NCBI GenBank assembly: GCA_035697325.1
Contig: DASSDB010000002.1
Location: forward strand, 1-64,000
Direction of reading: 5' to 3'
Source: Candidatus Saccharimonadales bacterium
GTDB lineage: Bacteria; Patescibacteriota; Saccharimonadia; Saccharimonadales; Saccharimonadaceae
DNA: 64,000 nucleotides
In this document: piece after piece, positions 1 to 64,000 of the stretch
Position numbering within the stretch: the first letter of the stretch is position 1
How the letters are laid out: each line of letters opens with the position of its first letter
Made by a program: the position numbers and the translations under genes
The notes under the pieces: generated by a model
Told to the model about the DNA's origin: nothing
Seen by the model: the letters and a program-made list of their open reading frames with translations, nothing else
Database searches by the model: none

Positions 1-266
1 AGGTACAAGATGAATACATACTGGATATCTCTATCGTCATGGTCTATATATGTTAATACATCAAAAAGCTGAGCTGTTTGGATAACCAAGCCGGCATCTT
101 TTTGTAAATATCTGGCAAGTGCATCTTCAGGTTGCTCGCCATAGTCTAAGCGCCCCCCCGGAAGCTCAAACTTACCTAAAATTGAGGGACGTCCCGTAGA
201 ACGTCGCAACAAAAGTGTCTTCTCATCTTTCCGGATAATAGCTCGGACAGCAATTCGTTGGTTCAT
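1..266 (-). CDS. NUDIX-fold protein, C-terminus cut off by window edge
   Basis: Reads from an ATG at 264-266 (MNQRIAVRAIIRKDEKTLLL) leftwards past the window edge, so only about 88 N-terminal residues are visible. The fold is that of a NUDIX hydrolase: LPGG followed by the helix region RLDYGEQPEDALARYL. The normal REXXEEXG catalytic signature is altered: the Arg-Glu pair is Arg-Tyr and the Glu-Glu pair is Lys-Asp. It is therefore either a NUDIX protein with lost hydrolase activity or a divergent one. No strong Shine-Dalgarno is seen directly upstream. Confidence 0.8.
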   Translation of the reverse strand, partial: MNQRIAVRAIIRKDEKTLLLRRSTGRPSILGKFELPGGRLDYGEQPEDALARYLQKDAGLVIQTAQLFDVLTYIDHDDRDIQYVFILY

Positions 267-300
267 GTTTATTTCCGCCTGACTTGAAAAATAATACTGA

Positions 301-377
301 TGGTCGGGATGACAAGACTTGAACTTGCGACCTCACGGCCCCCAGCCGTGCGCGCTACCAGGCTGCGCCACATCCCG
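301..377 (-). tRNA. tRNA-Pro (anticodon GGG), CCA encoded
   Basis: On the minus strand the acceptor stem CGGGATG pairs with CATCCCG. The anticodon arm is CACGG-CTGGGGG-CCGTG, giving anticodon GGG, which reads proline CCC. The T-arm is GCAAGTTCAAGTCTTGT. The discriminator is A and the terminal CCA is genome-encoded at 301-303. Confidence 0.97.
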
Positions 378-557
378 TCATAAAATCCCAGAACACCACT
401 GTTGGCGCTTGATATTCCTCGCGACATTGCAAGGTGGGTGCTCTCAACGTATTTCCACGGAAATACATCATATTAAGCTCCCTATCAATATGATATTCAG
501 GAAAATCATATACGCCTAGGTATGTCCTGGGACTCTTTTATTATAGCACTTCTCTTC

Positions 558-1190
558 TTACGAAATGCTGAAGATATGACTAAATACTGTCACAAAAAAG
601 TCTATAGCAGAGCTCATAAAGGCTCCTATTAGCGGGCTTAGGAGAAGAACGAGGAGAAAAACAAAGATAATCCCATATCGTTCAATCGCCTCCATTCCCC
701 TTCGAACAAACTCGGGCGCAAGCGCATACAATACGCGTGAGCCATCCAGAGGCGGAATAGGAATAATGTTAAAAACGAAAAAGCCGAGGTTCACATATAC
801 AGCAGCATGGAGAATTAATGCGCCAACTCCATCTTGAGGTAGCCCACAGATAACAAAAATGCCGAACGAGATGAATGCAAGCAGAAGGTTGGTAAGAGGT
901 CCCGCAATCGCAATAAGAGCAGCTCCCCATTCGTCATATCGTACCCGCGCAGGATTAAACGGAACCGGCTTGGCGCCACCAAAGATAGGGAGTCCCGCTA
1001 TCGCAAGCGTCAGAGGAAGCACAAGGGTTAAGAAAGGATCTATGTGTTTTAAAGGGTTAAGAGTAAGACGTCCTTCCAGCTTAGCTGTGTCATCTCCGAG
1101 CCAATATCCCGTAAAGGCATGCATTGCCTCATGAAGCGTCATCGACACCAAAATAACTCCAAAAACGATGAGAATATGCACAAAATCCAT
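558..1190 (-). CDS. Site-2 protease family (M50) membrane metalloprotease
   Basis: A 210-residue integral membrane protein with the zinc motif HEAMH at residues 20-24 inside the first hydrophobic segment. The third metal ligand lies in the family motif NIIPIPPLDG at 141-150 (Asp149). Four to five hydrophobic segments are visible. There is no PDZ domain, so it belongs to the minimal rhomboid-sized M50 group found in many bacteria. The substrate cannot be told from sequence. A -10 box TATAAT lies 8 nt before the start codon (1199-1204), with no Shine-Dalgarno between, so the transcript may start at or next to the ATG. Confidence 0.9.
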   Translation of the reverse strand: MDFVHILIVFGVILVSMTLHEAMHAFTGYWLGDDTAKLEGRLTLNPLKHIDPFLTLVLPLTLAIAGLPIFGGAKPVPFNPARVRYDEWGAALIAIAGPLTNLLLAFISFGIFVICGLPQDGVGALILHAAVYVNLGFFVFNIIPIPPLDGSRVLYALAPEFVRRGMEAIERYGIIFVFLLVLLLSPLIGAFMSSAIDFFVTVFSHIFSIS

Positions 1191-1209
1191 GTATATCCAT
1201 TATACAGGA

Positions 1210-1920
1210 CTAATACTCAGATTCGTCGTAATAGAATTGTCTCTCTGCGTAATGAATGTCCCTTTGCATCAGATCAGTGAAATCATCCACACTGACGAAC
1301 CTCTTAGGTTGCTGGTGAAATTCTTCTATCGTCATCCACTTATTAACTCCTCCCTCAAATTGCTCAATGAGGGCCCCGCTATATTCGGTCGCATAGACAC
1401 ACAGAAAGATCTTATCCTCAAGAAGCTTCCCTGTTTGCTTATTGAAATCTCGTTTATGGTAAAGTGTTTTATACTCAAACTTTGCAGTCAGCCCCGTTTC
1501 TTCTAGCAGCTCCCTATTTGCCGCCTCTATAATCGTCTCGCCCCAGCGCATTTTCCCGCCTATACGACCCCAAAAGTCGAAATATGGATTCTTTTTGCGC
1601 TGCTGAAAAAGAAATTCGGCCTCTCCCTTATTATTTTTACGTTCAATTGTAATGGCGATTGAGACCTTGGGCTGTTTTTCAATCTCTTTCTCGTCAGTAT
1701 CCATACGATTAGCGTATTCTTTCCCTTTGTGCGTCAGACGATATATCTTATCTATTTTTTCGACATACCCCTCTTCGACGAGCTTTTTTACGTGGAAGTT
1801 AAAGTGATCACTCGTTAGCTTAGTGCCTTTTTGTAGTTCAGCAAAACCCGCATGAGGGGTAAATAACAGATGTCGCAATATAGCTACCTGTGCTTCGTGG
1901 GCTTGGGGTTCATAACTCAT
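1210..1920 (-). CDS. Winged-helix domain fused to a NUDIX hydrolase
   Basis: The start at 1920 (MSYEPQ) is chosen because AAGGAG lies 6 nt upstream of it; an in-frame ATG at 1935 is the alternative. Residues 1-75 form an ArsR/MarR-like winged helix (HVKKLVEEGYVEKIDKIYRL is the recognition helix and wing). Residues 85-200 form a NUDIX domain with a complete box starting at Gly122 (E128, R136-E137, E140-E141, G143). The domain pairing resembles NUDIX regulators in which a nucleotide-type ligand controls DNA binding, but catalytic residues are intact, so it may hydrolyse its ligand. A second protein of this design lies at 52663-53367. Confidence 0.87.
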   Translation of the reverse strand: MSYEPQAHEAQVAILRHLLFTPHAGFAELQKGTKLTSDHFNFHVKKLVEEGYVEKIDKIYRLTHKGKEYANRMDTDEKEIEKQPKVSIAITIERKNNKGEAEFLFQQRKKNPYFDFWGRIGGKMRWGETIIEAANRELLEETGLTAKFEYKTLYHKRDFNKQTGKLLEDKIFLCVYATEYSGALIEQFEGGVNKWMTIEEFHQQPKRFVSVDDFTDLMQRDIHYAERQFYYDESEY

Positions 1921-1996
1921 ATGTCTCTCCTTCATATCTAGTTACCTCTAGAATATACCTCGACCTACTATTTTATCTAGTAAAGTCAGCTTCACC

Positions 1997-2025
1997 TTGA
2001 CGAAAACCATCAAAAGAGGTAAACT
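1997..2025 (+). promoter_or_regulatory. sigma70-type promoter of rpmB
   Basis: TTGACG at 1997-2002, a 17-bp spacer, then TAAACT at 2020-2025. Transcription would start near 2032. A weak Shine-Dalgarno (GGA) lies about 10 nt before the rpmB ATG. Confidence 0.65.
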
Positions 2026-2058
2026 GGTACAGATTGTAAAAATAAGTGGAAATTAATT

Positions 2059-2262
2059 ATGGCATCTCGATGTGAACTTACAGGAAAAGGCGCTTTGACT
2101 GGCAACAACGTCAGTTTCTCTTTGCGACGCACAAAACGCCGCTTTAAGCCAAATCTACAAAAGAAAACCTTCGAAGTCGATGGCCAAAAAGTAACTATGA
2201 TCCTTAGTACTCAGGCTATTCGCACTCTTAAGAAAAAAGGCATTTTAGCAAAAGCCGCTTAG
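2059..2262 (+). CDS. rpmB: 50S ribosomal protein bL28
   Basis: A 67-residue basic protein that matches bL28 end to end: SRCELTGKGALTGNNVSFS at the N-terminus, the RRTKRRFKPNLQ core and a C-terminal ALRTLKKKG-like helix (AIRTLKKKG). It is a structural protein of the large ribosomal subunit. The gene stands alone, with its own promoter upstream and a terminator hairpin just after the stop. The usual N-terminal cysteine pair (CxxC) of zinc-binding forms is reduced to one cysteine. Confidence 0.97.
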   Translation: MASRCELTGKGALTGNNVSFSLRRTKRRFKPNLQKKTFEVDGQKVTMILSTQAIRTLKKKGILAKAA

Positions 2263-2278
2263 GTTATATCTACAAAAA

Positions 2279-2305
2279 ATTAGCCTCTTTCGAGGCTAAT
2301 TTTTG
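2279..2305 (+). terminator. Bidirectional Rho-independent terminator
   Basis: Stem ATTAGCCTC (2279-2287) pairs perfectly with GAGGCTAAT (2292-2300), followed by a T run on the plus strand and preceded by an A run that becomes a T run on the minus strand. It lies between the convergent rpmB and the MBL-fold gene and can serve both. Confidence 0.9.
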
Positions 2306-2320
2306 TTATGGTAGCAACTT

Positions 2321-2959
2321 CTACGAAATGCTTAGCGCAAGCGTCGTAAGTGTAGCCGGAAGCGAAGCGACGCCCTTTACCTTGAATTTACCTTCGATCT
2401 TTTCCACGGGAGCAGCCAATTCTTTTGTAAACACCTCGAGACTCTCCTGAGGCACCTCGTAAGTAAGCGTACTATCCGCATAATGTACAGGAATAACTAC
2501 CTTGGGATCCACACTACGGACGATAGCAGCGGCGCTCGTGGCATCAAGGGTAAGTCCGCCACCACCTACAGGAAGGATCAACACATCTACGACACCTATC
2601 TCTTCCAATTGATCTTCACTCAACTTAGGGGCAACATTACCTAAAAGTGCAATTCTTACATCACCTACTTCTATTCGATAAATTGTAGACTTCTTCTCAT
2701 CAGTTTCGTTATCGATATGGCGATGAGCACTTATCCCCTGAATAGAAAAGTCCCCTACCTCATATTCGCCCGGACCCTCCGCATTCAAAATAGCCTCGGG
2801 ATCATTAATAGCAAACCGCTCCTCTGTAGCAAGCTCTATTTTCCCTTTTGTAACAAGCGGCTTAAGGCCAACGACGGTCAGATTCGGGTCAATTACCAAT
2901 TCGCTTTTTTTAGTGGCGATAACCACGCCGTTTCCACCTTTATACTCGATATCAAACAT
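2321..2959 (-). CDS. MBL-fold protein, UlaG-like, without the metal motif
   Basis: A 212-residue protein with the beta-lactamase-fold layout of the Zn-dependent hydrolases of the UlaG-like group (GNGVVIATKKSELVIDPNL, then GEYEVGDFSIQGISAHRH, then VDVLILPVGGGGLTLDA, then PKVVIPVHY). The expected HxHxDH zinc motif is absent, which is common to this short subgroup, so hydrolase activity is doubtful. A strong Shine-Dalgarno GAGGAG lies 5 nt before the start. It is 12 nt downstream of the winged-helix gene at 2972-3559 and is probably co-transcribed with it. Confidence 0.75.
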   Translation of the reverse strand: MFDIEYKGGNGVVIATKKSELVIDPNLTVVGLKPLVTKGKIELATEERFAINDPEAILNAEGPGEYEVGDFSIQGISAHRHIDNETDEKKSTIYRIEVGDVRIALLGNVAPKLSEDQLEEIGVVDVLILPVGGGGLTLDATSAAAIVRSVDPKVVIPVHYADSTLTYEVPQESLEVFTKELAAPVEKIEGKFKVKGVASLPATLTTLALSIS

Positions 2960-2971
2960 ATAGCTCCTCTC

Positions 2972-3559
2972 TTACGGTTTCAGCACTTTATCGGTATCTA
3001 GCAATACAGCATGCTTACCATTCAATATCTCTGTAATAAACTTATCACGAACGCTAAGCCTATAATAGAACTCATCGTAGCTTATCACGCTGTAATTTAT
3101 TTCCCTACCCTCGATTTTCTCTATTTGCTTAACCACATTCTTTACTTTCACAGCCGAAACGTTTCCTACGACCAGGAGATCAATACCAACTCCTGAGCCC
3201 CTAACTAACACGCCTGCAAGAAGAACGATACGAACACCACTGAGCCCCTCAAGAAGATTGTGCCAACTATCCTGACGGTTAGTCGGACTCACCTCACTTA
3301 TTTTTTCGTCTGCAAAAATGGCCCGAAACGGCACATAGTATTCATACCTCTGATTCACCTCATAGTACAATTTATTGTCCGCCGTATCACTCGTAATAAT
3401 CCCTACATTAAGCATATTTGCCAATTCTCTACGAACCGAATTTATTTGTTCATCGATAAGTCGGGTAATCTCACGAACGTAAAAAGACTTGCCTGGGTTA
3501 TTCAGGAAAAGGTGGAGTAGCTTTACTCTCGTTTTTGAACCAAATAGTGCATCAATCAT
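2972..3559 (-). CDS. Winged-helix transcriptional regulator, nucleotidyltransferase-like C-terminus
   Basis: A 195-residue protein. Residues 1-70 form a winged helix with the typical opening LFGSKTRVKLLHLFLNNPG and helices around YVREITRLIDEQINSVRREL. Residues 100-195 resemble the degraded nucleotidyltransferase-like domain seen in this regulator family (GVGIDLLVVGNVSAVKVKNV), which here lacks the usual DxD-type catalytic pair. GAGGT lies 6 nt before the ATG. It heads a two-gene unit with the MBL-fold gene. The ligand and targets are unknown. Confidence 0.8.
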   Translation of the reverse strand: MIDALFGSKTRVKLLHLFLNNPGKSFYVREITRLIDEQINSVRRELANMLNVGIITSDTADNKLYYEVNQRYEYYVPFRAIFADEKISEVSPTNRQDSWHNLLEGLSGVRIVLLAGVLVRGSGVGIDLLVVGNVSAVKVKNVVKQIEKIEGREINYSVISYDEFYYRLSVRDKFITEILNGKHAVLLDTDKVLKP

Positions 3560-3606
3560 CTCTCTACCTCGAGTAACTTTCGTGTTCTATAATAGCATGC
3601 TTCGTA

Positions 3607-4485
3607 CTACTTGGCGAGTAGACCAGAAATATAGTGCTCGGCATCTCCTAAGTTAGCCCAATAGATGGATCGGTTTCGCCGCAGCCATGTCATTTGGCGC
3701 TTAGCAAGTTGACGATCCAATGTTGTAAATTTATCTTTCATTTCTTCTTCCTTCAGTTCTCCCGATAGATAAAGTCGAACGATTTTGTAGATATTTCCCG
3801 TAAAAGCTTCGCTCTCCCAGCCATACTTTTTGCCTAACTTTATTGCTTCTTCCACAACACCGTTTTGAAATAATTGTTCAGTTCGCAGTGCAATCCTTTT
3901 ATCAAGAATGGGCTTTCCCGTAGAAATTCCTACAATAATACTATTGCTTATTGGTTCACTTTTTCTCCTTAAATTGACACCTTTCTGCTCAATAGCACGA
4001 ATAAGATACCGTTTGTTTTGAACATTTTGCGGCAACACTATGCTGTTTTTGCGACAATATTCTTGTAATTCCAGAAGAGACAGTCCTTCAAGCATTTGGC
4101 GCTGGCTTGGGTCAGTATTGGGACCAAACTGATAATCAAAAAGAATCGCATCAATATAAAGCCCTGTTCCGCCTACAAGAAACGGTATACGTCCCCGTGC
4201 CCGTATCTCCCCTATCTTTGCCTCGGCATAGCTCTTAAAGTCTGCCGCCGTAAAGCGTTCACCTGGCTCTACTAAATCAATACCCCAGTGAGGCACTTCC
4301 GCCTGTTCCTCTGCCGTCGGCTTAGCCGTTCCAATGTCCATTCCACGGTAGATCGTTCTTGAGTCGGCACAAATAATCTCACCGTTGTACTTTTTAGCAA
4401 GTTTTATCGCGAGCGCAGTCTTGCCGCTCGCTGTCGGCCCGGCTATTACAACCAAGGGAAGCTGGTCTGGGGATCGAGATTCCAT
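3607..4485 (-). CDS. miaA: tRNA dimethylallyltransferase
   Basis: Transfers a dimethylallyl group to A37 of tRNAs that read UNN codons. The 292-residue sequence has the P-loop GPTASGKT at residues 16-23, the substrate-binding DSRTIYRGMD at 41-50 and the family motif VGGTGLYIDAIL. The C-terminal tRNA-binding helices end in KRQMTWLRRN. The start codon overlaps the 3' end of the alkyltransferase-like gene by 40 nt, indicating translational coupling in the thrS-atl-miaA run. The length is close to the family norm of about 300 residues. Confidence 0.96.
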   Translation of the reverse strand: MESRSPDQLPLVVIAGPTASGKTALAIKLAKKYNGEIICADSRTIYRGMDIGTAKPTAEEQAEVPHWGIDLVEPGERFTAADFKSYAEAKIGEIRARGRIPFLVGGTGLYIDAILFDYQFGPNTDPSQRQMLEGLSLLELQEYCRKNSIVLPQNVQNKRYLIRAIEQKGVNLRRKSEPISNSIIVGISTGKPILDKRIALRTEQLFQNGVVEEAIKLGKKYGWESEAFTGNIYKIVRLYLSGELKEEEMKDKFTTLDRQLAKRQMTWLRRNRSIYWANLGDAEHYISGLLAK

Positions 4486-4787
4486 CGTACATCCTTAAAG
4501 TTATCAATGATAAAATCCGTACACATAACACCCTCTTGGGCCAAGAGCTGTTCCTGCGCTTCTCGACCACCGTGAAAACCTGACGCCAGTCCACCAAACC
4601 GATTCACTAATCTATGCCACGGCAACTCTATAGGGCCATGATGAGCAACGCCACCTACAATTCGGGCTGCATTCGCCCTACCCGCAAGACCAGCAACATC
4701 TCCATAAGTTATAACGCGTCCATAGGGCACCTGCGCCATAATTTCGTACACTTTTTCGCGAAAGCCAACAGGAACTTCCTCTTTCAC
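4446..4787 (-). CDS. Alkyltransferase-like protein (ATL), MGMT family with Trp in place of Cys
   Basis: A 113-residue protein equivalent to the DNA-binding domain of O6-alkylguanine-DNA alkyltransferase (FREKVYEIMAQVPYGRVITY, then AARIVGGV). The acceptor motif PCHR is PWHR at residues 56-59, so the alkyl-accepting cysteine is a tryptophan. That is the signature of ATL proteins, which bind O6-alkylguanine lesions and flag them for nucleotide excision repair instead of repairing them directly. It lies 1 nt after thrS and overlaps miaA. Confidence 0.9.
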   Translation of the reverse strand: MKEEVPVGFREKVYEIMAQVPYGRVITYGDVAGLAGRANAARIVGGVAHHGPIELPWHRLVNRFGGLASGFHGGREAQEQLLAQEGVMCTDFIIDNFKDVRWNLDPQTSFPWL

Positions 4788-4788
4788 T

Positions 4789-6597
4789 TTAAAGCCCTTT
4801 CAAGTAGTCCTGAAGCCTATCGAGAGAAACTTTCTCTTCACTGTCACGAGTACGCACACTTACCTCTCGCGCCTCTTTGTCCTTAGGCCCGATGATTAGC
4901 TGAACAGGAATTTTCCAAGAGGTCGCCTCGCGAATCTTCTTGCCAAGGCTTTCATTGCGATCATCGCGTGTAAATCGAATTTCATTGTACTTAACAGGCT
5001 GCATCAACACGGTATTCTGAAGAACCTTTTCAATTTCATCGACATAATCCAGCACCGTATCATTAATAGTAAGGATACGAACCTGCTCCGGTGCTACCCA
5101 TAACGGGAACCAGCCTCCAGTGTGTTCGATATAGATACTAAGGAAGCGCTCGATAGATCCCAGCAAAGCGCAGTGCACCATAACAGGTCGGCGTTTTTCA
5201 CCAGCTTCATCTGTATATTCAAGACCGAACCGTTCAGGCATAGCATAGTCAAGTTGGACGGTAGCAAGCTGGAATTTGCGCCCAAGAGCATCGGTTGCCA
5301 TAAAGTCCATCTTCGGACCATAAATCGCAGCCTCACCAATTCCAACTTCGTACTCAAGCTCAAACTTTTCTGCCAAGTGCTTAATCGATCCTTGTGCCCG
5401 TTCCCACACCTCAGGATCGCCAAGATAGTTGTCGGCGTCATCCCGAAATGAAAGACGAAGAGAAAGTTTCAATCCAAGTAATTCATACATCTCTTGGGCG
5501 CTGGCTATCAGCTCAGAAAATACACTTTCTACCTGTTCTTCCGCACAGAAAACATGCGAATCATCTTGAGTGATTGCGCGGACACGGTTCAAGCCTCCGA
5601 GCTCACCGCTTTTCTCGTCGCGAAACACAGTTGTTGTTTCCAGGTACTTGATAGGAAGTTCACGATAACTTCGTGGCCGGCCTGCAAATATCTGAGTATG
5701 ATGCGGACAGTTTACAGGCTTAAGGGCAAGCTCGTCACCTGATTCCATTGAGGTGAATCTCAGTAATTCTGGAAACTTTTCAAAATGGCCGGAGGTCTTA
5801 TATGTGTCTAACTTTGCGATATGGGGGATCCAGACTTTCTCATAGCCATTTTTACTACGATATGACTGTGCAAGTTCATTAATTTTATCCCGAAGAATAG
5901 TCCCTCTTGGGGTAAACAGGGGGAGGCCAGCACCTATGAGTGTTGAACTTGTATAGATATCCAGGTCTTTCCCTAGCTTACGGTGATCACGTTGCTTAGC
6001 CTGCTCAAGGCGCTCCAAATAGTCGTCCAATTCTACTTTTGTTGTAAAAGCAACACCATATAACCGCTGCATTTGGGGGTTGTTTTCTTTACCACGCCAG
6101 TATGCGCCGGCTACTCGCATCAGTTTAAAGGCCCCTACTTCTTTCGTATTTGCCACATGAGGGCCCCTACAAAGATCGGTGAAGTCTCCGTTTTTAAAGA
6201 AGGATACTTCATCCAGAGCCGCATCGCCCTCAGCGATTGTGCCCATAGCTTCACTATCGATATCTTTTGCGACTGTTGTTCCCGCGCGCTTCAAATCATT
6301 AAGAAGCTCTTCTTTATAAGGCTGGTTATTTTCTTTAGCCCAGGCGATTGCCTCGTCAATCGGCATCGTAAACCGCTCAAAGGGCTGTCCTTCATTAATG
6401 ATCTGCCGCATCACTTTCTCAATTTTAGCGAAGTCAGCCTCGGAGACCTTCTGCGCCCCCAGATCAATGTCATAGTAAAAGCCATTTTCAACAACAGGTC
6501 CCACGCCAAACTTCGCCTCTGGCCAAAGTTTTTTGACCGCAGAAGCGGTAATATGCGCCAAACTGTGCCGCATTGCATGTAATTGTTCGTTACTCAT
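4789..6597 (-). CDS. thrS: Threonyl-tRNA synthetase without N-terminal TGS domain
   Basis: Charges tRNA-Thr. The 602-residue protein starts directly at the editing (SAD) domain, with HSLAH near residues 11-15 and CRGPH further on. The class II catalytic core follows, including the zinc motif PVNCPHH and the motif 2 region FRDEKSGELGGLNRVRAITQ. The C-terminal anticodon-binding domain ends with LIIGPKDKEAREVSVRTRD. Compared with the long bacterial form, the N-terminal TGS domain (about 60 residues) is missing. The start is supported by AGAGGAGG just upstream. Expression is controlled by the T-box leader at 6600-6798. Confidence 0.97.
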   Translation of the reverse strand: MSNEQLHAMRHSLAHITASAVKKLWPEAKFGVGPVVENGFYYDIDLGAQKVSEADFAKIEKVMRQIINEGQPFERFTMPIDEAIAWAKENNQPYKEELLNDLKRAGTTVAKDIDSEAMGTIAEGDAALDEVSFFKNGDFTDLCRGPHVANTKEVGAFKLMRVAGAYWRGKENNPQMQRLYGVAFTTKVELDDYLERLEQAKQRDHRKLGKDLDIYTSSTLIGAGLPLFTPRGTILRDKINELAQSYRSKNGYEKVWIPHIAKLDTYKTSGHFEKFPELLRFTSMESGDELALKPVNCPHHTQIFAGRPRSYRELPIKYLETTTVFRDEKSGELGGLNRVRAITQDDSHVFCAEEQVESVFSELIASAQEMYELLGLKLSLRLSFRDDADNYLGDPEVWERAQGSIKHLAEKFELEYEVGIGEAAIYGPKMDFMATDALGRKFQLATVQLDYAMPERFGLEYTDEAGEKRRPVMVHCALLGSIERFLSIYIEHTGGWFPLWVAPEQVRILTINDTVLDYVDEIEKVLQNTVLMQPVKYNEIRFTRDDRNESLGKKIREATSWKIPVQLIIGPKDKEAREVSVRTRDSEEKVSLDRLQDYLKGL

Positions 6598-6599
6598 AA

Positions 6600-6798
6600 T
6601 GCCTCCTCTTTTAGTTTAAATAATAAAAACATGCGATAACTGGTTTTAATAGCGTTAAATCCATATATCGCATGTCTCGGACCCTTTTATGGGCGGTTCC
6701 ACCGGACTTCCTGAAAAACTCAGGCACTTATGAAGCAACGTTTACGTACGTCACTCCTCCCACGGAGTTCAGCGGATGGTTGGGCCGCGTCGTCACTC
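6600..6798 (-). promoter_or_regulatory. T-box riboswitch leader of thrS (threonine tRNA sensing)
   Basis: On the minus strand the leader carries a stem III hairpin (6710-6724), then an antiterminator: GTCCGG, the bulge TGGAACC and GCCC-loop-GGG, closing with CCG-A-GAC. The bulge TGGA (about 6700) would pair with UCCA of uncharged tRNA. The tRNA-Thr gene at 10871-10946 has discriminator U73, so it ends in UCCA and fits exactly. A mutually exclusive terminator follows: CATGCGATA pairs with TATCGCATG, then TTTTTATT. A threonine codon ACC at 6778-6780 sits in the loop of a short GCGG/CCGC hairpin and is the likely specifier. Stem I is much shorter than in Firmicutes. Confidence 0.87.
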
Positions 6799-6804
6799 TA
6801 TCAC

Positions 6805-6833
6805 ATAATAATCACTTACCCTTGTTATTGCAA
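6805..6833 (-). promoter_or_regulatory. sigma70-type promoter of the thrS leader
   Basis: On the minus strand TTGCAA (6828-6833), a 17-bp spacer and TATTAT (6805-6810). This places the start of the T-box leader near 6798, about 200 nt before the thrS start codon. Confidence 0.7.
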
Positions 6834-6870
6834 GTCCCTCCTCTGTTTGCTATGCTATTTAAGGCTGAAC

Positions 6871-6947
6871 GGGCGATTAGCTCAGCTGGCTAGAGCGCCA
6901 CATTGACGTTGTGGAGGTCAGAGGTTCGACTCCTCTATCGCCCACCA
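6871..6947 (+). tRNA. tRNA-Val (anticodon GAC), CCA encoded
   Basis: Acceptor stem GGGCGAT pairs with ATCGCCC. The anticodon arm is CCACA-TTGACGT-TGTGG with anticodon GAC, reading valine GUC. The T-arm is GAGGTTCGACTCCTC. The discriminator is A and CCA is genome-encoded at 6945-6947. Confidence 0.97.
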
Positions 6948-7007
6948 AAAAGATTAGAGGTCCTTCTCCCAGGAGGGCTTTTATTATCTTATGCTATAGT
7001 TTGGTAT

Positions 7008-7516
7008 ATGATTCGCGGATTTCTTTTTGACTATGATGGTGTTATGACTCGAAGCAACGATGCCAAATACACCCCTCCTGAAAAACTTGCAACTACGCTC
7101 AATATGCCTAAGGATAAAGTAAATGATATTTTTATGTCAGTCTGGCCCGACTATCTACGAGGCCGCATCACCGATGAGACTCTCTGGAAAACTATTGAGA
7201 GACGAACGGGCCAAGTTATCCCATCGGGCTTCTTACGAATGTTACGCCTACGACTGAACGTGAGGTACGGGAAGGTGGTGGCTACGAAAGCTTTGATTTC
7301 ACTATAAAATCGTGCGAGGTAGGCTACGCTAAACCAGATGGTGAAATATACACCATAGCGCTCGAACACTTTGCGGATCTCTCACCGGAAGAGATAGTCT
7401 ATATTGATGATCGCGAACGGTTTTTGGTCCCCGCTCGAGCTCTAGGAATGACAGCAATTCTCTCCACGAATAGTCAGCAGGTTATCTCTGATATCCACCA
7501 GCTTCTTGGTAAATAA
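7008..7516 (+). pseudogene. HAD-family hydrolase with internal deletion and frameshift
   Basis: The N-terminal part (frame of 7008) begins MIRGFLFDYDGVMT, which carries the HAD nucleophile motif DxDGV, and reads as HAD cap sequence to about ERRTGQVIPS near 7225. From there the family sequence continues in another frame: GLLTNVTPTTEREV (motif II region), SCEVGYAKPDGEIY (motif III) and IVYIDDRERF (motif IV), ending LLGK at 7516. Both frames are continuous, but the roughly 25-35 residues that normally separate VIPS from GLLTN are missing. This fits a deletion whose length is not a multiple of three. A -10 box TATAGT lies 7 nt before the ATG. A sequencing error cannot fully explain it because residues are also missing. 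Confidence 0.8.
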
Positions 7517-8005
7517 TCACGGGAAAAGTGCTAAAATCTCAGGCATCACCTGAATGTACTTCTCTGGATTATGGCGGAGCTCTTCTAATAGTTGACTCCG
7601 AGGTATCCAAGCAATTTGTTCCACTTCTTCTCGTTGAATTGTAAATGCTTCGATTGGCAGATCTACCGTAGCACTATACCACTGAACAAAGTAATCACAA
7701 GGAGAAGTGATAAATTGCTTAGGACCTTCTTTAACAATAACACCAGAAAGACCCAGTTCTTCTTCGGCTTCGCGAAGAACCGTATCTACATACGAGTCTT
7801 CGCCCTCAACAGTCCCACCAACTGCTTCCGCCCATTTTCCTGGATCTACTTTCTTATCAAACTTGCGCTGAGCTAGAAGGATATCGCCCCTATTGTTGGT
7901 AATCCATAAGGAAGCTGTTCGAAAGATATCCGAACTATAATCAACTTCTTCGCGCTCTTTATAGACAATGATATGGTCGTCCTTATCGACGATAGGAATT
8001 TTCAT
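7517..8005 (-). CDS. NUDIX hydrolase, isopentenyl-diphosphate isomerase-like group
   Basis: A 162-residue protein whose layout matches the YfcD/IDI-like NUDIX subgroup: RTASLWITNNRGDILLAQR, then GKWAEAVGGTVEGEDSYVDT and the catalytic REAEEELGL, followed by a C-terminal WIPRSQLLEEL region. The NUDIX box is intact. The substrate is not predictable; members of this subgroup act on unknown nucleoside-diphosphate-type substrates and are usually not true IDI enzymes. Its stop codon abuts the end of the broken HAD gene, which is convergent. Confidence 0.88.
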   Translation of the reverse strand: MKIPIVDKDDHIIVYKEREEVDYSSDIFRTASLWITNNRGDILLAQRKFDKKVDPGKWAEAVGGTVEGEDSYVDTVLREAEEELGLSGVIVKEGPKQFITSPCDYFVQWYSATVDLPIEAFTIQREEVEQIAWIPRSQLLEELRHNPEKYIQVMPEILALFP

Positions 8006-8120
8006 GATGAGCTTAAGTATAACAAAGGAGACTTTTTTCTCACAAGTTTTCCACGAAAAAAATAGCTTTTATATCTCTGTTTTCATTTCATATATGATAT
8101 ATTTTCTCCATCCTGCATGA

Positions 8121-8149
8121 TTGACATTTTTATATGCTTATGCTAATAT
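8121..8149 (+). promoter_or_regulatory. Consensus sigma70-type promoter, leaderless layout
   Basis: TTGACA at 8121-8126, a spacer of exactly 17 bp, and TAATAT at 8144-8149 preceded by the extended -10 dinucleotide TG. The next start codon is at 8156, 6 nt beyond the -10 box, so transcription should begin at or beside the A of ATG. Confidence 0.8.
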
Positions 8150-8155
8150 TAAAGT

Positions 8156-8278
8156 ATGGCTAAAGATACCATACGGCACAAACCATCTGCGCTAGAAAAA
8201 GTCCCTATCTCATTTGAATATGATATGACTTGGCGTGATGCAAAAAAAGCTATTCGCGTTCGTACCCATAAGCAATAG
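8156..8278 (+). CDS. Small basic protein of 40 residues, probably leaderless
   Basis: Encodes MAKDTIRHKPSALEKVPISF followed by a basic C-terminal half ending RVRTHKQ. The function is not recognised. Support for it being real is the best -35/-10 pair in the region ending 6 nt before the ATG, and a perfect terminator directly after the stop. No Shine-Dalgarno exists. The strongly basic C-terminus and small size would fit a ribosome- or nucleic-acid-associated peptide, which is only a guess. It precedes nrdR. Confidence 0.65.
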   Translation: MAKDTIRHKPSALEKVPISFEYDMTWRDAKKAIRVRTHKQ

Positions 8279-8299
8279 TTTACAGTTAAGTAAATACCG

Positions 8300-8330
8300 G
8301 AGACACTCCTTACCTGGGAGTGTCTCTTTT
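8300..8330 (+). terminator. Rho-independent terminator
   Basis: GAGACACTCC (8300-8309) pairs with GGGAGTGTCTC (8316-8326), followed by TTTT. It ends the small-protein transcript before nrdR. Confidence 0.9.
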
Positions 8331-8379
8331 CATCCACATTCTTTTTTATGGTTTTCCACTAGCTTTTTATATAGCTGTA

Positions 8380-8395
8380 TGTCAATATATAGACA
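8380..8395 (+). promoter_or_regulatory. Possible NrdR box overlapping the nrdR start codon
   Basis: The palindrome TGTCAATATATAGACA carries the core CAATATATAG, which agrees with the NrdR-box core CWATATATWG. A weaker copy (ATATAG at 8369-8374) lies upstream. Its position on the nrdR start codon suggests autoregulation. The spacing between the two sites is not the usual one for paired NrdR boxes, so this remains tentative. Confidence 0.4.
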
Positions 8396-8874
8396 TGTTT
8401 TGCATAAATTGTTTTCACCCAAAGACGCAGGTCGTTAACTCTCGGCCCAAGAAAAAACAGCCACTCATATGGCGCCGACGTTTTTGTTCTAACTGTAAGG
8501 TTGTCTTTACAACCCATGAATCACCTTCTTTGGCTGAGAATGCTATGGTACATCGTCCAGACAAAGCTGAGCCCTTCAATTTGGGGCGACTCACGCTTAG
8601 CCTTGCAAAAGCATTCACTCACTCCGAAACATCCGCAAAGCTCCACACGCTAGAGCTTGCCCGAACTATCGAGACTACCCTTTCTACTCAGGTAGAGGTC
8701 CTCACCCCTGAAGAAATAGCAGCCTGCGCACACGGAGTTTTAAAGCGATTTGACGAACTGGCAGCCCTTCAATATGCTGCGCAACATCAGCTTATCGTTT
8801 CAACCCGGCAGCGCCGTGGACGCCCTTCGACCGCCTGGCGCGGGCAACCGACTGATGAGTCGCCTTCTCGGTGA
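8395..8874 (+). CDS. nrdR: Transcriptional repressor NrdR
   Basis: Represses ribonucleotide reductase genes in response to ATP/dATP. The start MFCINC at 8395 is chosen because it begins the zinc ribbon (Cys3, Cys6, Cys31, Cys34) that opens all NrdR proteins; the open frame extends further upstream but adds non-homologous sequence. The conserved SR...IWRRRFCSNC...FTTHE follows. The ATP-cone region (PFNLGRLTLSLAKAF...VLKRFDELAALQYA) is present. The length of 159 residues is normal. The last 83 nt overlap the convergent glycosyltransferase gene. No Shine-Dalgarno is visible. Confidence 0.93.
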   Translation: MFCINCFHPKTQVVNSRPKKKQPLIWRRRFCSNCKVVFTTHESPSLAENAMVHRPDKAEPFNLGRLTLSLAKAFTHSETSAKLHTLELARTIETTLSTQVEVLTPEEIAACAHGVLKRFDELAALQYAAQHQLIVSTRQRRGRPSTAWRGQPTDESPSR

Positions 8875-10468
8875 CATCGAATTTGTCGAGATATTTGCCG
8901 AGGAGAAGGTGTGTTTGTGCATTGAACGCTGCAAATGCACTGTAAGCGATCGCCGTGACAGGCATGAGCCCCCATTGAAGAAGCATCCAGATGGTCCGAT
9001 GCCGCTTATATCTTTCTGGACGAGGCGGTAGCATTTTAAACGCCAAGAAGATAGTAATAACCAGGCCTATCATCGCCACCCTCTGCACTCCACTTACCAC
9101 CTCTGGAAGTTGATGCGCGGCAATATCACGAGCAGCCTGACTGTTAACAAGAAGCGGTATCCAGCCCCCTACAGCTACAAGGATTGGTACGCTGGCTAGC
9201 GTAACATGCCCATCAACAAGGCGAAGGAGCCGGGCTAAGCCCGCAAAGAAAGGAACGTTCCTTTGCTTTGAGAACAAGCGCGTTGCAACGTAAGGTATAT
9301 CTGAAGCGCCATATGCCCACCTTCGAAGCTGAATAAATTGGGCTTTAAGGGTGCGAGGGTAAGTGTCCGCAAGAACGGCGTCTTGATAAATTGGAACATA
9401 CACTGGTATAACAGAGTAGTTTCCACCAAAATAGAAATAACTTCGCCAATACTGGTGGCCATCTTCTACGATACTTCGCTTACTCCAGAAGTCCATCTCA
9501 ACCAATGCATCCATGGGCTGAGAATGGGAGGCGAAATTCCTTAGCGTATGAGGCCGCATTGAACTGATAATATTCCAAAATGAGTTGCCCGTCGCCAACA
9601 CCCGCATCGGTGCCGGAGCATCCCAAATATTATTCAAAAAAAGGGCTATCGGCTGGTATGAGAGATGCTTGCGATCTTCGTGCACGATATACTCGTACGT
9701 TACATAGTCAAAATAGGTCGCGTGGGGACGGTTATCGCTATCGAGAGTAGTGACAATGACATTTTTGTATTCAATGTTTTCCTTTTTGAGCCAGTCTTTT
9801 AAGAAATGTCCGGCAAACGTAATGTTGCTTCCTTTACCTCGAATCTCGTCTGGAAGGCCGTCAGGGTGCTCAATAACGTGAAACGCTTTGAATGAATGAG
9901 CAAACTTTTCTTTCAGCCTTGCCGCCGTAGCTGCGATAGCTTCGCCTCCCCTGCTTTCATATGTAAAAACAACGATCAGCTTATCATTATCAAACGTTGT
10001 ATCAGAGACGGACTGGATGGTCGGCTCGATGACTTCGTAGGACTCGTTATATGCGGCAACTATAACGGCGTTATATACCTCCGAGGGCTTTGGAAACGCC
10101 GCCGGGTCGGCAGCCATAAGACGAAGATTTTCTTTGTGAACTTCGAATCCGAACCCTTTGGAGCGAGCAAGTTTCTCCTGCTTGTAGCTCTTCACCGGAT
10201 CCTCAAGCTGGAGAAGCCTTGCACGCCAGTCAACGTTCTGAGCTCTATCAAGCCTGTTGCGGCCGCCAACCGTATGGATTGCGATACCTATAGCTTTTAC
10301 AAGTACCGTAATGATAATGAGGAGTAGATAGACAGCTGCCGCTAGTGGGCTAAAGAAAGATAGTATAACAAGCAACAAAAGCATACCGTAGCTTAAGATA
10401 GCAGGAAGCATTTCAAAAAAACGGTAGAACCGCGTACGTTTTTTTAGAGGTAGCTCTAGATCTAGCAT
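8792..10468 (-). CDS. Membrane-bound family 2 glycosyltransferase
   Basis: A 558-residue processive-type GT-A enzyme. Two membrane segments lie within residues 20-66. The catalytic domain has AAYNES at 138-143, the metal-binding DSD at 243-245, the acidic ED at 335-336 and QLRRW at 380-384. These correspond to the D, DxD, ED and QxxRW motifs of cellulose/hyaluronan-synthase-like enzymes. Two to four further membrane segments follow residue 400. It probably elongates a cell-surface polysaccharide. It lies 3 nt after the small membrane gene at 10472, so the two form a unit. Confidence 0.88.
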   Translation of the reverse strand: MLDLELPLKKRTRFYRFFEMLPAILSYGMLLLLVILSFFSPLAAAVYLLLIIITVLVKAIGIAIHTVGGRNRLDRAQNVDWRARLLQLEDPVKSYKQEKLARSKGFGFEVHKENLRLMAADPAAFPKPSEVYNAVIVAAYNESYEVIEPTIQSVSDTTFDNDKLIVVFTYESRGGEAIAATAARLKEKFAHSFKAFHVIEHPDGLPDEIRGKGSNITFAGHFLKDWLKKENIEYKNVIVTTLDSDNRPHATYFDYVTYEYIVHEDRKHLSYQPIALFLNNIWDAPAPMRVLATGNSFWNIISSMRPHTLRNFASHSQPMDALVEMDFWSKRSIVEDGHQYWRSYFYFGGNYSVIPVYVPIYQDAVLADTYPRTLKAQFIQLRRWAYGASDIPYVATRLFSKQRNVPFFAGLARLLRLVDGHVTLASVPILVAVGGWIPLLVNSQAARDIAAHQLPEVVSGVQRVAMIGLVITIFLAFKMLPPRPERYKRHRTIWMLLQWGLMPVTAIAYSAFAAFNAQTHLLLGKYLDKFDVTEKATHQSVARARRSKGVHGAAGLKR

Positions 10469-10471
10469 AGA

Positions 10472-10846
10472 TTAAAGGAATGCCACCCTTAGGACTGCCC
10501 AAGTTGTAAACCAGACAATAACCGCAAGGAGGATACTAAACCAAACAAATGCCAGTGCAAGCGTACGACGACCCTGAGTGAAAAGTTTCACCGTTAAGAC
10601 AGTGTGCGCGATTGCCATCAGAGCACCAACAACGATGAAGTTAATAAAATAATACCATTTATCGCGATAGAAACTTGTTTCGCCGAACGAGCTATAGTGC
10701 ACCGCCACTTGAAGGTCACTTGGCCTCAAGGAAACACCCACATAGATAGAGTAAGCTACGATAATGAGAATAAACAGCAAAAGCAGCAACGCAAGCGCCC
10801 TATCGGCGATAATGAGTTTAATGTAATTAATGCCTGCTGTTTTCAT
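10472..10846 (-). CDS. Small membrane protein, partner of the glycosyltransferase
   Basis: A 124-residue protein with three predicted membrane helices (about residues 15-36, 66-86 and 97-120) and a polar loop of roughly 30 residues after the first helix. I do not recognise a family. It is directly upstream of, and nearly contiguous with, the membrane glycosyltransferase. It may be an accessory subunit of polysaccharide synthesis or export; that is inferred from position only. Confidence 0.7.
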   Translation of the reverse strand: MKTAGINYIKLIIADRALALLLLLFILIIVAYSIYVGVSLRPSDLQVAVHYSSFGETSFYRDKWYYFINFIVVGALMAIAHTVLTVKLFTQGRRTLALAFVWFSILLAVIVWFTTWAVLRVAFL

Positions 10847-10870
10847 ATTTTTCCTATAAGAGATCGACCA

Positions 10871-10946
10871 TGGAGCCGCTGACCGGATTTGAACCGGTGA
10901 CCTACGCTTTACGAAAGCGCCGCTCTACCAGCTGAGCTACAGCGGC
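10871..10946 (-). tRNA. tRNA-Thr (anticodon CGT), CCA encoded, discriminator U
   Basis: On the minus strand GCCGCTG pairs with CAGCGGC. The anticodon arm GCGCT-TTCGTAA-AGCGT gives anticodon CGU, reading threonine ACG. The T-arm is CCGGTTCAAATCCGG. The 3' end is UCCA, with CCA encoded at 10871-10873. The U73 matches the TGGA bulge of the thrS T-box. Confidence 0.97.
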
Positions 10947-11063
10947 ATCTATGTAAGTCTCTTGGTTATTATAGCACCGCCCGGACATCCAACAAATAGT
11001 CTCTTTCCCTGTTGCGCCTCAAGGCAAAAACTGCTATCATGTGTGGAGCTAAGATAGCATCAT

Positions 11064-11139
11064 GGGCTCGTAGTGAAGGGGTTATCACGCCTCCCTGTCA
11101 CGGAGGAGATCGCCGGTTCAAATCCGGTCGGGCCCGCCA
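11064..11139 (+). tRNA. tRNA-Asp (anticodon GTC), CCA encoded
   Basis: Acceptor GGGCTCG pairs with CGGGCCC (one G-U pair). The anticodon arm CCTCC-CTGTCAC-GGAGG gives anticodon GUC. The T-arm is CCGGTTCAAATCCGG, the discriminator is G and CCA is encoded. A terminator follows at 11152-11196. Confidence 0.97.
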
Positions 11140-11151
11140 AGATATGATTCA

Positions 11152-11196
11152 AATTCACCTCATCGTCTTATGACACCTTGATGGGGTGAATTTTTT
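11152..11196 (+). terminator. Rho-independent terminator after tRNA-Asp
   Basis: AATTCACCTCATC (11152-11164) pairs with GATGGGGTGAATT (11180-11192), followed by a T run. Confidence 0.85.
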
Positions 11197-11218
11197 ATAA
11201 AGACAATCGAGCCTATGA

Positions 11219-11300
11219 TAGGTTTATACTTTGTTGAAAGGACCTCGACGCAAAGGCCGAATGGCCGTCCCGGTGAATACCTGTATGTACTGACGAGTGG
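11219..11300 (+). ncRNA. Candidate structured RNA or riboswitch with pseudoknot
   Basis: GGAC (11240-11243) pairs with GTCC (11267-11270). Inside it, an 11-nt one-sided bulge leads into GGCC-GAAT-GGCC (11255-11266), which abuts the outer stem on the 3' side. A second small hairpin GGT-GAAT-ACC follows (11272-11281). CTCG in the bulge (11244-11247) is complementary to CGAG at 11294-11297, which would close a pseudoknot. It lies 40 nt upstream of the GNAT gene. The string GACGCAAAG in the bulge recalls the c-di-GMP-I riboswitch, but the rest of that motif is missing. No known family is assigned. Confidence 0.35.
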
Positions 11301-11340
11301 ACATTGATTCTGCCTTCTTTCCATGTCATCATATTCGTAG

Positions 11341-11778
11341 ATGCAAGCAATTCACTATACTGAACTGACTCCAGATGCCGTCACGGCTTCTACTATTAGC
11401 AGCCTTAATCGTCTTCTTCCCCAGTTATCTCCAGATATTAAGCCGCTCAATCGTGAGTGGCTTGAATATATTTTGGCCAACAACACCCGAATCTTCATTG
11501 CCCTGGATGGTGATCGTATAGTCGGCACCGCCCTTCTCTGCTCCATGGTCATCTTGGTTGGGCAGAAGGACTGGATAGAAGACGTTGTGGTTGATAGGGC
11601 TTATCGAGGGAAAGGTATTGCTTCAAGGCTAATGGATATAGCGGAGAGTGCTAGTAGACAAAGCCCAGCTAAGAACATCAACCTCACTTCGAGTTCCCAC
11701 CGAGAAGGCGCTCGGGGTATGTACGTGAAGCGTGGATACAAACTTCGAGATACAAGTGTCTTTCGCTTAGAGAGATAG
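11341..11778 (+). CDS. GNAT-family N-acetyltransferase
   Basis: A 145-residue single-domain acetyltransferase. The acetyl-CoA-binding motif A is intact: DWIEDVVVDRAYRGKGIASR, with the pyrophosphate-binding RGKGIA near residues 94-99, followed by the LTSSSHREGARGMYVKRGY motif B. The acyl acceptor is unknown. No clear Shine-Dalgarno precedes the ATG. The candidate structured RNA at 11219-11300 is in its leader. Confidence 0.88.
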   Translation: MQAIHYTELTPDAVTASTISSLNRLLPQLSPDIKPLNREWLEYILANNTRIFIALDGDRIVGTALLCSMVILVGQKDWIEDVVVDRAYRGKGIASRLMDIAESASRQSPAKNINLTSSSHREGARGMYVKRGYKLRDTSVFRLER

Positions 11779-11849
11779 ACTTTCTGATATGACATCACGG
11801 AGATGCTGGATGAGCTATCCGATAATTTTCAAGGTGAGTCGTAAGCCAC

Positions 11850-12154
11850 CGGGAAGATAGTGTTAATCTTCACCTATATTGACGATGAGCACCTTGCCGT
11901 GGGTATTGTTGCACTCGACAAGCGTATGGGTCAACGCACGCTTTTTATGATTTTTCAAGAGCGTTACCCTTCGGGAACGGCAGTCACGAGAAAAGCGAAG
12001 TTATCCTTGACCAAGGATGGTTCACTTTTGGCCAAGCCGAAGAGCTAATGCTCGACGGCCAAATAAGCGCTGGACATACGCTTGCGAGCATCGCGCTCGT
12101 CAACGCTTTCATTTACCAGAATCCGGACCACTCTATTGTTCGCGTGACTCGATA
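11850..12154 (+). pseudogene. Degraded remnant, possibly of a NUDIX (ADP-ribose pyrophosphatase-like) gene
   Basis: The stretch 11779-12157 has no intact gene. One frame reads DDEHLAVGIVALDKR, which resembles the first strand of NUDIX proteins. A second frame downstream reads GQAEELMLDGQISAGHTLAS and then IALVNAFIYQNPDHSIVRVT to a stop at 12154, which resembles the C-terminus of ADP-ribose pyrophosphatases. The catalytic NUDIX box between them is not found in any frame. I read this as a decayed gene with at least one frameshift and a deletion. Confidence 0.4.
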
Positions 12155-12157
12155 GTT

Positions 12158-12754
12158 CTACTTCGACTCGTAACGACTTTGGACGAAGTCCCAATTTACT
12201 ACACTCCACCATGCTTTAATATAATCATCACGTTTGTTTTTGTAATCAAGATAGTAAGCATGCTCCCAAACATCGAGGCCCAAAAGAGGCGCTTCTAACC
12301 CCTGGCTAAGGGGCGTGTCTTGGTTTGGTGTTGTAATAATATCAAGATTCGGCTGAAGCCACGCCCATCCACTTCCAAATACACCAAGAGACTTTGCTGT
12401 AAATTCATCTACAAATGCCTGGAAATTTCCGTAACGATCTGTGATCGCCTTTGCCAGATCACCAGTCGGCTCTCCGCCTCCGTCCGGTGACATCCATTGC
12501 CAAAATAGGCTGTGGTTATAATGACCACCACCTTGGTTTCGAATAGCCGCCTGAACCGACTCGGGTAGACTGCCTAGGTCCGAAAGGAGCGTCTCGAGAG
12601 GACGTTCTTTTAAAGCCGGTGCGGCTTCAAGAGCCGCGTTAAGCTTGTCAACATATGCCTGATGATGCTTATCATGATGGAGTTGCATGATTTCTTTACT
12701 GATATACTTACCCAACTGATCGTATTCGTATGGTAAATCCGGTAGTGTGTACAT
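12158..12754 (-). CDS. sodA: Superoxide dismutase, Mn-type or cambialistic
   Basis: Converts superoxide to oxygen and hydrogen peroxide. The 198-residue sequence has all four metal ligands: His26, His81, Asp161 and His165 (DVWEH). GGGHYNHSLFW near residue 75 and the NQDTPL segment (Gln146) follow the manganese-type pattern and not the iron-type pattern. There is no signal peptide, so it acts in the cytoplasm. It lies 11 nt after the parvulin-like gene in a PH-domain gene, chaperone, sodA run. Confidence 0.95.
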   Translation of the reverse strand: MYTLPDLPYEYDQLGKYISKEIMQLHHDKHHQAYVDKLNAALEAAPALKERPLETLLSDLGSLPESVQAAIRNQGGGHYNHSLFWQWMSPDGGGEPTGDLAKAITDRYGNFQAFVDEFTAKSLGVFGSGWAWLQPNLDIITTPNQDTPLSQGLEAPLLGLDVWEHAYYLDYKNKRDDYIKAWWSVVNWDFVQSRYESK

Positions 12755-12765
12755 TTCACCCCTCC

Positions 12766-13836
12766 TTATTGTGTTTGACTATTGTTATCAGTAACCCCTT
12801 GAGCCTGCACTTCAGGGATCTGAATAAATTCTTTCACCTTGCCTGCCTTTTTTAATTCCGTAAGGCGTTTGTTAAATTCCGTAAGGGGTATTTTTAGAAA
12901 AGCATAGCTTACTTGAGTATCGGTTTTTTCAAGCAGACGGATAAAGTAATAGCCATCACCTGTTGTTGTTTTTATAACGCCAGATACTTCGTCTTTATTT
13001 AGCTTCACCGCAGCAGCACTCAAGCCACCATCACGGTTGGTATACGAAACGAGTCCCGAAATTCCCGATTCAACCTTGCTCTCACCACTAAGCTCGGCCG
13101 CAATTTTATCGAAGTCGGGACCAGCCGTTTTAATGAGCTCGGCCGCCTTTTCTTCTTTTTGCTTGGCCTGTGTGTCAATTGAGTAAGACACATCTTGGCG
13201 TGTGAGCTTCGCTTTTACATCCTCTCTGTACTCATCGGGACTCCAACCAAGCACGTTAAGGGCAGATGCGTCGTATGTCTCCTGAGAGATGCGACCATTT
13301 GCCGTATTTCTATCATCATCAATGACTTTATCAATCCGATCGTTTGATATTGTAATACCAAGATCGTGTGCAAGTTTAGCAGCGTAGGCATCGGCAAGAA
13401 CGGTGTTCATAGACTTTCGCTTTACGAAATCTAGTTGCCGCTTGCCATCTTCGCTGCTAAGATTGAGCTGCTCGCTTCGCTGTAAGTAGTGAGCCGAGCT
13501 ATTATAGTACATGAGGTAGTCGCCATAACGAACCGACTCTCCGTCAATAGATGCAACCGGTAGCGGTAATACACGTGTTACCCGATAAAAAAAGGTGCTG
13601 GTATTTTGAACGATATAAAGCTGCCACCACCCTACAAGCACAACGAGAAGCAGTGCGACGATTGTGACCAAAATCGTATTAAAAACAAGACGGTGTTTGG
13701 CATATTGCATCGGGTACTTGAAGCGACGACCGCCAGCCAAGATTCGCTCACGATGCTCTGCGACGGTTTCGTTGGTTATACGAGCAGGTGCTTGTTTGCT
13801 TGCTTTATCGCGTCGTTTAAGTCGTAATTTTTTCAT
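12766..13836 (-). CDS. SurA/PrsA-like peptidyl-prolyl isomerase, membrane-anchored
   Basis: A 356-residue protein with a basic cytoplasmic N-terminus, one membrane segment around residues 49-70, and an extracytoplasmic region. The latter has a SurA-N-like helical domain (ASIDGESVRYGDYLMYYNSS...VKRKSMNTVLADAYAAKLAHDLGI) and a parvulin-like domain (ISGLVSYTNRDGGLSAAAVKLNKDEVSGVIKT...GYYFIRLLEK is its span). It probably helps folding of exported proteins such as pilus or surface proteins. It overlaps the PH-domain gene by 20 nt and is followed by sodA. Confidence 0.82.
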   Translation of the reverse strand: MKKLRLKRRDKASKQAPARITNETVAEHRERILAGGRRFKYPMQYAKHRLVFNTILVTIVALLLVVLVGWWQLYIVQNTSTFFYRVTRVLPLPVASIDGESVRYGDYLMYYNSSAHYLQRSEQLNLSSEDGKRQLDFVKRKSMNTVLADAYAAKLAHDLGITISNDRIDKVIDDDRNTANGRISQETYDASALNVLGWSPDEYREDVKAKLTRQDVSYSIDTQAKQKEEKAAELIKTAGPDFDKIAAELSGESKVESGISGLVSYTNRDGGLSAAAVKLNKDEVSGVIKTTTGDGYYFIRLLEKTDTQVSYAFLKIPLTEFNKRLTELKKAGKVKEFIQIPEVQAQGVTDNNSQTQ

Positions 13837-14353
13837 AATCCCCTTGCTTCTCGTTACCCACCGCTACAGATACTGCGTCCTGGAGCTTGTTATAAATTTC
13901 TTCGGGATGATCAACCTTCTTGATAATGAGGTCGCCAACAACGGTTTGGATGATGATTGTCCCAAATCCAAATATCTCTCCCGTGAATCCAGGTATATTA
14001 TAGCTTATGTTTTGGATTTTTGATAGATTGAGCTCCACCACATCCTTTCCAAAGAAACCATGTTGCGTCACTTGTCTTATGCGCTGGTCGGTCACGATGT
14101 AGATGGTAAAATACCACATGATAAAATGGTACGCAAACAGCAGAATACCAATGATCAAACCAGCAATCGGAAGAAGAAAGAGTTCAATCGTATTTTGCCA
14201 GATAAGCGGCGGGATGGCCGAAAGAGCGAACGGAATAAGAAGAAGATAAAATCCCTTTCGCATAGATATCATATGACGACGAAAGATAAATAATAATTGC
14301 TCGTCCGCGCGTTGACCGTCAAACTCTGGTTGAAAATCGTCTTTTTTAGTCAT
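13817..14353 (-). CDS. PH-domain membrane protein (bPH2/DUF304 type)
   Basis: A 178-residue protein with two membrane helices (about residues 35-52 and 58-80) followed by a bacterial PH domain. The latter is recognised by YIVTDQRIRQVTQHGFFGKD and LSKIQNISYNIPGF...FGFGTIIIQT. Proteins of this design sit in the cytoplasmic membrane; their role is poorly known. The 3' end overlaps the parvulin-like gene. Confidence 0.85.
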   Translation of the reverse strand: MTKKDDFQPEFDGQRADEQLLFIFRRHMISMRKGFYLLLIPFALSAIPPLIWQNTIELFLLPIAGLIIGILLFAYHFIMWYFTIYIVTDQRIRQVTQHGFFGKDVVELNLSKIQNISYNIPGFTGEIFGFGTIIIQTVVGDLIIKKVDHPEEIYNKLQDAVSVAVGNEKQGDYEKITT

Positions 14354-14363
14354 AATTCCCCTT

Positions 14364-14440
14364 TGGTACCCCGGGCAGGAGTCGAACCTGCAACCTTTTC
14401 CTTAGGACGGAACTGCTCTATCCAATTGAGCTACCGAGGC
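14364..14440 (-). tRNA. tRNA-Arg (anticodon CCT), CCA encoded
   Basis: On the minus strand GCCTCGG pairs with CCGGGGT through two G-U pairs. The anticodon loop GTCCTAA gives anticodon CCU, reading arginine AGG. The T-arm is GCAGGTTCGACTCCTGC. The 3' end is ACCA with CCA encoded at 14364-14366. Confidence 0.95.
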
Positions 14441-14461
14441 GTATTAGGGTTAGTATAGCAT

Positions 14462-14492
14462 AAAAACAGCGGCCGCCTGACCGCTGTTTTTT
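14462..14492 (-). terminator. Terminator of ndk (symmetric)
   Basis: AAAAACAGCGG (14462-14472) pairs with CCGCTGTTTTT (14481-14491). A and T runs flank both sides, so it can work in either direction. It lies between ndk and tRNA-Arg. Confidence 0.88.
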
Positions 14493-14506
14493 CATAAAGG
14501 ATGCCC

Positions 14507-15028
14507 CTATTTGCGGGCGCTGCCAGGACGTGGCTGAGTAAAGTACTCGTGAACAGTCTGGTATTCGTCATAAATTTCATCTTCAGAGAACCAGTGTTCA
14601 ATTTCTTGCTTTGCTTCATCAGGATCACCTGACGCGTGAAGGATAGTAGGCAGTGCTACGTTATGAGCGTTGACATGATCAAGGCTAGCGTGGGCGTAGT
14701 CACCACGGATTGTCCCCGGTGCCGCTTCTTTGGTATTGGTCGCGCCAACCATTTTGCGTACTAAAACAACAGCTTCAACTCCCTCTAGGATCATTGCGAT
14801 AACCGGACCCTCTTGCATTGCGCCAAGCTGAACCTTAAACTGGTCTTCGCCTCGCCTCGAAACCATCTTGCCAATTGTTTCGTAGTGATGGAAATAGTGA
14901 TCCTCATCCGGATTAGCCATTTTCATCGCTACGATTTTTAATCCAACTTTTTCAAATCTGCTTAAGACTTCCCCGACAATGCCGCGCTGTACAGCATCTG
15001 GCTTAAAAACAACCAGTGTTCGTTCCAT
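14507..15028 (-). CDS. ndk: Nucleoside diphosphate kinase
   Basis: Transfers the gamma-phosphate between nucleoside triphosphates and diphosphates. The start ERTLVVFKPDAVQRG and the active-site histidine in LPTILHASGDPDEAKQEI (normally NxxHGSD) are clear. At 173 residues it is longer than the usual 140, with extra sequence between the RGDYAHAS loop region and the active site and at the C-terminus. Extended NDKs of this kind occur in other bacteria. It is monocistronic, with a terminator directly after it. Confidence 0.95.
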   Translation of the reverse strand: MERTLVVFKPDAVQRGIVGEVLSRFEKVGLKIVAMKMANPDEDHYFHHYETIGKMVSRRGEDQFKVQLGAMQEGPVIAMILEGVEAVVLVRKMVGATNTKEAAPGTIRGDYAHASLDHVNAHNVALPTILHASGDPDEAKQEIEHWFSEDEIYDEYQTVHEYFTQPRPGSARK

Positions 15029-15059
15029 AAGTTATTCTCCTACTTGCTTGTAACGTCTC

Positions 15060-15854
15060 TTATTTTAGCAAAAGTACAACCGTTAAGATACCCGCGAGGC
15101 CAAGCCGATACCAGCCAAATAACGCCAGGCCATGTTTGGATAAGTATTTCATAAGGAAACCTACGGCAATAAGTCCTGAAATAAACGCGACAGCATTACT
15201 TAAAAGCAACATTGGTAAGTGATCGAACAGGTAGGCACGGTCGCTTGATTTGACGAGCAGCTTTACTGAAACGCCAATCATAATAGGAAGTGACACTAAA
15301 AAACTATATTCTGCTGCCGCCGCTGCATTAAGCCCTGCCAAGCGTCCAGCAATAATTGTCGAGCCGGAACGCGAAACACCTGGGATAAGTGCAAACACTT
15401 GCGCAATACCAATCCAGAATGCACGCGATGGTCCTAAATGCTGGCCATGTTCTTTAGGGCTGGCCTTGGGTAACTTGTCGGCCAAAACCATAATTGCCCC
15501 TACCGTCGCTAGTGCGACTGTGACGACAATTAAGCTACTAAAGAAAGGTGATGTTTCAATAAAATTAGAAAGGAAAAAGCCAATTGCACCGGCCGGAATG
15601 GCTGTAATAAGGATGTTGCGTGCCAGGATGAAGTTACGATTAACAAATACGTCCTTGCAAATTTCAATGATGCGCTTACGGAAGTAAATAACCAGCGCGA
15701 AAAGTGTTCCGAAGTTAATAAATTCAATGAATAAGTGGTCGGGTGCCATACCGAATAGCTGCTGCGCAATAACGAGGTGCCCCGAACTACTTACTGGTAT
15801 GAATTCAGTGAGCCCCTGTACCAGTCCAAGGACAATAGCTTCAATAACATTCAT
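15060..15854 (-). CDS. uppP: Undecaprenyl-diphosphatase
   Basis: Recycles the undecaprenyl lipid carrier of cell-wall synthesis. The membrane protein has the signature EFIPVSSSGH at residues 17-26 and the second catalytic motif PGVSRSGSTI, with about eight membrane segments. The start at 15854 (MNVIEAIVLG) fits the family; an in-frame ATG at 15872 adds six unmatched residues. The -10 box TATAAT ends 7 nt before the chosen ATG, so the mRNA is probably leaderless. It is divergent from the Xer recombinase gene. Confidence 0.94.
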   Translation of the reverse strand: MNVIEAIVLGLVQGLTEFIPVSSSGHLVIAQQLFGMAPDHLFIEFINFGTLFALVIYFRKRIIEICKDVFVNRNFILARNILITAIPAGAIGFFLSNFIETSPFFSSLIVVTVALATVGAIMVLADKLPKASPKEHGQHLGPSRAFWIGIAQVFALIPGVSRSGSTIIAGRLAGLNAAAAAEYSFLVSLPIMIGVSVKLLVKSSDRAYLFDHLPMLLLSNAVAFISGLIAVGFLMKYLSKHGLALFGWYRLGLAGILTVVLLLK

Positions 15855-15900
15855 CTCCACTATTATACCCAAGAGCTCTTATCTAGGCTATGCTAATACT

Positions 15901-16815
15901 ATGTATTTAAGCGAACTGATCCTCGATTATATTGAACACCTTGAAGTAGAGGGTGGACGATCTGCTAAGACCGCAGAGAACTATCGTCTCTATTTGGAGC
16001 GCCTGGTTGAATTTACGAATGATATAACTGTAGATAAAATAACATCAGAGGTCTTGAGAAAATATAGATTATGGCTTAACAGATACAAAAATAACAACGA
16101 GGATGAGTTGGCAACAATTACTCAAAGTTACCATCTTATCGCACTGCGAGGGTTCTTGAATTATCTCGCTAAACGTGACATTCCAAGCCTCAGTCCCGAA
16201 AAAGTGGAGCTTCCCAAGATATCGAGAAAGCAGGTCACCTTTCTTCACTTTGACGAGGTAGCCCGTATGCTTGACGCTATCCCTCTTGATGACGAGCAGG
16301 GTTTGCGCGATAGAGCCATTGTTGAGCTTCTTTTCTCTAGCGGCCTCCGTGTATCAGAACTAGTTAACCTCAACCGCGACCATGTAAACACAAGACGCCG
16401 TGAATTTATGGTTCGCGGTAAAGGTCAGAAAGACCGTCCGGTATTTATTGGTGAGACAGCAGCCCTACGAGTTGAAGACTACCTAAAGGCTCGTCTCGAT
16501 AACCTTCCTCCTCTTTTTTTAAGCTACAGCCGCAATAACATATCGGGTACTACTGGCGACTACCGCAGGTTAACCGCTCGTAGTATTCAGCGTATTATCT
16601 CAAAGTATGCACGGCTTGCGGGGATTACGAAACATGTCAGCCCTCATACTATGCGTCACAGTTTCGCGACCGATCTTCTTATGAATGGTGCCGACCTGCG
16701 AAGCGTACAGTCGATGCTTGGCCATAGCAACATTAGCACAACCCAAGCATATACCCACGTTACCGACGAACATCTTCGCGAAGTCTACGAAAAATTCCAT
16801 AGTGACACCGAATAA
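15901..16815 (+). CDS. xerC: Xer-type tyrosine recombinase (chromosome dimer resolution)
   Basis: The 304-residue protein begins MYLSELILDYIEHLEVEGGR, matching the XerC/D core-binding domain; the longer open frame upstream overlaps uppP and is not used. The catalytic residues are Arg150, Lys174, His249, Arg252, His275 and the nucleophile Tyr284 (THV follows). A single Xer enzyme would act at dif together with FtsK, which is also in this window. TATGCT lies 6 nt before the ATG. XerC versus XerD cannot be settled from sequence alone. Confidence 0.9.
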   Translation: MYLSELILDYIEHLEVEGGRSAKTAENYRLYLERLVEFTNDITVDKITSEVLRKYRLWLNRYKNNNEDELATITQSYHLIALRGFLNYLAKRDIPSLSPEKVELPKISRKQVTFLHFDEVARMLDAIPLDDEQGLRDRAIVELLFSSGLRVSELVNLNRDHVNTRRREFMVRGKGQKDRPVFIGETAALRVEDYLKARLDNLPPLFLSYSRNNISGTTGDYRRLTARSIQRIISKYARLAGITKHVSPHTMRHSFATDLLMNGADLRSVQSMLGHSNISTTQAYTHVTDEHLREVYEKFHSDTE

Positions 16816-18003
16816 TTACGGTGTACAGGTACCACCGTTAGAGTAACCATCTTCGGCGTCAGTAACGGTAAAGTTTTTACAAAGATCGCCATTCATATCC
16901 ACCGCGGCTTCAGGATACGTAAAGTCACCTTGTAGCTCAACCCGAGCCTTTACGCGGCGAAAAAGATCATTGGCACGACCAGTTGAGTCGACCTGTGGCT
17001 GTACACGGTTGAAGTAAACGTCGTCCGATCCATTTTTCAACTTGACGCTGACATGCGCGCCATTGTAGAGCGCGGTAAGGCGCAGGAATGCATTGCGATT
17101 TGCCGTATTGCCGTCGATAGGGGTCGGCAACATTATGGTCGCCTTACAAACATACTCTGCGCTTAAGAAATCGTTGTTGCAAAGTACCTGCTGCGGCGTG
17201 CCGGTAGGTGCCTTTCGCGCATCGAGTGCAAAATCCTTATTCGGCACTCCTGTAGCCGATGGATACAAGAAGAGTGTGTTAGCATTGCTTCTATTGCCCG
17301 GCTGGCTATCGTCGAAGTCACTGAGCAAGAAACTTGAACCTGTTTGAATAAGTTGCGTGCGCAGGAGCGGTGGATAGTTTAGCTGCCACTTGCTTCCAAT
17401 TCGTGGAAGGCTCACATCTGCTCCTGTTGTTGGAAATCCAACGACAGTACTATTGGTAGATGCTGAGACGTCGCTTCGACTGAACCAGCTTACCTCTACC
17501 CTGTCGAACGTTCCGACACCGGCAATAGGAACGAGGATCGACTGATTCGTCCCGATTTTATTCGTATAGTCCGCAGTATTGACACCTATTTTGACGCATG
17601 TGTAGGCCTCATCGAGTTTGGCAGCGTTATCCCCTATAGACTGCTGAACGATCGTCTCGTTATTTGTCTGGCCGACAAGTCCAGCTTTTACCAATGCATC
17701 ACAATCTGTCTCATTTTGCCCAGGAGGCGGCGTAAGAGCGCTTGCTATTGCTGCGCAATTAACAGTTGAGGCGGCCGTTCCGTTACGACACGATTCGTCT
17801 AGCACAAGGAGGCGCTTGGCGTCTTCAATACCCGCAAGTGCCGCGTCGTTAGCGCTTTGAGATAGATCGTTCATGGTTGCCTGACGTTGATCTCGAAGCA
17901 TAAGTTGTACAAACCCAACCGTGACGATCGTAAGGAGAAGTGCAGCAAAGATGACCACGAAAAGCGACACCGCTCCCTGCTGGTTCATATGTATTCGTTT
18001 CAT
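16816..18003 (-). CDS. PilX-like minor pilin or pilus assembly protein
   Basis: A 395-residue exported protein with a short basic N-terminus, then QQGAVSLFVVIFAALLLTIV as a single N-terminal membrane helix, in the manner of PilX-type prepilins that lack Glu5. The rest is a low-charge, Ser/Thr/Asn-rich ectodomain with about nine cysteines spread through it. It is the last gene of the pilus locus; its start codon shares one base with the stop of the preceding prepilin gene. It may prime the pilus or be exposed at its tip. Confidence 0.7.
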   Translation of the reverse strand: MKRIHMNQQGAVSLFVVIFAALLLTIVTVGFVQLMLRDQRQATMNDLSQSANDAALAGIEDAKRLLVLDESCRNGTAASTVNCAAIASALTPPPGQNETDCDALVKAGLVGQTNNETIVQQSIGDNAAKLDEAYTCVKIGVNTADYTNKIGTNQSILVPIAGVGTFDRVEVSWFSRSDVSASTNSTVVGFPTTGADVSLPRIGSKWQLNYPPLLRTQLIQTGSSFLLSDFDDSQPGNRSNANTLFLYPSATGVPNKDFALDARKAPTGTPQQVLCNNDFLSAEYVCKATIMLPTPIDGNTANRNAFLRLTALYNGAHVSVKLKNGSDDVYFNRVQPQVDSTGRANDLFRRVKARVELQGDFTYPEAAVDMNGDLCKNFTVTDAEDGYSNGGTCTP

Positions 18004-18707
18004 TACTGACCTCCCGCCGCGTTCCCGGCTCGCGCAATTATATCAAACTGATTCACTGAACAATACGCTTCATCTCCAACTCCTTCAGACGGCGGCTTGC
18101 ACGATGCATCATTGGTCGTCAGTTGTTCTCTATCGTTGGTGCCGATAGTAAATGACAAGGCATAAAGGGATTGGCCTACTCCGGTATCGTCGGCGGTTTT
18201 TTTGATGTCAAAAGCATGGATAACAAGATCTCGATCGCCACTCGAAAGCAAATCACTGCTATCCGCCCTCTTAATTAGCTTCGTAGTATCTTCACACAAA
18301 GCGCTCCCCGGATCAAGAACCTTCGCGAATCGTACAGTACTTCCATCGTCATATTTGTTGAATATATCTGATCCGCTAGCGATCACCTTTCCGTAGTTCC
18401 AGACGTAACTGTAGTTGCCCAAACATAGGCGTCCGCCACCAGGACGCACTACATACTTAGAGGTCGCCGTTGCAGGAGAGCTATCGACCTTCGGCGTTAC
18501 ATCAAATGGAACCGCGTTTGCAATACTCCGCTGAAACTCGTCACTAAGACTTCGACCGGCCTGATTTACCTCACGCAACGTTATTCCTTTATTATAGATA
18601 TTACTCACCTGAATCGTTGTCATCGCTATAGCGATCAGTAATACTGCGATAAATGTCATCGCAAGCATCAGCTCGATAAGGGTGAATCCTTTATTATCGC
18701 GGCTCAT
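18003..18707 (-). CDS. Prepilin-like protein (PilW-type)
   Basis: The type III-type prepilin leader DNKG is followed by FTLIELMLAMTFIAVLLIAI, with Phe at +1 and Glu at +5, as required by the prepilin peptidase and pilus assembly. The 234-residue protein has a Cys-containing ectodomain. It overlaps the neighbouring prepilin gene by 14 nt and the PilX-like gene by 1 nt. It is probably a minor pilin. Confidence 0.85.
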   Translation of the reverse strand: MSRDNKGFTLIELMLAMTFIAVLLIAIAMTTIQVSNIYNKGITLREVNQAGRSLSDEFQRSIANAVPFDVTPKVDSSPATATSKYVVRPGGGRLCLGNYSYVWNYGKVIASGSDIFNKYDDGSTVRFAKVLDPGSALCEDTTKLIKRADSSDLLSSGDRDLVIHAFDIKKTADDTGVGQSLYALSFTIGTNDREQLTTNDASCKPPSEGVGDEAYCSVNQFDIIARAGNAAGGQ

Positions 18708-19320
18708 ACAACCTCACAATCGTCCCTAATGTCACGGGATTCGAGCTCCCAATGGTGTCCCAGCATGCACGAATATGGAAATCAACGAACCCCGGCCCAT
18801 CAACGTTGGTAGATGGAACCGCTTCAACCCACAGACCGTAGGCACTATTGATGCTGGAGTCTGGATTATAAATAATTTGCGCAAATGGCGGAAATGATCC
18901 ACCGGGAGGCGCGGACATTGAAGGAGCACCATTCCACAGCTGAGCCGTACGGGCATTAACAAGGAATGGTTTTTCACCGGGCACTGTAGAAGGACAGGCC
19001 GAACCATTAGTCGCCCCAAAGTCAGAAGCGCCATTCGCACCTTTGCCCGTTGCTTTGTTGGTAAGTTTGGGCCATTCTGCCGCAATGCCCGTAGGCGGCG
19101 TGCCATCCTTTTGATACGACGCAATGTATGCCTGATGGATATATCGGATAGCTTGAGCTTCACTATCGATCTGTTGCCGCACAAGTGTAATTTCAAGCGC
19201 CCGCTGAGCCGACGCCGTTCCCTGATTCATAATAGCCATACTGCCAACTGCTACCATAGCAAATACTGTTACGGCAAAAAGCACCTCTATGATGGTGTCG
19301 CCCCGCTGCTTTAGTCGCAT
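18694..19320 (-). CDS. Prepilin-like protein (PilV-type) with Asp at the +1 position
   Basis: A 208-residue protein starting MRLKQRG followed by DTIIEVLFAVTVFAMVAVGS. Glu5 is kept, but the residue after the cleavage glycine is Asp where most prepilins have Phe or Met. The ectodomain carries two or more cysteines. It overlaps both neighbours, so it is translated with the other minor pilins. Confidence 0.83.
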   Translation of the reverse strand: MRLKQRGDTIIEVLFAVTVFAMVAVGSMAIMNQGTASAQRALEITLVRQQIDSEAQAIRYIHQAYIASYQKDGTPPTGIAAEWPKLTNKATGKGANGASDFGATNGSACPSTVPGEKPFLVNARTAQLWNGAPSMSAPPGGSFPPFAQIIYNPDSSINSAYGLWVEAVPSTNVDGPGFVDFHIRACWDTIGSSNPVTLGTIVRLYEPR

Positions 19321-20048
19321 ACGCTCTCACTTTCGGGAGGAATCAGTACCCCACCCTGGTTGGTTGCATACGCATCGATGCGAACTTCCATACGTCTTCC
19401 CACGAATGAGCCTATGTCCGCGTTAACACATAGATCGCGAGGTTGACTGGTGTTGCTCACTGTCACCATCGCATTCGGATTCGTAGTCGCTCCTTCGGTC
19501 GTGAAAGTGAATAGTGATCCACTCAGAGGAGAGCGAACAATAAGTATGGAGAGCGAAAACGGTTGCGTCGTCTTTTGGCGAACGATCTGTGCGCCCCAAG
19601 AAACATCTTGGGTGACTTGGTCTATCGGCGAGATACTCATGCGATAGTTGGTTGCGATTTCCGCGATATCTCCTGGAAGCACAGCAGCCCCCGGAGTACG
19701 ATATGCGACCACATTTGAAGCCGTTAGCTTCGTCCCCGAGGCATCGACGGTTATCACTCTTCCAATAATGACGCAGTCGCTTGTTCCACGTGGCTGCCCG
19801 CTCGTTACCTCAGTAACAACAGCACCTGTGTCACAGGTCCACCCTGCGGATCGGCTATTATCAACGCTCGTCACTTCACTATATTGATCTTGAATAAAAG
19901 ATTTAAGGCTATTTACACTATCTCGGTACCGTTGCTGCCCGATTGCCACGCCTGACCCTACTAAAATACCTATCGCAAGCAAGCCCGTGACGGACAGGAA
20001 GAGCATTATCTCTATAATTGTAAATCCTGTTTGTGTGTGCTTGCCCAT
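19311..20048 (-). CDS. Prepilin-like protein (minor pilin)
   Basis: A 245-residue protein starting MGKHTQTG followed by FTIIEIMLFLSVTGLLAIGI, a canonical class III prepilin leader with Phe+1 and Glu+5. The ectodomain has conserved-looking cysteines (GWTCDTG, SDCVIIG, DLCVNAD). It lies 31 nt after the prepilin peptidase gene and overlaps the next minor pilin gene by 10 nt. Confidence 0.85.
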   Translation of the reverse strand: MGKHTQTGFTIIEIMLFLSVTGLLAIGILVGSGVAIGQQRYRDSVNSLKSFIQDQYSEVTSVDNSRSAGWTCDTGAVVTEVTSGQPRGTSDCVIIGRVITVDASGTKLTASNVVAYRTPGAAVLPGDIAEIATNYRMSISPIDQVTQDVSWGAQIVRQKTTQPFSLSILIVRSPLSGSLFTFTTEGATTNPNAMVTVSNTSQPRDLCVNADIGSFVGRRMEVRIDAYATNQGGVLIPPESESVCD

Positions 20049-20079
20049 TTGGGCTTCATTATAGCATAAGTAGTTTGGC

Positions 20080-20958
20080 CTAAGCGAATGTCATGAAATA
20101 CCATTGGATGAGACTCGGACCCCAGAGCATGGTAAGTATCGTGCCAAGGATAAGCAAGGGTCCGAACGGAATACGCGAGGTACGTTTTATCTTGCCCGTA
20201 AACATTCCCGGCAAGACGATGAGGCAGCCAATAAGATTTGCCGCAAACAGGGCCAGAAAAGCCAGTTGCCATTGCCCGAGCAGAAGAGCCAGTCCTAAGC
20301 CCAGCTTTACATCTCCAAATCCAACCCAAGCCCCTTTTGAGGCAACCCATAATACAAAATAGAGCCCGCTCAAAATAGCCACCGAGAGACAGAGACTGAG
20401 CAGTGCAGCTGGAATATCATGTTTGGACATAATACCTAAAAGGGCAACTACTCCGGCTACGGTTATAAATGGAAAAACGATTCGATTCGGAAGCAGATAC
20501 CACTTCGTGTCATAAGCAAAAAGCGTTACAAGTAAGACACCAGCCGCAAGCCAAAGCAAGAAATGGACTATTTCGAATGGATCGTGAAGTGTAATCGGCC
20601 AGAACGCATAGGACACCACAAAAAAGGCAGCCATCCCCAATTCCATAAGAGGTTCAAATATTCCGATCGGTTTATGACAGTACCGGCATCTCCCTCCTGT
20701 GCTTACCCAGCTCACGAGTGGCAGTAAATCATACCAAGCAAGTTCGTGACCACAGTGTAAACACCTGGAACGATCTTGAAGCCCCGTCGTCTCACGAAGA
20801 GGCACGAGCTTTTCGTATTCTTTTTTATTCACCTTCTCGCCAGCCGCTTTATCCTCAACAAGCTGGCGTGCTCGGAGGCGCCATACGAGCGCCCCTGAAT
20901 AACTCCCCATAATAAGGCCGATAACGACAAGTAGCGTATAGACAAGTGGCTGATCCAT
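20080..20958 (-). CDS. pilD: Prepilin peptidase (leader peptidase and methyltransferase)
   Basis: Cleaves and N-methylates the prepilins encoded on both sides. The start at 20958 (MDQPLVYT) is chosen because it opens the first membrane segment; a longer frame starts at 21000. The cytoplasmic loop has the zinc tetracysteine set Cys66, Cys69, Cys91, Cys94. The aspartic peptidase residues are Asp150 (FAYDTKWYLLPNRI) and Asp216 in GFGDVKLG. TATGAT ends 7 nt before the ATG, so this gene may have its own leaderless promoter inside the pilus locus. Confidence 0.93.
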   Translation of the reverse strand: MDQPLVYTLLVVIGLIMGSYSGALVWRLRARQLVEDKAAGEKVNKKEYEKLVPLRETTGLQDRSRCLHCGHELAWYDLLPLVSWVSTGGRCRYCHKPIGIFEPLMELGMAAFFVVSYAFWPITLHDPFEIVHFLLWLAAGVLLVTLFAYDTKWYLLPNRIVFPFITVAGVVALLGIMSKHDIPAALLSLCLSVAILSGLYFVLWVASKGAWVGFGDVKLGLGLALLLGQWQLAFLALFAANLIGCLIVLPGMFTGKIKRTSRIPFGPLLILGTILTMLWGPSLIQWYFMTFA

Positions 20959-21049
20959 AAGCACTATCATACATGAGATACTCGTGCTATGCGAGTTCAC
21001 TTCTAAATATCGTACAGATACTAAGCTTCGTGGTTTTTAGATAATAAAC

Positions 21050-21080
21050 AAATCCCGCTACTCATTAGCGGGATTTTGTA
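21050..21080 (-). terminator. Terminator after the major pilin gene
   Basis: AATCCCGCTA (21051-21060) pairs with TAGCGGGATT (21066-21075), with T-rich sequence on both sides. It separates the pilin gene from pilD and the minor pilins, which would let the pilin be made in excess. Confidence 0.85.
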
Positions 21081-21093
21081 TTATTTTTCCAGA

Positions 21094-21561
21094 CTAGTTG
21101 TTTTCGCAGGCGATACCACCACCTTCAAGTTTAATTCGAAGAGCAACTTTACGAGTGCCTGCATCTGAAAGCCCCTCACCATTACATGTTTTATTGGTTG
21201 CTACAGTAATCACTGCGGTGTCTGTGCCAAACGTTGGATCGGCTGTTGTCACATTGAAGGTATAGTCACCTCGGCTCGGATCGGCAAACGAATCGCCTCC
21301 TGCTCGAAGATATGTCGTTGCAAAACTATTCCAGGCAGCATTGTTTTCAGCTGGTAGTGCATTTCGGTTATTCGACTGGTAATCGTTTACCTTTGTTAGT
21401 GCACGGCTCAGATCTTGCTTTCGCTGTGTGTCACGCTGACTTCGCTGAAGTGCCGGGAGTGCAATGAAGACCATCAAAAAGATCAGTCCAGCAATGGCGA
21501 GCACCAAAACCACCTCGATAATGGTGAAGCCTTTTTCTTTATTTTTTTGTTGTACGTTCAT
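21094..21561 (-). CDS. pilA: Type IV pilin, probably the major subunit
   Basis: A 155-residue prepilin: NKEKG followed by FTIIEVVLVLAIAGLIFLMV, with Phe+1 and Glu+5. The size, a C-terminal pair of cysteines (TCNGEG and GIACENN) that can form the D-loop disulfide, and its own promoter and terminator point to the major pilin. The leader has AAAGGTGG about 10 nt before the ATG. It lies between pilC and pilD. Confidence 0.88.
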   Translation of the reverse strand: MNVQQKNKEKGFTIIEVVLVLAIAGLIFLMVFIALPALQRSQRDTQRKQDLSRALTKVNDYQSNNRNALPAENNAAWNSFATTYLRAGGDSFADPSRGDYTFNVTTADPTFGTDTAVITVATNKTCNGEGLSDAGTRKVALRIKLEGGGIACENN

Positions 21562-21618
21562 AAAATCTTTTCCACCTTTCTATGAACCGTTTATACCTTG
21601 CGTAAAACGCTTACGTTT

Positions 21619-21647
21619 ATAGTACTCTACCTGTGCTGGCTTGTCTA
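21619..21647 (-). promoter_or_regulatory. Promoter of the major pilin gene
   Basis: On the minus strand TAGACA (21642-21647), a 17-bp spacer and TACTAT (21619-21624). The roughly 50-nt leader holds a small inverted repeat (CGTAA and TTACG). Confidence 0.6.
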
Positions 21648-22856
21648 TACGTTAATGCCGTTCACGAGGCTGTAGATAGGCAAAAGGATGGCGCCTACCA
21701 TACCTCCAGCCACAACCGCAAGGATAACCATGAGAATCGGCTCAATTGCTGTTGAGATGGCCTTGATCTCCTCATCGAGCTCGTCTTCATATACTTGTGC
21801 GGTCTTCCCCATCATACTGTCGATCTGGCCGGATTGTTCACCGATCTTGATCATCTGAGGGACAAGAGGAAGAATATAATCTTCAGGTTGCAAAGCGGCA
21901 GAAAGTGATTTTCCCCCTTTTACTTTCTCGGCTGCACGATCGATACTCTTTGCGACAACAACGTTATTGACCGCTCCGCTACTAATACGAAGCATGTCGA
22001 GCATCGCGACACCGGTGGCAAGAAGGGTCTGGCCAGTGCGCGCGAATCGGGCCATGTAAAGCTTACGAAACATCGGGCCGAAAAGAGGCACATTGAGTTT
22101 AAGTGTATCTTTGAATTTAATCCCGTCCTCTGTTTTAAGGTATTGTACAAGAAAGTAAACTCCTACCCCGACGATAATAATAATGAGCCACCAAAACCTG
22201 GCGCTAAAATCAGCGACTGATACCATAACCTGCGTAAGAAATGGTAGCTCTTTTTTAAGGTCATGGTAGAGCTTCTCTACCTGAGGTACCACGGTAAAGA
22301 GCATGAACGCCATGACACCGAAGATAACGACAAGCACGATCACCGGATATGTGAGAGCTCCGCGAATTTTACTGAGAGTCGCGGCATCTTTTTCTTGCTG
22401 TGCCGCAATGCGAATTAGGGCATCATCGAGCGTACCGGAGGCCTCACCCGCGGAGATGAGCGCCAGGAACACCTTATCAAAGACCTCAGTATGCTGAGCA
22501 AACGCATCGGAAAGTGATTTCCCCCCCTCAACAGCAGCGATGATGTCCTCTATTACCCCTTGGAGTCGCTTATTTTCAGTTTGCTCCAGAACGGTATGAA
22601 GACTTTGCGTAAGCGGTAACCCGGCTCCGATAAGCGTGGCAAGCTGGCGCGTAAATACGATTTTATCCTTCGCTGTAATCCGCCCGGTGAGGCGCGAAAG
22701 GAATGTTCCCTCTTCGTTAACTTCAGAGATATTAAGCGGCGTAAACCCTTGGGTAATAAGCAGTTTCGCCGCCGCGTTTTCAGAATCCGCCTGGACGGTT
22801 GCTTTGACGATTTTGTTCGTCGAGGTGTCGCGCGCTTCGTAATTAAATTTTTTCAT
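21645..22856 (-). CDS. pilC: Type IV pilus inner-membrane platform protein
   Basis: A 403-residue member of the PilC/GspF family. Two T2SSF domains are visible (RQLATLIGAGLPLTQSLHTV in the first, and ARTGQTLLATGVAMLDMLRI in the second), each followed by hydrophobic helices. The protein anchors the PilB and PilT motors in the membrane. It lies 3 nt after pilT in the same transcript. Confidence 0.95.
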   Translation of the reverse strand: MKKFNYEARDTSTNKIVKATVQADSENAAAKLLITQGFTPLNISEVNEEGTFLSRLTGRITAKDKIVFTRQLATLIGAGLPLTQSLHTVLEQTENKRLQGVIEDIIAAVEGGKSLSDAFAQHTEVFDKVFLALISAGEASGTLDDALIRIAAQQEKDAATLSKIRGALTYPVIVLVVIFGVMAFMLFTVVPQVEKLYHDLKKELPFLTQVMVSVADFSARFWWLIIIIVGVGVYFLVQYLKTEDGIKFKDTLKLNVPLFGPMFRKLYMARFARTGQTLLATGVAMLDMLRISSGAVNNVVVAKSIDRAAEKVKGGKSLSAALQPEDYILPLVPQMIKIGEQSGQIDSMMGKTAQVYEDELDEEIKAISTAIEPILMVILAVVAGGMVGAILLPIYSLVNGINV

Positions 22857-22859
22857 CCA

Positions 22860-23930
22860 CTAGCCTCGCATCAAGCGTTCGAACTCCGTTAAATCAACAG
22901 CAAAGTCACGTGCATCATCGTAAGTAACCGTTCCGTTTTGGATAAGACTGACGAGTGTACGGTCCATCGTTTGCATACCCTGGTCAGCACCGGTCTGGAT
23001 GACAGCATCAAGCTGATGCGATTTGCCTTCACGAATAATGTTGCGCACTGCGGGGTTGGCAATAAGCACTTCGGCTGCGGCCACACGACCGCCACCAATG
23101 GCCGGCACGAGACGCTGTGAACAGATAGCCATAAGGATATTGGAAAGCTGAGCCCGAATTTGCGGCTGTTGGTGCGGCGGGAATACATCAATCATACGGT
23201 CGATACTCTGAGCCGCACTGTTGGTGTGGAGTGTCGCAAATACCAAGTGACCTGTTTCAGCGATAGTAATAGCTGCTGAGATGGTTTCGAGGTCACGCAT
23301 CTCACCAATCAACACGACATCCGGGTCCTGACGGAGGCTGGAACGAAGCGCCGCAGAGAAGCTGTAGGTGTCGTAGTGAACTTCACGCTGTACCACCACT
23401 GATTTCTTTGACTTATGAGTAAACTCGATCGGATCCTCAATTGTAATAATATGATCAGCACGTTCGCTGTTGATCTTATCGACAAGCGCCGCAAGCGTCG
23501 TTGATTTACCCGAACCGGTTGGCCCAGTTACAAGCACCAATCCGCGCGGGTAATCCGCGAAGCTCATTACCACTGGCGGCATACCGAGCTCCGTCACTGA
23601 CTTGATCTCATTTGGAATAAGGCGAAGCGCCGCAGCAAGGTTACCGCGTTCATGGAAGGCATTGACGCGAAAACGACCAAGCGTGCCGAAGGCAAAACTG
23701 AAATCAAATTCTTTATCTTTAAGAAGGATTTGCTGCTGGTCTTGATCAAGGATTGCAAAGATAAGTCCCTCTACGGCCGGCTCATCGAGCGGCCCATAAC
23801 CCGGAATCGGCGAAAGGCTACCGTCAACACGGAGCATGGGTGGCAACCCAACTTGTAAGTGGAGATCCGAGGCACGCTTTTTAATTACTTCTTCTAGTAA
23901 TACCTCTATACGTAATTCTTGACTATTCAT
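22860..23930 (-). CDS. pilT: Pilus retraction ATPase
   Basis: A 356-residue hexameric AAA-type motor that drives pilus disassembly and twitching. The Walker A motif GPTGSGKST is at residues 136-144. The Walker B region is VVLIGEMRDLETI, followed by the His box GHLVFATLHTNSA. The PilT-specific C-terminal motif AIRNLIRE appears as AVRNIIREGKSHQ. Its presence means the pilus can probably retract. It sits between pilB and pilC. Confidence 0.95.
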   Translation of the reverse strand: MNSQELRIEVLLEEVIKKRASDLHLQVGLPPMLRVDGSLSPIPGYGPLDEPAVEGLIFAILDQDQQQILLKDKEFDFSFAFGTLGRFRVNAFHERGNLAAALRLIPNEIKSVTELGMPPVVMSFADYPRGLVLVTGPTGSGKSTTLAALVDKINSERADHIITIEDPIEFTHKSKKSVVVQREVHYDTYSFSAALRSSLRQDPDVVLIGEMRDLETISAAITIAETGHLVFATLHTNSAAQSIDRMIDVFPPHQQPQIRAQLSNILMAICSQRLVPAIGGGRVAAAEVLIANPAVRNIIREGKSHQLDAVIQTGADQGMQTMDRTLVSLIQNGTVTYDDARDFAVDLTEFERLMRG

Positions 23931-23945
23931 TTTTCTCCACCCTTC

Positions 23946-25709
23946 TTATGCTGTATCGGCCGTCACGCGGTTTACTTCTTCAAGTGTTGTAATCCCTTGG
24001 AGCGCCTTGAGATATCCATCTTGACGCATGGTAATCATACCTTGCTCTACCGCTTTGCGCTCGATTTCTCGGCTCGTTGCCCGCGATACGATAAGGTTTT
24101 GGATTTCTTCGGAGACATCCATCACTTCGTAGAGCCCGGCACGACCCGAGTAACCCCGAGGCGTTTGCGGTGTATCCCGCCCCTTCACTAAAGTATAAGC
24201 GCTTTGGCCCGCCAGGGGCAAGTCTTTATAGCCTAAATCTTCTGAAACTCGAGCCACATCTGCTTTAGTCCTCGGCAAAAGATGGCCTACGGTTGTCATA
24301 ATGTTCTGCGTTTCAATCGGTGAAGATTGGTATGCATCGCGTTTTGCGGCCACACGACGCACCAATCGCTGTCCGATAATCGTATTCACCGTACTCGCTA
24401 TCAGAAACGGCTCCACGTTCATATCAAGAAGTCGAGGTAGCACACCAGCTGCCGAATTAGTGTGAAGTGTACTGAACACCAAGTGGCCGGTAAGCGCCGC
24501 CTGCACAGCCAACTGCGCAGTTTCAGCGTCACGGATCTCACCCACCATCACAATATCGGGGTCTTGCCGAAGAATTGAGCGAAGCCCGTTGGCAAAGGTA
24601 AGCCCCACTTCGGCATTTACCTGGATTTGGTTTACCCCATCCATCTTGTATTCAACTGGATCTTCAAGCGTCACGATATTAACTGTATCGTTTTTGATTT
24701 CCTTGATGAGCGCGTAGAGGCTAGTGGACTTACCCGAACCAGTTGGACCAGAGGTGAGGATCATTCCATTCGGGCGCTTGATCCCCTTTCGGATCGCTCG
24801 AAGCGCGCGCCCAGCGTAGCCCATTTGTTCGATATCGAAAGAATTACCTGATTTATCGAGTAATCGGATAACCACTTGCTCGCCCCAAACAACTGGGCTG
24901 ATAGCGATTCGAAGGTCAACCTCTTTTCCCGCAACCTTGACAGTAAATTGACCATCCTGTGGAATACGGTGTTCATCAATTTTGAGGTTCGAGAGGATTT
25001 TAATGCGGCTTACGAGCGCAGGCTCGATGGATTTAGGTAGCTGCATCACTTCGCGCAGTACACCATCAACACGGCAACGGATTTTAAGCGACCCTTCAAG
25101 CGGTTCGATATGAACGTCACTTGAGCGAGTTTTCACCGCATATTCCAAGATAGTGCTGAGTGCCCGGCTGATCGGCGAATCTTGAACGATCGTCTTGATA
25201 TCGCTTTCACTTGCCTTATTTGCTTCTTCTTGAGAAGCTTTGGCTGCCTCACCCACACTGGAAAGGTCCGTGCGATACTGATCGAGCACATGACGGACGC
25301 CTGCCTCTGACGCCATGAATACTTTGATCGGGCGCTGAATACGATTAGCTAAGTAATCCACAGCCTGGACGTTATTCGCATCGATCATAGCCACGGCCAA
25401 ACGATTCTGCACTTCTGCCAGCGGAACGGCCATAAAGCGCTCGGCGATATCCTCAGGCAAGAGCTGTAATACGTCTTGATTGATAAGACTATTGCTCAAA
25501 TTAACATACGGTACGCCCGAAACCTGAGCAATGGCGTGTGTCAGCAGTTCATCATCGACAACACCCTGCTCGGTAAGAGCGGCGAAAAGTGGCTTATTTG
25601 TTTTAGCGGCGTCATCCTCAGCTGCACGCAGTACATTTTCTGCGACAAGCCCCTCATCAACCAGAAGAGTGATGAGTTTTTCTTGAATGTCACTCGTCAG
25701 TAGTGCCAT
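23946..25709 (-). CDS. pilB: Pilus extension ATPase, without the zinc tetracysteine motif
   Basis: A 587-residue GspE/PilB family motor. The N-terminal MshEN-like region spans residues 1-150, Walker A (GPTGSGKST) is at 321-329, and the Asp box (SSDVHIEPLEG), Walker B (DIVMVGEIRDAET) and His box (STLHTNSA) follow. In most PilB/GspE proteins a CxxC...CxxC zinc module lies after GQRLVRR; here that segment (AAKRDAYQSSPIET onwards) has no cysteine at all. The ATPase core is otherwise intact. Confidence 0.95.
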   Translation of the reverse strand: MALLTSDIQEKLITLLVDEGLVAENVLRAAEDDAAKTNKPLFAALTEQGVVDDELLTHAIAQVSGVPYVNLSNSLINQDVLQLLPEDIAERFMAVPLAEVQNRLAVAMIDANNVQAVDYLANRIQRPIKVFMASEAGVRHVLDQYRTDLSSVGEAAKASQEEANKASESDIKTIVQDSPISRALSTILEYAVKTRSSDVHIEPLEGSLKIRCRVDGVLREVMQLPKSIEPALVSRIKILSNLKIDEHRIPQDGQFTVKVAGKEVDLRIAISPVVWGEQVVIRLLDKSGNSFDIEQMGYAGRALRAIRKGIKRPNGMILTSGPTGSGKSTSLYALIKEIKNDTVNIVTLEDPVEYKMDGVNQIQVNAEVGLTFANGLRSILRQDPDIVMVGEIRDAETAQLAVQAALTGHLVFSTLHTNSAAGVLPRLLDMNVEPFLIASTVNTIIGQRLVRRVAAKRDAYQSSPIETQNIMTTVGHLLPRTKADVARVSEDLGYKDLPLAGQSAYTLVKGRDTPQTPRGYSGRAGLYEVMDVSEEIQNLIVSRATSREIERKAVEQGMITMRQDGYLKALQGITTLEEVNRVTADTA

Positions 25710-25718
25710 ATCGCTCGC

Positions 25719-25952
25719 TTACTGACCCTGTGATTGATTATTGCCGATGATAACCTCAACCGTTGGATTGATGGCATCTTTATTAAATACCGTTGGGTCA
25801 GGCTCATCGATATTAGTCGTTATTTTATCTGTCGTCTTCACCTTTGCTGTCTGACTGCCTACATCTCCAATAATTGCCTTGGCGACAAAATAAGCAATCA
25901 GAACACTTACTGAGGCGATGAGAATTATCATTGCAATGTCGGATTTTTTCAT
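25719..25952 (-). CDS. Small membrane-anchored pilus-locus protein
   Basis: A 77-residue protein with one N-terminal membrane helix (about residues 7-27) and a polar tail of about 50 residues that would face outside. I do not recognise the family. It overlaps the pilO-like gene by 4 nt and precedes pilB by 9 nt, which is where a PilP-like alignment-complex partner often lies. A PilP role is only a positional guess. Confidence 0.7.
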   Translation of the reverse strand: MKKSDIAMIILIASVSVLIAYFVAKAIIGDVGSQTAKVKTTDKITTNIDEPDPTVFNKDAINPTVEVIIGNNQSQGQ

Positions 25953-26650
25953 TGTTTTACCGTCTTGTCCTTTAGCTCAACTGTTTTAGCTGGTTCATAA
26001 AATGCACGGCCATTCACTGCGAGTATAATGCGGTTGCCCTGCGTTTCTACGGAAAGATTGGTAATATCGATCGCGCGAATCGAGCGTTCGAGCTTCCGAA
26101 GGAGCTCTTTAAATGCACTCGCATTCTTTACATCCGCACTGACCGAAAACCTAAACGTGATCTGGTGTTCGTTTTCTGTCGTGCTTGTCTTCGAGGCGTC
26201 TTGTACGTTCTGCGTATCCTGTGACTCAACGCCTTGCACAGGATCAACATTCAACGATTCGATAGTGAGTCCGCTGCCATTAAGGAATTTTTCCTGTAAG
26301 GACGAACCAAAGGCCGATGAGTTCGCGTCGGATGGAAGCGCATCAAGCACAACCTGCACCGGCTGACTGTCTGCTGGCGTCATCACTGACCGCAAGGCAT
26401 CATTGGTATTAAGAACACGCACTTGGTCTTTTAGTTCGCCAATAACTTTGTTGTTATTTGTCAGCGTTGCTGCTGTGTTACCTTTTTCGGCTAATACCTT
26501 TTCGTTGAACCATGCCTTTTGCAACAGGAAGAGTGAGGCAACGATCGAGATTCCTACTACTACCGATACGCCGGCCACCCATAAGAACATCATGCGGTTT
26601 GCCTTCGCAATCTGTTGTCGTTTTCGAATTGCCGTACCTTGTTCAACCAT
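25949..26650 (-). CDS. pilO: PilO-like alignment-complex protein
   Basis: A 233-residue bitopic protein: cytoplasmic N-terminus, membrane helix about residues 22-46, coiled region, then a small alpha/beta domain (HQITFRFSVSADVKNASAFK, then RAIDITNLSVETQGNRI). This is the layout of PilO. With PilN and PilM it connects the motor platform to the pilus. It lies 2 nt after pilN. Confidence 0.8.
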   Translation of the reverse strand: MVEQGTAIRKRQQIAKANRMMFLWVAGVSVVVGISIVASLFLLQKAWFNEKVLAEKGNTAATLTNNNKVIGELKDQVRVLNTNDALRSVMTPADSQPVQVVLDALPSDANSSAFGSSLQEKFLNGSGLTIESLNVDPVQGVESQDTQNVQDASKTSTTENEHQITFRFSVSADVKNASAFKELLRKLERSIRAIDITNLSVETQGNRIILAVNGRAFYEPAKTVELKDKTVKQ

Positions 26651-26652
26651 AC

Positions 26653-27378
26653 CTAATTCCCCGATCCCGTGTCACTAGCACGCTGTGTGAATAAGCTCTG
26701 CGGAACTCCTAAGAAAGAATCGGTCACATTCGTCTTTTCAGGGGCAACGACCGTCGCGTTCTGGGCTGTTCGCGCAAACAATTCCGCCGGATACTCAAAT
26801 GTCAAAGTGAATCGAAGCACCTTTGCACCGCTTGCGTCTTCACCATAACTGCGATCGCTATCACTCATACTTGTCGCGAGTGCGACAGACTGCTTCTTCC
26901 CGTCCTTCGTATATTCAAACTTGGTAGCATTAATTGTCTTTTTGAAGACCTCGAGTGCCGGATACCCATTAACTGCCTGGGCCTCGATTTTAATCGTCGA
27001 ATCGGCAGAATCCAAAGTAAGTTTAGTAATTGAAACATTATTCGGAGCCGAAGGATTAATAGTATTGAGGATGTCAAAAATTCGCGAATCAATGTGCTTT
27101 CCATCGTGCATGGCAACTAATTTAGAGAGTTGATTCTGAATAGTTAGAGTACTTGAGACATCTTCAACGCCTGATAACTTTTGGCTCTCGCTTTTGATCG
27201 TATTATCCGTAATAACATCTCGCGCTGCCTGAACAGCAAATACCCACATGGCAAGCGCCACAACAATACCAACTGCCACAATACCAACGACAATTGCCAT
27301 TGAAATGACGCTCGTGCGAACACGCTGAGCCTTCAGTAGCTCTTGCTTGACATCAGGAATAAGATTGATTTCAATCAT
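26653..27378 (-). CDS. pilN: PilN-like alignment-complex protein
   Basis: A 241-residue protein that begins MIEINLIPDVKQELLKAQ, the short N-terminal motif by which PilN binds the groove of PilM. A membrane helix at about residues 24-50 and an external ferredoxin-like domain follow. The start codon overlaps the pilM stop by one base, which suggests coupled translation. Confidence 0.87.
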   Translation of the reverse strand: MIEINLIPDVKQELLKAQRVRTSVISMAIVVGIVAVGIVVALAMWVFAVQAARDVITDNTIKSESQKLSGVEDVSSTLTIQNQLSKLVAMHDGKHIDSRIFDILNTINPSAPNNVSITKLTLDSADSTIKIEAQAVNGYPALEVFKKTINATKFEYTKDGKKQSVALATSMSDSDRSYGEDASGAKVLRFTLTFEYPAELFARTAQNATVVAPEKTNVTDSFLGVPQSLFTQRASDTGSGN

Positions 27379-28424
27379 TACTTCTCACCTCGCTGTGCAA
27401 GGCCTATGGCCGTTGCGAATTCGCTTGCGATAGGTGTCAGCTGTTGCTGGTCGCCCTGAGAAACACGTACTTTTTGCCATGGGTTAGCTTGAGTTGACTG
27501 AACACCGGTTTTAGCAGTAACATAATCGCCAAACTTCGGCACGACACTTGCGTACCCAGAGAGGAGAATGCCTCCTACGGGAGTATTGGGGTATCTGGTT
27601 TGGAAGAACTTGATAGATTTTACAAGTTCAGCCGCAAAACCATCAAGTACACTCTCTACTGCGTGAAATACCTGACCCTCAAGCCGGTCGGGAGCTAGGC
27701 CAAATTTTACGATAAACTGACGAGCCTGATCTTCCTGTACATTAAGGTTTTGCACAGCAGCTTTCACAAGTGACTGAAGGCCAGTTGGAATGGTCCGCAC
27801 AAGTCGCGGCGCATCCGCATATGTAACCACCAAATTCGTAGCCAACTCACCCACGTCAATGATTAATCGCGCATCCTGAACACCGGTCGGAAGTAGGGAG
27901 CGCACAATTGCGATAGGATCAGGTTCAGCGGCAATAACGTTAAGCCCCAGTCCTTCAATGAATTCAAGCCGCTCTTCAGCATAACTATTAGCCGTACTTG
28001 CCAAAAGTACCTCTTGCTGCTGTGGATTATGTGCCGATTGGCCGAGGAGTACCCAATCTACCTTGGCCTCATCGATCGACATCGGTATGTATTGGTCGAT
28101 CTGATACTTGATAGTGGTACGAAGCTCGGCTTCGCTCATCATCGGAACATCAATAACCGTTGTGAATGTTTTTTGAGAAGGCAAACCGATAGCGACATTT
28201 TTGGTTTTAATACCGCTCTGCCCTACCGCCGTCATGATCACCTCGCCAAGACGTCGCTCTGATTCTTTGGTGTTGGCCGCAGTCGTTTTCATATCTACTG
28301 TAGCGTATCCGTAGTGTTGCAATGTCCAGTTATCCTGGCCATTGTGAGCAAGTTGCACTACACGTACCGCATTGGTACCTATATCAAGTGCAAAGAAGTC
28401 GCCCACGCCTTTGAGTAATGCCAT
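27378..28424 (-). CDS. pilM: PilM, actin-like cytoplasmic pilus assembly protein
   Basis: A 348-residue actin-fold protein with the phosphate-1 loop FFALDIGTNAVRVVQLA, the family-typical YQIDQYIPM segment, and the second nucleotide loop region LIIDVGELATNLVV. It binds the PilN N-terminus and recruits the motors. It is the first gene of the core pilMNO-BT-C unit and has its own promoter. Confidence 0.92.
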   Translation of the reverse strand: MALLKGVGDFFALDIGTNAVRVVQLAHNGQDNWTLQHYGYATVDMKTTAANTKESERRLGEVIMTAVGQSGIKTKNVAIGLPSQKTFTTVIDVPMMSEAELRTTIKYQIDQYIPMSIDEAKVDWVLLGQSAHNPQQQEVLLASTANSYAEERLEFIEGLGLNVIAAEPDPIAIVRSLLPTGVQDARLIIDVGELATNLVVTYADAPRLVRTIPTGLQSLVKAAVQNLNVQEDQARQFIVKFGLAPDRLEGQVFHAVESVLDGFAAELVKSIKFFQTRYPNTPVGGILLSGYASVVPKFGDYVTAKTGVQSTQANPWQKVRVSQGDQQQLTPIASEFATAIGLAQRGEK

Positions 28425-28434
28425 ATTGGCTTTT

Positions 28435-28464
28435 ATTATACATAAGCATCATGCTATCTGGCAA
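28435..28464 (-). promoter_or_regulatory. Promoter of the pilM operon
   Basis: On the minus strand TTGCCA (28459-28464), an 18-bp spacer and TATAAT (28435-28440). The pilM ATG follows 10 nt after the -10 box, so the leader is only a few nucleotides long. Confidence 0.65.
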
Positions 28465-28482
28465 GTGCTATCACTAAGATAA

Positions 28483-30444
28483 CTAGAAACGAGGAGGAAG
28501 TTCTGTAGTATAGACCGTCTGGGCCTTACTGCCACCCTTGGCTTGCAAGTTAGCCCACAAGAAAGCATCAGCACGAAGATTAAATCGCTCAGCAGGAGCA
28601 CCCGAATCAGGTCCTGTGCCTGAACCCGCCGTACGGTTAAGGAGCAGCCTGTCGGTCACTACCGGTCCGTTTACTTCAAGGAGCGCACCACACTTATTTG
28701 AAGTAGGATTTCCTACCAAGTTATAGCAGGTGTTTATCGTATTGCTCGCTATAAGCCATGCATCCACGCGGCCTACCGTATCACGGATCTGAATATTTTG
28801 CGCAATAATGACAACTTGTGGAACATCTTGAATACTCGAGAAGGGACCGTTCGCATAGCTAATATTACCGTCGATCGTTACCGTACCTGAAGCGATGATA
28901 ATTATAGAGCGCTTCGCAGGGATGTTGCTTGTTCCTATCGTAAAGTCGTTTGCTGTATTCACGACGATCGGACTGCCGTTCGTATATCCGAACCCAGGTC
29001 CACTGATGTCGTTCCCTGCTCCTACAGGCTGTTTATTGGAAAGTGAACTGAAGAAACTTGCGATATTAGGTACTGGCGGGAAGCCCGGGCCTGTCGTGTA
29101 TTGACCGAACGAATCTGCCCCCGTATCATCTTTGTTCGCAAAGGTCAGCTTGCTCCATGCCGTTTGGCTGTTATCCGTTTGACCGTTCAACCCCGAGCCT
29201 GAAGCAAATCGTGAGTTTGTACCTACCGAAAACGCACCATATTCCACCCAGCTTCCAAAGGTTTGCTGCGTACCGCCTACGTCTTTTGTTGAGGTGCTCG
29301 TATCTATTTTACCGCGGACATTTACATCACCACCCCATATCTGCACTTTTGGCTTTTTACCCACTACCGTACAAATGGGTTTTGAATGGCCCCACTGAGC
29401 ATCCGTGTTGGAGCGCGGCTGGATAGAAAGCGCAAAACAAATTCTTGTTCCTACCGGAACATCACCTATATCCCATCCTGTTACGCCTGGCTTAAGGTTT
29501 TGCGATGGCGAGCCCAAGTTAAACGAGCCTGAGCCCTTGGCTGCATTGCGACAGGTTGCATCGGCACTCGTAAAGTAGTTACCTACCGGCGCACCTCCGT
29601 TACTTTGGCATGGTGCTTGTCCAGAAGCTGTCGGACCTTCATCTTCATGCGGTGCCTTTTTGCCAGGTTTTACGGTGATTTGCGTGATCTCCCACTGAGT
29701 TGACGCACTCGCCACATCACCGACATTATTAACACTAGAAGTAACTGTCATTTTAGCACCTGATTCGACCTCAGTCGGCGTAATCGCATTTACCTGAGGC
29801 GTCAGTGTATAGTTTTGTGGCGCAGGTATACCAATAGAATCACCGATCGGGTTGGCACAGCGGCGAAGGAGCCTATACACCACGTTGTTATTGTAGTCTC
29901 GAATTTGGATACCAGCTTCATTTTTGAATTCGCCATAATAGGCATCGTCATCCGTGTCGGGGCCTTGCCAGTAGCTATTGACATCTGCACTAACGTTTCC
30001 ATACCAGTCAACCTTGCCCGCCTGATCAAGAGCTTTTAGGTACGTATATAGAGTATTCCACTGGGCTTCGCTCACATTCTTCCCTATACCGGGAGCGTCA
30101 TTACCCATCATTGTATTGTAAATGAAAGCCGCACCAGTACGTCGCTGCGCATTTCCGCTAAAATAAGCGGCACGGAGGGCACCATAAAGCGTGTCGGCGT
30201 TATACACATCAACCGTTGGCAATGCCTGACCATTTTTTATCTCGGGCAGCACGTTATCACCCCAAGGGTCATAGGTGTTGGAGAAATAACCGCGATAACA
30301 TGTTCTGTTTGTGACCGACCCCGGATAACAGGCTGCGGTCGATGTAAGAGCATACACCCCACTGAACGTAAGGATGGCAATAACTGCCAAAATAAAGAAA
30401 TGCCTCTTCCCTAGCCAACTCAGATCAAGGCGCTTCGTTTTCAT
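28483..30444 (-). CDS. Large exported protein of the pilus locus, candidate tip adhesin
   Basis: A 653-residue protein with an N-terminal signal or anchor helix (HFFILAVIAILTFSGVYALT) and about a dozen cysteines in the first half, some in close pairs such as AACYPGSVTNRTCY. It has a central domain that may be Ig-like (residues about 215-375) and a C-terminal part rich in Gly, Asn and Ser with short beta repeats (VTIDGNISYANGPF, VVIIAQNIQIRDTVGRVDA). It ends TELPPRF. It overlaps the TPR gene and lies just upstream of pilM. I do not recognise the family; position and composition suggest a pilus-associated surface protein. Confidence 0.75.
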   Translation of the reverse strand: MKTKRLDLSWLGKRHFFILAVIAILTFSGVYALTSTAACYPGSVTNRTCYRGYFSNTYDPWGDNVLPEIKNGQALPTVDVYNADTLYGALRAAYFSGNAQRRTGAAFIYNTMMGNDAPGIGKNVSEAQWNTLYTYLKALDQAGKVDWYGNVSADVNSYWQGPDTDDDAYYGEFKNEAGIQIRDYNNNVVYRLLRRCANPIGDSIGIPAPQNYTLTPQVNAITPTEVESGAKMTVTSSVNNVGDVASASTQWEITQITVKPGKKAPHEDEGPTASGQAPCQSNGGAPVGNYFTSADATCRNAAKGSGSFNLGSPSQNLKPGVTGWDIGDVPVGTRICFALSIQPRSNTDAQWGHSKPICTVVGKKPKVQIWGGDVNVRGKIDTSTSTKDVGGTQQTFGSWVEYGAFSVGTNSRFASGSGLNGQTDNSQTAWSKLTFANKDDTGADSFGQYTTGPGFPPVPNIASFFSSLSNKQPVGAGNDISGPGFGYTNGSPIVVNTANDFTIGTSNIPAKRSIIIIASGTVTIDGNISYANGPFSSIQDVPQVVIIAQNIQIRDTVGRVDAWLIASNTINTCYNLVGNPTSNKCGALLEVNGPVVTDRLLLNRTAGSGTGPDSGAPAERFNLRADAFLWANLQAKGGSKAQTVYTTELPPRF

Positions 30445-30983
30445 TACCTGCCAGCCTCCAGATCTGTAACGATACTCGTATAATACTTCTTATCTTTCTC
30501 TCCCATAGGGCTACTACTGGTATCAACAAGATTGATGGCTTTTTTGTAGTAATCAATCGCCGTCGCCCGATCGCCAAGCTGCCGTGCGATCTGACCCACA
30601 AAGGCCGCACCATCTTTCGTCTGCTCTTGTTCGAATGCCTGTTTGGCCGCCACAAGAGCCTCACTCAGTTTATTGTTATTGAATAATAAAAGTGCTTTTT
30701 GCGAATAATACTGAAATTTCGCATGAGAATCGGCGCTATTTTTGATTGCGTTATCGAGCACCTCCACTCCGCCTTGAACATCACCACCGTAGGCTAGCTT
30801 ATCAGCCTCCGTAGTATTGTTTTCTACCTGCTTTGACTCCTGAGTAGCTTCTTGCTGTTTCGCACTCTGCTGATTTGACTCTGAACTATTGCGGAAACTA
30901 AGCCATACCGCGATCGCAGAACTTGCGCACACAACGACGACAATGATGCCGCCAAGGATAATGTATCGAAGGTACTTTTTCAT
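30444..30983 (-). CDS. Membrane-anchored TPR-like protein
   Basis: A 179-residue protein with an N-terminal membrane helix (about residues 8-30), a Gln/Glu/Ser-rich linker and TPR-like helices from about residue 60 (HAKFQYYSQKALLLFNNNKL, AAFVGQIARQLGDRATAIDY). It shares one base with the next gene, the large exported protein, so the two are co-translated. A PilF-like assembly role is possible from location, not from sequence. Confidence 0.75.
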   Translation of the reverse strand: MKKYLRYIILGGIIVVVVCASSAIAVWLSFRNSSESNQQSAKQQEATQESKQVENNTTEADKLAYGGDVQGGVEVLDNAIKNSADSHAKFQYYSQKALLLFNNNKLSEALVAAKQAFEQEQTKDGAAFVGQIARQLGDRATAIDYYKKAINLVDTSSSPMGEKDKKYYTSIVTDLEAGR

Positions 30984-31061
30984 TTTTATGAGTGCCCTAG
31001 CCCTTAGTTACTTTTGAGCTAATAGTAGCATAAGCATAATGGCAATAGCAACTTACCTATC

Positions 31062-31592
31062 TCAGTTCTTGACGATAGCAACCACTTGGGCGCCCGATAG
31101 CTCTCCCAGGACTTTTGCTGTCGTTAGGATTTTCGAACCACGAATACCGCTCCCCAAGATAAGTTTTTCCTGCTTCATAGCATGATCGTCGATAAATATC
31201 GGCCACTCCGGCGGAAGCCCAATAGGAGTAATCCCGCCATACTCCATACCAGTTAATTTAATCGCGGAATCCATTGGTGCAAACGAAACTTTGCGAGCTT
31301 CAAGTAGCTTTCGCACAGCGCCATTCACATCGATTCGGTTCGTTGCCAAAACAACACAGGCAGCATACCACGCCCGCTCGCCTCGTTTTGCTTCTACGAC
31401 CACGCAGTTTGCGGATACTCCCAGGCTGACCTCGTACGCATCACAAAACGCAGCCGTATCTGCCAGCGACGGATCGATCCCACTCACCCACACATCGCGG
31501 AGCTGATAAGCCTTTAAATAATCTAGGGTCGGCCCAGCTAAAAGTTCGGGCTTATCCAGTGCCTCTTCAAACGTCAACGTTCCATATCTCAT
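31062..31592 (-). CDS. YbaK/aminoacyl-tRNA deacylase-domain protein
   Basis: A 176-residue YbaK/ProX-type domain that in relatives removes wrong amino acids from tRNA. Typical segments are VSLGVSANCVVVEAKRGER, the substrate-pocket region VRKLLEARKVSFAPMDSAIK, and YGGITPIGLPPEWPIFID followed by LILGSGIRGSKI. Which mischarged tRNA it edits is not clear. It is monocistronic, between the pilus locus and a gene of unknown function. Confidence 0.88.
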   Translation of the reverse strand: MRYGTLTFEEALDKPELLAGPTLDYLKAYQLRDVWVSGIDPSLADTAAFCDAYEVSLGVSANCVVVEAKRGERAWYAACVVLATNRIDVNGAVRKLLEARKVSFAPMDSAIKLTGMEYGGITPIGLPPEWPIFIDDHAMKQEKLILGSGIRGSKILTTAKVLGELSGAQVVAIVKN

Positions 31593-31659
31593 ATTTTCAT
31601 CTTAACAGTTTTATTCTACCTGTTATACGGCTCATATAAGCTCACTTTCTATCGGCATG

Positions 31660-32268
31660 CTATGTTTTAGAATAAGCCGACGGCACTATTGTAGTGCAAC
31701 GTGACCCATTGGCTTGGCTGCTGCTTGACGCCGAGTAAAGTAATCTTTCGAGTCGCTGGGTATCAGACGAAAACAGACGCGCGCTCACTTCTTCAAATGC
31801 ACCAGATATAAGCACTTCGCTCTGGTTTCTCATTTCTTCATGCGCAGTAGTGCTATTACTACCCTGCCTGGCTGTATCAGAGTACATGCCCATGCGCTCT
31901 GCCATAATTGCATGGTCGGATTTGTTTTGGCGTATAAAATATCCGGTCGCTCCAAAAGACCTGCCTCTACGAGAAGCGCGTAATTTCTGCATACCTCTTA
32001 TGCCCATAAGTGTGATTTCTGTTGCGTGCTCAGGACCAGCATAGGTAGCTCCGCTTACAAAGTCATCGTCGTCCATGTCAAGCATAGGGGTAAAATCGAC
32101 ACCTGAAACAGTACCTTCAAATCCCTTTACCTGTTCGGGCTTTTGAATACGAATACCATTAAACCCATCCTCGAACTGAAATTTTGAAACTACACCCTTA
32201 GATTCTAACTCACGTCGGTACTCCGCCTGTGCCACAAGCTGCCTTAACCGTTGCGGCTCCAGCGACAC
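31660..32268 (-). CDS. Protein of unknown function, GTG start
   Basis: A 202-residue protein with no recognised domain, no signal peptide and no membrane segment. It is rich in Ser, Arg and Glu, with an acidic patch DMDDDD near residue 74. The GTG start at 32268 follows GAGG closely; no ATG is available in the frame nearby. It lies 9 nt downstream of a 27-codon ORF (32278-32361) and shares its promoter, so reinitiation or coupling is likely. Confidence 0.6.
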   Translation of the reverse strand: MSLEPQRLRQLVAQAEYRRELESKGVVSKFQFEDGFNGIRIQKPEQVKGFEGTVSGVDFTPMLDMDDDDFVSGATYAGPEHATEITLMGIRGMQKLRASRRGRSFGATGYFIRQNKSDHAIMAERMGMYSDTARQGSNSTTAHEEMRNQSEVLISGAFEEVSARLFSSDTQRLERLLYSASSSSQANGSRCTTIVPSAYSKT

Positions 32269-32277
32269 ACCTCGAGT

Positions 32278-32361
32278 CTAAGCAACGCGGGAAATAGCTT
32301 TATCGGCAGATGTTTCTGATTTTTGTTCGTAAGTGGATGTAGCAAGTTGTTCTACGGGCAT
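32278..32361 (-). CDS. 27-residue leader ORF before the unknown gene
   Basis: Encodes MPVEQLATSTYEQKSETSAD and a short tail ending SRVA. It starts about 25 nt after a strong promoter and ends 9 nt before the GTG start of the 202-residue gene. It may be a leader peptide or the original N-terminus of the downstream protein, separated by a frameshift. The two cannot be told apart here. Confidence 0.45.
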   Translation of the reverse strand: MPVEQLATSTYEQKSETSADKAISRVA

Positions 32362-32386
32362 ATTTGTTTTTCTTTACTTTAATAAA

Positions 32387-32415
32387 ATCATATCACAAAA
32401 AGCTAAGATAGTCAA
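32387..32415 (-). promoter_or_regulatory. Strong sigma70-type promoter
   Basis: On the minus strand TTGACT (32410-32415), a 17-bp spacer and TATGAT (32387-32392). It reads into the 27-codon ORF and the 202-residue gene. Confidence 0.75.
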
Positions 32416-32458
32416 CTAGTGCTTCTCTCCTACCTCTGTTGATGCTATAATTGTTTTT

Positions 32459-33535
32459 ATGAGTTTAGAAATCGGCATCGTCGGCCTTCCAAACGTGGGG
32501 AAATCCACGCTTTTTAACGCCCTTACAAACAATGATATTCTTGCTGCCAACTATCCATTTGCAACCATTGAGCCTAATACGGGCATTGTTCCTGTACCGG
32601 ATAAGCGCCTGGAGAAGCTCGCAGAGATGTACAATGCCGCCAAGGTCGTGCCTGCAACCGTCACCTTTGTTGATATCGCTGGGCTCGTGTCGGGCGCGTC
32701 AAAGGGAGAAGGATTGGGCAATAAATTCCTTTCCAATATCCGTGAGTGCGATGCCATCATTCACATCGTCCGAGCTTTTGTGAATACCGATATTGTTCAC
32801 GTTGCCAACCGTATTCATCCCTCTGATGATATTGATATCATTAATACCGAGCTTATTCTCGCCGATATCCAAAGCATCGAAAACCGCCTGCCGAAACTTC
32901 AAAAAGAAGCTAAGGCAAATCCCGCGGCTCGGGCTGGCGTTGATTATCTTCTCACCTTAAAGGGCACGCTAGAAAAAGGCATTCCGCTATCGCAGGCGGG
33001 CGAACTCAACCAAGAGTATATCAATGACCTTCATCTCTTAACTGCCAAACCAGTCATCTACGCCTTTAATGTTGATGAAGAGACGCTCACCGACGACGAC
33101 CGCAAGACAGAGCTGATCAATCTTGTCGCACCAAACAAAGCAGTTTTTGTCTGCGCTAAGCTTGAAGAAGAACTAAAAGGTCTCAACGAAAGTGATGCCG
33201 AAGAGCTGCTTGAAAGTTATGGCGTAAATGAGACTGGGCTTGTGCAAATGATCCAGTCTGCCTACGACATTCTTGGGCTTCAAAGTTACCTTACAGCCGG
33301 ACCAAAGGAAGTTCGCGCTTGGACTATCAAAAAAGGCTTTACCGCGCCTCAGGCCGCCGGTGTTATTCATACGGATTTTGAACGTGGCTTTATTGCCGCT
33401 CAAATCGTTGATTATGACGATCTTATCGAAGCAGGCTCAGAAGCAGCAGCAAAAAGCGCCGGAAAGGTTCGCACCGAAGGCAAAGATTACGTCATGCGGC
33501 CGAACGACGTCGTAGAATTTCGCTTCAACGTATAA
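32459..33535 (+). CDS. ychF: Ribosome-associated ATPase/GTPase of the OBG family
   Basis: A 358-residue protein with G1 GLPNVGKSTLFNALT near residues 8-22, G3 DIAGLVSGASKGEGLGN, and the altered G4 region (NVDEE) that makes YchF prefer ATP. A coiled domain follows, and the C-terminal TGS domain reads AWTIKKGFTAPQAAGVIHTD...RPNDVVEFRFNV. It binds ribosomes and takes part in stress responses. TATAAT with an extended TG ends 7 nt before the ATG and there is no Shine-Dalgarno, so the mRNA appears leaderless. Confidence 0.96.
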   Translation: MSLEIGIVGLPNVGKSTLFNALTNNDILAANYPFATIEPNTGIVPVPDKRLEKLAEMYNAAKVVPATVTFVDIAGLVSGASKGEGLGNKFLSNIRECDAIIHIVRAFVNTDIVHVANRIHPSDDIDIINTELILADIQSIENRLPKLQKEAKANPAARAGVDYLLTLKGTLEKGIPLSQAGELNQEYINDLHLLTAKPVIYAFNVDEETLTDDDRKTELINLVAPNKAVFVCAKLEEELKGLNESDAEELLESYGVNETGLVQMIQSAYDILGLQSYLTAGPKEVRAWTIKKGFTAPQAAGVIHTDFERGFIAAQIVDYDDLIEAGSEAAAKSAGKVRTEGKDYVMRPNDVVEFRFNV

Positions 33536-33555
33536 GGTGTAGGGACTTTTAATTC

Positions 33556-34458
33556 CTATGGAGCTCCATTTCGTAGTCCTACATTTCCTAAACTTCGAAC
33601 TACCCTTTTTCCCGTGCCTAGAGCTTCTCCCACTTCCTCACGTAAATCGTTAAGGTTATTATTTGGATCATTCATTATACCCAACCGTCCATCTGGCAGT
33701 TTGCCTTTTTCTGTGTCATCGAGTGTAAAGACGGCCGCAACCGCCTCCTCAGTTTCCCGCGGAATAACACCGCTATGTTCATCCTTGTTAAACTTCAGGG
33801 GAAGACCAGGGATAACAACCATCTCTTTTAGAGCACTGGAATGGATCAGCCTCCCTTGATTGGCGTGGCGGTTCCCTTCGCGCAACGATTTAGATGAACG
33901 CACCTCGAAATACTGATAATTTGCGCTGAGATCAGGATCTATACCCCTCGCCCTGGCTTGTTCTTGTGCTTGGATAACTGACTTGGGAAGTCGGGGGTCA
34001 CCCGCTTTTAAGCGGCGCATGGCGATAGCATCACCGTTTTCCATTGCAAAAATAGCAATATTGGCACTTCCGCCAATTTTTTCACCAAACCAATTGGCCA
34101 TATGCTGAGCGCCATTTCTTTTGCTTGGATCTTCAGCCACTTCCGAGAAGTTACTGCCAAGATAGCCATATGGTGCAAACACCTCAGGGTGGACAAACGC
34201 CGCATAAGGAGTTTCTACTCCACTGGCATCCCTTTTGGTGAAGAAACGCCGATTATTACGTACTCCTTCATGATTCGCTGTAAACCTTTGCGCATCCTCG
34301 AATCGTTCACGCCGCTCATGAATTGATAACTCATTCGGGTTCGTGCGCAACTCTCTAATACCGTGTAGTCGTCTTTGATGCTCTAACGCAAGTTGACGAT
34401 GGTTTTCCTGTGCTTTCTGCCTATTTGCAGCGAGTTGTTCGGGCGATATATGTGTCAT
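33556..34458 (-). CDS. Protein of unknown function, charged, NUDIX-like ending possible
   Basis: A 300-residue protein. The start at 34458 (MTHISPEQLAANRQ) is preferred because the promoter at 34489-34517 lies between it and the longer start at 34521. The first 80 residues are a highly charged helical segment (many Arg, Glu, Gln, His). The middle contains GYLGSNFSEVAEDPSKRNGA and LREGNRHANQGRLIHSSALK. No catalytic motif is recognised. The AT-rich leader before the ATG has no Shine-Dalgarno. Confidence 0.6.
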   Translation of the reverse strand: MTHISPEQLAANRQKAQENHRQLALEHQRRLHGIRELRTNPNELSIHERRERFEDAQRFTANHEGVRNNRRFFTKRDASGVETPYAAFVHPEVFAPYGYLGSNFSEVAEDPSKRNGAQHMANWFGEKIGGSANIAIFAMENGDAIAMRRLKAGDPRLPKSVIQAQEQARARGIDPDLSANYQYFEVRSSKSLREGNRHANQGRLIHSSALKEMVVIPGLPLKFNKDEHSGVIPRETEEAVAAVFTLDDTEKGKLPDGRLGIMNDPNNNLNDLREEVGEALGTGKRVVRSLGNVGLRNGAP

Positions 34459-34488
34459 TATTTTTGTTTTTATGGGTGTCTTAAATTT

Positions 34489-34517
34489 ACAATAGCACAA
34501 TAAACACGAGAAGTCAA
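34489..34517 (-). promoter_or_regulatory. sigma70-type promoter of the 300-residue gene
   Basis: On the minus strand TTGACT (34512-34517), a 17-bp spacer and TATTGT (34489-34494). The leader is about 25 nt and AT-rich. Confidence 0.65.
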
Positions 34518-34524
34518 TCACCGT

Positions 34525-35247
34525 TTATCTAACGACTTTTAAAAGATAGAAGCGCTCGCGATTGCCCTTGCTGCCCGCTATTTCACTGTCGCGCTTATCA
34601 AGTATGACAAAGTATCGTTTTGCCCACGTTTCAAACTCTTTTAAGATTTGACGACGAACCGCATCATTCTTAATCACTCCCTTGTTCGTCTGGTCCTTCC
34701 CCGCCTCAAACTGAGGCTTCAGCATAGCTGCGATTCGTGTATTTGGACCACATAAGTTTTTGGCAAGATGAGGTAAGATTTCGCGAAGACTGATAAACGA
34801 AACATCGATCACAATGATATCCGGCTTTTCTTCGCTGAAGAACTCTCGAATATCCGTTTTTTCATGGAGTTCGATCTTAGAATTATCACGCAAACTCGGA
34901 TGGAGCTGCTCGGTCCCGACATCAATGGCAAGTACTTTGCGAGCACCGTGCTGCAAAGCGTAATCGGTAAAGCCACCTGTGCTGCTCCCTACATCGAGAA
35001 CAAGTGCATCATCAAACCGGAGGCCCAGCAGCTTAGCAACGCTTGCCAGCTTCAATCCCGCCCGGCTCACATACTGTTCGTCGGCTTCGAGTTTCAAGCG
35101 AGCGGTATCGCTTACAAAAAAACCTGGCTTTGTAACCGATTTGCCATCGACTGTCACTTTGCCAAGGCGAATCCAGCTCTCGGCCTGCGAACGAGTTGAT
35201 GCAATTCCCTGCTTAGTCAGTGCTATATCTAATCGGATCTTGGTCAT
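34525..35247 (-). CDS. tlyA: TlyA-family rRNA 2'-O-methyltransferase
   Basis: A 240-residue protein with an N-terminal S4 RNA-binding domain (RLDIALTKQGIASTRSQAES...VTVDGKSVTKPG) and an FtsJ-like SAM domain with motif I LVLDVGSSTGGFTDYAL and LAIDVGTEQLHPSLR. TlyA proteins methylate ribosomal RNA 2'-hydroxyls, often called hemolysin A in older annotations. The start codon overlaps the stop of the serine hydrolase gene by 4 nt. Confidence 0.92.
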   Translation of the reverse strand: MTKIRLDIALTKQGIASTRSQAESWIRLGKVTVDGKSVTKPGFFVSDTARLKLEADEQYVSRAGLKLASVAKLLGLRFDDALVLDVGSSTGGFTDYALQHGARKVLAIDVGTEQLHPSLRDNSKIELHEKTDIREFFSEEKPDIIVIDVSFISLREILPHLAKNLCGPNTRIAAMLKPQFEAGKDQTNKGVIKNDAVRRQILKEFETWAKRYFVILDKRDSEIAGSKGNRERFYLLKVVR

Positions 35248-36962
35248 GGATACATAATTCTTTCTACTTCACGGGTAATGGCAGCAATCGTCGCATACGA
35301 ATATCCCTTTGTCATAACTGTCATAATATACGTGCCTTTAGGATGTTGCACAATAGCTGTGTCGTGGATGTAGTCCCATAAAAATCCCACTTTATCGTGC
35401 ACTACACCCTGACTACCGGTAGGAATGCCGTAGCGGTACGGATGGCGACCAAGCGAATCGAGCAAACGGTCACGGTGGACACCACTCAGCAAACTGCTAT
35501 CAAACAAGCCTGTCATATATTTTGTAAGATCAGCTGCGGTGCTTCGATTTGCATCATTCGCTGTAAATGTAGTACTGCTACTAAAGCCGCGTGCATGAAC
35601 AAAATCATTGATATACTGACGGCCGAACTGCGCGATCCAGGCTTCCGCACATGGATTGGTTGACGCGACGGTCATCCGCTCGAAACAGCCCGCCACAGTC
35701 GTATCGAGCATCGGGTCATCCCAATGGATCTCACCTTTATCCATCTTATCGAATAGCACCAGTGCGACATAGAGCTTGTAGGTACTTCCGCTAGGCGTGC
35801 TTTCGTTGGCGCGGGCAGCTGCCGACCACCTTGGGCCGTCGATTTGCTGAATAGAGATACGAATATTCTTGGTAGCAGCTACGTCGGCAACGTATGCCCT
35901 TAAGCCAGCCTCCGATGTCGTATATTTACTATTGAAAATGACGCTTGGCAGAACGTCGACAAACGGCGCAGATAATGCGATCGTGGCCGGTGGTACTAAA
36001 ATTTTCATGGCGAGCTGATCCGCAACCGACTGAATATCGATCGCACGGCCAGTTTCACCTGTCACGCGCCCCGTTTCGCGGCCATCAACGATAGAAATAT
36101 TCGTCTGACCTGCTGGCACACCTACCTCTTTATTAATCGTGGTGAGGTACGCCTTTATTTTTTCTTTATCAACAGAAAGTGTCACCTTGCCACCGTTGTC
36201 GTCGAGAAGAATCCATGATGCGATTTCATTTTTAGAAGGCGTGAATGTTTTGCTCCCTGCGGTAAGTGATACATTATGCCCGAGCGCTGCCTCGGCATCT
36301 TTTTGCACTGAAGCAAGATCTTTTGAATAACGCTCGGCTTTCAATCGCTTTGAGGGTGCCTCAATCGTAGTCGTTGTGCCAAGGGTGATCTGCGCCCGGC
36401 TTACCGTATCAAGCAGTGCGCTCCATGTCACATCACTCCCCTCTACCGCTTCATTGGCTGTAAGCCTGCCGTCCTTTATGGCCAATCTTGCATTTTGAGG
36501 AGGAAAACTAAGTTCTTTAGCTTTCGTTTCAATAAAATCTTTGAACGGTTTATTCGTAAAGTAAACGTCCGCTAGTGTGACCGCACTAGGCTGCCAAAAG
36601 ATAGAACCTGGGATAAACCGCTGCCACAGAGGATAATCGCTCAATCGAGCCACCATGGTTTCGGTGTTAGGCTCGGCCCCTGCTTGTTTCAGATCAAACT
36701 CTACGGAGATATCTTTTCCTACCGTCAACTTCACACGTGACGCTGCAAATGCGTCAACGACTGCCTTTGTCATCTCATCGTGCGTCGCTAATCTTACAGA
36801 CTTGCCTGCAACACTGGCGAATGGCAACCCCTTCCCCTGTGGATACAGTAGTTGAGCGCCAACGACAAATAAAACAAAGACGGCACCAATAATAACAAGC
36901 GCGCGTTTTGAAGGTTTTAAGCGTGTATACCATAAATCAGCTGTTTGTTTTTTGTGGATCAT
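35244..36962 (-). CDS. Class A beta-lactamase-like serine hydrolase, membrane-anchored
   Basis: A 572-residue protein with one N-terminal membrane helix (about residues 20-42). A long extracytoplasmic region follows with repeated PG_binding_4/VanW-type segments. The C-terminal serine hydrolase domain has the nucleophile motif STYK (SxxK), STN in place of SDN (in ASTNPCAEA), and KVG in place of KTG (VHDKVGFLW). This fits a beta-lactamase-fold enzyme acting on peptidoglycan or a surface substrate; true beta-lactam resistance is not implied. Translation is coupled to tlyA. Confidence 0.85.
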   Translation of the reverse strand: MIHKKQTADLWYTRLKPSKRALVIIGAVFVLFVVGAQLLYPQGKGLPFASVAGKSVRLATHDEMTKAVVDAFAASRVKLTVGKDISVEFDLKQAGAEPNTETMVARLSDYPLWQRFIPGSIFWQPSAVTLADVYFTNKPFKDFIETKAKELSFPPQNARLAIKDGRLTANEAVEGSDVTWSALLDTVSRAQITLGTTTTIEAPSKRLKAERYSKDLASVQKDAEAALGHNVSLTAGSKTFTPSKNEIASWILLDDNGGKVTLSVDKEKIKAYLTTINKEVGVPAGQTNISIVDGRETGRVTGETGRAIDIQSVADQLAMKILVPPATIALSAPFVDVLPSVIFNSKYTTSEAGLRAYVADVAATKNIRISIQQIDGPRWSAAARANESTPSGSTYKLYVALVLFDKMDKGEIHWDDPMLDTTVAGCFERMTVASTNPCAEAWIAQFGRQYINDFVHARGFSSSTTFTANDANRSTAADLTKYMTGLFDSSLLSGVHRDRLLDSLGRHPYRYGIPTGSQGVVHDKVGFLWDYIHDTAIVQHPKGTYIMTVMTKGYSYATIAAITREVERIMYP

Positions 36963-36994
36963 ACCCGTAGATCCATTGTACCACCAGCCGTGAG

Positions 36995-37555
36995 TTATTT
37001 TTTGCGTTCGCGGTACTCGCCGGTGGCGGTATCGACTGAGATGATATCCCCTACCTTGATAAAGGCCGGTACCTTTACGGTAATGCCTGTTTCAAGCGTG
37101 GCATCTTTTAGTACGCTGCTGGTCGTATCACCTTTTACTACATCCTCTGCGTAAGTTACTTCAAGGTAGAGATTCTTTGGAAGTTCCACATTGATAACAA
37201 GATCGCCAAAGAACTGAAGGGAAAGCATGTCACCTTCTTTAAGGTATCCAGCAGCCGTATCAACGATATCGCTTGAAAGCTCAAATTGCTCAAATGTCTC
37301 CGGATCCATAAAGTAGAATGTTTCGCCATCCCGGTAAAGATACTGGACAGATTTGTTACTCACTTCTGCCGGTTCGATCTTATCTTGCCCTTTGAATGTT
37401 TTTGGAATAACGCTTCCATCAATCAAGTTTTTCAGGCGGACATTGACAATGCTTCCCCCGCGGCCCATTACCTTTTGCCCATACTCAATCACACGATATG
37501 GCTTTCCTTCAAGCTGGACGACCGTCCCTTTTTTCAAATCTGTTGGCTGATACAT
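36995..37555 (-). CDS. efp: Elongation factor P
   Basis: Relieves ribosome stalling at proline stretches. The 186-residue, three-domain protein begins MYQPTDLKKGTVVQLEGKPY and ends with the typical VKVPAFIKVGDIISVDTATG. The tip of domain I, normally KPGKG or similar, reads MGRGGS with Arg32 at the tip; no gene for a tip-modifying enzyme is seen in this window. It carries AGGAAAGG before the ATG and lies at the end of the rpsF-to-efp run. Confidence 0.96.
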   Translation of the reverse strand: MYQPTDLKKGTVVQLEGKPYRVIEYGQKVMGRGGSIVNVRLKNLIDGSVIPKTFKGQDKIEPAEVSNKSVQYLYRDGETFYFMDPETFEQFELSSDIVDTAAGYLKEGDMLSLQFFGDLVINVELPKNLYLEVTYAEDVVKGDTTSSVLKDATLETGITVKVPAFIKVGDIISVDTATGEYRERKK

Positions 37556-37570
37556 ATCTTTAATCCTTTC

Positions 37571-37984
37571 CTATACTATAAGTCGTTCAAAACATACTTT
37601 CGTTGCTGGCGTTAATCGATCACGCTGCTCAAGCGCTTCAGCTTTCGTCATGGCCACTATGTCACCTTCCTTGGGATGCACTTTAACACTCGCGTCAATC
37701 TGAAGACAAAATACCGTTGCATGAACTTGCACATCCTCAAGACGATGGTCAGAGATGATATCGAGTTCTCCAAGATACGTCAAATCTTCGATAGCGGGAA
37801 GCAGCGTTGTTTCTTCGGCGAGTTCTCTACATACCGCCTCGGCGGCCGTCTCACCTTGTTCAAGCTTTCCACCGAAGGCGCCTATTCGTCCCGCAGCGCC
37901 AATCATAGGATCATCCCCACGAAGCTGCAACAAATAGTTAGTACCCTGGCAAATAATCCCAAGCGCAATATTAAGCCGACGCAT
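37571..37984 (-). CDS. NUDIX hydrolase (MutT-like)
   Basis: A 137-residue single-domain protein with an intact NUDIX box: GGKLEQGETAAEAVCRELAE followed by ETTL. The loop before it, QLRGDDPMIGAAGRIGAFGG, resembles MutT/MTH1-type 8-oxo-dGTPases. It overlaps the NUDIX gene upstream by 14 nt, so the two are translationally coupled and may be an old tandem duplication. Confidence 0.88.
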   Translation of the reverse strand: MRRLNIALGIICQGTNYLLQLRGDDPMIGAAGRIGAFGGKLEQGETAAEAVCRELAEETTLLPAIEDLTYLGELDIISDHRLEDVQVHATVFCLQIDASVKVHPKEGDIVAMTKAEALEQRDRLTPATKVCFERLIV

Positions 37985-38447
37985 CCTGCGATTCTCTTTC
38001 TGTAATGATCCCTTTTAGTGTTTTGTATGCAAAGGGCGTTAACTCACGAGCACTCGCCTCAAGACCTTCTCTATTTTTTGGAATATCGACGATTTCGCCA
38101 GCTTCTTTCAAAACCATAGTCTCTCGGCCCAGTGCCGTTAAGCCAAGATGATACACGGCCACATGGCGAAGCACAGGCTCACCCTGTTTGCCGGTTCCTT
38201 CAAATTCACCTCTCCAATGTTCAGTAAACGCTTCGGGTGATAGATTTATTGTTGCCTCTTCCTCAAGCTCACGCGCTACGACGACGGCTTCATCTTGCTT
38301 TTCTTCATGCTTTTCGACATGACCGCCAAAAAACTGAAGCATACCCGGATACGCTAGTTTTCCGGGTAGATCAGGGCGCCGCTGCAATACAAAACTTTCT
38401 GTCGTTTCAATAACGGCAACTGCGCTTCTTGTCACACGTTCTGCCAC
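37971..38447 (-). CDS. NUDIX hydrolase
   Basis: A 158-residue protein with GMLQFFGGHVEKHEEKQDEA, then VVVARELEEEATI, which keeps the REXXEE catalytic residues. One residue is added in the loop before the helix. It is the first of two overlapping NUDIX genes after rpsR. The substrate is unknown. Confidence 0.86.
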   Translation of the reverse strand: MAERVTRSAVAVIETTESFVLQRRPDLPGKLAYPGMLQFFGGHVEKHEEKQDEAVVVARELEEEATINLSPEAFTEHWRGEFEGTGKQGEPVLRHVAVYHLGLTALGRETMVLKEAGEIVDIPKNREGLEASARELTPFAYKTLKGIITERESQDASA

Positions 38448-38460
38448 GCGTACCTACAAC

Positions 38461-38667
38461 CTAGTTAGAAGTTACGAATGGAAGTAGCGCCAAGTGACGC
38501 GCACGCTTAATTGCGGTTGCAAGTTGGCGTTGTTGTTTCGTACTTAGACCTGTCTTGGTAATCGGCTCGATCTGGCCGTATGCATCGATGTAACGCTGTA
38601 GTGTTTTTACGTCTTTGTAGTCAAAGTACTCAGGCGTGTCTTTCTTAAATCGCTTCGTTAAAGCCAT
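38461..38667 (-). CDS. rpsR: 30S ribosomal protein bS18
   Basis: A 68-residue S18 with [19 protein letters not shown], then [20 protein letters not shown] and HLALLPF, typical of the protein. It binds S6 and 16S rRNA. It is in the conserved rpsF-ssb-rpsR order, with AAGGAG a few nt before the ATG. Confidence 0.97.
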
Positions 38668-38678
38668 ATAGGTTCTCC

Positions 38679-39119
38679 TTAGAATGGAATTTCACTTAAA
38701 TCAATAGGTTTGTCATCGATGTCTTCAATGACGACATCGTCAGACTTTTTTGGTGCGCTTGAAGCGCGAGGTGCTGATGGAGCATTTCCGCCATCACCGC
38801 TTGGGCCATCGAGAAAGGTAACATCAGTTGCGACCACTTCTATCCTGCTGCGTTTCTTGCCGGTTTCTTTGTCGTCCCAGCTATCTTGGCGAAGACGGCC
38901 CTGCACAAGGCAGCGGCGGCCCTTTGAAAGATACTGGCTCACAAGTTCACCGAGTTTTTCCCAAGCTGTTACTTCGAAGAAGTCAGTTGCATCATCCTGG
39001 CCGCCTCGATCAACCGCAAGACTGAAGCTTGCAATAGTTTTACCGCTTGTTGTTGTACGGGTTTCTGGGTCACGCGTTAGGCGCCCCATCAAAATTACTT
39101 GATTGATACTTTTGGCCAT
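38679..39119 (-). CDS. ssb: Single-stranded DNA-binding protein
   Basis: A 146-residue SSB with an N-terminal OB fold ([39 protein letters not shown]) and a disordered Ser/Ala/Gly-rich linker. The acidic tail ends in SEIPF, the partner-docking tip that recruits replication and repair proteins. It sits between rpsF and rpsR. Confidence 0.97.
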
Positions 39120-39131
39120 GGATTTCCCCTT

Positions 39132-39476
39132 CTATTCTTCGTCTTTTGCTTCGTTATCATCGCTGTTTGCTTGTTCGAGAGCTTTTTTAGCCTTCTCGTC
39201 TACCGTTACAAGCAGATAGCGGAGTACTTCGTCGGTAATATTGAGTACGTTGCTGATTTTTAGTGGTGCATCAGCGGGGAGCTGAACGTCAAAGTAGATG
39301 TATACAGCGAAGTCCTCGCGGTTGATGCGGTACGCCAACTTCTTCTTACCCCAGTTATCCTCGCGAGTGATCTCACCACCTGCGTTTTTAATGATACTGC
39401 GCACTTTTTCGAGCGGCGCGTTCAGATTAGCCTCTAAATCGGGATGAATCAGAACGGTCAGTTCATATTCTTTCAT
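39132..39476 (-). CDS. rpsF: 30S ribosomal protein bS6
   Basis: A 114-residue S6. The start at 39476 (MKEYELTVLIHPDL) is chosen because GAGGAGGAA lies just upstream; the open frame runs 21 residues further without homology. It shows GGEITREDNWGKKKLAYRIN and the C-terminal DEVLRYLLVTVDE. The tail is acidic (EQANSDDNEAKDEE). It heads the rpsF-ssb-rpsR operon. Confidence 0.96.
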   Translation of the reverse strand: MKEYELTVLIHPDLEANLNAPLEKVRSIIKNAGGEITREDNWGKKKLAYRINREDFAVYIYFDVQLPADAPLKISNVLNITDEVLRYLLVTVDEKAKKALEQANSDDNEAKDEE

Positions 39477-39618
39477 GATTTCCTCCTCTGGAATCCATTT
39501 GGATGCTTGCTCTTTTAAAGCAAGCCGAGTTATTAACACCTTTATTTTACCAGATTTATGCCATTATTACCAGAGAGTAAAGCTGGAGTTAGACTTTAAT
39601 ACCCTGTTCAACTCAGAT

Positions 39619-41847
39619 TTAGGCTTCGGCGCTTGGAGAGAGGTCGTCAAGATTGGTAATAAGTACTTCGCGTGGACGAGCGCCGTCAGCTGGGCCAATG
39701 ACGCCTTGTTCTTCCATCTGCTCGATAATACGGGCTGCTCGAGCGTAGCCGACACGAAGACGTCGTTGCAATAGTGAGGTTGAGGCTTTACCACTCTCAA
39801 CCACAACACGAAGGGCGTCTTTGTACATATCGTCATCACCGCCGCCGTCGAAGTCCATAACAACGCCACCTTTACCATTAAGCTGAACGGGCTGAGAAAT
39901 GATCTCATCGTTATATTGTGGTGCGGATTGCATACGAAGATGGTCGGTAATTTTTACGACTTCTTCGTCCATTACCCATGCACCCTGAATACGTTTCGGC
40001 TTGCTCATGCTTGGCGTTAATAGCAGCATGTCACCCTGGCCAAGCAGCTTCTCGGCACCAATTTGGTCGAGAATGGTGCGGCTATCGATTTGGCTTGCTA
40101 CCGTAAAGGCAATACGCGCCGGTACGTTCGCCTTAATAAGGCCGGTGATAACATCCACGCTTGGACGCTGCGTCGCAAGTACAAGGTGAATACCCACCGC
40201 ACGGGCTTTTTGCGCCAAGCGCACGATCAAGGCTTCTACATCACGTGCTGCAACCATCATCAGATCGGCGAGCTCGTCGATCACAATCACGATGTATGGC
40301 ATAGCGCCTTCATCAACACGCTGCTCGTTGCCGTCCTCATCTGGGACCGAAATCTTTTTCGTACCGGATTGGATTTTTTGGTTGTAGCTTTTAATATCGC
40401 GGATCTTTTCTTCAGCCAGCAGCTTATAGCGCCGTTCCATTTCGTTTACCGCCCACTTTAAGGCGCTAATCGTTTTTTCAGGCTCGGTAATCACCGGCGT
40501 AAGAAGGTGTGGAATATCCTCGTAGGGTGCCATTTCAACCTGCTTAGGGTCAACCAAAATCAGCTTCATTTCGCTTGGGCTATTACGATATAAAAGGCTC
40601 GTGAGAAGCGTATTAATCATGACTGACTTACCACTACCCGTCTGACCGGCAATAAGGAGATGTGGCATTTTATTAAGCTCACCTACGACCGCTTCACCAG
40701 AAATGTCTTTGCCAATTGCAAATGCCAGTGGTTCATGCTCATTCTTCCATTGTTTTGCTGTCAGAATTCCGTGCAAGCGGACATCTGCCGCTTTACGGTT
40801 TGGTACTTCAATACCAACTGCGCGCTGACCAGGAATCGGCGCTTCAATACGAAGGCTTTGAGCAGCCAGGTTAAGCGCGATGTTCGTCTCAAGCGCGGTA
40901 ATACGCGTCAGCTTGACGCCGCTTGGCGGCTTTAGGGTGTATTGGGTTACCTTCGGACCAATGTTCGCGCCTTCCATTTCAACATCAATATTGAACTCAC
41001 TTAACGTATCGCGGATCGTTTGGGCGTTCTGCTGAACGTCACCGGCATCTGCCGGAGACTGCTTTTTTTCAAGCAGATCGATGCTCGGCGGCTGCCAGTT
41101 GGGATCGCTCACCGCCACGAGTGCGGCTTGCTCTTCTGCAACTTTGTCCTGTTTTACACTCCCACGAAGACTTGAGAGATGACTTGTTTTTTTGTCGCTC
41201 TCAGAGTCAAGTGTCGGCACACCGGCGTTCAACTTGAGCTCCCCTATAGTGCGTGACTTTGGGGCGTCCGCTGTGGCGGCTTTACGCATAACCTGAACGT
41301 TTTCGCTGTCTTCACCTACGTCGCGGCGCATAAGCTCCCAGAGATGACGAATGACCGTAATTGGGGAGACTCTCAGCATAAATAGCGCTGTTACGACGAT
41401 AAGAAGTACGTAAATGAATGCGGCAATACCGGCATCGACCAGAGAAAGGATCGCATTATTGATAGTATTGCCAACGAACCCGCCCGTTGCTTCGCCCGCT
41501 CCGTTCTTCATAAGACCAAATAGACCAGAAAACCACACGACAATAAGCGCGGCTGCAAGTTTTACTACAAACGATAAGCGGTTTTCTTCGGCTCTGAAGA
41601 TTTCAACAGCGATATAAATGAATATCAGAGGGATAACGTACACAGCATAGCCAACAGCTAAAACAGCGGTGTTCTGAAACCATTCCAGCACGGGGCCGCC
41701 GGCACCAAACCATGCCACAATAAAAAGAAGTGAGATAGCAATAAGGAACACTGCCCCTACTTGCGACCAAAACCCTACTGGCAAACTATGCTTTGGAGCT
41801 ATTTTTTTAGCTCTGCTGTGTTTTGCGGTTCGTTTTCTCTTTGCCAT
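39619..41847 (-). CDS. ftsK: DNA translocase FtsK
   Basis: A 742-residue septal DNA pump. Four to five N-terminal membrane helices lie within residues 25-170. A short linker is followed by the alpha and beta motor domains with Walker A (AGQTGSGKSVM) and Walker B (IVIVIDELADLMM), and by the C-terminal gamma winged helix that reads oriented DNA (QRRLRVGYARAARIIEQMEE). The linker is much shorter than in E. coli FtsK. It would work with the single Xer recombinase in this window. TATAAT lies 8 nt before the ATG, with almost no leader. Confidence 0.96.
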   Translation of the reverse strand: MAKRKRTAKHSRAKKIAPKHSLPVGFWSQVGAVFLIAISLLFIVAWFGAGGPVLEWFQNTAVLAVGYAVYVIPLIFIYIAVEIFRAEENRLSFVVKLAAALIVVWFSGLFGLMKNGAGEATGGFVGNTINNAILSLVDAGIAAFIYVLLIVVTALFMLRVSPITVIRHLWELMRRDVGEDSENVQVMRKAATADAPKSRTIGELKLNAGVPTLDSESDKKTSHLSSLRGSVKQDKVAEEQAALVAVSDPNWQPPSIDLLEKKQSPADAGDVQQNAQTIRDTLSEFNIDVEMEGANIGPKVTQYTLKPPSGVKLTRITALETNIALNLAAQSLRIEAPIPGQRAVGIEVPNRKAADVRLHGILTAKQWKNEHEPLAFAIGKDISGEAVVGELNKMPHLLIAGQTGSGKSVMINTLLTSLLYRNSPSEMKLILVDPKQVEMAPYEDIPHLLTPVITEPEKTISALKWAVNEMERRYKLLAEEKIRDIKSYNQKIQSGTKKISVPDEDGNEQRVDEGAMPYIVIVIDELADLMMVAARDVEALIVRLAQKARAVGIHLVLATQRPSVDVITGLIKANVPARIAFTVASQIDSRTILDQIGAEKLLGQGDMLLLTPSMSKPKRIQGAWVMDEEVVKITDHLRMQSAPQYNDEIISQPVQLNGKGGVVMDFDGGGDDDMYKDALRVVVESGKASTSLLQRRLRVGYARAARIIEQMEEQGVIGPADGARPREVLITNLDDLSPSAEA

Positions 41848-41925
41848 ACCTGTTTATTATAAGCGCTTTTACTGTTGTTTAGTAATTTATATTATAGCAA
41901 AAATTACTACATAATGCAAGTGCTT

Positions 41926-41961
41926 AAAAGCCTCATCTTAGGCATATTGGGTGAGGCTTTT
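41926..41961 (-). terminator. Terminator after rnj
   Basis: AAAAGCCTCA (41926-41935) pairs with TGAGGCTTTT (41952-41961); the minus-strand 3' arm runs into TTTT. It lies 19 nt beyond the rnj stop. Confidence 0.8.
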
Positions 41962-41979
41962 GCATTTCAAAGTAATCTG

Positions 41980-44106
41980 TTAGTAATCGCGAGCTTCGAC
42001 CTTGGTCATGGGCTCGACCACTTCCGTGTCAGGAATCACTGGCTCAGGAAAGGTTTTTCCTGAAGGTTTTGGCAGTATGTCACGGCGACTACCTTGCGGC
42101 TGCCCTGGGCGCTGACGATCTTGCTGAGGAGCCCCGCCACCAATTTCATTAATTACCGGAATCACGATCGGCGTACGACGAGTCTGATCATACAAAATGT
42201 GTGTAATCTCATCCTTAAGCTCTTTTTTAATTACATCAAGATCAATTTTCTTATTACTAAAGCTGCGAGCAACTTTTTGCTTAAGATATTGGCGGATGAT
42301 TCCCATCAGCTCTTCGCTGTCGCGCAAGTAAATAAAGCCACGCGAAATGATGTCTGGGCTGGTAAGCAGGCGGCCGTTACCGCGAGCAACCGTAAGGATC
42401 ACCACAAACATACCTTCTGATGCCATGTGGATGCGGTCTTTTAGGACTACTTCGCTGACGATTGCACCACTGTCATCGTACATGATGCCACCGACAGGAA
42501 TACGGCCAGCTTTTTTGGCAGTTGAACCATCAAATTCAAGCACATCGCCACTATCGCAAACAAAGATGTTATCGCGCGGGATTCCACATTCTTTTTCTGC
42601 AAGCTCAGCATTGTGGACAAGCATGTGGAATTCTCCGTGGATCGGCATGTAATACTTTGGATTAAGCGCATTTACGAGCTTTACGTGATCATCGTAATAC
42701 CCATGACCCGAAAGGTGGAGTGGGCCGACACCGGTAAGATGCGTCTTGCCATTCTGGATAACGTCGCTTCCCTCTCGCATAAGACCATCAACAGTACGAA
42801 CAACGTACTTTTCGTTACCGGGAATCGGGTTTGATGAGAATACGACGACGTCGCTGTTTTTGATTTTGATAAATTTATGCGCACCAGAAGCCATGCGGTT
42901 CAGCACAGCATTGAACTCACCCTGAGAACCGGTACAAACAATCGTCACCTTACTATCAGGAAGTTTTACGATGTCTTCCATCTTCACTACAACATCTTTT
43001 GGTACCTTAATAACCCCTGCACGAAGCGCAACCTCGAGGTTCTGGATCATGCTATAGCCAGCAAAGGCGACTTTGCGGTCGTGTTTTTTGGCTTCTTCCA
43101 AAATCACCTGCATACGATGGATCTGGCTAGAGAAACAACTGAGAATCAAGCGGCTGTTGGGGTACTTTTGCATGACTTCACCCATACTATGTTGGATATC
43201 GAACTCACCATGATTGTGCGTTCCTTCAGACTCACAGTTAGTACTTTCGTTCATAAGGAGCAAAATGCCTTCTTTTGTAGCGATTTCGGTGAGGCGTTCG
43301 AGATCAAATTTTTTGCCATCCACCGGGTTTTCCTCAAAACGCCAGTCACCCGTATCAACCACCACACCAAGCGGTGTTCGGACCACAACCGCAGTTGCAT
43401 CAGGAATCGAGTGATTAACACGCACGAGCTCTACAGAGAAGCTATCGCCCAGCTGTACGCGTTCGTGCGACTCAGGGTTAAGCTCATTATATTGCGGTTC
43501 GTAGCCACTAGTAGCTTCTTCCATGGTTCGTTGCAACATCCCAAGAGTGAATTTACTTCCGTAAACGGGCGCAGGAATGCGATGAATGAGATGACGAAAA
43601 GCACCAATATGGTCAAGGTGTCCATGGGTAAAGATATGACCACGAATCTTGTGCTTGTTTTCTTCAAGGTAGTTGATATCGGGGGTAATATAGTTGATGC
43701 CTGGGTAATCTGCACCGGGGAATAAAAAGCCCATATCAATAACGATGATGTCATTATCGTATTCAATCGCCATCATGTTTTTGCCGATACCCATTTCGCC
43801 AAGGCCGCCGATAGGCATAACCCGGAGGGTTGGGCGTGGGCTGCGAGAGCGTTTTGGTTGATCAGCCATGCTGAATTGACGCCCTTGGTAGCCGTTATAG
43901 ATTGATTTGTTAACCGGTACGTTTACCACGTGCTGACTGGCACGAAGATTGACGTTTTCACTGGTGCGACGCTGCGCCCTGAAGGCTTCGCCCTTACGAG
44001 TACTAGTATTTGCAAGCACGGTATTGTTATTCGGCTTTGGTTTTTGTGAGTTTGGCCGCTTTGACATGTCGTCAGATTGCGCGCCAGCGAGTCGTCGTTG
44101 ACCCAT
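41980..44106 (-). CDS. rnj: Ribonuclease J
   Basis: A metallo-beta-lactamase/beta-CASP RNase with 5'-exo and endonuclease activity in mRNA decay. The 708-residue protein has a basic, low-complexity N-terminal extension of about 90 residues. The MBL domain then has the zinc motif THGHLDHIG, followed by the beta-CASP region (ILSCFSSQIHRMQVI) and PIHGEFHMLVHNA near the C-terminal zinc ligand. The extension is absent from B. subtilis RNase J and may bind RNA or partners. AAAGGAG lies about 12 nt before the ATG, which is a long spacing. Confidence 0.95.
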   Translation of the reverse strand: MGQRRLAGAQSDDMSKRPNSQKPKPNNNTVLANTSTRKGEAFRAQRRTSENVNLRASQHVVNVPVNKSIYNGYQGRQFSMADQPKRSRSPRPTLRVMPIGGLGEMGIGKNMMAIEYDNDIIVIDMGFLFPGADYPGINYITPDINYLEENKHKIRGHIFTHGHLDHIGAFRHLIHRIPAPVYGSKFTLGMLQRTMEEATSGYEPQYNELNPESHERVQLGDSFSVELVRVNHSIPDATAVVVRTPLGVVVDTGDWRFEENPVDGKKFDLERLTEIATKEGILLLMNESTNCESEGTHNHGEFDIQHSMGEVMQKYPNSRLILSCFSSQIHRMQVILEEAKKHDRKVAFAGYSMIQNLEVALRAGVIKVPKDVVVKMEDIVKLPDSKVTIVCTGSQGEFNAVLNRMASGAHKFIKIKNSDVVVFSSNPIPGNEKYVVRTVDGLMREGSDVIQNGKTHLTGVGPLHLSGHGYYDDHVKLVNALNPKYYMPIHGEFHMLVHNAELAEKECGIPRDNIFVCDSGDVLEFDGSTAKKAGRIPVGGIMYDDSGAIVSEVVLKDRIHMASEGMFVVILTVARGNGRLLTSPDIISRGFIYLRDSEELMGIIRQYLKQKVARSFSNKKIDLDVIKKELKDEITHILYDQTRRTPIVIPVINEIGGGAPQQDRQRPGQPQGSRRDILPKPSGKTFPEPVIPDTEVVEPMTKVEARDY

Positions 44107-44254
44107 AATTATATTGTTCTCCTTTTGTTACATTCGAAAATGATATCTTTATACACCATGTACAAGACGGGGATATTACTCTGTTAGTTTGTATACGTTC
44201 CCCTGTTGAGTGCTTTCAGTATAGCAAACAAGTATCCATAAAGCAATCCTGAAA

Positions 44255-44283
44255 TTGATTTTATAGTTAAAATATGTTATAAT
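44255..44283 (+). promoter_or_regulatory. sigma70-type promoter of the alpha/beta hydrolase gene
   Basis: TTGATT (44255-44260), a 17-bp spacer and TATAAT (44278-44283). The leader is about 38 nt and ends in AAAGGGA before the GTG start. Confidence 0.75.
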
Positions 44284-44327
44284 TAAATCAAGCACCTCGA
44301 CAACTCGACTACAGAAAGGGACAGCCT

Positions 44328-45257
44328 GTGCGCTGGCTTCTTTTGCCTTTCAAGGCAATCCGCCATCTGTACCGCTGGATGTGGCGGATTCCCCGCTACA
44401 TCGGCCTGTTCATGATCTTCATGGTCACAATCAGCCCCCTCTTGGCCTACATCGGCCTGGATGCTGCCTCTCGCCTCGCCCTGTCGGACGAACCCACAGT
44501 TCAGTCCTATAAGGGCACGGGTACTAAGGTAGGTCGCATCGTCTTCCTTGGTGGAGCCGGCGCGTCTCCGTCCGCACAGGCGGCCGGCATGCTGGCAATG
44601 CTTCAGGCGGAAGCAAAGAATGTTGACGTGATCGAGTATGCTTCGGGAAAGTTCTCGAGCAAAAAGATTGAGGACTTCGTGATCGCGAGAATCGCAGATG
44701 ACGAGCATGTCATCTTCGTTGGCGCATCACTCGGTGGCCTGCTCAGCTATGACATCATCAAAAAGCTGAGAGTCAGCGGCGACACGCGCAAGTTCGGTGT
44801 TGTCCTGATCGACGCACCGGCCTCGGGCAGCGATGTCATCGGAATCCCCTGGATTCTGAAGCAGTTCTCGTGGCTCCCCCTGGGCGGTATCACCAACCAG
44901 TGGTATCACCCGCCGTTCGACCGCAATGCGCCCGCCCTAATCGATCCCGACGCCAACCGACAGCAGCTCGAAGCACTCTGGCAGAGCTACGAGACCTGGG
45001 AAACCAGCTGCTGGATCAACCAGGGCGACTACGTGTTCTCTCATGATCCGATAGAGAGACTCACTGATGTCACCTGGTATTACATCCGCTCGGGTGCCGA
45101 TGATTTCGTAGGTGAAAACTCCCGGAGTCACTGGCAGAATGACCAGGGGCCGATGGAGGGTGGGATTGTTCCCGAAGGCAAGCACATAGCCTTCCTGAAC
45201 CGACCCAAGCTGTACAATGCCGAAATTAAGACCGGCATCGAACGCGTGGCGGCCTGA
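44328..45257 (+). CDS. Alpha/beta-hydrolase, membrane-anchored, foreign-looking
   Basis: A 309-residue protein starting with GTG, with AAAGGGA 7 nt upstream. An N-terminal basic segment and a membrane helix (about residues 22-44) precede an alpha/beta-hydrolase domain. The nucleophile elbow is FVGASLGGLLSY (GxSxG), and YIRSGADDFV near residue 250 is the likely acid strand; His293 (GKHIAF) is the candidate catalytic histidine. The substrate is unknown. Codons are clearly richer in G and C at the third position than in flanking rnj and udg. It has its own promoter and terminator, which fits a horizontally acquired single-gene cassette. Confidence 0.78.
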   Translation: MRWLLLPFKAIRHLYRWMWRIPRYIGLFMIFMVTISPLLAYIGLDAASRLALSDEPTVQSYKGTGTKVGRIVFLGGAGASPSAQAAGMLAMLQAEAKNVDVIEYASGKFSSKKIEDFVIARIADDEHVIFVGASLGGLLSYDIIKKLRVSGDTRKFGVVLIDAPASGSDVIGIPWILKQFSWLPLGGITNQWYHPPFDRNAPALIDPDANRQQLEALWQSYETWETSCWINQGDYVFSHDPIERLTDVTWYYIRSGADDFVGENSRSHWQNDQGPMEGGIVPEGKHIAFLNRPKLYNAEIKTGIERVAA

Positions 45258-45283
45258 TCTGTAGTTGGACAATCGAGGTGAAC

Positions 45284-45307
45284 GCCCGCTCTGAAATACG
45301 AGCGGGC
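45284..45307 (+). terminator. Terminator-like hairpin after the hydrolase gene
   Basis: GCCCGCTC (45284-45291) pairs with GAGCGGGC (45300-45307). The stem is strong, but only a weak TTC follows, so termination efficiency is uncertain. Confidence 0.65.
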
Positions 45308-45324
45308 TTCACTGCTTCACTATT

Positions 45325-45909
45325 TTAAATCTTTTTGATTATTTCTGGCACCATAACAAAATCGTCTATTAATGTTTGGCGCATACTGCCATTGTAAAGC
45401 GCCGCGGCCGGATGAAATAGAGGGATAATAACGAGCTTATCTTTGCCAAATTGGATTCTTTTAGGTTGGCCATGTATGGCGCTTATGCGCATACCGGGCA
45501 AAAAATATTCCATGCTGTGCCGCCCGAGCGTAATCACTACCTTTGGCTTAATAATCTGAAGTTGTTTTAGAAGATAAGGCCAAAACGCTTTCTTTTCCTC
45601 GGGTAAAGGGTCGCGATTATTTGGAGGGCGATATTTTACGATGTTTGTAATGTACACGTCGCTCCGTTGCATGCCAACTTCAGCAAGCATTTCATTAAGA
45701 AATTTTCCCGCGGCGCCCACAAATGGAAGCCCTTGCTCATCCTCATTTTTACCGGGTGCTTCACCAATAAATACGATTTCGGCATTGATATTTCCATCGC
45801 CCATAACAAGGTTTGTCGCCTGCTCCGCTAGTTCCGAACAAATTTTTTTATCGATAATTTCTTGTTTGATTCGGTCCAGCTGGGCTTGTTTATCGTCATC
45901 GCTGCTCAT
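45325..45909 (-). CDS. Type 4/5-like uracil-DNA glycosylase lacking the Fe-S cysteines
   Basis: A 194-residue UDG with the motif A region FIGEAPGKNEDEQGLPFVGA and the motif B HPAAALYNGS. It excises uracil from DNA. Family 4 enzymes carry four Fe-S cysteines. Here the N-terminal CxxC is gone (only Cys24 remains), and the later pair is Tyr in VKYRPP and Phe in KKAFWPYL. The protein therefore appears to have lost the cluster while keeping the catalytic motifs. It stands between two foreign-looking genes. Confidence 0.9.
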   Translation of the reverse strand: MSSDDDKQAQLDRIKQEIIDKKICSELAEQATNLVMGDGNINAEIVFIGEAPGKNEDEQGLPFVGAAGKFLNEMLAEVGMQRSDVYITNIVKYRPPNNRDPLPEEKKAFWPYLLKQLQIIKPKVVITLGRHSMEYFLPGMRISAIHGQPKRIQFGKDKLVIIPLFHPAAALYNGSMRQTLIDDFVMVPEIIKKI

Positions 45910-45973
45910 AACTTTACTTTACAGAGTGCTTATAAATAAGGCAAACGACCTGCGGTTTTGCATACGTACAGGA

Positions 45974-46002
45974 TTGATAAACAGCTATATTTCTGGCATA
46001 AT
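45974..46002 (+). promoter_or_regulatory. Promoter of the small beta-rich protein gene
   Basis: TTGATA (45974-45979), a 17-bp spacer and CATAAT (45997-46002). Confidence 0.65.
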
Positions 46003-46037
46003 ACCGGGGCGTATCAACCAACTACAGAGGGATGGTC

Positions 46038-46349
46038 ATGGAATACAGATTTCCGGCCAACGAGATCCACACGATCCAGTCGACACGCGTGGCTACATAC
46101 ACGACGCAGACGGCAGAAGTCGGAGATGACATCGTCGTTGTTGTCCCCGATGGGGTGAACTGCGAGGCTGAAGTTGTCGCTGGTGTCCTGAACCTCACCG
46201 GGGACGGCGGCAACGCCACACTGAGCGGCGACCTCAACCTCCAGGTGGGCTTCGTCTCGGGTAATGTCTCGGGCGGTGCGCTCAGCCAGTCTGTGCAAAT
46301 CAAGGTTCCGCCCTACAAGAGCAACCTGAACATCCGCAACAGCTGGTAG
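46038..46349 (+). CDS. Small beta-rich protein of unknown function, foreign-looking
   Basis: A 103-residue acidic protein with alternating Val/Thr/Asn-Gly pattern (GDDIVVVVPDG, VLNLTGDGGNATLSGDLNLQ), which predicts an all-beta fold. The start at 46038 (MEYRF) is chosen because GAGGG lies 7 nt upstream; an ATG at 46032 overlaps that site. No family is recognised. Third codon positions are mostly G or C (for example the GGC, GTC, CTC and AAC run near 46200), unlike flanking conserved genes. It has its own promoter and is followed by a perfect 17-bp inverted repeat. Confidence 0.65.
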   Translation: MEYRFPANEIHTIQSTRVATYTTQTAEVGDDIVVVVPDGVNCEAEVVAGVLNLTGDGGNATLSGDLNLQVGFVSGNVSGGALSQSVQIKVPPYKSNLNIRNSW

Positions 46350-46355
46350 CAATTT

Positions 46356-46392
46356 ACATCCCATTCTTGGCCATTGGCCAAGAATGGGATGT
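46356..46392. repeat. Perfect 17-bp inverted repeat with 3-nt loop
   Basis: ACATCCCATTCTTGGCC (46356-46372), loop ATT, and its exact complement (46376-46392). There is no T run afterwards. It directly follows the small beta-rich gene and may be a terminator, an RNA-stabilising stem or an element remnant. Confidence 0.85.
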
Positions 46393-46536
46393 AGAAATAC
46401 TTCCTTAGCCTCTAAGAAGCTCTGAAATTATCATAAAAACGACTCCGTTCATAAGGAGTTATTTTGCTTTTTAGAAAGTTATTCTCGTATTATAAGGAGG
46501 AGCCACTACTCTTTTTGAGAGGAGGTGAAGATACAT

Positions 46537-46737
46537 ATGGCTCGGTATGTGTGTCACAAGTGTGGCGGCCGCGACCCCTTCTGCATTATTTGTTGGGGAA
46601 AGCGTTACTACGCGCCAAAGGAGAAGGCGGACCAGAAAATCGAGGAAATCCCAGCTCAGCGCACAGGACCATCCGAAGATCTTGGTACGCCATCAACTGA
46701 CACTGAAAGAACGGAATCAACCGATGCCTGCACCTAG
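46537..46737 (+). CDS. Small zinc-ribbon protein, foreign-looking
   Basis: A 66-residue protein that begins MARYVCHKCGGRDPFCIICW, with two CxxC knuckles (Cys6, Cys9 and Cys16, Cys19) that would bind one zinc. A charged tail with many Glu, Lys and Thr follows. The start at 46537 is fixed by a near-perfect Shine-Dalgarno AGGAGGTGA 8 nt upstream. A promoter is likely at 46464-46493 (TTGCTT, 18 bp, TATTAT). The function is unknown. Such small ribbon proteins are frequent in phages. Confidence 0.68.
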   Translation: MARYVCHKCGGRDPFCIICWGKRYYAPKEKADQKIEEIPAQRTGPSEDLGTPSTDTERTESTDACT

Positions 46738-46802
46738 CGGCTCTATGGGTGAGAGTGCCAGGTTTATTCCCTTGCACTCTCCCCAGCTCCCTGTTGAGAA
46801 TC

Positions 46803-46832
46803 AAACAACCCCTCAGCTTAGGGGTTGTTTTA
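46803..46832 (+). terminator. Rho-independent terminator
   Basis: AAACAACCCCT (46803-46813) pairs with AGGGGTTGTTT (46820-46830), followed by TAT. It ends the zinc-ribbon gene transcript. Confidence 0.88.
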
Positions 46833-46871
46833 TATAACCAGTGAAGAGTGCGGACGAGCGCACTCTCTTCC

Positions 46872-47111
46872 TTATTTGGAAAGCGGTAGTGGGCTGAAGT
46901 CATAAACACTGATGCACTTGTGGGCCAGCGACTTACCAACGATTCCCGCTGGTGTGTCCACACCGAACAGATCAGACAACTCCTTGATATGGAGTTCGAC
47001 GTCCGCAACCGGTATCGACATCTTGGCCGCGATGGCCTCGTTGTCGTATCCGTCGCCGAGCCACTTGACGATTCTGGACTGGGTGTCGTCCAGAGCGATC
47101 CTTGATTCCAT
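46872..47111 (-). CDS. Small LuxR-type helix-turn-helix protein
   Basis: A 79-residue protein made of little more than a GerE/LuxR-like HTH: DDTQSRIVKWLGDGYDNEAI, then AAKMSIPVADVELHIKELSD. There is no sensor domain. AAGGAG lies 7 nt before the ATG and the codons are G+C-rich. The 10-bp sequence GCGGACGAGC occurs on one side (46850-46859) and as its inverted copy on the other (47136-47145), flanking the gene. A hairpin (46846-46865) follows the stop. The targets are unknown; as a stand-alone HTH it may act on neighbouring islands. Confidence 0.72.
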   Translation of the reverse strand: MESRIALDDTQSRIVKWLGDGYDNEAIAAKMSIPVADVELHIKELSDLFGVDTPAGIVGKSLAHKCISVYDFSPLPLSK

Positions 47112-47152
47112 TGCTACACTCCTTGTGTGTATGTAGCTCGTCCGCAGGTGTA

Positions 47153-47181
47153 ATTGTACGCCTGATTACATCTGTTTGCAA
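47153..47181 (-). promoter_or_regulatory. Promoter of the HTH gene
   Basis: On the minus strand TTGCAA (47176-47181), a 17-bp spacer and TACAAT (47153-47158). Confidence 0.68.
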
Positions 47182-47196
47182 TTAGATTTTTTACAA

Positions 47197-49314
47197 CTAT
47201 TCGTCGACAGCTTTAATGCTAAGGCTTAAGCGACCTCGCTCATCGATTCCAGTCAGTTTCGCCTTTACCATCTGACCTTCATGGAGAACATCAGTCACCT
47301 TTTCAACACGGTCCTTAGAGAGTTGTGAAATGTGGACCATGCCGTCGATACCCGGCATAATATTTACGAATGCGCCGAAATCTTTGATGCTTACGACCTT
47401 GCCTTCGTAGATCTTGCCCACTTCAGGTTCTTCGGTAAGGCTCTTGATCCAGGCAAGTGCTTTTTCGATATTTGTCGTATCTGAAGCAGAAACGGTAATG
47501 AGGCCATCCTCTTTAATATCGATTTCAGCACCGGTCTCAGCAGTAATTTTGTTGATGACTTCTCCGCCCTTACCAATGACAGCGCCGATTTTCTCCGGGT
47601 TAATCTTGATTTTTTCGATACGTGGGGCGTATGGACTGATTGTGGTTCGTGGTGCGGCCAACGTTGAAAGCATATGCTCTAAGATATGTGCACGACCCGG
47701 CTTTGCCTTACGGATGGCTTCACCAAGGATCTCTACCGGAAGACCGTGAACTTTCATATCCATTTGAATGGCGGTGATTCCCTGCTCGGTACCAGTGACC
47801 TTAAAGTCCATGTCGCCGGCAAAGTCTTCGGCGTCAGCGATGTCGCTTAATACATATGGTGTATCGCCATCCATCATCAGACCCATAGCGATACCGCTAA
47901 CTGGACGTTTGAGCGGAACACCTGCATCCATCAGTGCCAAAACGCTGCTACAGGTTGCTGCCATAGAGGTTGAACCATTCTGGCTCATGATTTCCGTCAC
48001 ACTACGGATTGCATACGGGAATTCTTCTTCGCTAGGGAGCATGGGAAGAACAGCACGCTCCGCCAGGTAGCCATGCCCAATTTCACGGCGACCCGGACTA
48101 CCGAGGCGACGGACTTCGCCTACGGTATACCCAGGAGCATTGTAGTGATGCATATAACGACGCTCGCCATCATTGACTTCCATCGTATCGACAAGTTGCG
48201 CATAGCTCAGCGGTGCTAAGGTAACGATGTTCATACCCTGAGTAACACCACGAGTGAAGAGGCTTGAGCCATGCGTTCGCGGCAATATACCAACCTCGCT
48301 TGAGAGCTGGCGGATTTCATCCAATTTACGGCCATCTGGGCGAGTGCCATGTTCAACGATGCCTTTTCGCACATCTTTATGAAGCGCCATAGTGAAGGCT
48401 TCATTGTATTCATCTCTGAGTTCCTGATAGTCTTCTTCGCCGAATTTTTCAATCATTGCCGCATGGAACTCGTCTCGAAGTTGGGCTACCATTTCGTTTC
48501 GCTCAGGGTATGGCTTGCGAAGGTCTTCACCGATCTTACCCTCCATCCATTCATCGACGATTTTCTGAAAATCTTCATTTGGCAAGACAAGCTCATATTC
48601 GACTGGTTGTGGAGCGATTTTTTCAACCAATTCTTTTTGTAGTGCGATTGCTGGTTGAAAAGCCTCGTAAGCCCAGGCAAGTGCATCGATAACGACGTCT
48701 TCGGTGACTTCGTTTGCTCCGGCTTCAACCATCGTAATGCCGCTCTCGATTCCCGCAACCACGAGATCAAGCTCACTTGCGGCACGTTCTTCAGGCGTTG
48801 CAAAAGCTTTGAATTCACCGTTAACGTGAGCAACACGGAGCCCAGCGACAGGCCCATCAAATGGTACGCCCGAAAGCATAATAGCGGTGCTTGCTGCGAT
48901 CATAGCAATTGCATCGGGGCGGAAATCCGGATCCATCGAGAGGACACTTGCCACCACCTGCACTTCTTGGCGATATCCCTTTGGAAAGAGCGGGCGAATC
49001 GGGCGATCGATAAGACGGCCGATAAGAATCGCTTCGTCACTAGGACGCCCCTCACGCTTGATAAAGCGACTGCCTGAGATTTTTCCAGCTGCATAAAATT
49101 TTTCTTCATAGTCGATAGAAAGCGGAAAGTAATCCATCCCTGTTTGCGTACGTCCGGCCATAGCCGTTCCAAGCACGACGGTCTCACCGTATGTAACGAG
49201 CACGCTTGCCGACGTACGAAAGCCGACACGGTTTACCTCTAGTGTAAGCGGCTTGCCGCAAAAGTCAGTACTGACAGAGATGATTTCTTTGCCATTTGGG
49301 TTGATTGTAGACAT
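47197..49314 (-). CDS. pnp: Polyribonucleotide nucleotidyltransferase (PNPase)
   Basis: Degrades RNA 3' to 5' using phosphate. The 705-residue protein has two RNase PH domains separated by a helical region, with the catalytic-core segments TCSSVLALMDAGVPLKRPVS and MDFKVTGTEQGITAIQMDMK (Asp pair). A KH domain (KIGAVIGKGGEVINKITAET) and an S1 domain (GKVVSIKDFGAFVNIMPGID) follow. AAGGAGG precedes the ATG. Together with RNase J it would form the core mRNA decay machinery here. The leader has strong hairpins. Confidence 0.97.
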   Translation of the reverse strand: MSTINPNGKEIISVSTDFCGKPLTLEVNRVGFRTSASVLVTYGETVVLGTAMAGRTQTGMDYFPLSIDYEEKFYAAGKISGSRFIKREGRPSDEAILIGRLIDRPIRPLFPKGYRQEVQVVASVLSMDPDFRPDAIAMIAASTAIMLSGVPFDGPVAGLRVAHVNGEFKAFATPEERAASELDLVVAGIESGITMVEAGANEVTEDVVIDALAWAYEAFQPAIALQKELVEKIAPQPVEYELVLPNEDFQKIVDEWMEGKIGEDLRKPYPERNEMVAQLRDEFHAAMIEKFGEEDYQELRDEYNEAFTMALHKDVRKGIVEHGTRPDGRKLDEIRQLSSEVGILPRTHGSSLFTRGVTQGMNIVTLAPLSYAQLVDTMEVNDGERRYMHHYNAPGYTVGEVRRLGSPGRREIGHGYLAERAVLPMLPSEEEFPYAIRSVTEIMSQNGSTSMAATCSSVLALMDAGVPLKRPVSGIAMGLMMDGDTPYVLSDIADAEDFAGDMDFKVTGTEQGITAIQMDMKVHGLPVEILGEAIRKAKPGRAHILEHMLSTLAAPRTTISPYAPRIEKIKINPEKIGAVIGKGGEVINKITAETGAEIDIKEDGLITVSASDTTNIEKALAWIKSLTEEPEVGKIYEGKVVSIKDFGAFVNIMPGIDGMVHISQLSKDRVEKVTDVLHEGQMVKAKLTGIDERGRLSLSIKAVDE

Positions 49315-49333
49315 TATATGTCCTCCTTATTTT

Positions 49334-49410
49334 TATTCGCCCGTTTGTTAAAGCGAATAAGTAACGGGTGGAGAAGTTCCTTGTATAGTATAGGAATTCC
49401 TCCATCCACC
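49334..49410 (-). promoter_or_regulatory. Structured pnp leader with two hairpins
   Basis: Read on the minus strand, GGTGGA...GGAATTCC (49393-49410) pairs with GGAACTTCTCCACC (49367-49380). A second hairpin, TATTCGC with GCGAATA (49334-49359), lies just before the ribosome binding site. TATAAT at 49442-49447 is the likely -10 box. In other bacteria a double-stranded pnp leader is cut by RNase III and degraded by PNPase as feedback; the same could hold here. Confidence 0.5.
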
Positions 49411-49503
49411 ACTTACTATGCCACGGTGCGATTATCTTCTCATTATATCACGAGGCTTCTCTTATTGGGTGATATCAGTCACAGTTTCTACCCCTGTTAA
49501 TAT

Positions 49504-49532
49504 TTGTGCAAATATTCAGATTATGCTATCGT
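49504..49532 (+). promoter_or_regulatory. Promoter of the whiB-like gene
   Basis: TTGTGC (49504-49509), a 17-bp spacer and TATCGT (49527-49532, preceded by TG for an extended -10). Confidence 0.65.
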
Positions 49533-49567
49533 ATTCTTACGTTGCACCCAAATGAAAAGAGGACGCA

Positions 49568-49864
49568 GTGGCACCTCAGTACAAGCGGCTACCTGGCCCC
49601 GTCTCGGACATGTGGGATTGGCAGCGCCTCGGCAACTGTCGCGACGAGGACAGCGCCACGTTCTTCCTGCCCGACGGATGCCGTGGGCTGGAGCGAGCAC
49701 GTCGAGAAGCACGTGCAAAAGCCATCTGTCAGACCTGTCCCGTACTCGAGCGGTGTCGGGAACACTCATTCACTGCTCCGGAAGCTTACGGCGTCTGGGG
49801 CGGGCTTAGTGAAGGTGAGCGGAACGCGATCATCAAAGCCAACCGATTGCGCACCACAGCCTAA
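49568..49864 (+). CDS. WhiB-family iron-sulfur transcription factor
   Basis: A 98-residue protein that matches WhiB throughout. It has Cys24 and the CxxCx5C set Cys54, Cys57, Cys63, which together bind a 4Fe-4S cluster. FFLPDG, RREARAKAICQTCPV and the G-rich turn GVWGG at residues 75-79, followed by LSEGER, complete the pattern. It starts with GTG, with GAGGAC just upstream. In Actinobacteria WhiB proteins bind the primary sigma factor and respond to redox or nitric oxide. The family is classically limited to Actinobacteria and their phages, and codons here are G+C-rich, so acquisition from an actinobacterial host or phage is likely. Confidence 0.92.
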   Translation: MAPQYKRLPGPVSDMWDWQRLGNCRDEDSATFFLPDGCRGLERARREARAKAICQTCPVLERCREHSFTAPEAYGVWGGLSEGERNAIIKANRLRTTA

Positions 49865-49872
49865 CTTAGGGT

Positions 49873-49915
49873 GAAACAACGGACCTCCTAGAACTTTGTT
49901 CTAGGAGGCTGTTTC
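49873..49915 (+). terminator. Terminator-like hairpin after the whiB-like gene
   Basis: CCTCCTAGAAC (49884-49894) pairs perfectly with GTTCTAGGAGG (49898-49908); outer GAAAC and GTTTC extend the stem. Confidence 0.82.
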
Positions 49916-49922
49916 AATCCTT

Positions 49923-50915
49923 TTACGCGAGCAATTTGAGTGCATCCAGCAAACGATCCATATCAGGCTGTCTGGCTGAAGCGACCCGAATTACACTATG
50001 GCCTTTGAAGTTGTCAAAGAGATGCGTTTCAATCTGGTATTTTTCTCTCAGTATCTTATGCAGGTCATTACTTGGCATTGTTTTATGCTTGAAAATCACG
50101 AATAGATCGAGTGATGCGAACGTTTCATACCCTAGTTTATTCACCGCGTCCGCGGTCGTCTGATGTGACTTTTTTATCGCGGCTATGGAGCTATGAAAAT
50201 CGTTGATTTTTTTGAGCGCAAAAAGCGTCCGCGCCTGAGCCTCACTATTAACATTAAAAAACGGCCGATGCCGGTTAAATTCTTTAATAAGATGCGGATC
50301 GGCAAGAACGTATCCAAAGCGACTTCCGGCCATGGCGCAAAACTTACTTAGGGTCCGCGAAACGACTAGATGACGTGGGTATACTGGTATCAAATCGCTC
50401 ACTGTTTTGCCATAAAACTCAAAATAAGCTTCGTCGGCAAATACCTTATAGCCCGCCTCCAGTATCTCGATAATTTGTTCGCGTGCTACCACATCGCCAG
50501 CAGGATTACTCGGGTTGTCAAGCATTACTACAGTGTGCGCTGGCTCGGCCCCATACTCTTTTAATACCTTCGACGAAAGCTGCGTCCTATCATGCGGAAG
50601 ACTAATGACGTTCGCCCCGATATGCGATGCATACACCGGATACTGATAATACATTGGTGGGATGACCACGACATTCAATTGATCATCAGCTAGTTTGTTA
50701 AAACGAAGATAAATATCGATAAGCTCGTCAGAGCCGTTTCCACACACGATCATCTCGGAGTCGACGCCAGTATAATCGCTAAGTACCTGTCGAGTAACCG
50801 TGCTAAACGGATCGGGGTACGCGCTTGTTACCTGTAATGGTTCGTACGTATCGTACACATGATCAGCATGAAGGTTAATTCCATACTCCAAATGGAGTGT
50901 TGTTGTTTTTTCCAA
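49923..50915 (-). CDS. Histidinol-phosphate-aminotransferase-like PLP enzyme, TTG start
   Basis: A 330-residue fold-type I aminotransferase. Key segments are VCGNGSDELIDIYLR, the PLP-binding DNPSNPAGD (Asn) and VFADEAYFEFYG (Asp, Tyr), the Schiff-base lysine in SRTLSKFCAMAGSRFGY, and the C-terminal HSVIRVASAR arginine. The longer frame upstream to 51116 crosses the promoter region and lacks homology; TTG at 50915 has a GGGGGG ribosome site 6 nt upstream. No other his genes are nearby, so it may use another amino-acid or phosphonate substrate. Confidence 0.87.
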   Translation of the reverse strand: MEKTTTLHLEYGINLHADHVYDTYEPLQVTSAYPDPFSTVTRQVLSDYTGVDSEMIVCGNGSDELIDIYLRFNKLADDQLNVVVIPPMYYQYPVYASHIGANVISLPHDRTQLSSKVLKEYGAEPAHTVVMLDNPSNPAGDVVAREQIIEILEAGYKVFADEAYFEFYGKTVSDLIPVYPRHLVVSRTLSKFCAMAGSRFGYVLADPHLIKEFNRHRPFFNVNSEAQARTLFALKKINDFHSSIAAIKKSHQTTADAVNKLGYETFASLDLFVIFKHKTMPSNDLHKILREKYQIETHLFDNFKGHSVIRVASARQPDMDRLLDALKLLA

Positions 50916-51003
50916 AAGATCCCCCCTTTTTTTAACCTTGGAGTATAATAGCATAAAGTACGCATATTGTGTGTAAAATAAAAATAACGTAGAGGGGTGG
51001 GCT

Positions 51004-51741
51004 ATGTTAAAAGAACGTATATTGCATGCGGCTACAGTGCCGCGATATTGGCTGGTGCCTCGCAAAGAGCGAGCGGTATTGGCTATCATTGCCATGATAT
51101 TTTGGGGAGGGACCATCTGGCAGGCAATTTCTCATACAACCGCTGGAGCAAGCGTATTTTCCCTTTTTGGCCTGGGCTTACTATATCTCATATTTAGTAT
51201 GTGGAATTTAATCGAAGGCCTACGACTCGCCTTCTCCAGCTTTAAAAAAGGTGATACCGAAGAAGCGTATCCTCGCGAACTAACCGAGCTATTGGTTGTT
51301 CTGGGGGCAATGGCCGTACTCAATGGTGTAGTTCTTCTTATTTACCTGTTAAGGGGGGCGTCATTTACTCTTGTTGACACGATAAGTCTGGGTGTAGGTT
51401 CTTTGATCGTTGCCGCCCTTGCGTTTTCTCATGGACTATCCGGACTACTTCGTCACCCTATGGCCAGGGGGTGGCTGGCAATTGCTGGAAAAACCGTACC
51501 CCAGCTCGTGCTCGCTCTGCTTTTCCTTATACATCCTACTGCTGCGAGTGGGCTTGCCCTCATTACTCTTCTCGGTATTGATGCACTTTCGCTTCTGCGG
51601 TTTATTCCAACCATAAAGGGCTATCGTAAGAATAGGCAGAATACGCATCTTCGTGGCTTACTCCTTGGCGAAGCCGGCAATACTGCCAGCGGACTTTTGC
51701 TGACAGCATGCTGGGTAATCGCGCAGTTTCAGTTACGTTAA
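51004..51741 (+). CDS. Multi-pass membrane protein (DUF308-like)
   Basis: A 245-residue protein with about six membrane helices in three pairs, and polar loops containing KKGDTEEAYPRELTE and KGYRKNRQNTHL. The pattern resembles HdeD/DUF308-type proteins, but the match is loose. GAGGGGTGG precedes the ATG. It is convergent with the IMPase-like gene, with a 9-nt overlap of the two ends. Confidence 0.65.
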   Translation: MLKERILHAATVPRYWLVPRKERAVLAIIAMIFWGGTIWQAISHTTAGASVFSLFGLGLLYLIFSMWNLIEGLRLAFSSFKKGDTEEAYPRELTELLVVLGAMAVLNGVVLLIYLLRGASFTLVDTISLGVGSLIVAALAFSHGLSGLLRHPMARGWLAIAGKTVPQLVLALLFLIHPTAASGLALITLLGIDALSLLRFIPTIKGYRKNRQNTHLRGLLLGEAGNTASGLLLTACWVIAQFQLR

Positions 51742-52602
51742 GTGTTCTACGAGCTCATTCGCAAGCGCGGGAGTTGCGGCCGCAACGACACCTCCTACTG
51801 GATCCATCCGCCAATCAATATCCTCATACGAATGGCCTTCAAGGGAACGAACAGCTCCGCCAGCCGCCTGTACGATATGAGCCCCTGGCACCACATCATG
51901 CGGGTGAGAGGGCGCCGGAAAGGCTGATATATCCGTATCTCGCAGTGCCACAGAGGCCATTCGTAATTGGTGCCGAATACGACGTGCCGAGGGCATCATG
52001 GATTCGAGCGGTCTAAGGGATTCGCCCCAGCTTGAATATTCATAGCGATCTACATCCTTAAGGTGTTGAGGGCCACCAGATATAGTAAGCTTCCTGGGCC
52101 GAGGATCTGCTGAAGTAACGAACGTCGCTCCTCCCAGGCCAGCCATAGCTAGCATCTGCTTACGCTGAAATGGACTATACACAGCACTTATAATCGGCTC
52201 TTTCATGCCTGGCGCAAAACCACAAAGTAGTACTGTGGAATTACAGTCGCCAAAATCGCCTCGCTCATACGAGCGCCAGAGTTTATTGGTACCATCAATC
52301 GGATCTGTTATCCAAAGCCACTGCTGGTCGGCGATATCAAGGTTGCCTTTTTCACTATTTGACGCCTCTTCTCCCCATACAAGATCGTTGGGGAATTGTC
52401 GGGCGACACGGTCGAGCAGCAGCTGATTGAGTGTCTCGTCAACATCGGTTACCTTGCTCCCGTCAGCTTTACGGCACATGGTTACGGTGCCTTTCACCAT
52501 CTCACAGGCCCTATCACCAAGTGCCCGCACAGTCGCCTCCATAAATTCGTATCGTTTGGATAGCTCGCGCGTATCAGGGTATTTCTCGTAGTTTCTACTC
52601 AT
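51733..52602 (-). CDS. Inositol monophosphatase-family phosphatase
   Basis: A 289-residue protein of the IMPase/FBPase superfamily. The metal-binding motifs are VTDVDETLN, WGEEAS, WITDPIDGTNKL and a C-terminal HPHDVVPGAHIVQAAGGAV (the WDxxxG motif with His-Asp). Substrates in this family range from inositol phosphate to PAP and fructose bisphosphate, and cannot be decided here. It is cytoplasmic with no signal peptide. Confidence 0.9.
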   Translation of the reverse strand: MSRNYEKYPDTRELSKRYEFMEATVRALGDRACEMVKGTVTMCRKADGSKVTDVDETLNQLLLDRVARQFPNDLVWGEEASNSEKGNLDIADQQWLWITDPIDGTNKLWRSYERGDFGDCNSTVLLCGFAPGMKEPIISAVYSPFQRKQMLAMAGLGGATFVTSADPRPRKLTISGGPQHLKDVDRYEYSSWGESLRPLESMMPSARRIRHQLRMASVALRDTDISAFPAPSHPHDVVPGAHIVQAAGGAVRSLEGHSYEDIDWRMDPVGGVVAAATPALANELVEHLT

Positions 52603-52662
52603 TGCTTATCTCCTTCTCTTTCGACTGTAAGGAAAAGGAGGTCAAGCAGTAAGTAAATTAAT

Positions 52663-53367
52663 TTACCCCGCGTGGAGAGTAAAATCGATGTCGATGGGTT
52701 CGTGCGAGGCTGCCTTGAGCCGCTTTAGACCCTCAGAGAGCTCGGGAAGAGCATCGCCTGATGCAGCTGCGTCTTGAATTACCATCCAGCGGGTTGCACC
52801 ACTCTCTGTTGTTCGTTCGTTTTTCTTGCCCTCATACGCAACGTGCCATAAAATACCCGGGCGATGCACGACGATTTCATTATTGAGAATGTATCGCACA
52901 TTAAGCGGACAGACTTGGTGTACTGTATATTTCTCATCGAGATTGCGGCGCTTCATCTCTCTTTCGATACTCCCGGTAATGCTGTCGCCATAGTGCATCT
53001 TTCCGGAAGGAAGGCTTAGCTTACCCGTCTGCGGCTTACGTATCGGGATATACACAAGTACTTCATTACCTTGAGTGACGAGAAGCGTCGTGTAATGATA
53101 CGGTCGCAACATGAGGCGATGGGTCGTAAATGAAAATGCATCACTCACCAAATGGCCCGTATTCGTAAGATGATATACCCCCTCCCTCAGTTCCACAAGA
53201 CCACTGCTTTTTAAGTTTCTTAGGTGATAATTGTATGCGTTTCCTTCTAAACCTTTTGGTTTTAGCTCGGCATATTTTTTAGGGCCGGACTGACGCAGAG
53301 CGATAATAATTTGGCGCTGTACATGGTGGCTTATGTCAATATTTGTAGTAGGAATGTCGCGTGCCAT
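52663..53367 (-). CDS. Winged-helix domain fused to a degenerate NUDIX domain
   Basis: A 234-residue protein. Residues 1-70 are a winged helix (HHVQRQIIIALRQSGPKKYA, then YNYHLRNLKSSGLVELREGV). Residues 85-215 have the NUDIX layout (LSLPSGKMHYGDSITGSIER followed by EMKRRNL), but the REXXEE residues are reduced to RE with Lys-Arg following, so hydrolysis is unlikely. It parallels the catalytically intact protein at 1210-1920 and probably senses a nucleotide-like ligand to control transcription. Confidence 0.8.
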   Translation of the reverse strand: MARDIPTTNIDISHHVQRQIIIALRQSGPKKYAELKPKGLEGNAYNYHLRNLKSSGLVELREGVYHLTNTGHLVSDAFSFTTHRLMLRPYHYTTLLVTQGNEVLVYIPIRKPQTGKLSLPSGKMHYGDSITGSIEREMKRRNLDEKYTVHQVCPLNVRYILNNEIVVHRPGILWHVAYEGKKNERTTESGATRWMVIQDAAASGDALPELSEGLKRLKAASHEPIDIDFTLHAG

Positions 53368-53384
53368 AATGTCATAAAAGAAAA

Positions 53385-53407
53385 ACCCCGCAACTTATTT
53401 GCGGAGT
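53385..53407 (-). terminator. Terminator overlapping the rpsO stop codon
   Basis: On the minus strand ACTCCGCAA (53399-53407) pairs with TTGCGGGGT (53385-53393), followed by TTTTC. The rpsO stop codon lies within the loop region. Confidence 0.88.
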
Positions 53408-53661
53408 CCGAGTTTAGCGACTGTTGCCTTGTACATCTCAAAATTCTTCTTTTCGAGATACTTCAGCAGCTTTTTGCGTCGCCCAACCATTTGCATCAAT
53501 CCACGGCGAGCCATGAAGTCATGCTTGTTGCCCTTAAGATGGGTAGTCACTTCATTGATACGAGCCGTTAAAACAGAAACCTGCGCCTGAGGTGATCCGA
53601 CGTCGGTTTTGTGGACTTGTGTCAAAGCAAGTGCTTTGTCTTTATTCTCTCGTGTAATCAT
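53395..53661 (-). CDS. rpsO: 30S ribosomal protein uS15, leaderless
   Basis: An 88-residue S15: MITRENKDKALALTQVHKTD, then GSPQAQVSVLTARINEVTTH and HDFMARRGLMQMVGRRKKLL, all family-typical. The start at 53661 is the family start. It lies only 7 nt after TACACT, which follows TTGAAA by 17 bp, so the mRNA most likely starts at the ATG. The promoter lies inside the end of truB. A terminator overlaps the stop codon. Confidence 0.96.
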   Translation of the reverse strand: MITRENKDKALALTQVHKTDVGSPQAQVSVLTARINEVTTHLKGNKHDFMARRGLMQMVGRRKKLLKYLEKKNFEMYKATVAKLGLRK

Positions 53662-53668
53662 CCAAGCT

Positions 53669-53697
53669 AGTGTACCAGAGTTGAGGACACTTTTCAA
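53669..53697 (-). promoter_or_regulatory. Promoter of rpsO, leaderless layout
   Basis: On the minus strand TTGAAA (53692-53697), a 17-bp spacer and TACACT (53669-53674). The rpsO ATG follows 7 nt later. Confidence 0.78.
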
Positions 53698-53701
53698 CAG
53701 G

Positions 53702-54358
53702 TTAATTGCCAATATCTTCAATCACAAGGCTATCGGCTATATCATATTGTGCAATTCGTGTGCGCCGAAGCTGCGAGCAATACGCACCGACCCCTAATCT
53801 TTCTCCAATATCCTCACCAAGCGTCCGGATATATGTGCCACTTGAAACATGAGCGCGAACTTTTACCTCAGGGTACGTGTATTCGAGTAGTTCCAGCGAG
53901 TAAACAGTGACATTCCTAAAAGGAATCTCTACCTCCTCCCCTTTTCGCGCGAGTTTATAGGCTCGCTGGCCGTTGATTTTAATTGCACTGTAGATAGGTG
54001 GTCGCTGGGTAATATTGCCAACAAAATGTGCCATGGCCGCTTCGACCTCCTCTTTTGGAGGCCGGCGAGTATCCTTAGCATGTATTTCTCCCTCGGGATC
54101 GCCCGTAGAACTCGTTTCACCAAGTCGAAATGTCGCCTCGTAGACCTTATCGAGCTTAGAATATTCACCGGCATTCTTGCATTCCTTCCCTGTTACAATG
54201 ATCATGAGGCCTGTGGCAAACGGATCAAGCGTTCCTGTATGGCCCACCTTCACTTTTTTACCCATCTGCTCACTCAGCCGGCGACGAATCCGTGCCACCA
54301 CACCAAAACTGGTCATACCAGCAGGCTTATCGATTAAAATAACTCTATCTTGCATCAT
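53702..54358 (-). CDS. truB: tRNA pseudouridine(55) synthase
   Basis: Makes pseudouridine 55 in the T-loop of tRNAs. The 218-residue sequence has the signature GHTGTLDPFATGLM with the catalytic Asp, IYSAIKINGQRAYKLAR, and the SSGTYIRTLGEDIG motif. It lacks the C-terminal PUA or related domain of E. coli TruB (about 314 residues), a common shortening. Its last 40 nt overlap the rpsO promoter region. Confidence 0.95.
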   Translation of the reverse strand: MMQDRVILIDKPAGMTSFGVVARIRRRLSEQMGKKVKVGHTGTLDPFATGLMIIVTGKECKNAGEYSKLDKVYEATFRLGETSSTGDPEGEIHAKDTRRPPKEEVEAAMAHFVGNITQRPPIYSAIKINGQRAYKLARKGEEVEIPFRNVTVYSLELLEYTYPEVKVRAHVSSGTYIRTLGEDIGERLGVGAYCSQLRRTRIAQYDIADSLVIEDIGN

Positions 54359-54381
54359 CTTATATTGGTTTAGCTACTGGT

Positions 54382-54410
54382 TTGCAGTTTACATGACTCC
54401 GTGAGACAAT
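54382..54410 (+). promoter_or_regulatory. Promoter of the 54.4-kb small gene
   Basis: TTGCAG (54382-54387), a 17-bp spacer and GACAAT (54405-54410). Confidence 0.5.
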
Positions 54411-54445
54411 GCCACTACTATCTCATCACCCTGGAAGGATGCGAG

Positions 54446-54631
54446 ATGGCGAAAAAGGTGAAGAAGCAGAGAAAGCAGTCTCACCAACGGATGGACTGGC
54501 ACGGTCAGCCATGGACACCATCAGCGGCATGCCTGGCGGCGGCTGGGAAACCATCCGGTAATTCTCCATGCGGGTATATGTTTGGTCATCCCGAACGTAT
54601 ACCCGCATCAACAACTTTGAAGCTTCACTAA
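54446..54631 (+). CDS. Small basic protein of unknown function, reading frame uncertain
   Basis: A promoter and GGAAGG 7 nt before the ATG at 54446 support a gene. In this frame it encodes 61 residues beginning MAKKVKKQRKQSHQRMDWHG. A second candidate frame starts at 54440 and ends at a TAA just before the hairpin at 54568-54608 (ATGCGGGTATATG with CGTATACCCGCAT), giving a 40-residue acidic product. In that case the hairpin is a terminator outside the gene. Neither product is recognised. Its G+C content and layout match the other foreign-looking single-gene islands. Confidence 0.45.
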   Translation: MAKKVKKQRKQSHQRMDWHGQPWTPSAACLAAAGKPSGNSPCGYMFGHPERIPASTTLKLH

Positions 54632-54660
54632 GACACACCTCTTTTTGTTATTATAAGGAT

Positions 54661-55347
54661 ATGAAAAAAATTATTTTTGGCATTTTTGCTCATCCGGACG
54701 ATGAAGCATTCGGTCCAAGCGGCGCACTTTTAAAAGCTACCCGGCAAGGCGATGAACTTCATCTCATTACCTTCACAAATGGCGATGCGGGGACAAACCC
54801 GGACAATATTCCTGATCTCGGTAGTGCTCGCCTTGAGGAATGGAAAAGGGCTGGAGAGCTCATGAGCGCAAAAACCATGCATTTCTTAGGCTACAAGGAT
54901 GGCTCTCTTAGTAATACCATATTGCTTGAGGCCACGCAGAAAATAACAGAGATTGTACGATCGATTACCGAGAGCGCGGATGAAGACCACGAAGTCGAAT
55001 TCATGACTATGGATCTTAATGGTATTACGGGCCACATAGATCATATCGTCGCCGCACGTACAGCTTGCCTCGTTTTTTATCGACTCAAAGCCACTAATTC
55101 TCGCTTCAGGCGTATTCGCCTGGCTTGTTGGCCGAAAGAAGCTTTTCCTGTCATCAACACTGATTGGATTTTCATGGAACCTGGTCGCAGCAAAGAGGAA
55201 ATAGATGAGACTATTGACGCGCGCAATCTACAAGACGAGCTCAAAGCAATCATAGAAACACATCACACTCAGCGCCATGACGGCGAAAACTTCCTCGCTT
55301 GGCAAGGAAGTGATCTGGGATTGTGCTATTTTTTGGTAAAATCTTAA
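54661..55347 (+). CDS. PIG-L family deacetylase (LmbE-like)
   Basis: A 228-residue zinc deacetylase. The start at 54661 begins MKKIIFGIFAHPDDEAFGPS, with the metal motif AHPDDE at residues 10-15 and the third histidine motif GITGHIDHI. Relatives remove N-acetyl groups from GlcNAc-linked molecules such as mycothiol or bacillithiol precursors and glycolipids. TATTAT lies 6 nt before the ATG and overlaps AAGGAT, so the leader is minimal. Its stop overlaps the end of the convergent DHH-like gene. Confidence 0.9.
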   Translation: MKKIIFGIFAHPDDEAFGPSGALLKATRQGDELHLITFTNGDAGTNPDNIPDLGSARLEEWKRAGELMSAKTMHFLGYKDGSLSNTILLEATQKITEIVRSITESADEDHEVEFMTMDLNGITGHIDHIVAARTACLVFYRLKATNSRFRRIRLACWPKEAFPVINTDWIFMEPGRSKEEIDETIDARNLQDELKAIIETHHTQRHDGENFLAWQGSDLGLCYFLVKS

Positions 55348-57272
55348 GACTGACCGGGAATCTTAAATTGACCGGGATCGTTTGATTGCGGAGCCGGCTG
55401 TGATGGTGCAGGCGCGCCAAGTACTTCTTCAAGCTTTTCGGGAGGAAGGGCGCCTGAAGGTTGTGAAGGTGCCGGAGCTGCTCCTCCTGGTGCGGGAGGA
55501 AGCGGAGGTAGTGTTGAGAAGTCGGGCATTGGTGGAAGCGGAGGTAGTGCAGCCGAACCGGTTTCAGCAGACTGGCTAGGCGGAATCATGGCTTCAGGTT
55601 GAGGCATCGGCGCTTGCGGCGCAGCACTAAATGCAGCATCAACCGCCGCCCTTGCCTCTTCGTGCTGAGGAGCGCGAGTTTTAGCGTCTAAGTCGGCTAA
55701 TGTTTCGTTAGGAGGTTGAATAGGTGGCGCATACGAAACAGGGGTTGTCTCGGGCTCGGCAGCAGGTGCCTGAGGTACAGGTGTAGGGTTTGGCACTGGT
55801 GCAGGCGCTCCCGGAGAAGCTTGGCTGAATGGATCGACGACAGGAGGTTCATATTCAGATTGGGCCGCCGCATTAAGAGGCGATTGGAAGGTAGGCGACG
55901 AATCTCCGACGTACGAATTGCCGCCATGAGTCAGAATTGTGTGATTTTGATCGTTCTGGACCTCTTTGCGTTTGTCTTCGGCCGCTTGCTCTGTTGTTGC
56001 ATTGAGAGTACCACCAAAGCTTGGTTCGATCGTTTTATCTTTAGGCGCATTATTTACTTCGGCCGGACCGATGGCGGGTGCGCTTGCGGGTGGCTGTACT
56101 GCAGCATCATCTACCTCTTCGCTGGCTGCCGCAATGTCCTTTTGAAGATCAGCAAGCGAAGGTGTTGCTGCTGCCGCGGGGGCGACCTTATTTAATTGCT
56201 GAGCTAAGTTTTGTTCGGCTGCTTTGGCCGCTTCAGATTCGAGTTCTTTTGGCACCTTCTCTGCCTGTTTTGCCAACTCTTCTTCGGCGCGCTTAGCGGC
56301 AGCCGTCTGTTCATCAGAGGCGGTTTCGGCTGCTACTTCGTCGAGGTCACCTTGCTTTTCATGCGAAATAGTCAACGAACCGTCATCGGCAGGCTTAGGT
56401 TTTTTCGCCTCGTTCTTTTTTGCCGGTTTATTGCGCAAAAGCTTAGTAGACTGACCTTCCGCAAGATCGGTCGTTCCGTCAGAATTGTTATTTCCGGCGC
56501 TACTGCCGATTTCATGGGCTTCTTCAAGCTTTGAGGCAATCAGTTGCTGGTTTGCACCGGCTGTCATAAGCTGACCGGCTACGGTCATGGCCTTTGAAGA
56601 AGTGAGGCTATTGCTGAAACGATCAGTCGCAGCAACGATGCCTGTGAGGAATGCTGTTGCGATCTGTTCATCCAAAAGCGCTTTGTCGCTCTTTAATGAA
56701 TCGGTAAGAGATACGAGCATCTCACTCAAGCTACTAGCATTCTGTTCATGCCAATCTACACTCCCGAGCTGGCTTCGCATATCGCCCACGGTCATTGTAG
56801 CTACCGTTGCGTCATGGAGGATTCGTCCGTGCGCTGCGAGAGCTTCATCGAGATCATCTTGACTTTGCACACCGAGCCCCAAAACAAGTTCTACATTGTA
56901 ATCACCCTGGCTGAATTCGAGGTCATCTCCCGTGATTGTTGTGCGGTATGGTGTAATGAAGATTTTCACCACGTCACCTTCTACTTTATAGCGAAGGTGG
57001 TCGGCCTTCTCTTTATCAAGTGCGATGATAAAATCGCGCAGACTATCGACTGTCGCCTCAAAGGTCTTTTCGGGATCAAGAAAGGTAATCGCAGGGGGAA
57101 TCGCACCACTAAATACAGCTGTGGCATGCTTTTTCATCTTATTGAGAAGTACTGTCAAGCCAAGAGCAGCACTCAGCTCGTCTACTGAAGGGTTACGACT
57201 TACCGTAACAAGAATATTGCTACTGTCTTTTATCTTATCGACGATTTGCTGCTTAGCACCTGTATCGTTCAT
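55344..57272 (-). CDS. DHH-phosphoesterase-like protein with long Pro/Ala-rich tail
   Basis: A 642-residue protein. Residues 1-260 have the fold pattern of DHH/nanoRNase-type phosphoesterases (SSNILVTVSRNPSVDELSAA, where the usual NPDxDAxGS motif is degraded; LHDATVATMT; ATAFLTGIVAATDRFSN). The catalytic Asp/His set is therefore incomplete. Residues 270-420 are charged and Ala/Glu/Lys-rich and probably helical. Residues 420-642 are a Pro/Ala-rich disordered tail with repeats such as PPLPPMPDFSTLPPLPPAPG. It may be a scaffold protein. The promoter faces the left end of the mobile element. Confidence 0.72.
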   Translation of the reverse strand: MNDTGAKQQIVDKIKDSSNILVTVSRNPSVDELSAALGLTVLLNKMKKHATAVFSGAIPPAITFLDPEKTFEATVDSLRDFIIALDKEKADHLRYKVEGDVVKIFITPYRTTITGDDLEFSQGDYNVELVLGLGVQSQDDLDEALAAHGRILHDATVATMTVGDMRSQLGSVDWHEQNASSLSEMLVSLTDSLKSDKALLDEQIATAFLTGIVAATDRFSNSLTSSKAMTVAGQLMTAGANQQLIASKLEEAHEIGSSAGNNNSDGTTDLAEGQSTKLLRNKPAKKNEAKKPKPADDGSLTISHEKQGDLDEVAAETASDEQTAAAKRAEEELAKQAEKVPKELESEAAKAAEQNLAQQLNKVAPAAAATPSLADLQKDIAAASEEVDDAAVQPPASAPAIGPAEVNNAPKDKTIEPSFGGTLNATTEQAAEDKRKEVQNDQNHTILTHGGNSYVGDSSPTFQSPLNAAAQSEYEPPVVDPFSQASPGAPAPVPNPTPVPQAPAAEPETTPVSYAPPIQPPNETLADLDAKTRAPQHEEARAAVDAAFSAAPQAPMPQPEAMIPPSQSAETGSAALPPLPPMPDFSTLPPLPPAPGGAAPAPSQPSGALPPEKLEEVLGAPAPSQPAPQSNDPGQFKIPGQS

Positions 57273-57374
57273 CTTTAGAGTTACCTTGCTTTTTATTTCT
57301 ATAGAGTTTGAGGTTACTATAGCATAAGTATTTTTACTGCGTCAACAAAAACTCTTGTTTTATTTACACAGTAG

Positions 57375-57406
57375 AATTAATAGGCAATTATATACTTGAC
57401 GTTACC
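57375..57406. repeat. Left terminal inverted repeat and target duplication
   Basis: The 8-bp duplication AATTAATA is at 57375-57382. The 24-bp repeat starting GGCAATTATATACTTGAC is at 57383-57406. Its exact inverted copy is at 63130-63153. The TTGACG inside it (57396-57401) also serves as the -35 box of the transposase gene. Confidence 0.95.
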
Positions 57407-57424
57407 ACTCACCCCTGATACACT
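57396..57424 (+). promoter_or_regulatory. Transposase promoter, -35 box inside the terminal repeat
   Basis: TTGACG (57396-57401), a 17-bp spacer and TACACT (57419-57424). The transposase ATG is 6 nt further on, another leaderless layout. Confidence 0.78.
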
Positions 57425-57430
57425 AGAGAT

Positions 57431-58024
57431 ATGGAAGCATTCAATCTCATTCAGTTCTACAATTCATTCGCCACGGAAGAACAGTGCCAAAAGTTCCTAT
57501 TTGAGCAGCGGTGGTCTGAGGGTGTCATTTGCCCTAAATGCGGTGAGATTGACGTTAAGTACTATAAACTGGCGAGCGGCCGCATGAAGTGTGCAAGCTG
57601 TCGCAGCCCATTTACCGTCCGTATGGGCAGTATCTTTGAAGAAAGTCCTGTGCCGCTTCAAAAATGGTTCTTGGCGATTTATCTATGCACCAGCCTCAAA
57701 AAAGGCGTGTCTTCCATTCAGCTTAGTAAGTATATCGGCGTTACTCAAAAGACAGCTTGGTTCATGCTCCAACGCATCCGTCACGTATTTGAAAGCGGTA
57801 GTTTTGAAAAACTATCCGGCGAGGTCGAAATGGATGAAGCATATATAGGCGGTGCGGACAAAAACAAGCACCATAGCAAGAAGCTCAAAACCCTCACTGG
57901 CAAAGGTGCGCAAGGCTTTGGCAGCAAGAATAGCAAGACGCCTATTGTTGGCATGGTTGAGCGTGGCGGTAAGCTCCGAGCAGTTGCCACAAAAGACACG
58001 GGTAGAATTTTCTCAACGAGCTAA
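57431..58024 (+). pseudogene. IS1595-family transposase, C-terminus lost
   Basis: 197 residues of an ISXO2-like transposase. The N-terminal zinc ribbon has Cys34, Cys37, Cys54, Cys57, followed by the helical region with LSKYIGVTQKTAWFMLQRIR. The first catalytic Asp is Asp135 in VEMDEAYIGG. The sequence is normal to ATKDTGR near residue 191 and then ends in IFSTS. The remaining DDE acidic residues, in the last 100 or so residues of the family, are absent. The junction near 58005 leads into unrelated coding sequence in another frame, so a deletion fused two genes. Confidence 0.9.
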
Positions 58025-58368
58025 AGCCATCTCTCTACTTCACAAAGGAAAACGGCGATCAAATCACGGGCTACCTGCTTGAAGTACTTGACCCGCTCAT
58101 GCCGAGATATGCGGTTAGGAAACGAGTTAAAGACTACGTGGAATATCTAGCGAGTGGTGATTGGCAAGATGAAACAGGGTATGGAGAACCGCCCGTTGTT
58201 CTTATCGCTTGCCCGACTGTAGCCGACCTTATGTATTGCAAGAGACGGGCGAAGAAAGAGACTGAGGACAATGACCTAAGTGAAGCTGAGGCATCGCGTA
58301 TTCGTTTTGCCACTATAGAAAAGGTTAGGCAACTTGGTGTGACGGCTAAGATTTGGGAGGAGGTGTAG
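58006..58368 (+). pseudogene. C-terminal fragment of a replication-relaxation-like protein
   Basis: The frame opens at 58006 and reads FLNELKPSLYFTKENGDQIT, then YAVRKRVKDYVEYLASGDWQ, VVLIACPTVADLMYCKRRA and RIRFATIEKVRQLGVTAKIW to a stop at 58368. The ending (PxVLLxCPT...FRFATxxxL...G....IW) is typical of the Replic_Relax superfamily found on plasmids and integrative elements. The N-terminal DNA-binding part is missing. The fragment overlaps the truncated transposase by 19 nt out of frame, as expected of a deletion junction. Confidence 0.65.
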
Positions 58369-58378
58369 CTATTTTTGT

Positions 58379-58436
58379 AACTCGCTTTTGCCAAGGGCAA
58401 ATGCGAGTTGGTCACTTTTTACGAAGGAAAAGTGAC
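58379..58436 (+). terminator. Two adjacent hairpins
   Basis: AACTCGCtTTTGCC pairs with GGCAAaTGCGAGTT (58379-58409). Immediately after, GTCACTTTT (58411-58419) pairs with AAAAGTGAC (58428-58436). They separate the broken genes from the methyltransferase-NUDIX gene. Confidence 0.7.
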
Positions 58437-58468
58437 ATATCAGCCCCTCTATACGGTATTATGGAATA

Positions 58469-59629
58469 ATGAATGATACACCTTGGCAAGATCTTCACAA
58501 TCGATACAAAGACCAAGACTGGATAGATAAACCGTCGTTATTTGCGCAAACCGCAATAACCTATTTCCCATCCAAAGGCCGCGTGCTTGATCTTGGCGCG
58601 GGTCAAGGCCAGGATAGCCGCTACTTTGCCGAACACGGTTATGATGTTGCGAGTACCGACCTTGAAGAAACGGCGCTTGAGCAAAGTAGGTCAAAATTGC
58701 CAGATGAGTTAAAGCAAAAGATAACTATCCGAAAGATAGACTTGCGCGAAGAGCTGCCATTTGAGGATGGCGTGTTCGATGTGGTGTATGCTCATCTTTC
58801 GCTGCACTATTTTGACTACGAAACGACCGTGCGTTTATTTGACGAGATACAACGCGTAATGAAGCCCGGCGGAATATTAGCTTTCTTTACCAACTCAATA
58901 CATGATCCACAGTACAACACCGGCACCAAACTCGAGGAAGACTATTTTCAGATTGGCGACAAGGCAAAACGATATTTCAGCGTGAGTACTGCCCGAGCTT
59001 TTACTAAGTACTTCGACGTATCACTACTTGATGACCAGGGCGAAACATACAAAGACAACGCCATAGGCGTACACAATCTCATCCGCTTTATTGGCGCTAA
59101 GCGAGCGCACCAGCCCTTCACAATGGCTATTCCGTACTGTGGTGCTATCGTTGAGCGAGAACAAAACGGCGAAAAAGAGGTGCTCATGCAAACCCGCTGG
59201 AAGCCTCACCGTGACCCTGTCTACTCGGGCACACTCGAATTTCCGGCTGGCGTTCTGGATAAACCCTTTGAAGATGTCCATGACGCCTTAGCGCGTGAGA
59301 TCAAAGAAGAGGCCGGTCTGACGCTCAAGGCTATTAAGCAAGATAATCGGACACCGGCTCTCGGCACCGGCAAAGATGATAGTGTCATCGGCTTTCGCCC
59401 CTATTGCTGCACACAACAACTCAATAACGGTAAACCTTGGATCGGCTTTGTTTTTATTTGTGAAGTAGAACCTGGCGAGCCTACAGCACAACTAAGTGAA
59501 GCCAAAGATGCCAAATGGATGAAGGTAAGCGAAGTCAAAGAGCTATATGAAAAGTCGCCAGAAAAGTTCTTTGGCTTAGAGCTTCCAGCTTGGCACTATT
59601 ACTTCAATGAGATGGGGGAACGGGCATGA
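58469..59629 (+). CDS. SAM-dependent methyltransferase fused to a NUDIX hydrolase
   Basis: A 386-residue two-domain protein. Residues 1-200 are a class I methyltransferase with motif I VLDLGAGQGQ at 39-48, acidic motif II STDLEE at 62-67, and the FDVVYAHLSLHYFD region at 103-116. Residues 215-386 are a NUDIX domain with a box starting at Gly261 (one extra loop residue), R276-E277, E280-E281 and G283. Both active sites look complete, so it could methylate a nucleotide-like product or precursor. TATTAT ends 6 nt before the ATG. The stop overlaps the PPC gene start by 4 nt (ATGA). Confidence 0.88.
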   Translation: MNDTPWQDLHNRYKDQDWIDKPSLFAQTAITYFPSKGRVLDLGAGQGQDSRYFAEHGYDVASTDLEETALEQSRSKLPDELKQKITIRKIDLREELPFEDGVFDVVYAHLSLHYFDYETTVRLFDEIQRVMKPGGILAFFTNSIHDPQYNTGTKLEEDYFQIGDKAKRYFSVSTARAFTKYFDVSLLDDQGETYKDNAIGVHNLIRFIGAKRAHQPFTMAIPYCGAIVEREQNGEKEVLMQTRWKPHRDPVYSGTLEFPAGVLDKPFEDVHDALAREIKEEAGLTLKAIKQDNRTPALGTGKDDSVIGFRPYCCTQQLNNGKPWIGFVFICEVEPGEPTAQLSEAKDAKWMKVSEVKELYEKSPEKFFGLELPAWHYYFNEMGERA

Positions 59630-60033
59630 TACATACTTTCCGCCTCAAACCCGGCGCTGATCTTAAAACCGAGATCGAAAACTTTGTAAAAGCCAACAAT
59701 ATACAGGCAGGTTTCATCGTGACTTGTGTAGGTGGTCTCAGCCAAGCTTGTATGCGTATGGCTGGCGCCCTGCCTGATAAGCAAGACATCCGTACCTACG
59801 AAGGCGACTTCGAAATAACTTCACTCGTAGGAACTGTAAGTGTTAATGGCGTCCACCTCCATATGGCTGTATCAGACAAAGATGGCCATAGTTTTGGCGG
59901 CCATCTCAAAGAGGGTACCATCATCCATCCGACTGCTGAGATTGTGATTGGAGAGGATGAGTCTGTTACCTATACGCGAGAACTGGATGAAGAAACTGGT
60001 TTTCCAGAACTGGTTGTTAGGACAAATAAATAA
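59626..60033 (+). CDS. PPC/DUF296-domain protein
   Basis: A 135-residue single PPC (plant and prokaryote conserved) domain: MIHTFRLKPGADLKTEIENF at the start, then GFIVTCVGGLSQACMRMAG, and GVHLHMAVSDKDGHSFGGHL with the conserved histidines. Bacterial members are trimers of uncertain role; some bind DNA or a metal. Translation is coupled to the methyltransferase-NUDIX gene through a 4-nt overlap, so the two probably act in the same process. Confidence 0.9.
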   Translation: MIHTFRLKPGADLKTEIENFVKANNIQAGFIVTCVGGLSQACMRMAGALPDKQDIRTYEGDFEITSLVGTVSVNGVHLHMAVSDKDGHSFGGHLKEGTIIHPTAEIVIGEDESVTYTRELDEETGFPELVVRTNK

Positions 60034-60040
60034 AAATGCT

Positions 60041-60077
60041 AAACAGACCCTACTCAATAACAAGGCGGGGTCTGTTT
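60041..60077 (+). terminator. Hairpin between convergent cargo genes
   Basis: AAACAGACCC (60041-60050) pairs with GGGTCTGTTT (60068-60077). It lies between the PPC gene and the DUF3892 gene and can serve both. Confidence 0.75.
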
Positions 60078-60088
60078 GGGTTACTTAA

Positions 60089-60364
60089 CTAGTACTGAGG
60101 TAGCGAAAGAAGGTTATTCGTCCACGTTTTGTCGGCATAAGTCTGTAGATATTTGATGCGGCCATTGTCACGTATACCGCACCAGACCGTATGAGAGCCG
60201 TCGGGCACATAGGCTTTCTCGTTGTTATCCTCGAGCCATTTAATAAATGACTCACGTTCATAGACACCCAATGTGCCATCTTTCTTCGGGCAACCGTAGT
60301 GCGAGATCGCCTCATGGGGGCTATTCCGGTCGGGTTTCCGGATATGTGTAATTTGAATCGACAT
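60089..60364 (-). CDS. DUF3892-domain protein
   Basis: A 91-residue protein: MSIQITHIRKPDRNSPHEAI, SHYGCPK, a central acidic helix (YERESFIKWLEDNNEKAYVP), and the C-terminal motif KYLQTYADKTWTNNLLSLPQ, which matches the YLKTxxD...NNLLSLP ending of DUF3892. The family function is unknown. A Shine-Dalgarno GAGAGGAG precedes the ATG. It is on the opposite strand from the methyltransferase unit. Confidence 0.8.
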   Translation of the reverse strand: MSIQITHIRKPDRNSPHEAISHYGCPKKDGTLGVYERESFIKWLEDNNEKAYVPDGSHTVWCGIRDNGRIKYLQTYADKTWTNNLLSLPQY

Positions 60365-60481
60365 GCTTTATCTCCTCTCGAGATTTAATTTGGTATACTC
60401 GGAGGGTGACGCAAAAACGCGCCACCCAAAATCTAGTCGCTGGGCATATTTACTCTTGGATAGGTTGTAAGCCTGGCGACT

Positions 60482-60601
60482 TTAGTTTTTGCCGCGTTTT
60501 GCAGCGCCAAGGACGAATACTAACGCCCAACCAGAACTAAAGTTATGTTCTTGGGTGTAGCGAGCGGGACCGTTGATGAGGGTGTCGATGAATTGCTGCA
60601 T
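60482..60601 (-). CDS. 39-residue peptide gene with flanking hairpins
   Basis: Within the 317-nt gap 60365-60681 the minus strand encodes MQQFIDTLINGPARYTQEHN, then FSSGWALVFVLGAAKRGKN. AGAGGT lies 9 nt before the ATG. After the stop the RNA can form GTCGC/GCGAC and GGGTGGCGC/GCGTCACCC hairpins (60404-60480). The short hydrophobic stretch WALVFVLGAA and basic end resemble small membrane-active or leader peptides. The function is unknown. Confidence 0.45.
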   Translation of the reverse strand: MQQFIDTLINGPARYTQEHNFSSGWALVFVLGAAKRGKN

Positions 60602-60681
60602 GTTCGGTAAACCTCTTGGAGAAGTCAGCGCCACACCCGTCGCTCGATTGTTAATCTGTTACCTATAATAACATCTACGAG

Positions 60682-61389
60682 TTACTTTTCTACCGGTTGT
60701 GATGGGTCTGGCTCTTTGCAATACTGCGTTTCAACCATATACGACTGACCACCGAGCCACATGTTATTGTCTCCAGTGAAATCTTCGACCGAGAAACGCT
60801 CTTGCTTCATTGCATCGCCCAAAAGATATACTCGCTGTTTTTCAACCGTAGGAAAAATGATTTCGGCTATATCTTCAGAATAATGCGATACACTTCCGTT
60901 TTTTGAGTCAAGCCGTGCACTAAATACTTCTCCTTGCTGGACAATAGCATCTTCTCCAAGCAAGGCTACTATTTCCTGCACAGAGTGATCCGGGCCATCA
61001 GCATCTGTTCGTGCACCCGTAGCGTGTTGTCCTTCATATAGGCCAAGCACGATACGTGAGGTACCTGGTTGATGAGCCTCACGCAAGTGCACGGCACCCA
61101 GCTTCTCTGCTAAATACTGTACACCAGCCTCACATTCTACTATTCCTGGCGGCAGGCCATATTTATTGCGTGGGAAGCGAGTACGAGTAAACGACGTAAC
61201 ATTGCCAGTATGTGAATCTCTCGTGAGCGTACCGGTGTAGCGATGTTGCGCTTCTGCCGCGGCCGCTAGAGTTGTTACGATGAATTCATCGTAAGGCATA
61301 TCAAATTCAAGTCGAGCACTCCATTGTGGAATAGGCTCAACCTCTCGGAAGGTTGGTGGTTTATAAAACTCAGGGCTTTGACCGGTCAC
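60682..61389 (-). CDS. Protein of unknown function, partner of the XRE regulator
   Basis: A 235-residue soluble protein with no recognised domain. It is rich in acidic residues and Thr/Ser, with segments FDMPYDEFIVTTLAAAAEAQ, SRIVLGLYEGQHATGARTDA and VYLLGDAMKQERF. The start codon overlaps the xre stop by 4 nt, so it is translated with that regulator. It could be the effector of a two-gene unit controlled by the XRE protein, but nothing in the sequence shows an activity. Confidence 0.65.
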   Translation of the reverse strand: MTGQSPEFYKPPTFREVEPIPQWSARLEFDMPYDEFIVTTLAAAAEAQHRYTGTLTRDSHTGNVTSFTRTRFPRNKYGLPPGIVECEAGVQYLAEKLGAVHLREAHQPGTSRIVLGLYEGQHATGARTDADGPDHSVQEIVALLGEDAIVQQGEVFSARLDSKNGSVSHYSEDIAEIIFPTVEKQRVYLLGDAMKQERFSVEDFTGDNNMWLGGQSYMVETQYCKEPDPSQPVEK

Positions 61390-61601
61390 AATCCTTTAAA
61401 CAGCTCCTCTAACGAAACGCCAAGCCCTTTAGCAATTGCCCCTATAACAATAAGCGAGCTATTTTGCTCGCCGCGCTCAATTCGGCCAATATAAGTCAGG
61501 TCGAGATCACACTTATTGCCAAGCGCTTCTTGTGTAAGGCCACGCTCTAATCGGAGCTGACGCACTCTTTTGCCAAACTTTTTTACAACGGGCTTTGTCA
61601 T
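61386..61601 (-). CDS. XRE-family helix-turn-helix regulator
   Basis: A 71-residue HTH_3 protein: GKRVRQLRLERGLTQEALGN, then LDLTYIGRIERGEQNSSLIV and AKGLGVSLEELFKGL, a complete Cro/C1-type domain with no extra parts. A palindrome (ACTACT-AG-AGTAGT) lies directly before the start codon and is a plausible operator. It heads a two-gene unit with the 235-residue protein. Confidence 0.9.
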   Translation of the reverse strand: MTKPVVKKFGKRVRQLRLERGLTQEALGNKCDLDLTYIGRIERGEQNSSLIVIGAIAKGLGVSLEELFKGL

Positions 61602-61603
61602 CT

Positions 61604-61617
61604 ACTACTAGAGTAGT
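61604..61617. promoter_or_regulatory. Candidate XRE operator
   Basis: Half-sites ACTACT and AGTAGT with a 2-bp centre, beginning 2 bp upstream of the xre ATG. The palindrome and the position fit autoregulation. Confidence 0.4.
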
Positions 61618-61781
61618 TCTCTGGCATGAATAACTCTACGGACGATATGTATTATTTTATCTTGAAAGTACTTGCCTATACGGATTATATGTCTTACTAT
61701 GAAACTAGGCTTTGTTTTTTAAAGCGGACAATTTGGAAGACCTAACCCATATTCTTTTGAGTATGGTATGGTCTAAAATCC

Positions 61782-61954
61782 CTGACAGATACTGATCCCG
61801 TCGTTCAGCATCTGTCAGGTCATGCGCCGAAAGGTTCATGGGGTGAAAGCCCGCTGGCGGCGGGTTCTGTGTTTTCTCGCCGTCCTAACAAGAAAGCCTG
61901 ACAGCAATTATGACGAAACGACTAGAGGCAGTCGCAGCGACTGCTATTTATTTT
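61782..61954 (+). ncRNA. Candidate structured RNA in the mobile element
   Basis: The 384-nt gap 61602-61985 has no gene but is highly structured. CTGACAGAT (61782-61790) pairs with ATCTGTCAG (61810-61818). CCCGC (61850-61854) pairs with GCGGG (61860-61864). GCAGTCG (61928-61934) pairs with CGACTGC (61938-61944), followed by a T-rich tail. CTGACAG recurs near 61900, allowing an alternative pairing with the first hairpin. The last hairpin ends about 40 nt before the ATG of the unknown-JAB gene pair, so it could be a cis-regulator or a terminated small RNA. No known family is assigned. Confidence 0.45.
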
Positions 61955-61985
61955 GTACTTTTTTGCGGGAGGCCGGAGGGTAAAT

Positions 61986-62429
61986 ATGCATGGCCTATTC
62001 GTTGAAAAGTACTCACTAAATCACAAAGCTTTATCCCAACAACTAGCCAGGCATATTGCTGCGCATGGCCCGCAAGGAAAAGCTGCGATTGTTACTGACA
62101 AACCAATGACCCTACTTGCATCTGTTCGCAAACAATGGCTTAAGCTTATTCGTTTAATGGAACGTGAGAGATCAAGTACGCTCAACCCTGTCCGAAAAGA
62201 GCAGCTCGAAATACACCTCGAATGGATGCGTCAGCTAAGCTTTACGGCAAAAGCACCGGAAGACATACTTGAAGCGGGCATAACCTTTGCGACGGCTGAC
62301 GATTTTGTACGTACTCCACCCGACTGTCGGATGATTTACATAACCTACAGTTTTGAGCGCGAAAAGCTTCACATGCTAACGAGCTGGATGCCGAGAAACG
62401 GCGTTGTGGTTATCTATGGACAGGACTAA
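61986..62429 (+). CDS. Protein of unknown function upstream of the JAB gene
   Basis: A 147-residue protein. The start at 61986 (MHGLFVEKYSLNHKALSQQL) follows GGAGGGT by about 6 nt; an upstream in-frame start at 61953 lacks a ribosome site. The middle is basic and helical (SVRKQWLKLIRLMERERSST). The C-terminal half shows FEREKLHMLTSWMPRNGVVV. No family is recognised. It overlaps the next gene by 14 nt, indicating a shared job with the RadC-like protein. Confidence 0.65.
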   Translation: MHGLFVEKYSLNHKALSQQLARHIAAHGPQGKAAIVTDKPMTLLASVRKQWLKLIRLMERERSSTLNPVRKEQLEIHLEWMRQLSFTAKAPEDILEAGITFATADDFVRTPPDCRMIYITYSFEREKLHMLTSWMPRNGVVVIYGQD

Positions 62430-62799
62430 GCCATTCACTACAGTCGAGGATATTCTACTGCATCTCAAGTTTATTCGTACCAAAAAGCAGGAGTATATTC
62501 TCTGCCTATCCCTGGATAGCGGAAATCGCCTCATAACTCGTCGAGTAGTGACGATTGGCACGCTTACATCATCACTTGTACATCCGCGTGAAGTATTCGC
62601 TGGCCCGCTGAAAGATCGGGCAGCTAGCGTGATTGTGGCACATAATCATCCATCCGGCGACCCTCATCCGAGTCGTAAGGACATTGAGGCTACGCAACAG
62701 TTAGTGGCGGGTGGGATCTTGCTGGGCATTCCGCTACATGACCATATTATTGTGAGTAAGGAGGGTCATTATAGTTTTAGAAGCAGTCATATGCTTTGA
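62416..62799 (+). CDS. Minimal RadC-like protein (JAB/MPN domain only)
   Basis: A 127-residue protein made of the C-terminal RadC domain only. The JAMM metal motif is complete: His76, His78, Ser86 and Asp89 in AHNHPSGDPHPSRKD. The N-terminal helix-hairpin-helix part of full RadC (about 100 residues) is missing. RadC-like JAB proteins are common on mobile elements; their biochemical role is not established. The start at 62416 overlaps the preceding gene by 14 nt. Confidence 0.85.
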   Translation: MDRTKPFTTVEDILLHLKFIRTKKQEYILCLSLDSGNRLITRRVVTIGTLTSSLVHPREVFAGPLKDRAASVIVAHNHPSGDPHPSRKDIEATQQLVAGGILLGIPLHDHIIVSKEGHYSFRSSHML

Positions 62800-62862
62800 T
62801 ATTCTTAATTTGTTCGGCGGGCACCTAAAATCAATAATGCCACTCTTTGCTATAATCAAGCT

Positions 62863-63093
62863 ATGGCAACAGATAAAAAGCCGACCAAGGAAGAAATCAA
62901 AGAGCTAGAAGCTCAAATTAAACGCGACCAAGAAAAGCCTGTGCGCGAAAACGAACGGCGCGCAAGAGTCGGCAGTAGTTTCAAAGACGCTGTCAAAGAA
63001 ATGTCCAAAGCACCACCAATAACCAATAAAGATGTAGCTAAATGGGCCAAAGAACAGCGTGAAGAAACTGATAGCTTAGAGAACGATAAGTAG
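62863..63093 (+). CDS. Small charged helical protein of unknown function
   Basis: A 76-residue protein made almost entirely of Lys, Glu, Arg and Asp helices (KPTKEEIKELEAQIKRDQEK, KDVAKWAKEQREETDSLEND). TATAAT with an extended TG ends 6 nt before the ATG, another leaderless layout. It is the last cargo gene, 37 nt before the right terminal repeat. Confidence 0.65.
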   Translation: MATDKKPTKEEIKELEAQIKRDQEKPVRENERRARVGSSFKDAVKEMSKAPPITNKDVAKWAKEQREETDSLENDK

Positions 63094-63129
63094 CTTTTAC
63101 ATTCTGAAAATGATACCTCTGTTATGATT

Positions 63130-63161
63130 GGTAACGTCAAGTATATAATTGCCAATTAATA
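63130..63161. repeat. Right terminal inverted repeat and target duplication
   Basis: The 24-bp inverted copy of the left repeat is at 63130-63153, starting GGTAACGTCAAGTATATAAT and ending GCC. It is followed at 63154-63161 by AATTAATA, the same 8 bp that precede the left repeat. Confidence 0.95.
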
Positions 63162-63423
63162 TTATGTACGGTAAAATCGTCGTCACGGCACGAGGAAATG
63201 TCGGTCAATCCTTGAAGGATATGGCTTTCACCATGGATATAATCCCGGCCGTCATGTGCAACCTGAATATGCGAGTGATTATCGCGTGTTCGCTTGCTTC
63301 ATATCCTTTATGCGCATCGTACAGCAAAAAGGCTACAACCGTTCCGCCTCTTTACTTTTTCACTATTTTCCTCTATAATCTCACTTTGATTGTACTAACA
63401 AGCTTTTAAGAAAAAGGATATAC
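63162..63423 (+). promoter_or_regulatory. rpsT promoter region; no other feature seen
   Basis: TTTACT (63351-63356), a 17-bp spacer and TATAAT (63374-63379) form the rpsT promoter. The leader of about 37 nt ends in AAGGA 6 nt before the ATG. From 63162 to 63340 I see no supported gene; an open frame there (63149-63409) runs through the promoter and has no family resemblance. Confidence 0.65.
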
Positions 63424-63813
63424 ATGCCAATCATCAAATCAGCTATTAAACGAATGAAGCAGACCGCGAAGCGCCGCGAGCGCAACGTTGGTATTAAGCG
63501 TGACATTAAATCTGCGGTAAAAGCATTTATTGCAAAGCCAACGAGCGAGGGTCTTTCGGCGGCTCACAGCGAGCTTGATACGGCCGTTAAAAAGAAGCTT
63601 CTTAAGAAAAACACTGTTGCACGTCGCAAAAGCCAACTTGCGAAAGTTGCGAAAGACGCCGGCGTCAAACTAGCCGCAAGTAAAAAAGCAACGCCAAAAA
63701 CGGCCACAGCTAAAAAGCCTGCTGCCAAAAAAGAGACCGTAGCAAAAGCACCGGCTAAAAAGACTCCTGCCAAAAAACCAGCGGCCAAGAAGCCTGCTGC
63801 TAAAAAAGCCTAA
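63424..63813 (+). CDS. rpsT: 30S ribosomal protein bS20 with long Lys/Ala-rich tail
   Basis: A 129-residue protein. Residues 1-85 are S20 (MPIIKSAIKRMKQTAKRRER, KSAVKAFI, and KKLLKKNTVARRKSQLAKVA). Bacterial S20 normally ends near residue 88. Here about 45 further residues follow, built of KKPAAKK- and KKTPAKK-type repeats like those of histone H1 and bacterial Hc1-type nucleoid proteins. The tail may bind rRNA or DNA more broadly. The gene is next to holA, a conserved pairing. Confidence 0.95.
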   Translation: MPIIKSAIKRMKQTAKRRERNVGIKRDIKSAVKAFIAKPTSEGLSAAHSELDTAVKKKLLKKNTVARRKSQLAKVAKDAGVKLAASKKATPKTATAKKPAAKKETVAKAPAKKTPAKKPAAKKPAAKKA

Positions 63814-63832
63814 GCACTTTTTCGCTTTACCT

Positions 63833-63864
63833 AAACAGCCCTGAGACTATTGGGCTGTTTTTGC
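63833..63864 (+). terminator. Terminator of rpsT, overlapping the end of holA
   Basis: AAACAGCCC (63833-63841) pairs with GGGCTGTTT (63852-63860), followed by TT. The holA stop codon (63847-63849) lies in its loop, so the hairpin can serve both convergent genes. Confidence 0.85.
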
Positions 63865-64000
63865 TACCTTCAAAAGCGCGCGTTCAAGAAGCAACCAAGG
63901 TTCAGCAACCGATGTTTTCATATCGGCATCAGCTTCAGCGAAATGCGCCAGAATTTCTTTACCTCCACGACTACTAAGGCGCTTGGCGGGTTGACTTAAC
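63847..64000 (-). CDS. holA: DNA polymerase III delta subunit, C-terminal end only
   Basis: The last 50 codons before the TAG at 63847-63849 are visible; the rest lies beyond the window. The sequence RLSSRGGKEILAHFAEADAD, then MKTSVAEPWLLLERALLKVA, matches the C-terminal helical domain of the clamp-loader delta subunit, whose relatives read DxxxKTG....LERLLLxL. Its place beside rpsT is a common arrangement and supports the call. Confidence 0.75.
   Translation of the reverse strand, partial: LSQPAKRLSSRGGKEILAHFAEADADMKTSVAEPWLLLERALLKVAKTAQ

Follow-up and report, generated by a model that had tools for sequence, protein, structure and literature searches.

A WhiB3/WhiD-class gene of apparent actinobacterial origin in a genome of the Saccharimonadales

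An intact whiB gene is present in the genome of a member of the Saccharimonadales, in all likelihood an epibiont of the Saccharibacteria type, and there is good support for the view that the gene came from an actinobacterium by transfer. In the explanation that we favour, with a probability of about 0.5, the gene encodes an imported WhiB3/WhiD regulator which acts on the RNA polymerase of the epibiont itself, perhaps as a cluster-free thiol switch. Wbl proteins have been called exclusive to Actinobacteria by reviews and structural papers (PMC6282962, PMC10245118). The sequence-only reading had claimed a real WhiB outside this phylum, and this was confirmed by the Pfam match, the cysteines and the GVWGG turn, in a genome of 1.03 Mb that is 99.87% complete. 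The confinement of the family to Actinobacteria and their phages is contradicted by this genome and its relatives, which concerns a criterion of distribution and not of structure. A full-text search of open-access papers found none on WhiB in Saccharibacteria, Patescibacteria or the candidate phyla radiation (CPR). The window, i.e. the whole stretch of DNA analysed here (64,000 nucleotides), is the first 64 kb of the 583-kb contig C2, and the genome is assembled in 9 contigs with 0.26% contamination.

The whiB gene and its product

The whiB coding sequence was located at 49568-49864 of the window on the forward strand; it begins with GTG and encodes 98 amino acids. The longer open reading frame that opens at 49504 belongs to another frame and is not whiB. 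The product matched the Pfam Whib profile with 77.8 bits (E 9.5e-22, cut-off 23.6), the sole Whib match of the whole genome, and the NCBIfam search gave no match and no class assignment. A plausible ribosome-binding site, AGAGGA, could be read at 49558-49563 (forward strand), 4 nt before the GTG. The GC content of the gene is 62% compared with 49% in its surroundings. Its GC3 amounts to 0.65, whereas the other open reading frames of the window average 0.46 (z 3.7), and just 3 of 145 length-matched gene pieces reach the value of whiB. The foreign codon use that had been read from the letters thus held at the level of base use.

Downstream, a perfect 12-bp hairpin (49883-49909, strand not assigned, fold z -5.0) lies between whiB and a convergent class I/II aminotransferase gene (HisC-like; 49923-50936, reverse strand, start approximate). 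Its T-run is weak. Since the terminator scan scored the opposite strand only, the hairpin is probably a bidirectional terminator common to both genes. In the pnp-whiB interval the promoter scan found no promoter above chance level. Of the promoter and terminator that whiB had been said to possess for itself, the hairpin is therefore present, though probably shared with the neighbour, and the promoter was not recovered.

The four conserved cysteines and the G[IV]W[GA]G turn of the Wbl family, both noted at the outset, were confirmed by alignment. The cysteines are Cys24 (49637-49639), Cys54 (49727-49729), Cys57 (49736-49738) and Cys63 (49754-49756), within a region spanning 49637-49756 on the forward strand, and the turn is GVWGG at residues 75-79 (49790-49804, forward strand). 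The predicted ligands of a [4Fe-4S] cluster are present. In M. tuberculosis WhiB3, sigmaA binding needs F31, F32, W76 and W15/W17, and DNA binding needs R38 and R42 (PMC10245118). The sigma-contacting residues are all kept in the window protein, W15/W17 as W16/W18, F31/F32 as F32/F33 and W76 as Trp77 of the turn. The Arg-rich DNA-binding motif has its counterpart in R39-G-L-E-R43 (49682-49696, forward strand; alignment against PMC10245118), where R38 and R42 are kept as R39 and R43 and the variable R40 is replaced by Leu. The protein also has its peculiarities: Cys38, directly before R39, stands in place of a nearly invariant Glu, FFH is changed to FFL, Asn11 to Val12, and the EPY triplet before the turn to EAY, in which Glu and Tyr are retained and the Pro is changed. 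The E71A replacement in M. tuberculosis WhiB3 left sigma binding unbroken (PMC10245118).

Matches in the PDB were M. tuberculosis WhiB3 (113 bits), WhiB1 (53) and Streptomyces WhiB (40). The AF2 model, of moderate confidence (mean pLDDT 73), was closest to the sigmaA4-bound WhiB3 structures 8cwr, 8cwt and 8cyf (TMt 0.85-0.94). In a tree that took in classes I, II and III and the WblA-like proteins, the window WhiB grouped with actinobacterial WhiB3/WhiD, the support being 98/86 when the WhiB3-like protein of the relative G047 was included and 93/93 without it. As judged from alignment and tree, the protein is a member of the WhiB3/WhiD class (class III) and not a WhiB1, WhiB2 or WblA. Like WhiB3/WhiD/WhcB it has the LPGP N-terminus, WDWQ, FF, the Arg-rich loop, the four Cys and E-x-Y-GVWGG; it differs from them in that its genome, of 1 Mb, is not actinobacterial, the partner sigma is devoid of His516, and no SufBD or IscU/NifU was found.

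Source of the gene and WhiB among relatives

The best match, with 67% identity, came from Haloechinothrix, followed by other close matches in Amycolatopsis (55-66%), Virgisporangium, Winogradskya and Corynebacterium; identity to Pseudonocardiaceae is 66-67%, and the nearest known relative of the window WhiB diverges by about 33%. In G001, a genome of the same genus, WhiB is absent and the place next to pnp is taken by a different gene, but this assembly is 89% complete and the contig ends 0.8 kb past pnp. The tree, the identity, the base composition and the lack of WhiB in G001 all point the same way and give good support to a transfer from an actinobacterium; the donor was most plausibly the host lineage of the epibiont. 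Of the origin first proposed, from the host or its phage, the actinobacterial source stood and the phage fell: phage WhiBs are at best 39-47% identical, compared with 67% in cells, and the locus had no nucleotide match to phages. A plasmid origin was rejected as well, the best identity there being 57%, in actinobacterial plasmids. In AU tests neither a position of the window gene as sister to the actinobacterial WhiB3 class (p 0.34) nor one as sister to G047 (p 0.20) was rejected. Nesting inside the actinobacterial class is favoured, although the tests leave room for either position and for more than one donor family. Actinophage WhiB-like proteins (e.g. WhiBTM4, PHROG 472) likewise represent a WhiB in an entity dependent on Actinobacteria (PMC6282962), but they are mostly of other classes, and the window gene lies in the chromosome, where no neighbouring phage genes were noted.

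The gene is not a lone case. Among 394 genomes of the same family 42 carry WhiB, as do 40 of 101 near relatives, and in a phylum sample it was present in about 18 of 37 genomes of the window's class compared with none of about 343 others (Fisher p 6e-21), these counts being taken from the kinship order of the results table with approximate denominators. The Saccharibacteria record L068 also has a WhiB, which, together with the small genome and the occurrence of WhiB in one CPR-like class, points to a Saccharibacteria-type organism. WhiB1-, WhiB2-, WhiB3- and WblA-like members (classes I, II and III and WblA-like) all occur in the class, e.g. a WhiB3-like protein in G047, WhiB1-like proteins in G005, G037 and G049, WblA-like proteins in G220 and G488, as well as many WhiB2-like ones.

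Two sites recur. The rpoD-polA interval holds whiB in 30 of the 42 WhiB-bearing family genomes (in a few of them the contig breaks off inside it) and also in three other families of the order, and a whiB divergent from an adjacent pnp was seen in the window (class III) and in G005 and G037 (class I). A single clade was rejected both for the rpoD-polA copies (AU p 2e-4) and for the three pnp-slot copies (AU p 8e-5); therefore different Wbl classes entered the same sites, by selection, insertion hotspots or both. Past the pnp leader no stretch homologous to G005 or G037 was found, which would have suggested that an older WhiB1 had been replaced. These comparisons argue for several separate acquisitions of WhiB within the window's group. 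The other WhiBs of the class share with the window gene a common lineage, the lack of SufBD where tested and, in G005 and G037, the pnp-adjacent slot; they differ in belonging to other Wbl classes, in lying mostly in the rpoD-polA slot and, in some cases, in long N-terminal extensions. Wbl proteins of several Wbl classes are thus frequent in a single class of another phylum, which gained them repeatedly and retained them at favoured positions, often between rpoD and polA. The WhiBs of epibionts could serve to mark actinobacterial hosts, past or present.

The N-terminal extensions measure 150-450 amino acids in many CPR WhiBs (L210, L224, L223, L244, L247, L262 and others), and in the four extensions scanned no Pfam match other than Whib exceeded the cut-off. 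L212 (G024) and L215 (G047) have additional sigma-70 paralogs next to the primary rpoD, in the stretch from whiB to polA.

Sigma factor, cluster supply and mode of action

Region 4 of the organism's own sigma factor reads KLRKHKDA, compared with KLRHPSRS in M. tuberculosis sigmaA. Since the alignment has no gap, H516 is replaced by Lys and P517 by His, with R515 kept. Replacement of His516 by Ala in M. tuberculosis sigmaA abolishes WhiB3 binding (PMC10245118). A WhiB-binding region in the own sigma factor, as considered in the sequence-only reading, is thus mostly missing, Arg515 being the part that is there. The KLRK pattern could be observed in nearly all of the relatives' primary sigma factors that were read, whether WhiB was present or absent. 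In place of the common KLRHP, primary sigma factors across the class have KLRKH or KLRKN/KLRKS; the N and S forms were seen just in genomes that have no WhiB, which are few and probably related. The beta flap tip LRAIFGEKA is kept in the organism's RpoB. Among at least three matches besides the primary sigma, two were read as candidates for a second sigma with the docking His and both were rejected because neither is a full sigma factor, G000:C4 being a winged-helix protein with a sigma4-like N-terminus and G000:C2 an unrelated HTH protein.

Family searches of the window genome found neither SufBD nor IscU/NifU; the search covered these families, and their absence is no proof that clusters are absent. 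Among the 101 relatives SufBD occurs in 6 and WhiB in 40 with no overlap, which is not significant (Fisher p 0.08). A family-4 uracil-DNA glycosylase near pnp (45325-45909, reverse strand) has lost three of its four [4Fe-4S] ligand cysteines, and three of the four are likewise lost in G001, G005 and G037. This loss, as far as it can be read from the sequences, supports a low use of Fe-S clusters in the lineage. Oxidised apo-WhiB3 of M. tuberculosis binds DNA strongly in vitro (PMC6282962).

According to our preferred explanation, an actinobacterial whiB would have been inserted in a variable interval directly beside pnp, and its product would work inside the epibiont on the RNA polymerase of the epibiont. 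It would dock via Trp16/Trp18, Phe32/Phe33 and Trp77 on region 4 of sigma and on the beta flap tip, promoter DNA would be contacted via Arg39/Arg43, and a small promoter set may respond to redox or NO conditions at the host surface. Since no SufBD or IscU/NifU was found, its main mode of action may be that of a thiol/disulfide switch of the cysteines, free of any cluster. Action on the own polymerase is favoured because the residues predicted to contact sigma and DNA are kept, no secretion signal is visible and the frequent place of whiB is by rpoD; the presence of the beta flap tip and a model near sigma-bound WhiB3 would favour it too. The rpoD-polA location in the majority of the WhiB-bearing family genomes is in line with a function that involves the sigma of the same cell. 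A whiB beside the primary sigma gene is suggestive of a functional link and no proof of it, and against it the interval may be a mere insertion hotspot, and the window copy lies elsewhere. As the copies are in part related by descent, a simple binomial figure for this placement cannot be read as a probability. The lack of His516/Pro517 in the sigma factor and the failure to find SufBD or IscU/NifU work against action on the own polymerase. If these WhiBs are functional, their sigma partner is one in which the canonical contact is missing, and the Fe-S scaffold families searched for are not there to serve them; the long-debated cluster-free function of Wbl proteins would then become testable.

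The same two deficits speak for a passenger, i.e. a host gene without stable function that a genome prone to uptake has received at one of its variable sites. The gene content of the rpsO-pnp interval differs in each relative, G001 has no whiB there, and the foreign GC is just partly ameliorated. However, the frame, the ribosome-binding site and the class-defining residues are intact at a divergence of about 33%, part of which may predate the transfer and belong to the donor, and the repeated acquisition and retention of WhiB in the family at preferred sites point to selection. We regard a passenger as doubtful.

An action in the host is unlikely. Here the WhiB would be made in the epibiont, moved into the actinobacterial host, loaded there by SUF, and would act on host sigmaA as the mycobacteriophage TM4 WhiB does. 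The protein keeps all the canonical sigmaA docking residues, and actinobacterial sigmaA has KLRHPSR, with the His516 that the producer's sigma lacks; the scaffold families SufBD and IscU/NifU were not found in the producer, and among the sampled genomes of the phylum WhiB occurs only in the window's class. There is also the precedent of a parasite, since the WhiB of phage TM4 down-regulates host whiB2 (PMC6282962). Phage WhiBs, however, act within the cell, no N-terminal hydrophobic signal is visible in the window protein and no delivery route is known; most family WhiBs adjoin the cell's own rpoD, and some have long N-terminal extensions. A wider version, in which Saccharibacteria-type epibionts repeatedly capture host WhiBs and send them into the host, where a SUF-made cluster and the His of host sigmaA would let them rewire host transcription, appears slightly less likely again. 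Host action, if true, would be a first instance of an epibiont directing a transcription factor at its bacterial host.

Quite improbable is a WhiB that the whole class had from its ancestor by vertical descent and that most lineages then lost. The rpoD-polA position, which recurs in 30 of the 42 family genomes and in three other families of the order, speaks for a high age of some WhiBs, and a shared origin of the window gene with G047 was not rejected. The deep, vertically inherited CPR clade that had been named as the outcome contrary to transfer was, however, rejected for all CPR WhiBs taken together (AU p 1e-44), as were the clades of the rpoD-polA and pnp-slot copies, and the foreign composition of the window gene, its identity and the tree contradict such a descent.

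The pnp locus and the assembly

The divergent neighbour of whiB is pnp (PNPase; 47197-49314, reverse strand), 91% identical to its counterpart in G001, and whiB itself lies 49.6 kb into the contig, inside a pnp-rpsO-truB block common to relatives. Although a short gene with high GC and actinobacterial identity might suggest a contaminant or a chimeric contig from an actinobacterium, this is very unlikely because of the length of the contig, the completeness and low contamination of the genome, the conserved block, in which pnp and rpsO-truB flank whiB from either side within a few kb, and the intact upstream pnp leader, homologous to that of the relatives; a chimera would need two junctions in less than 1 kb.

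The pnp leader (49318-49430, reverse strand) contains a conserved long stem (z -4.75), in which 14 of 26 pairs had changes on both sides that keep the pairing across six genomes. It had no Rfam match at the gathering threshold and is possibly an autoregulatory PNPase leader. Elsewhere in the window, a 309-amino-acid alpha/beta-hydrolase-like reading frame (44328-45257, forward strand) with a weak Pfam match has the maximal GC3 of the window, 0.72, and is a candidate for foreign origin. An IS1595-type transposase reading frame was observed at 57431-58024 (forward strand), apparently shortened at the C-terminal end of its DDE domain, and a LOOT RNA (Rfam RF03000) was detected at 61739-61852 on the forward strand with 70.9 bits.
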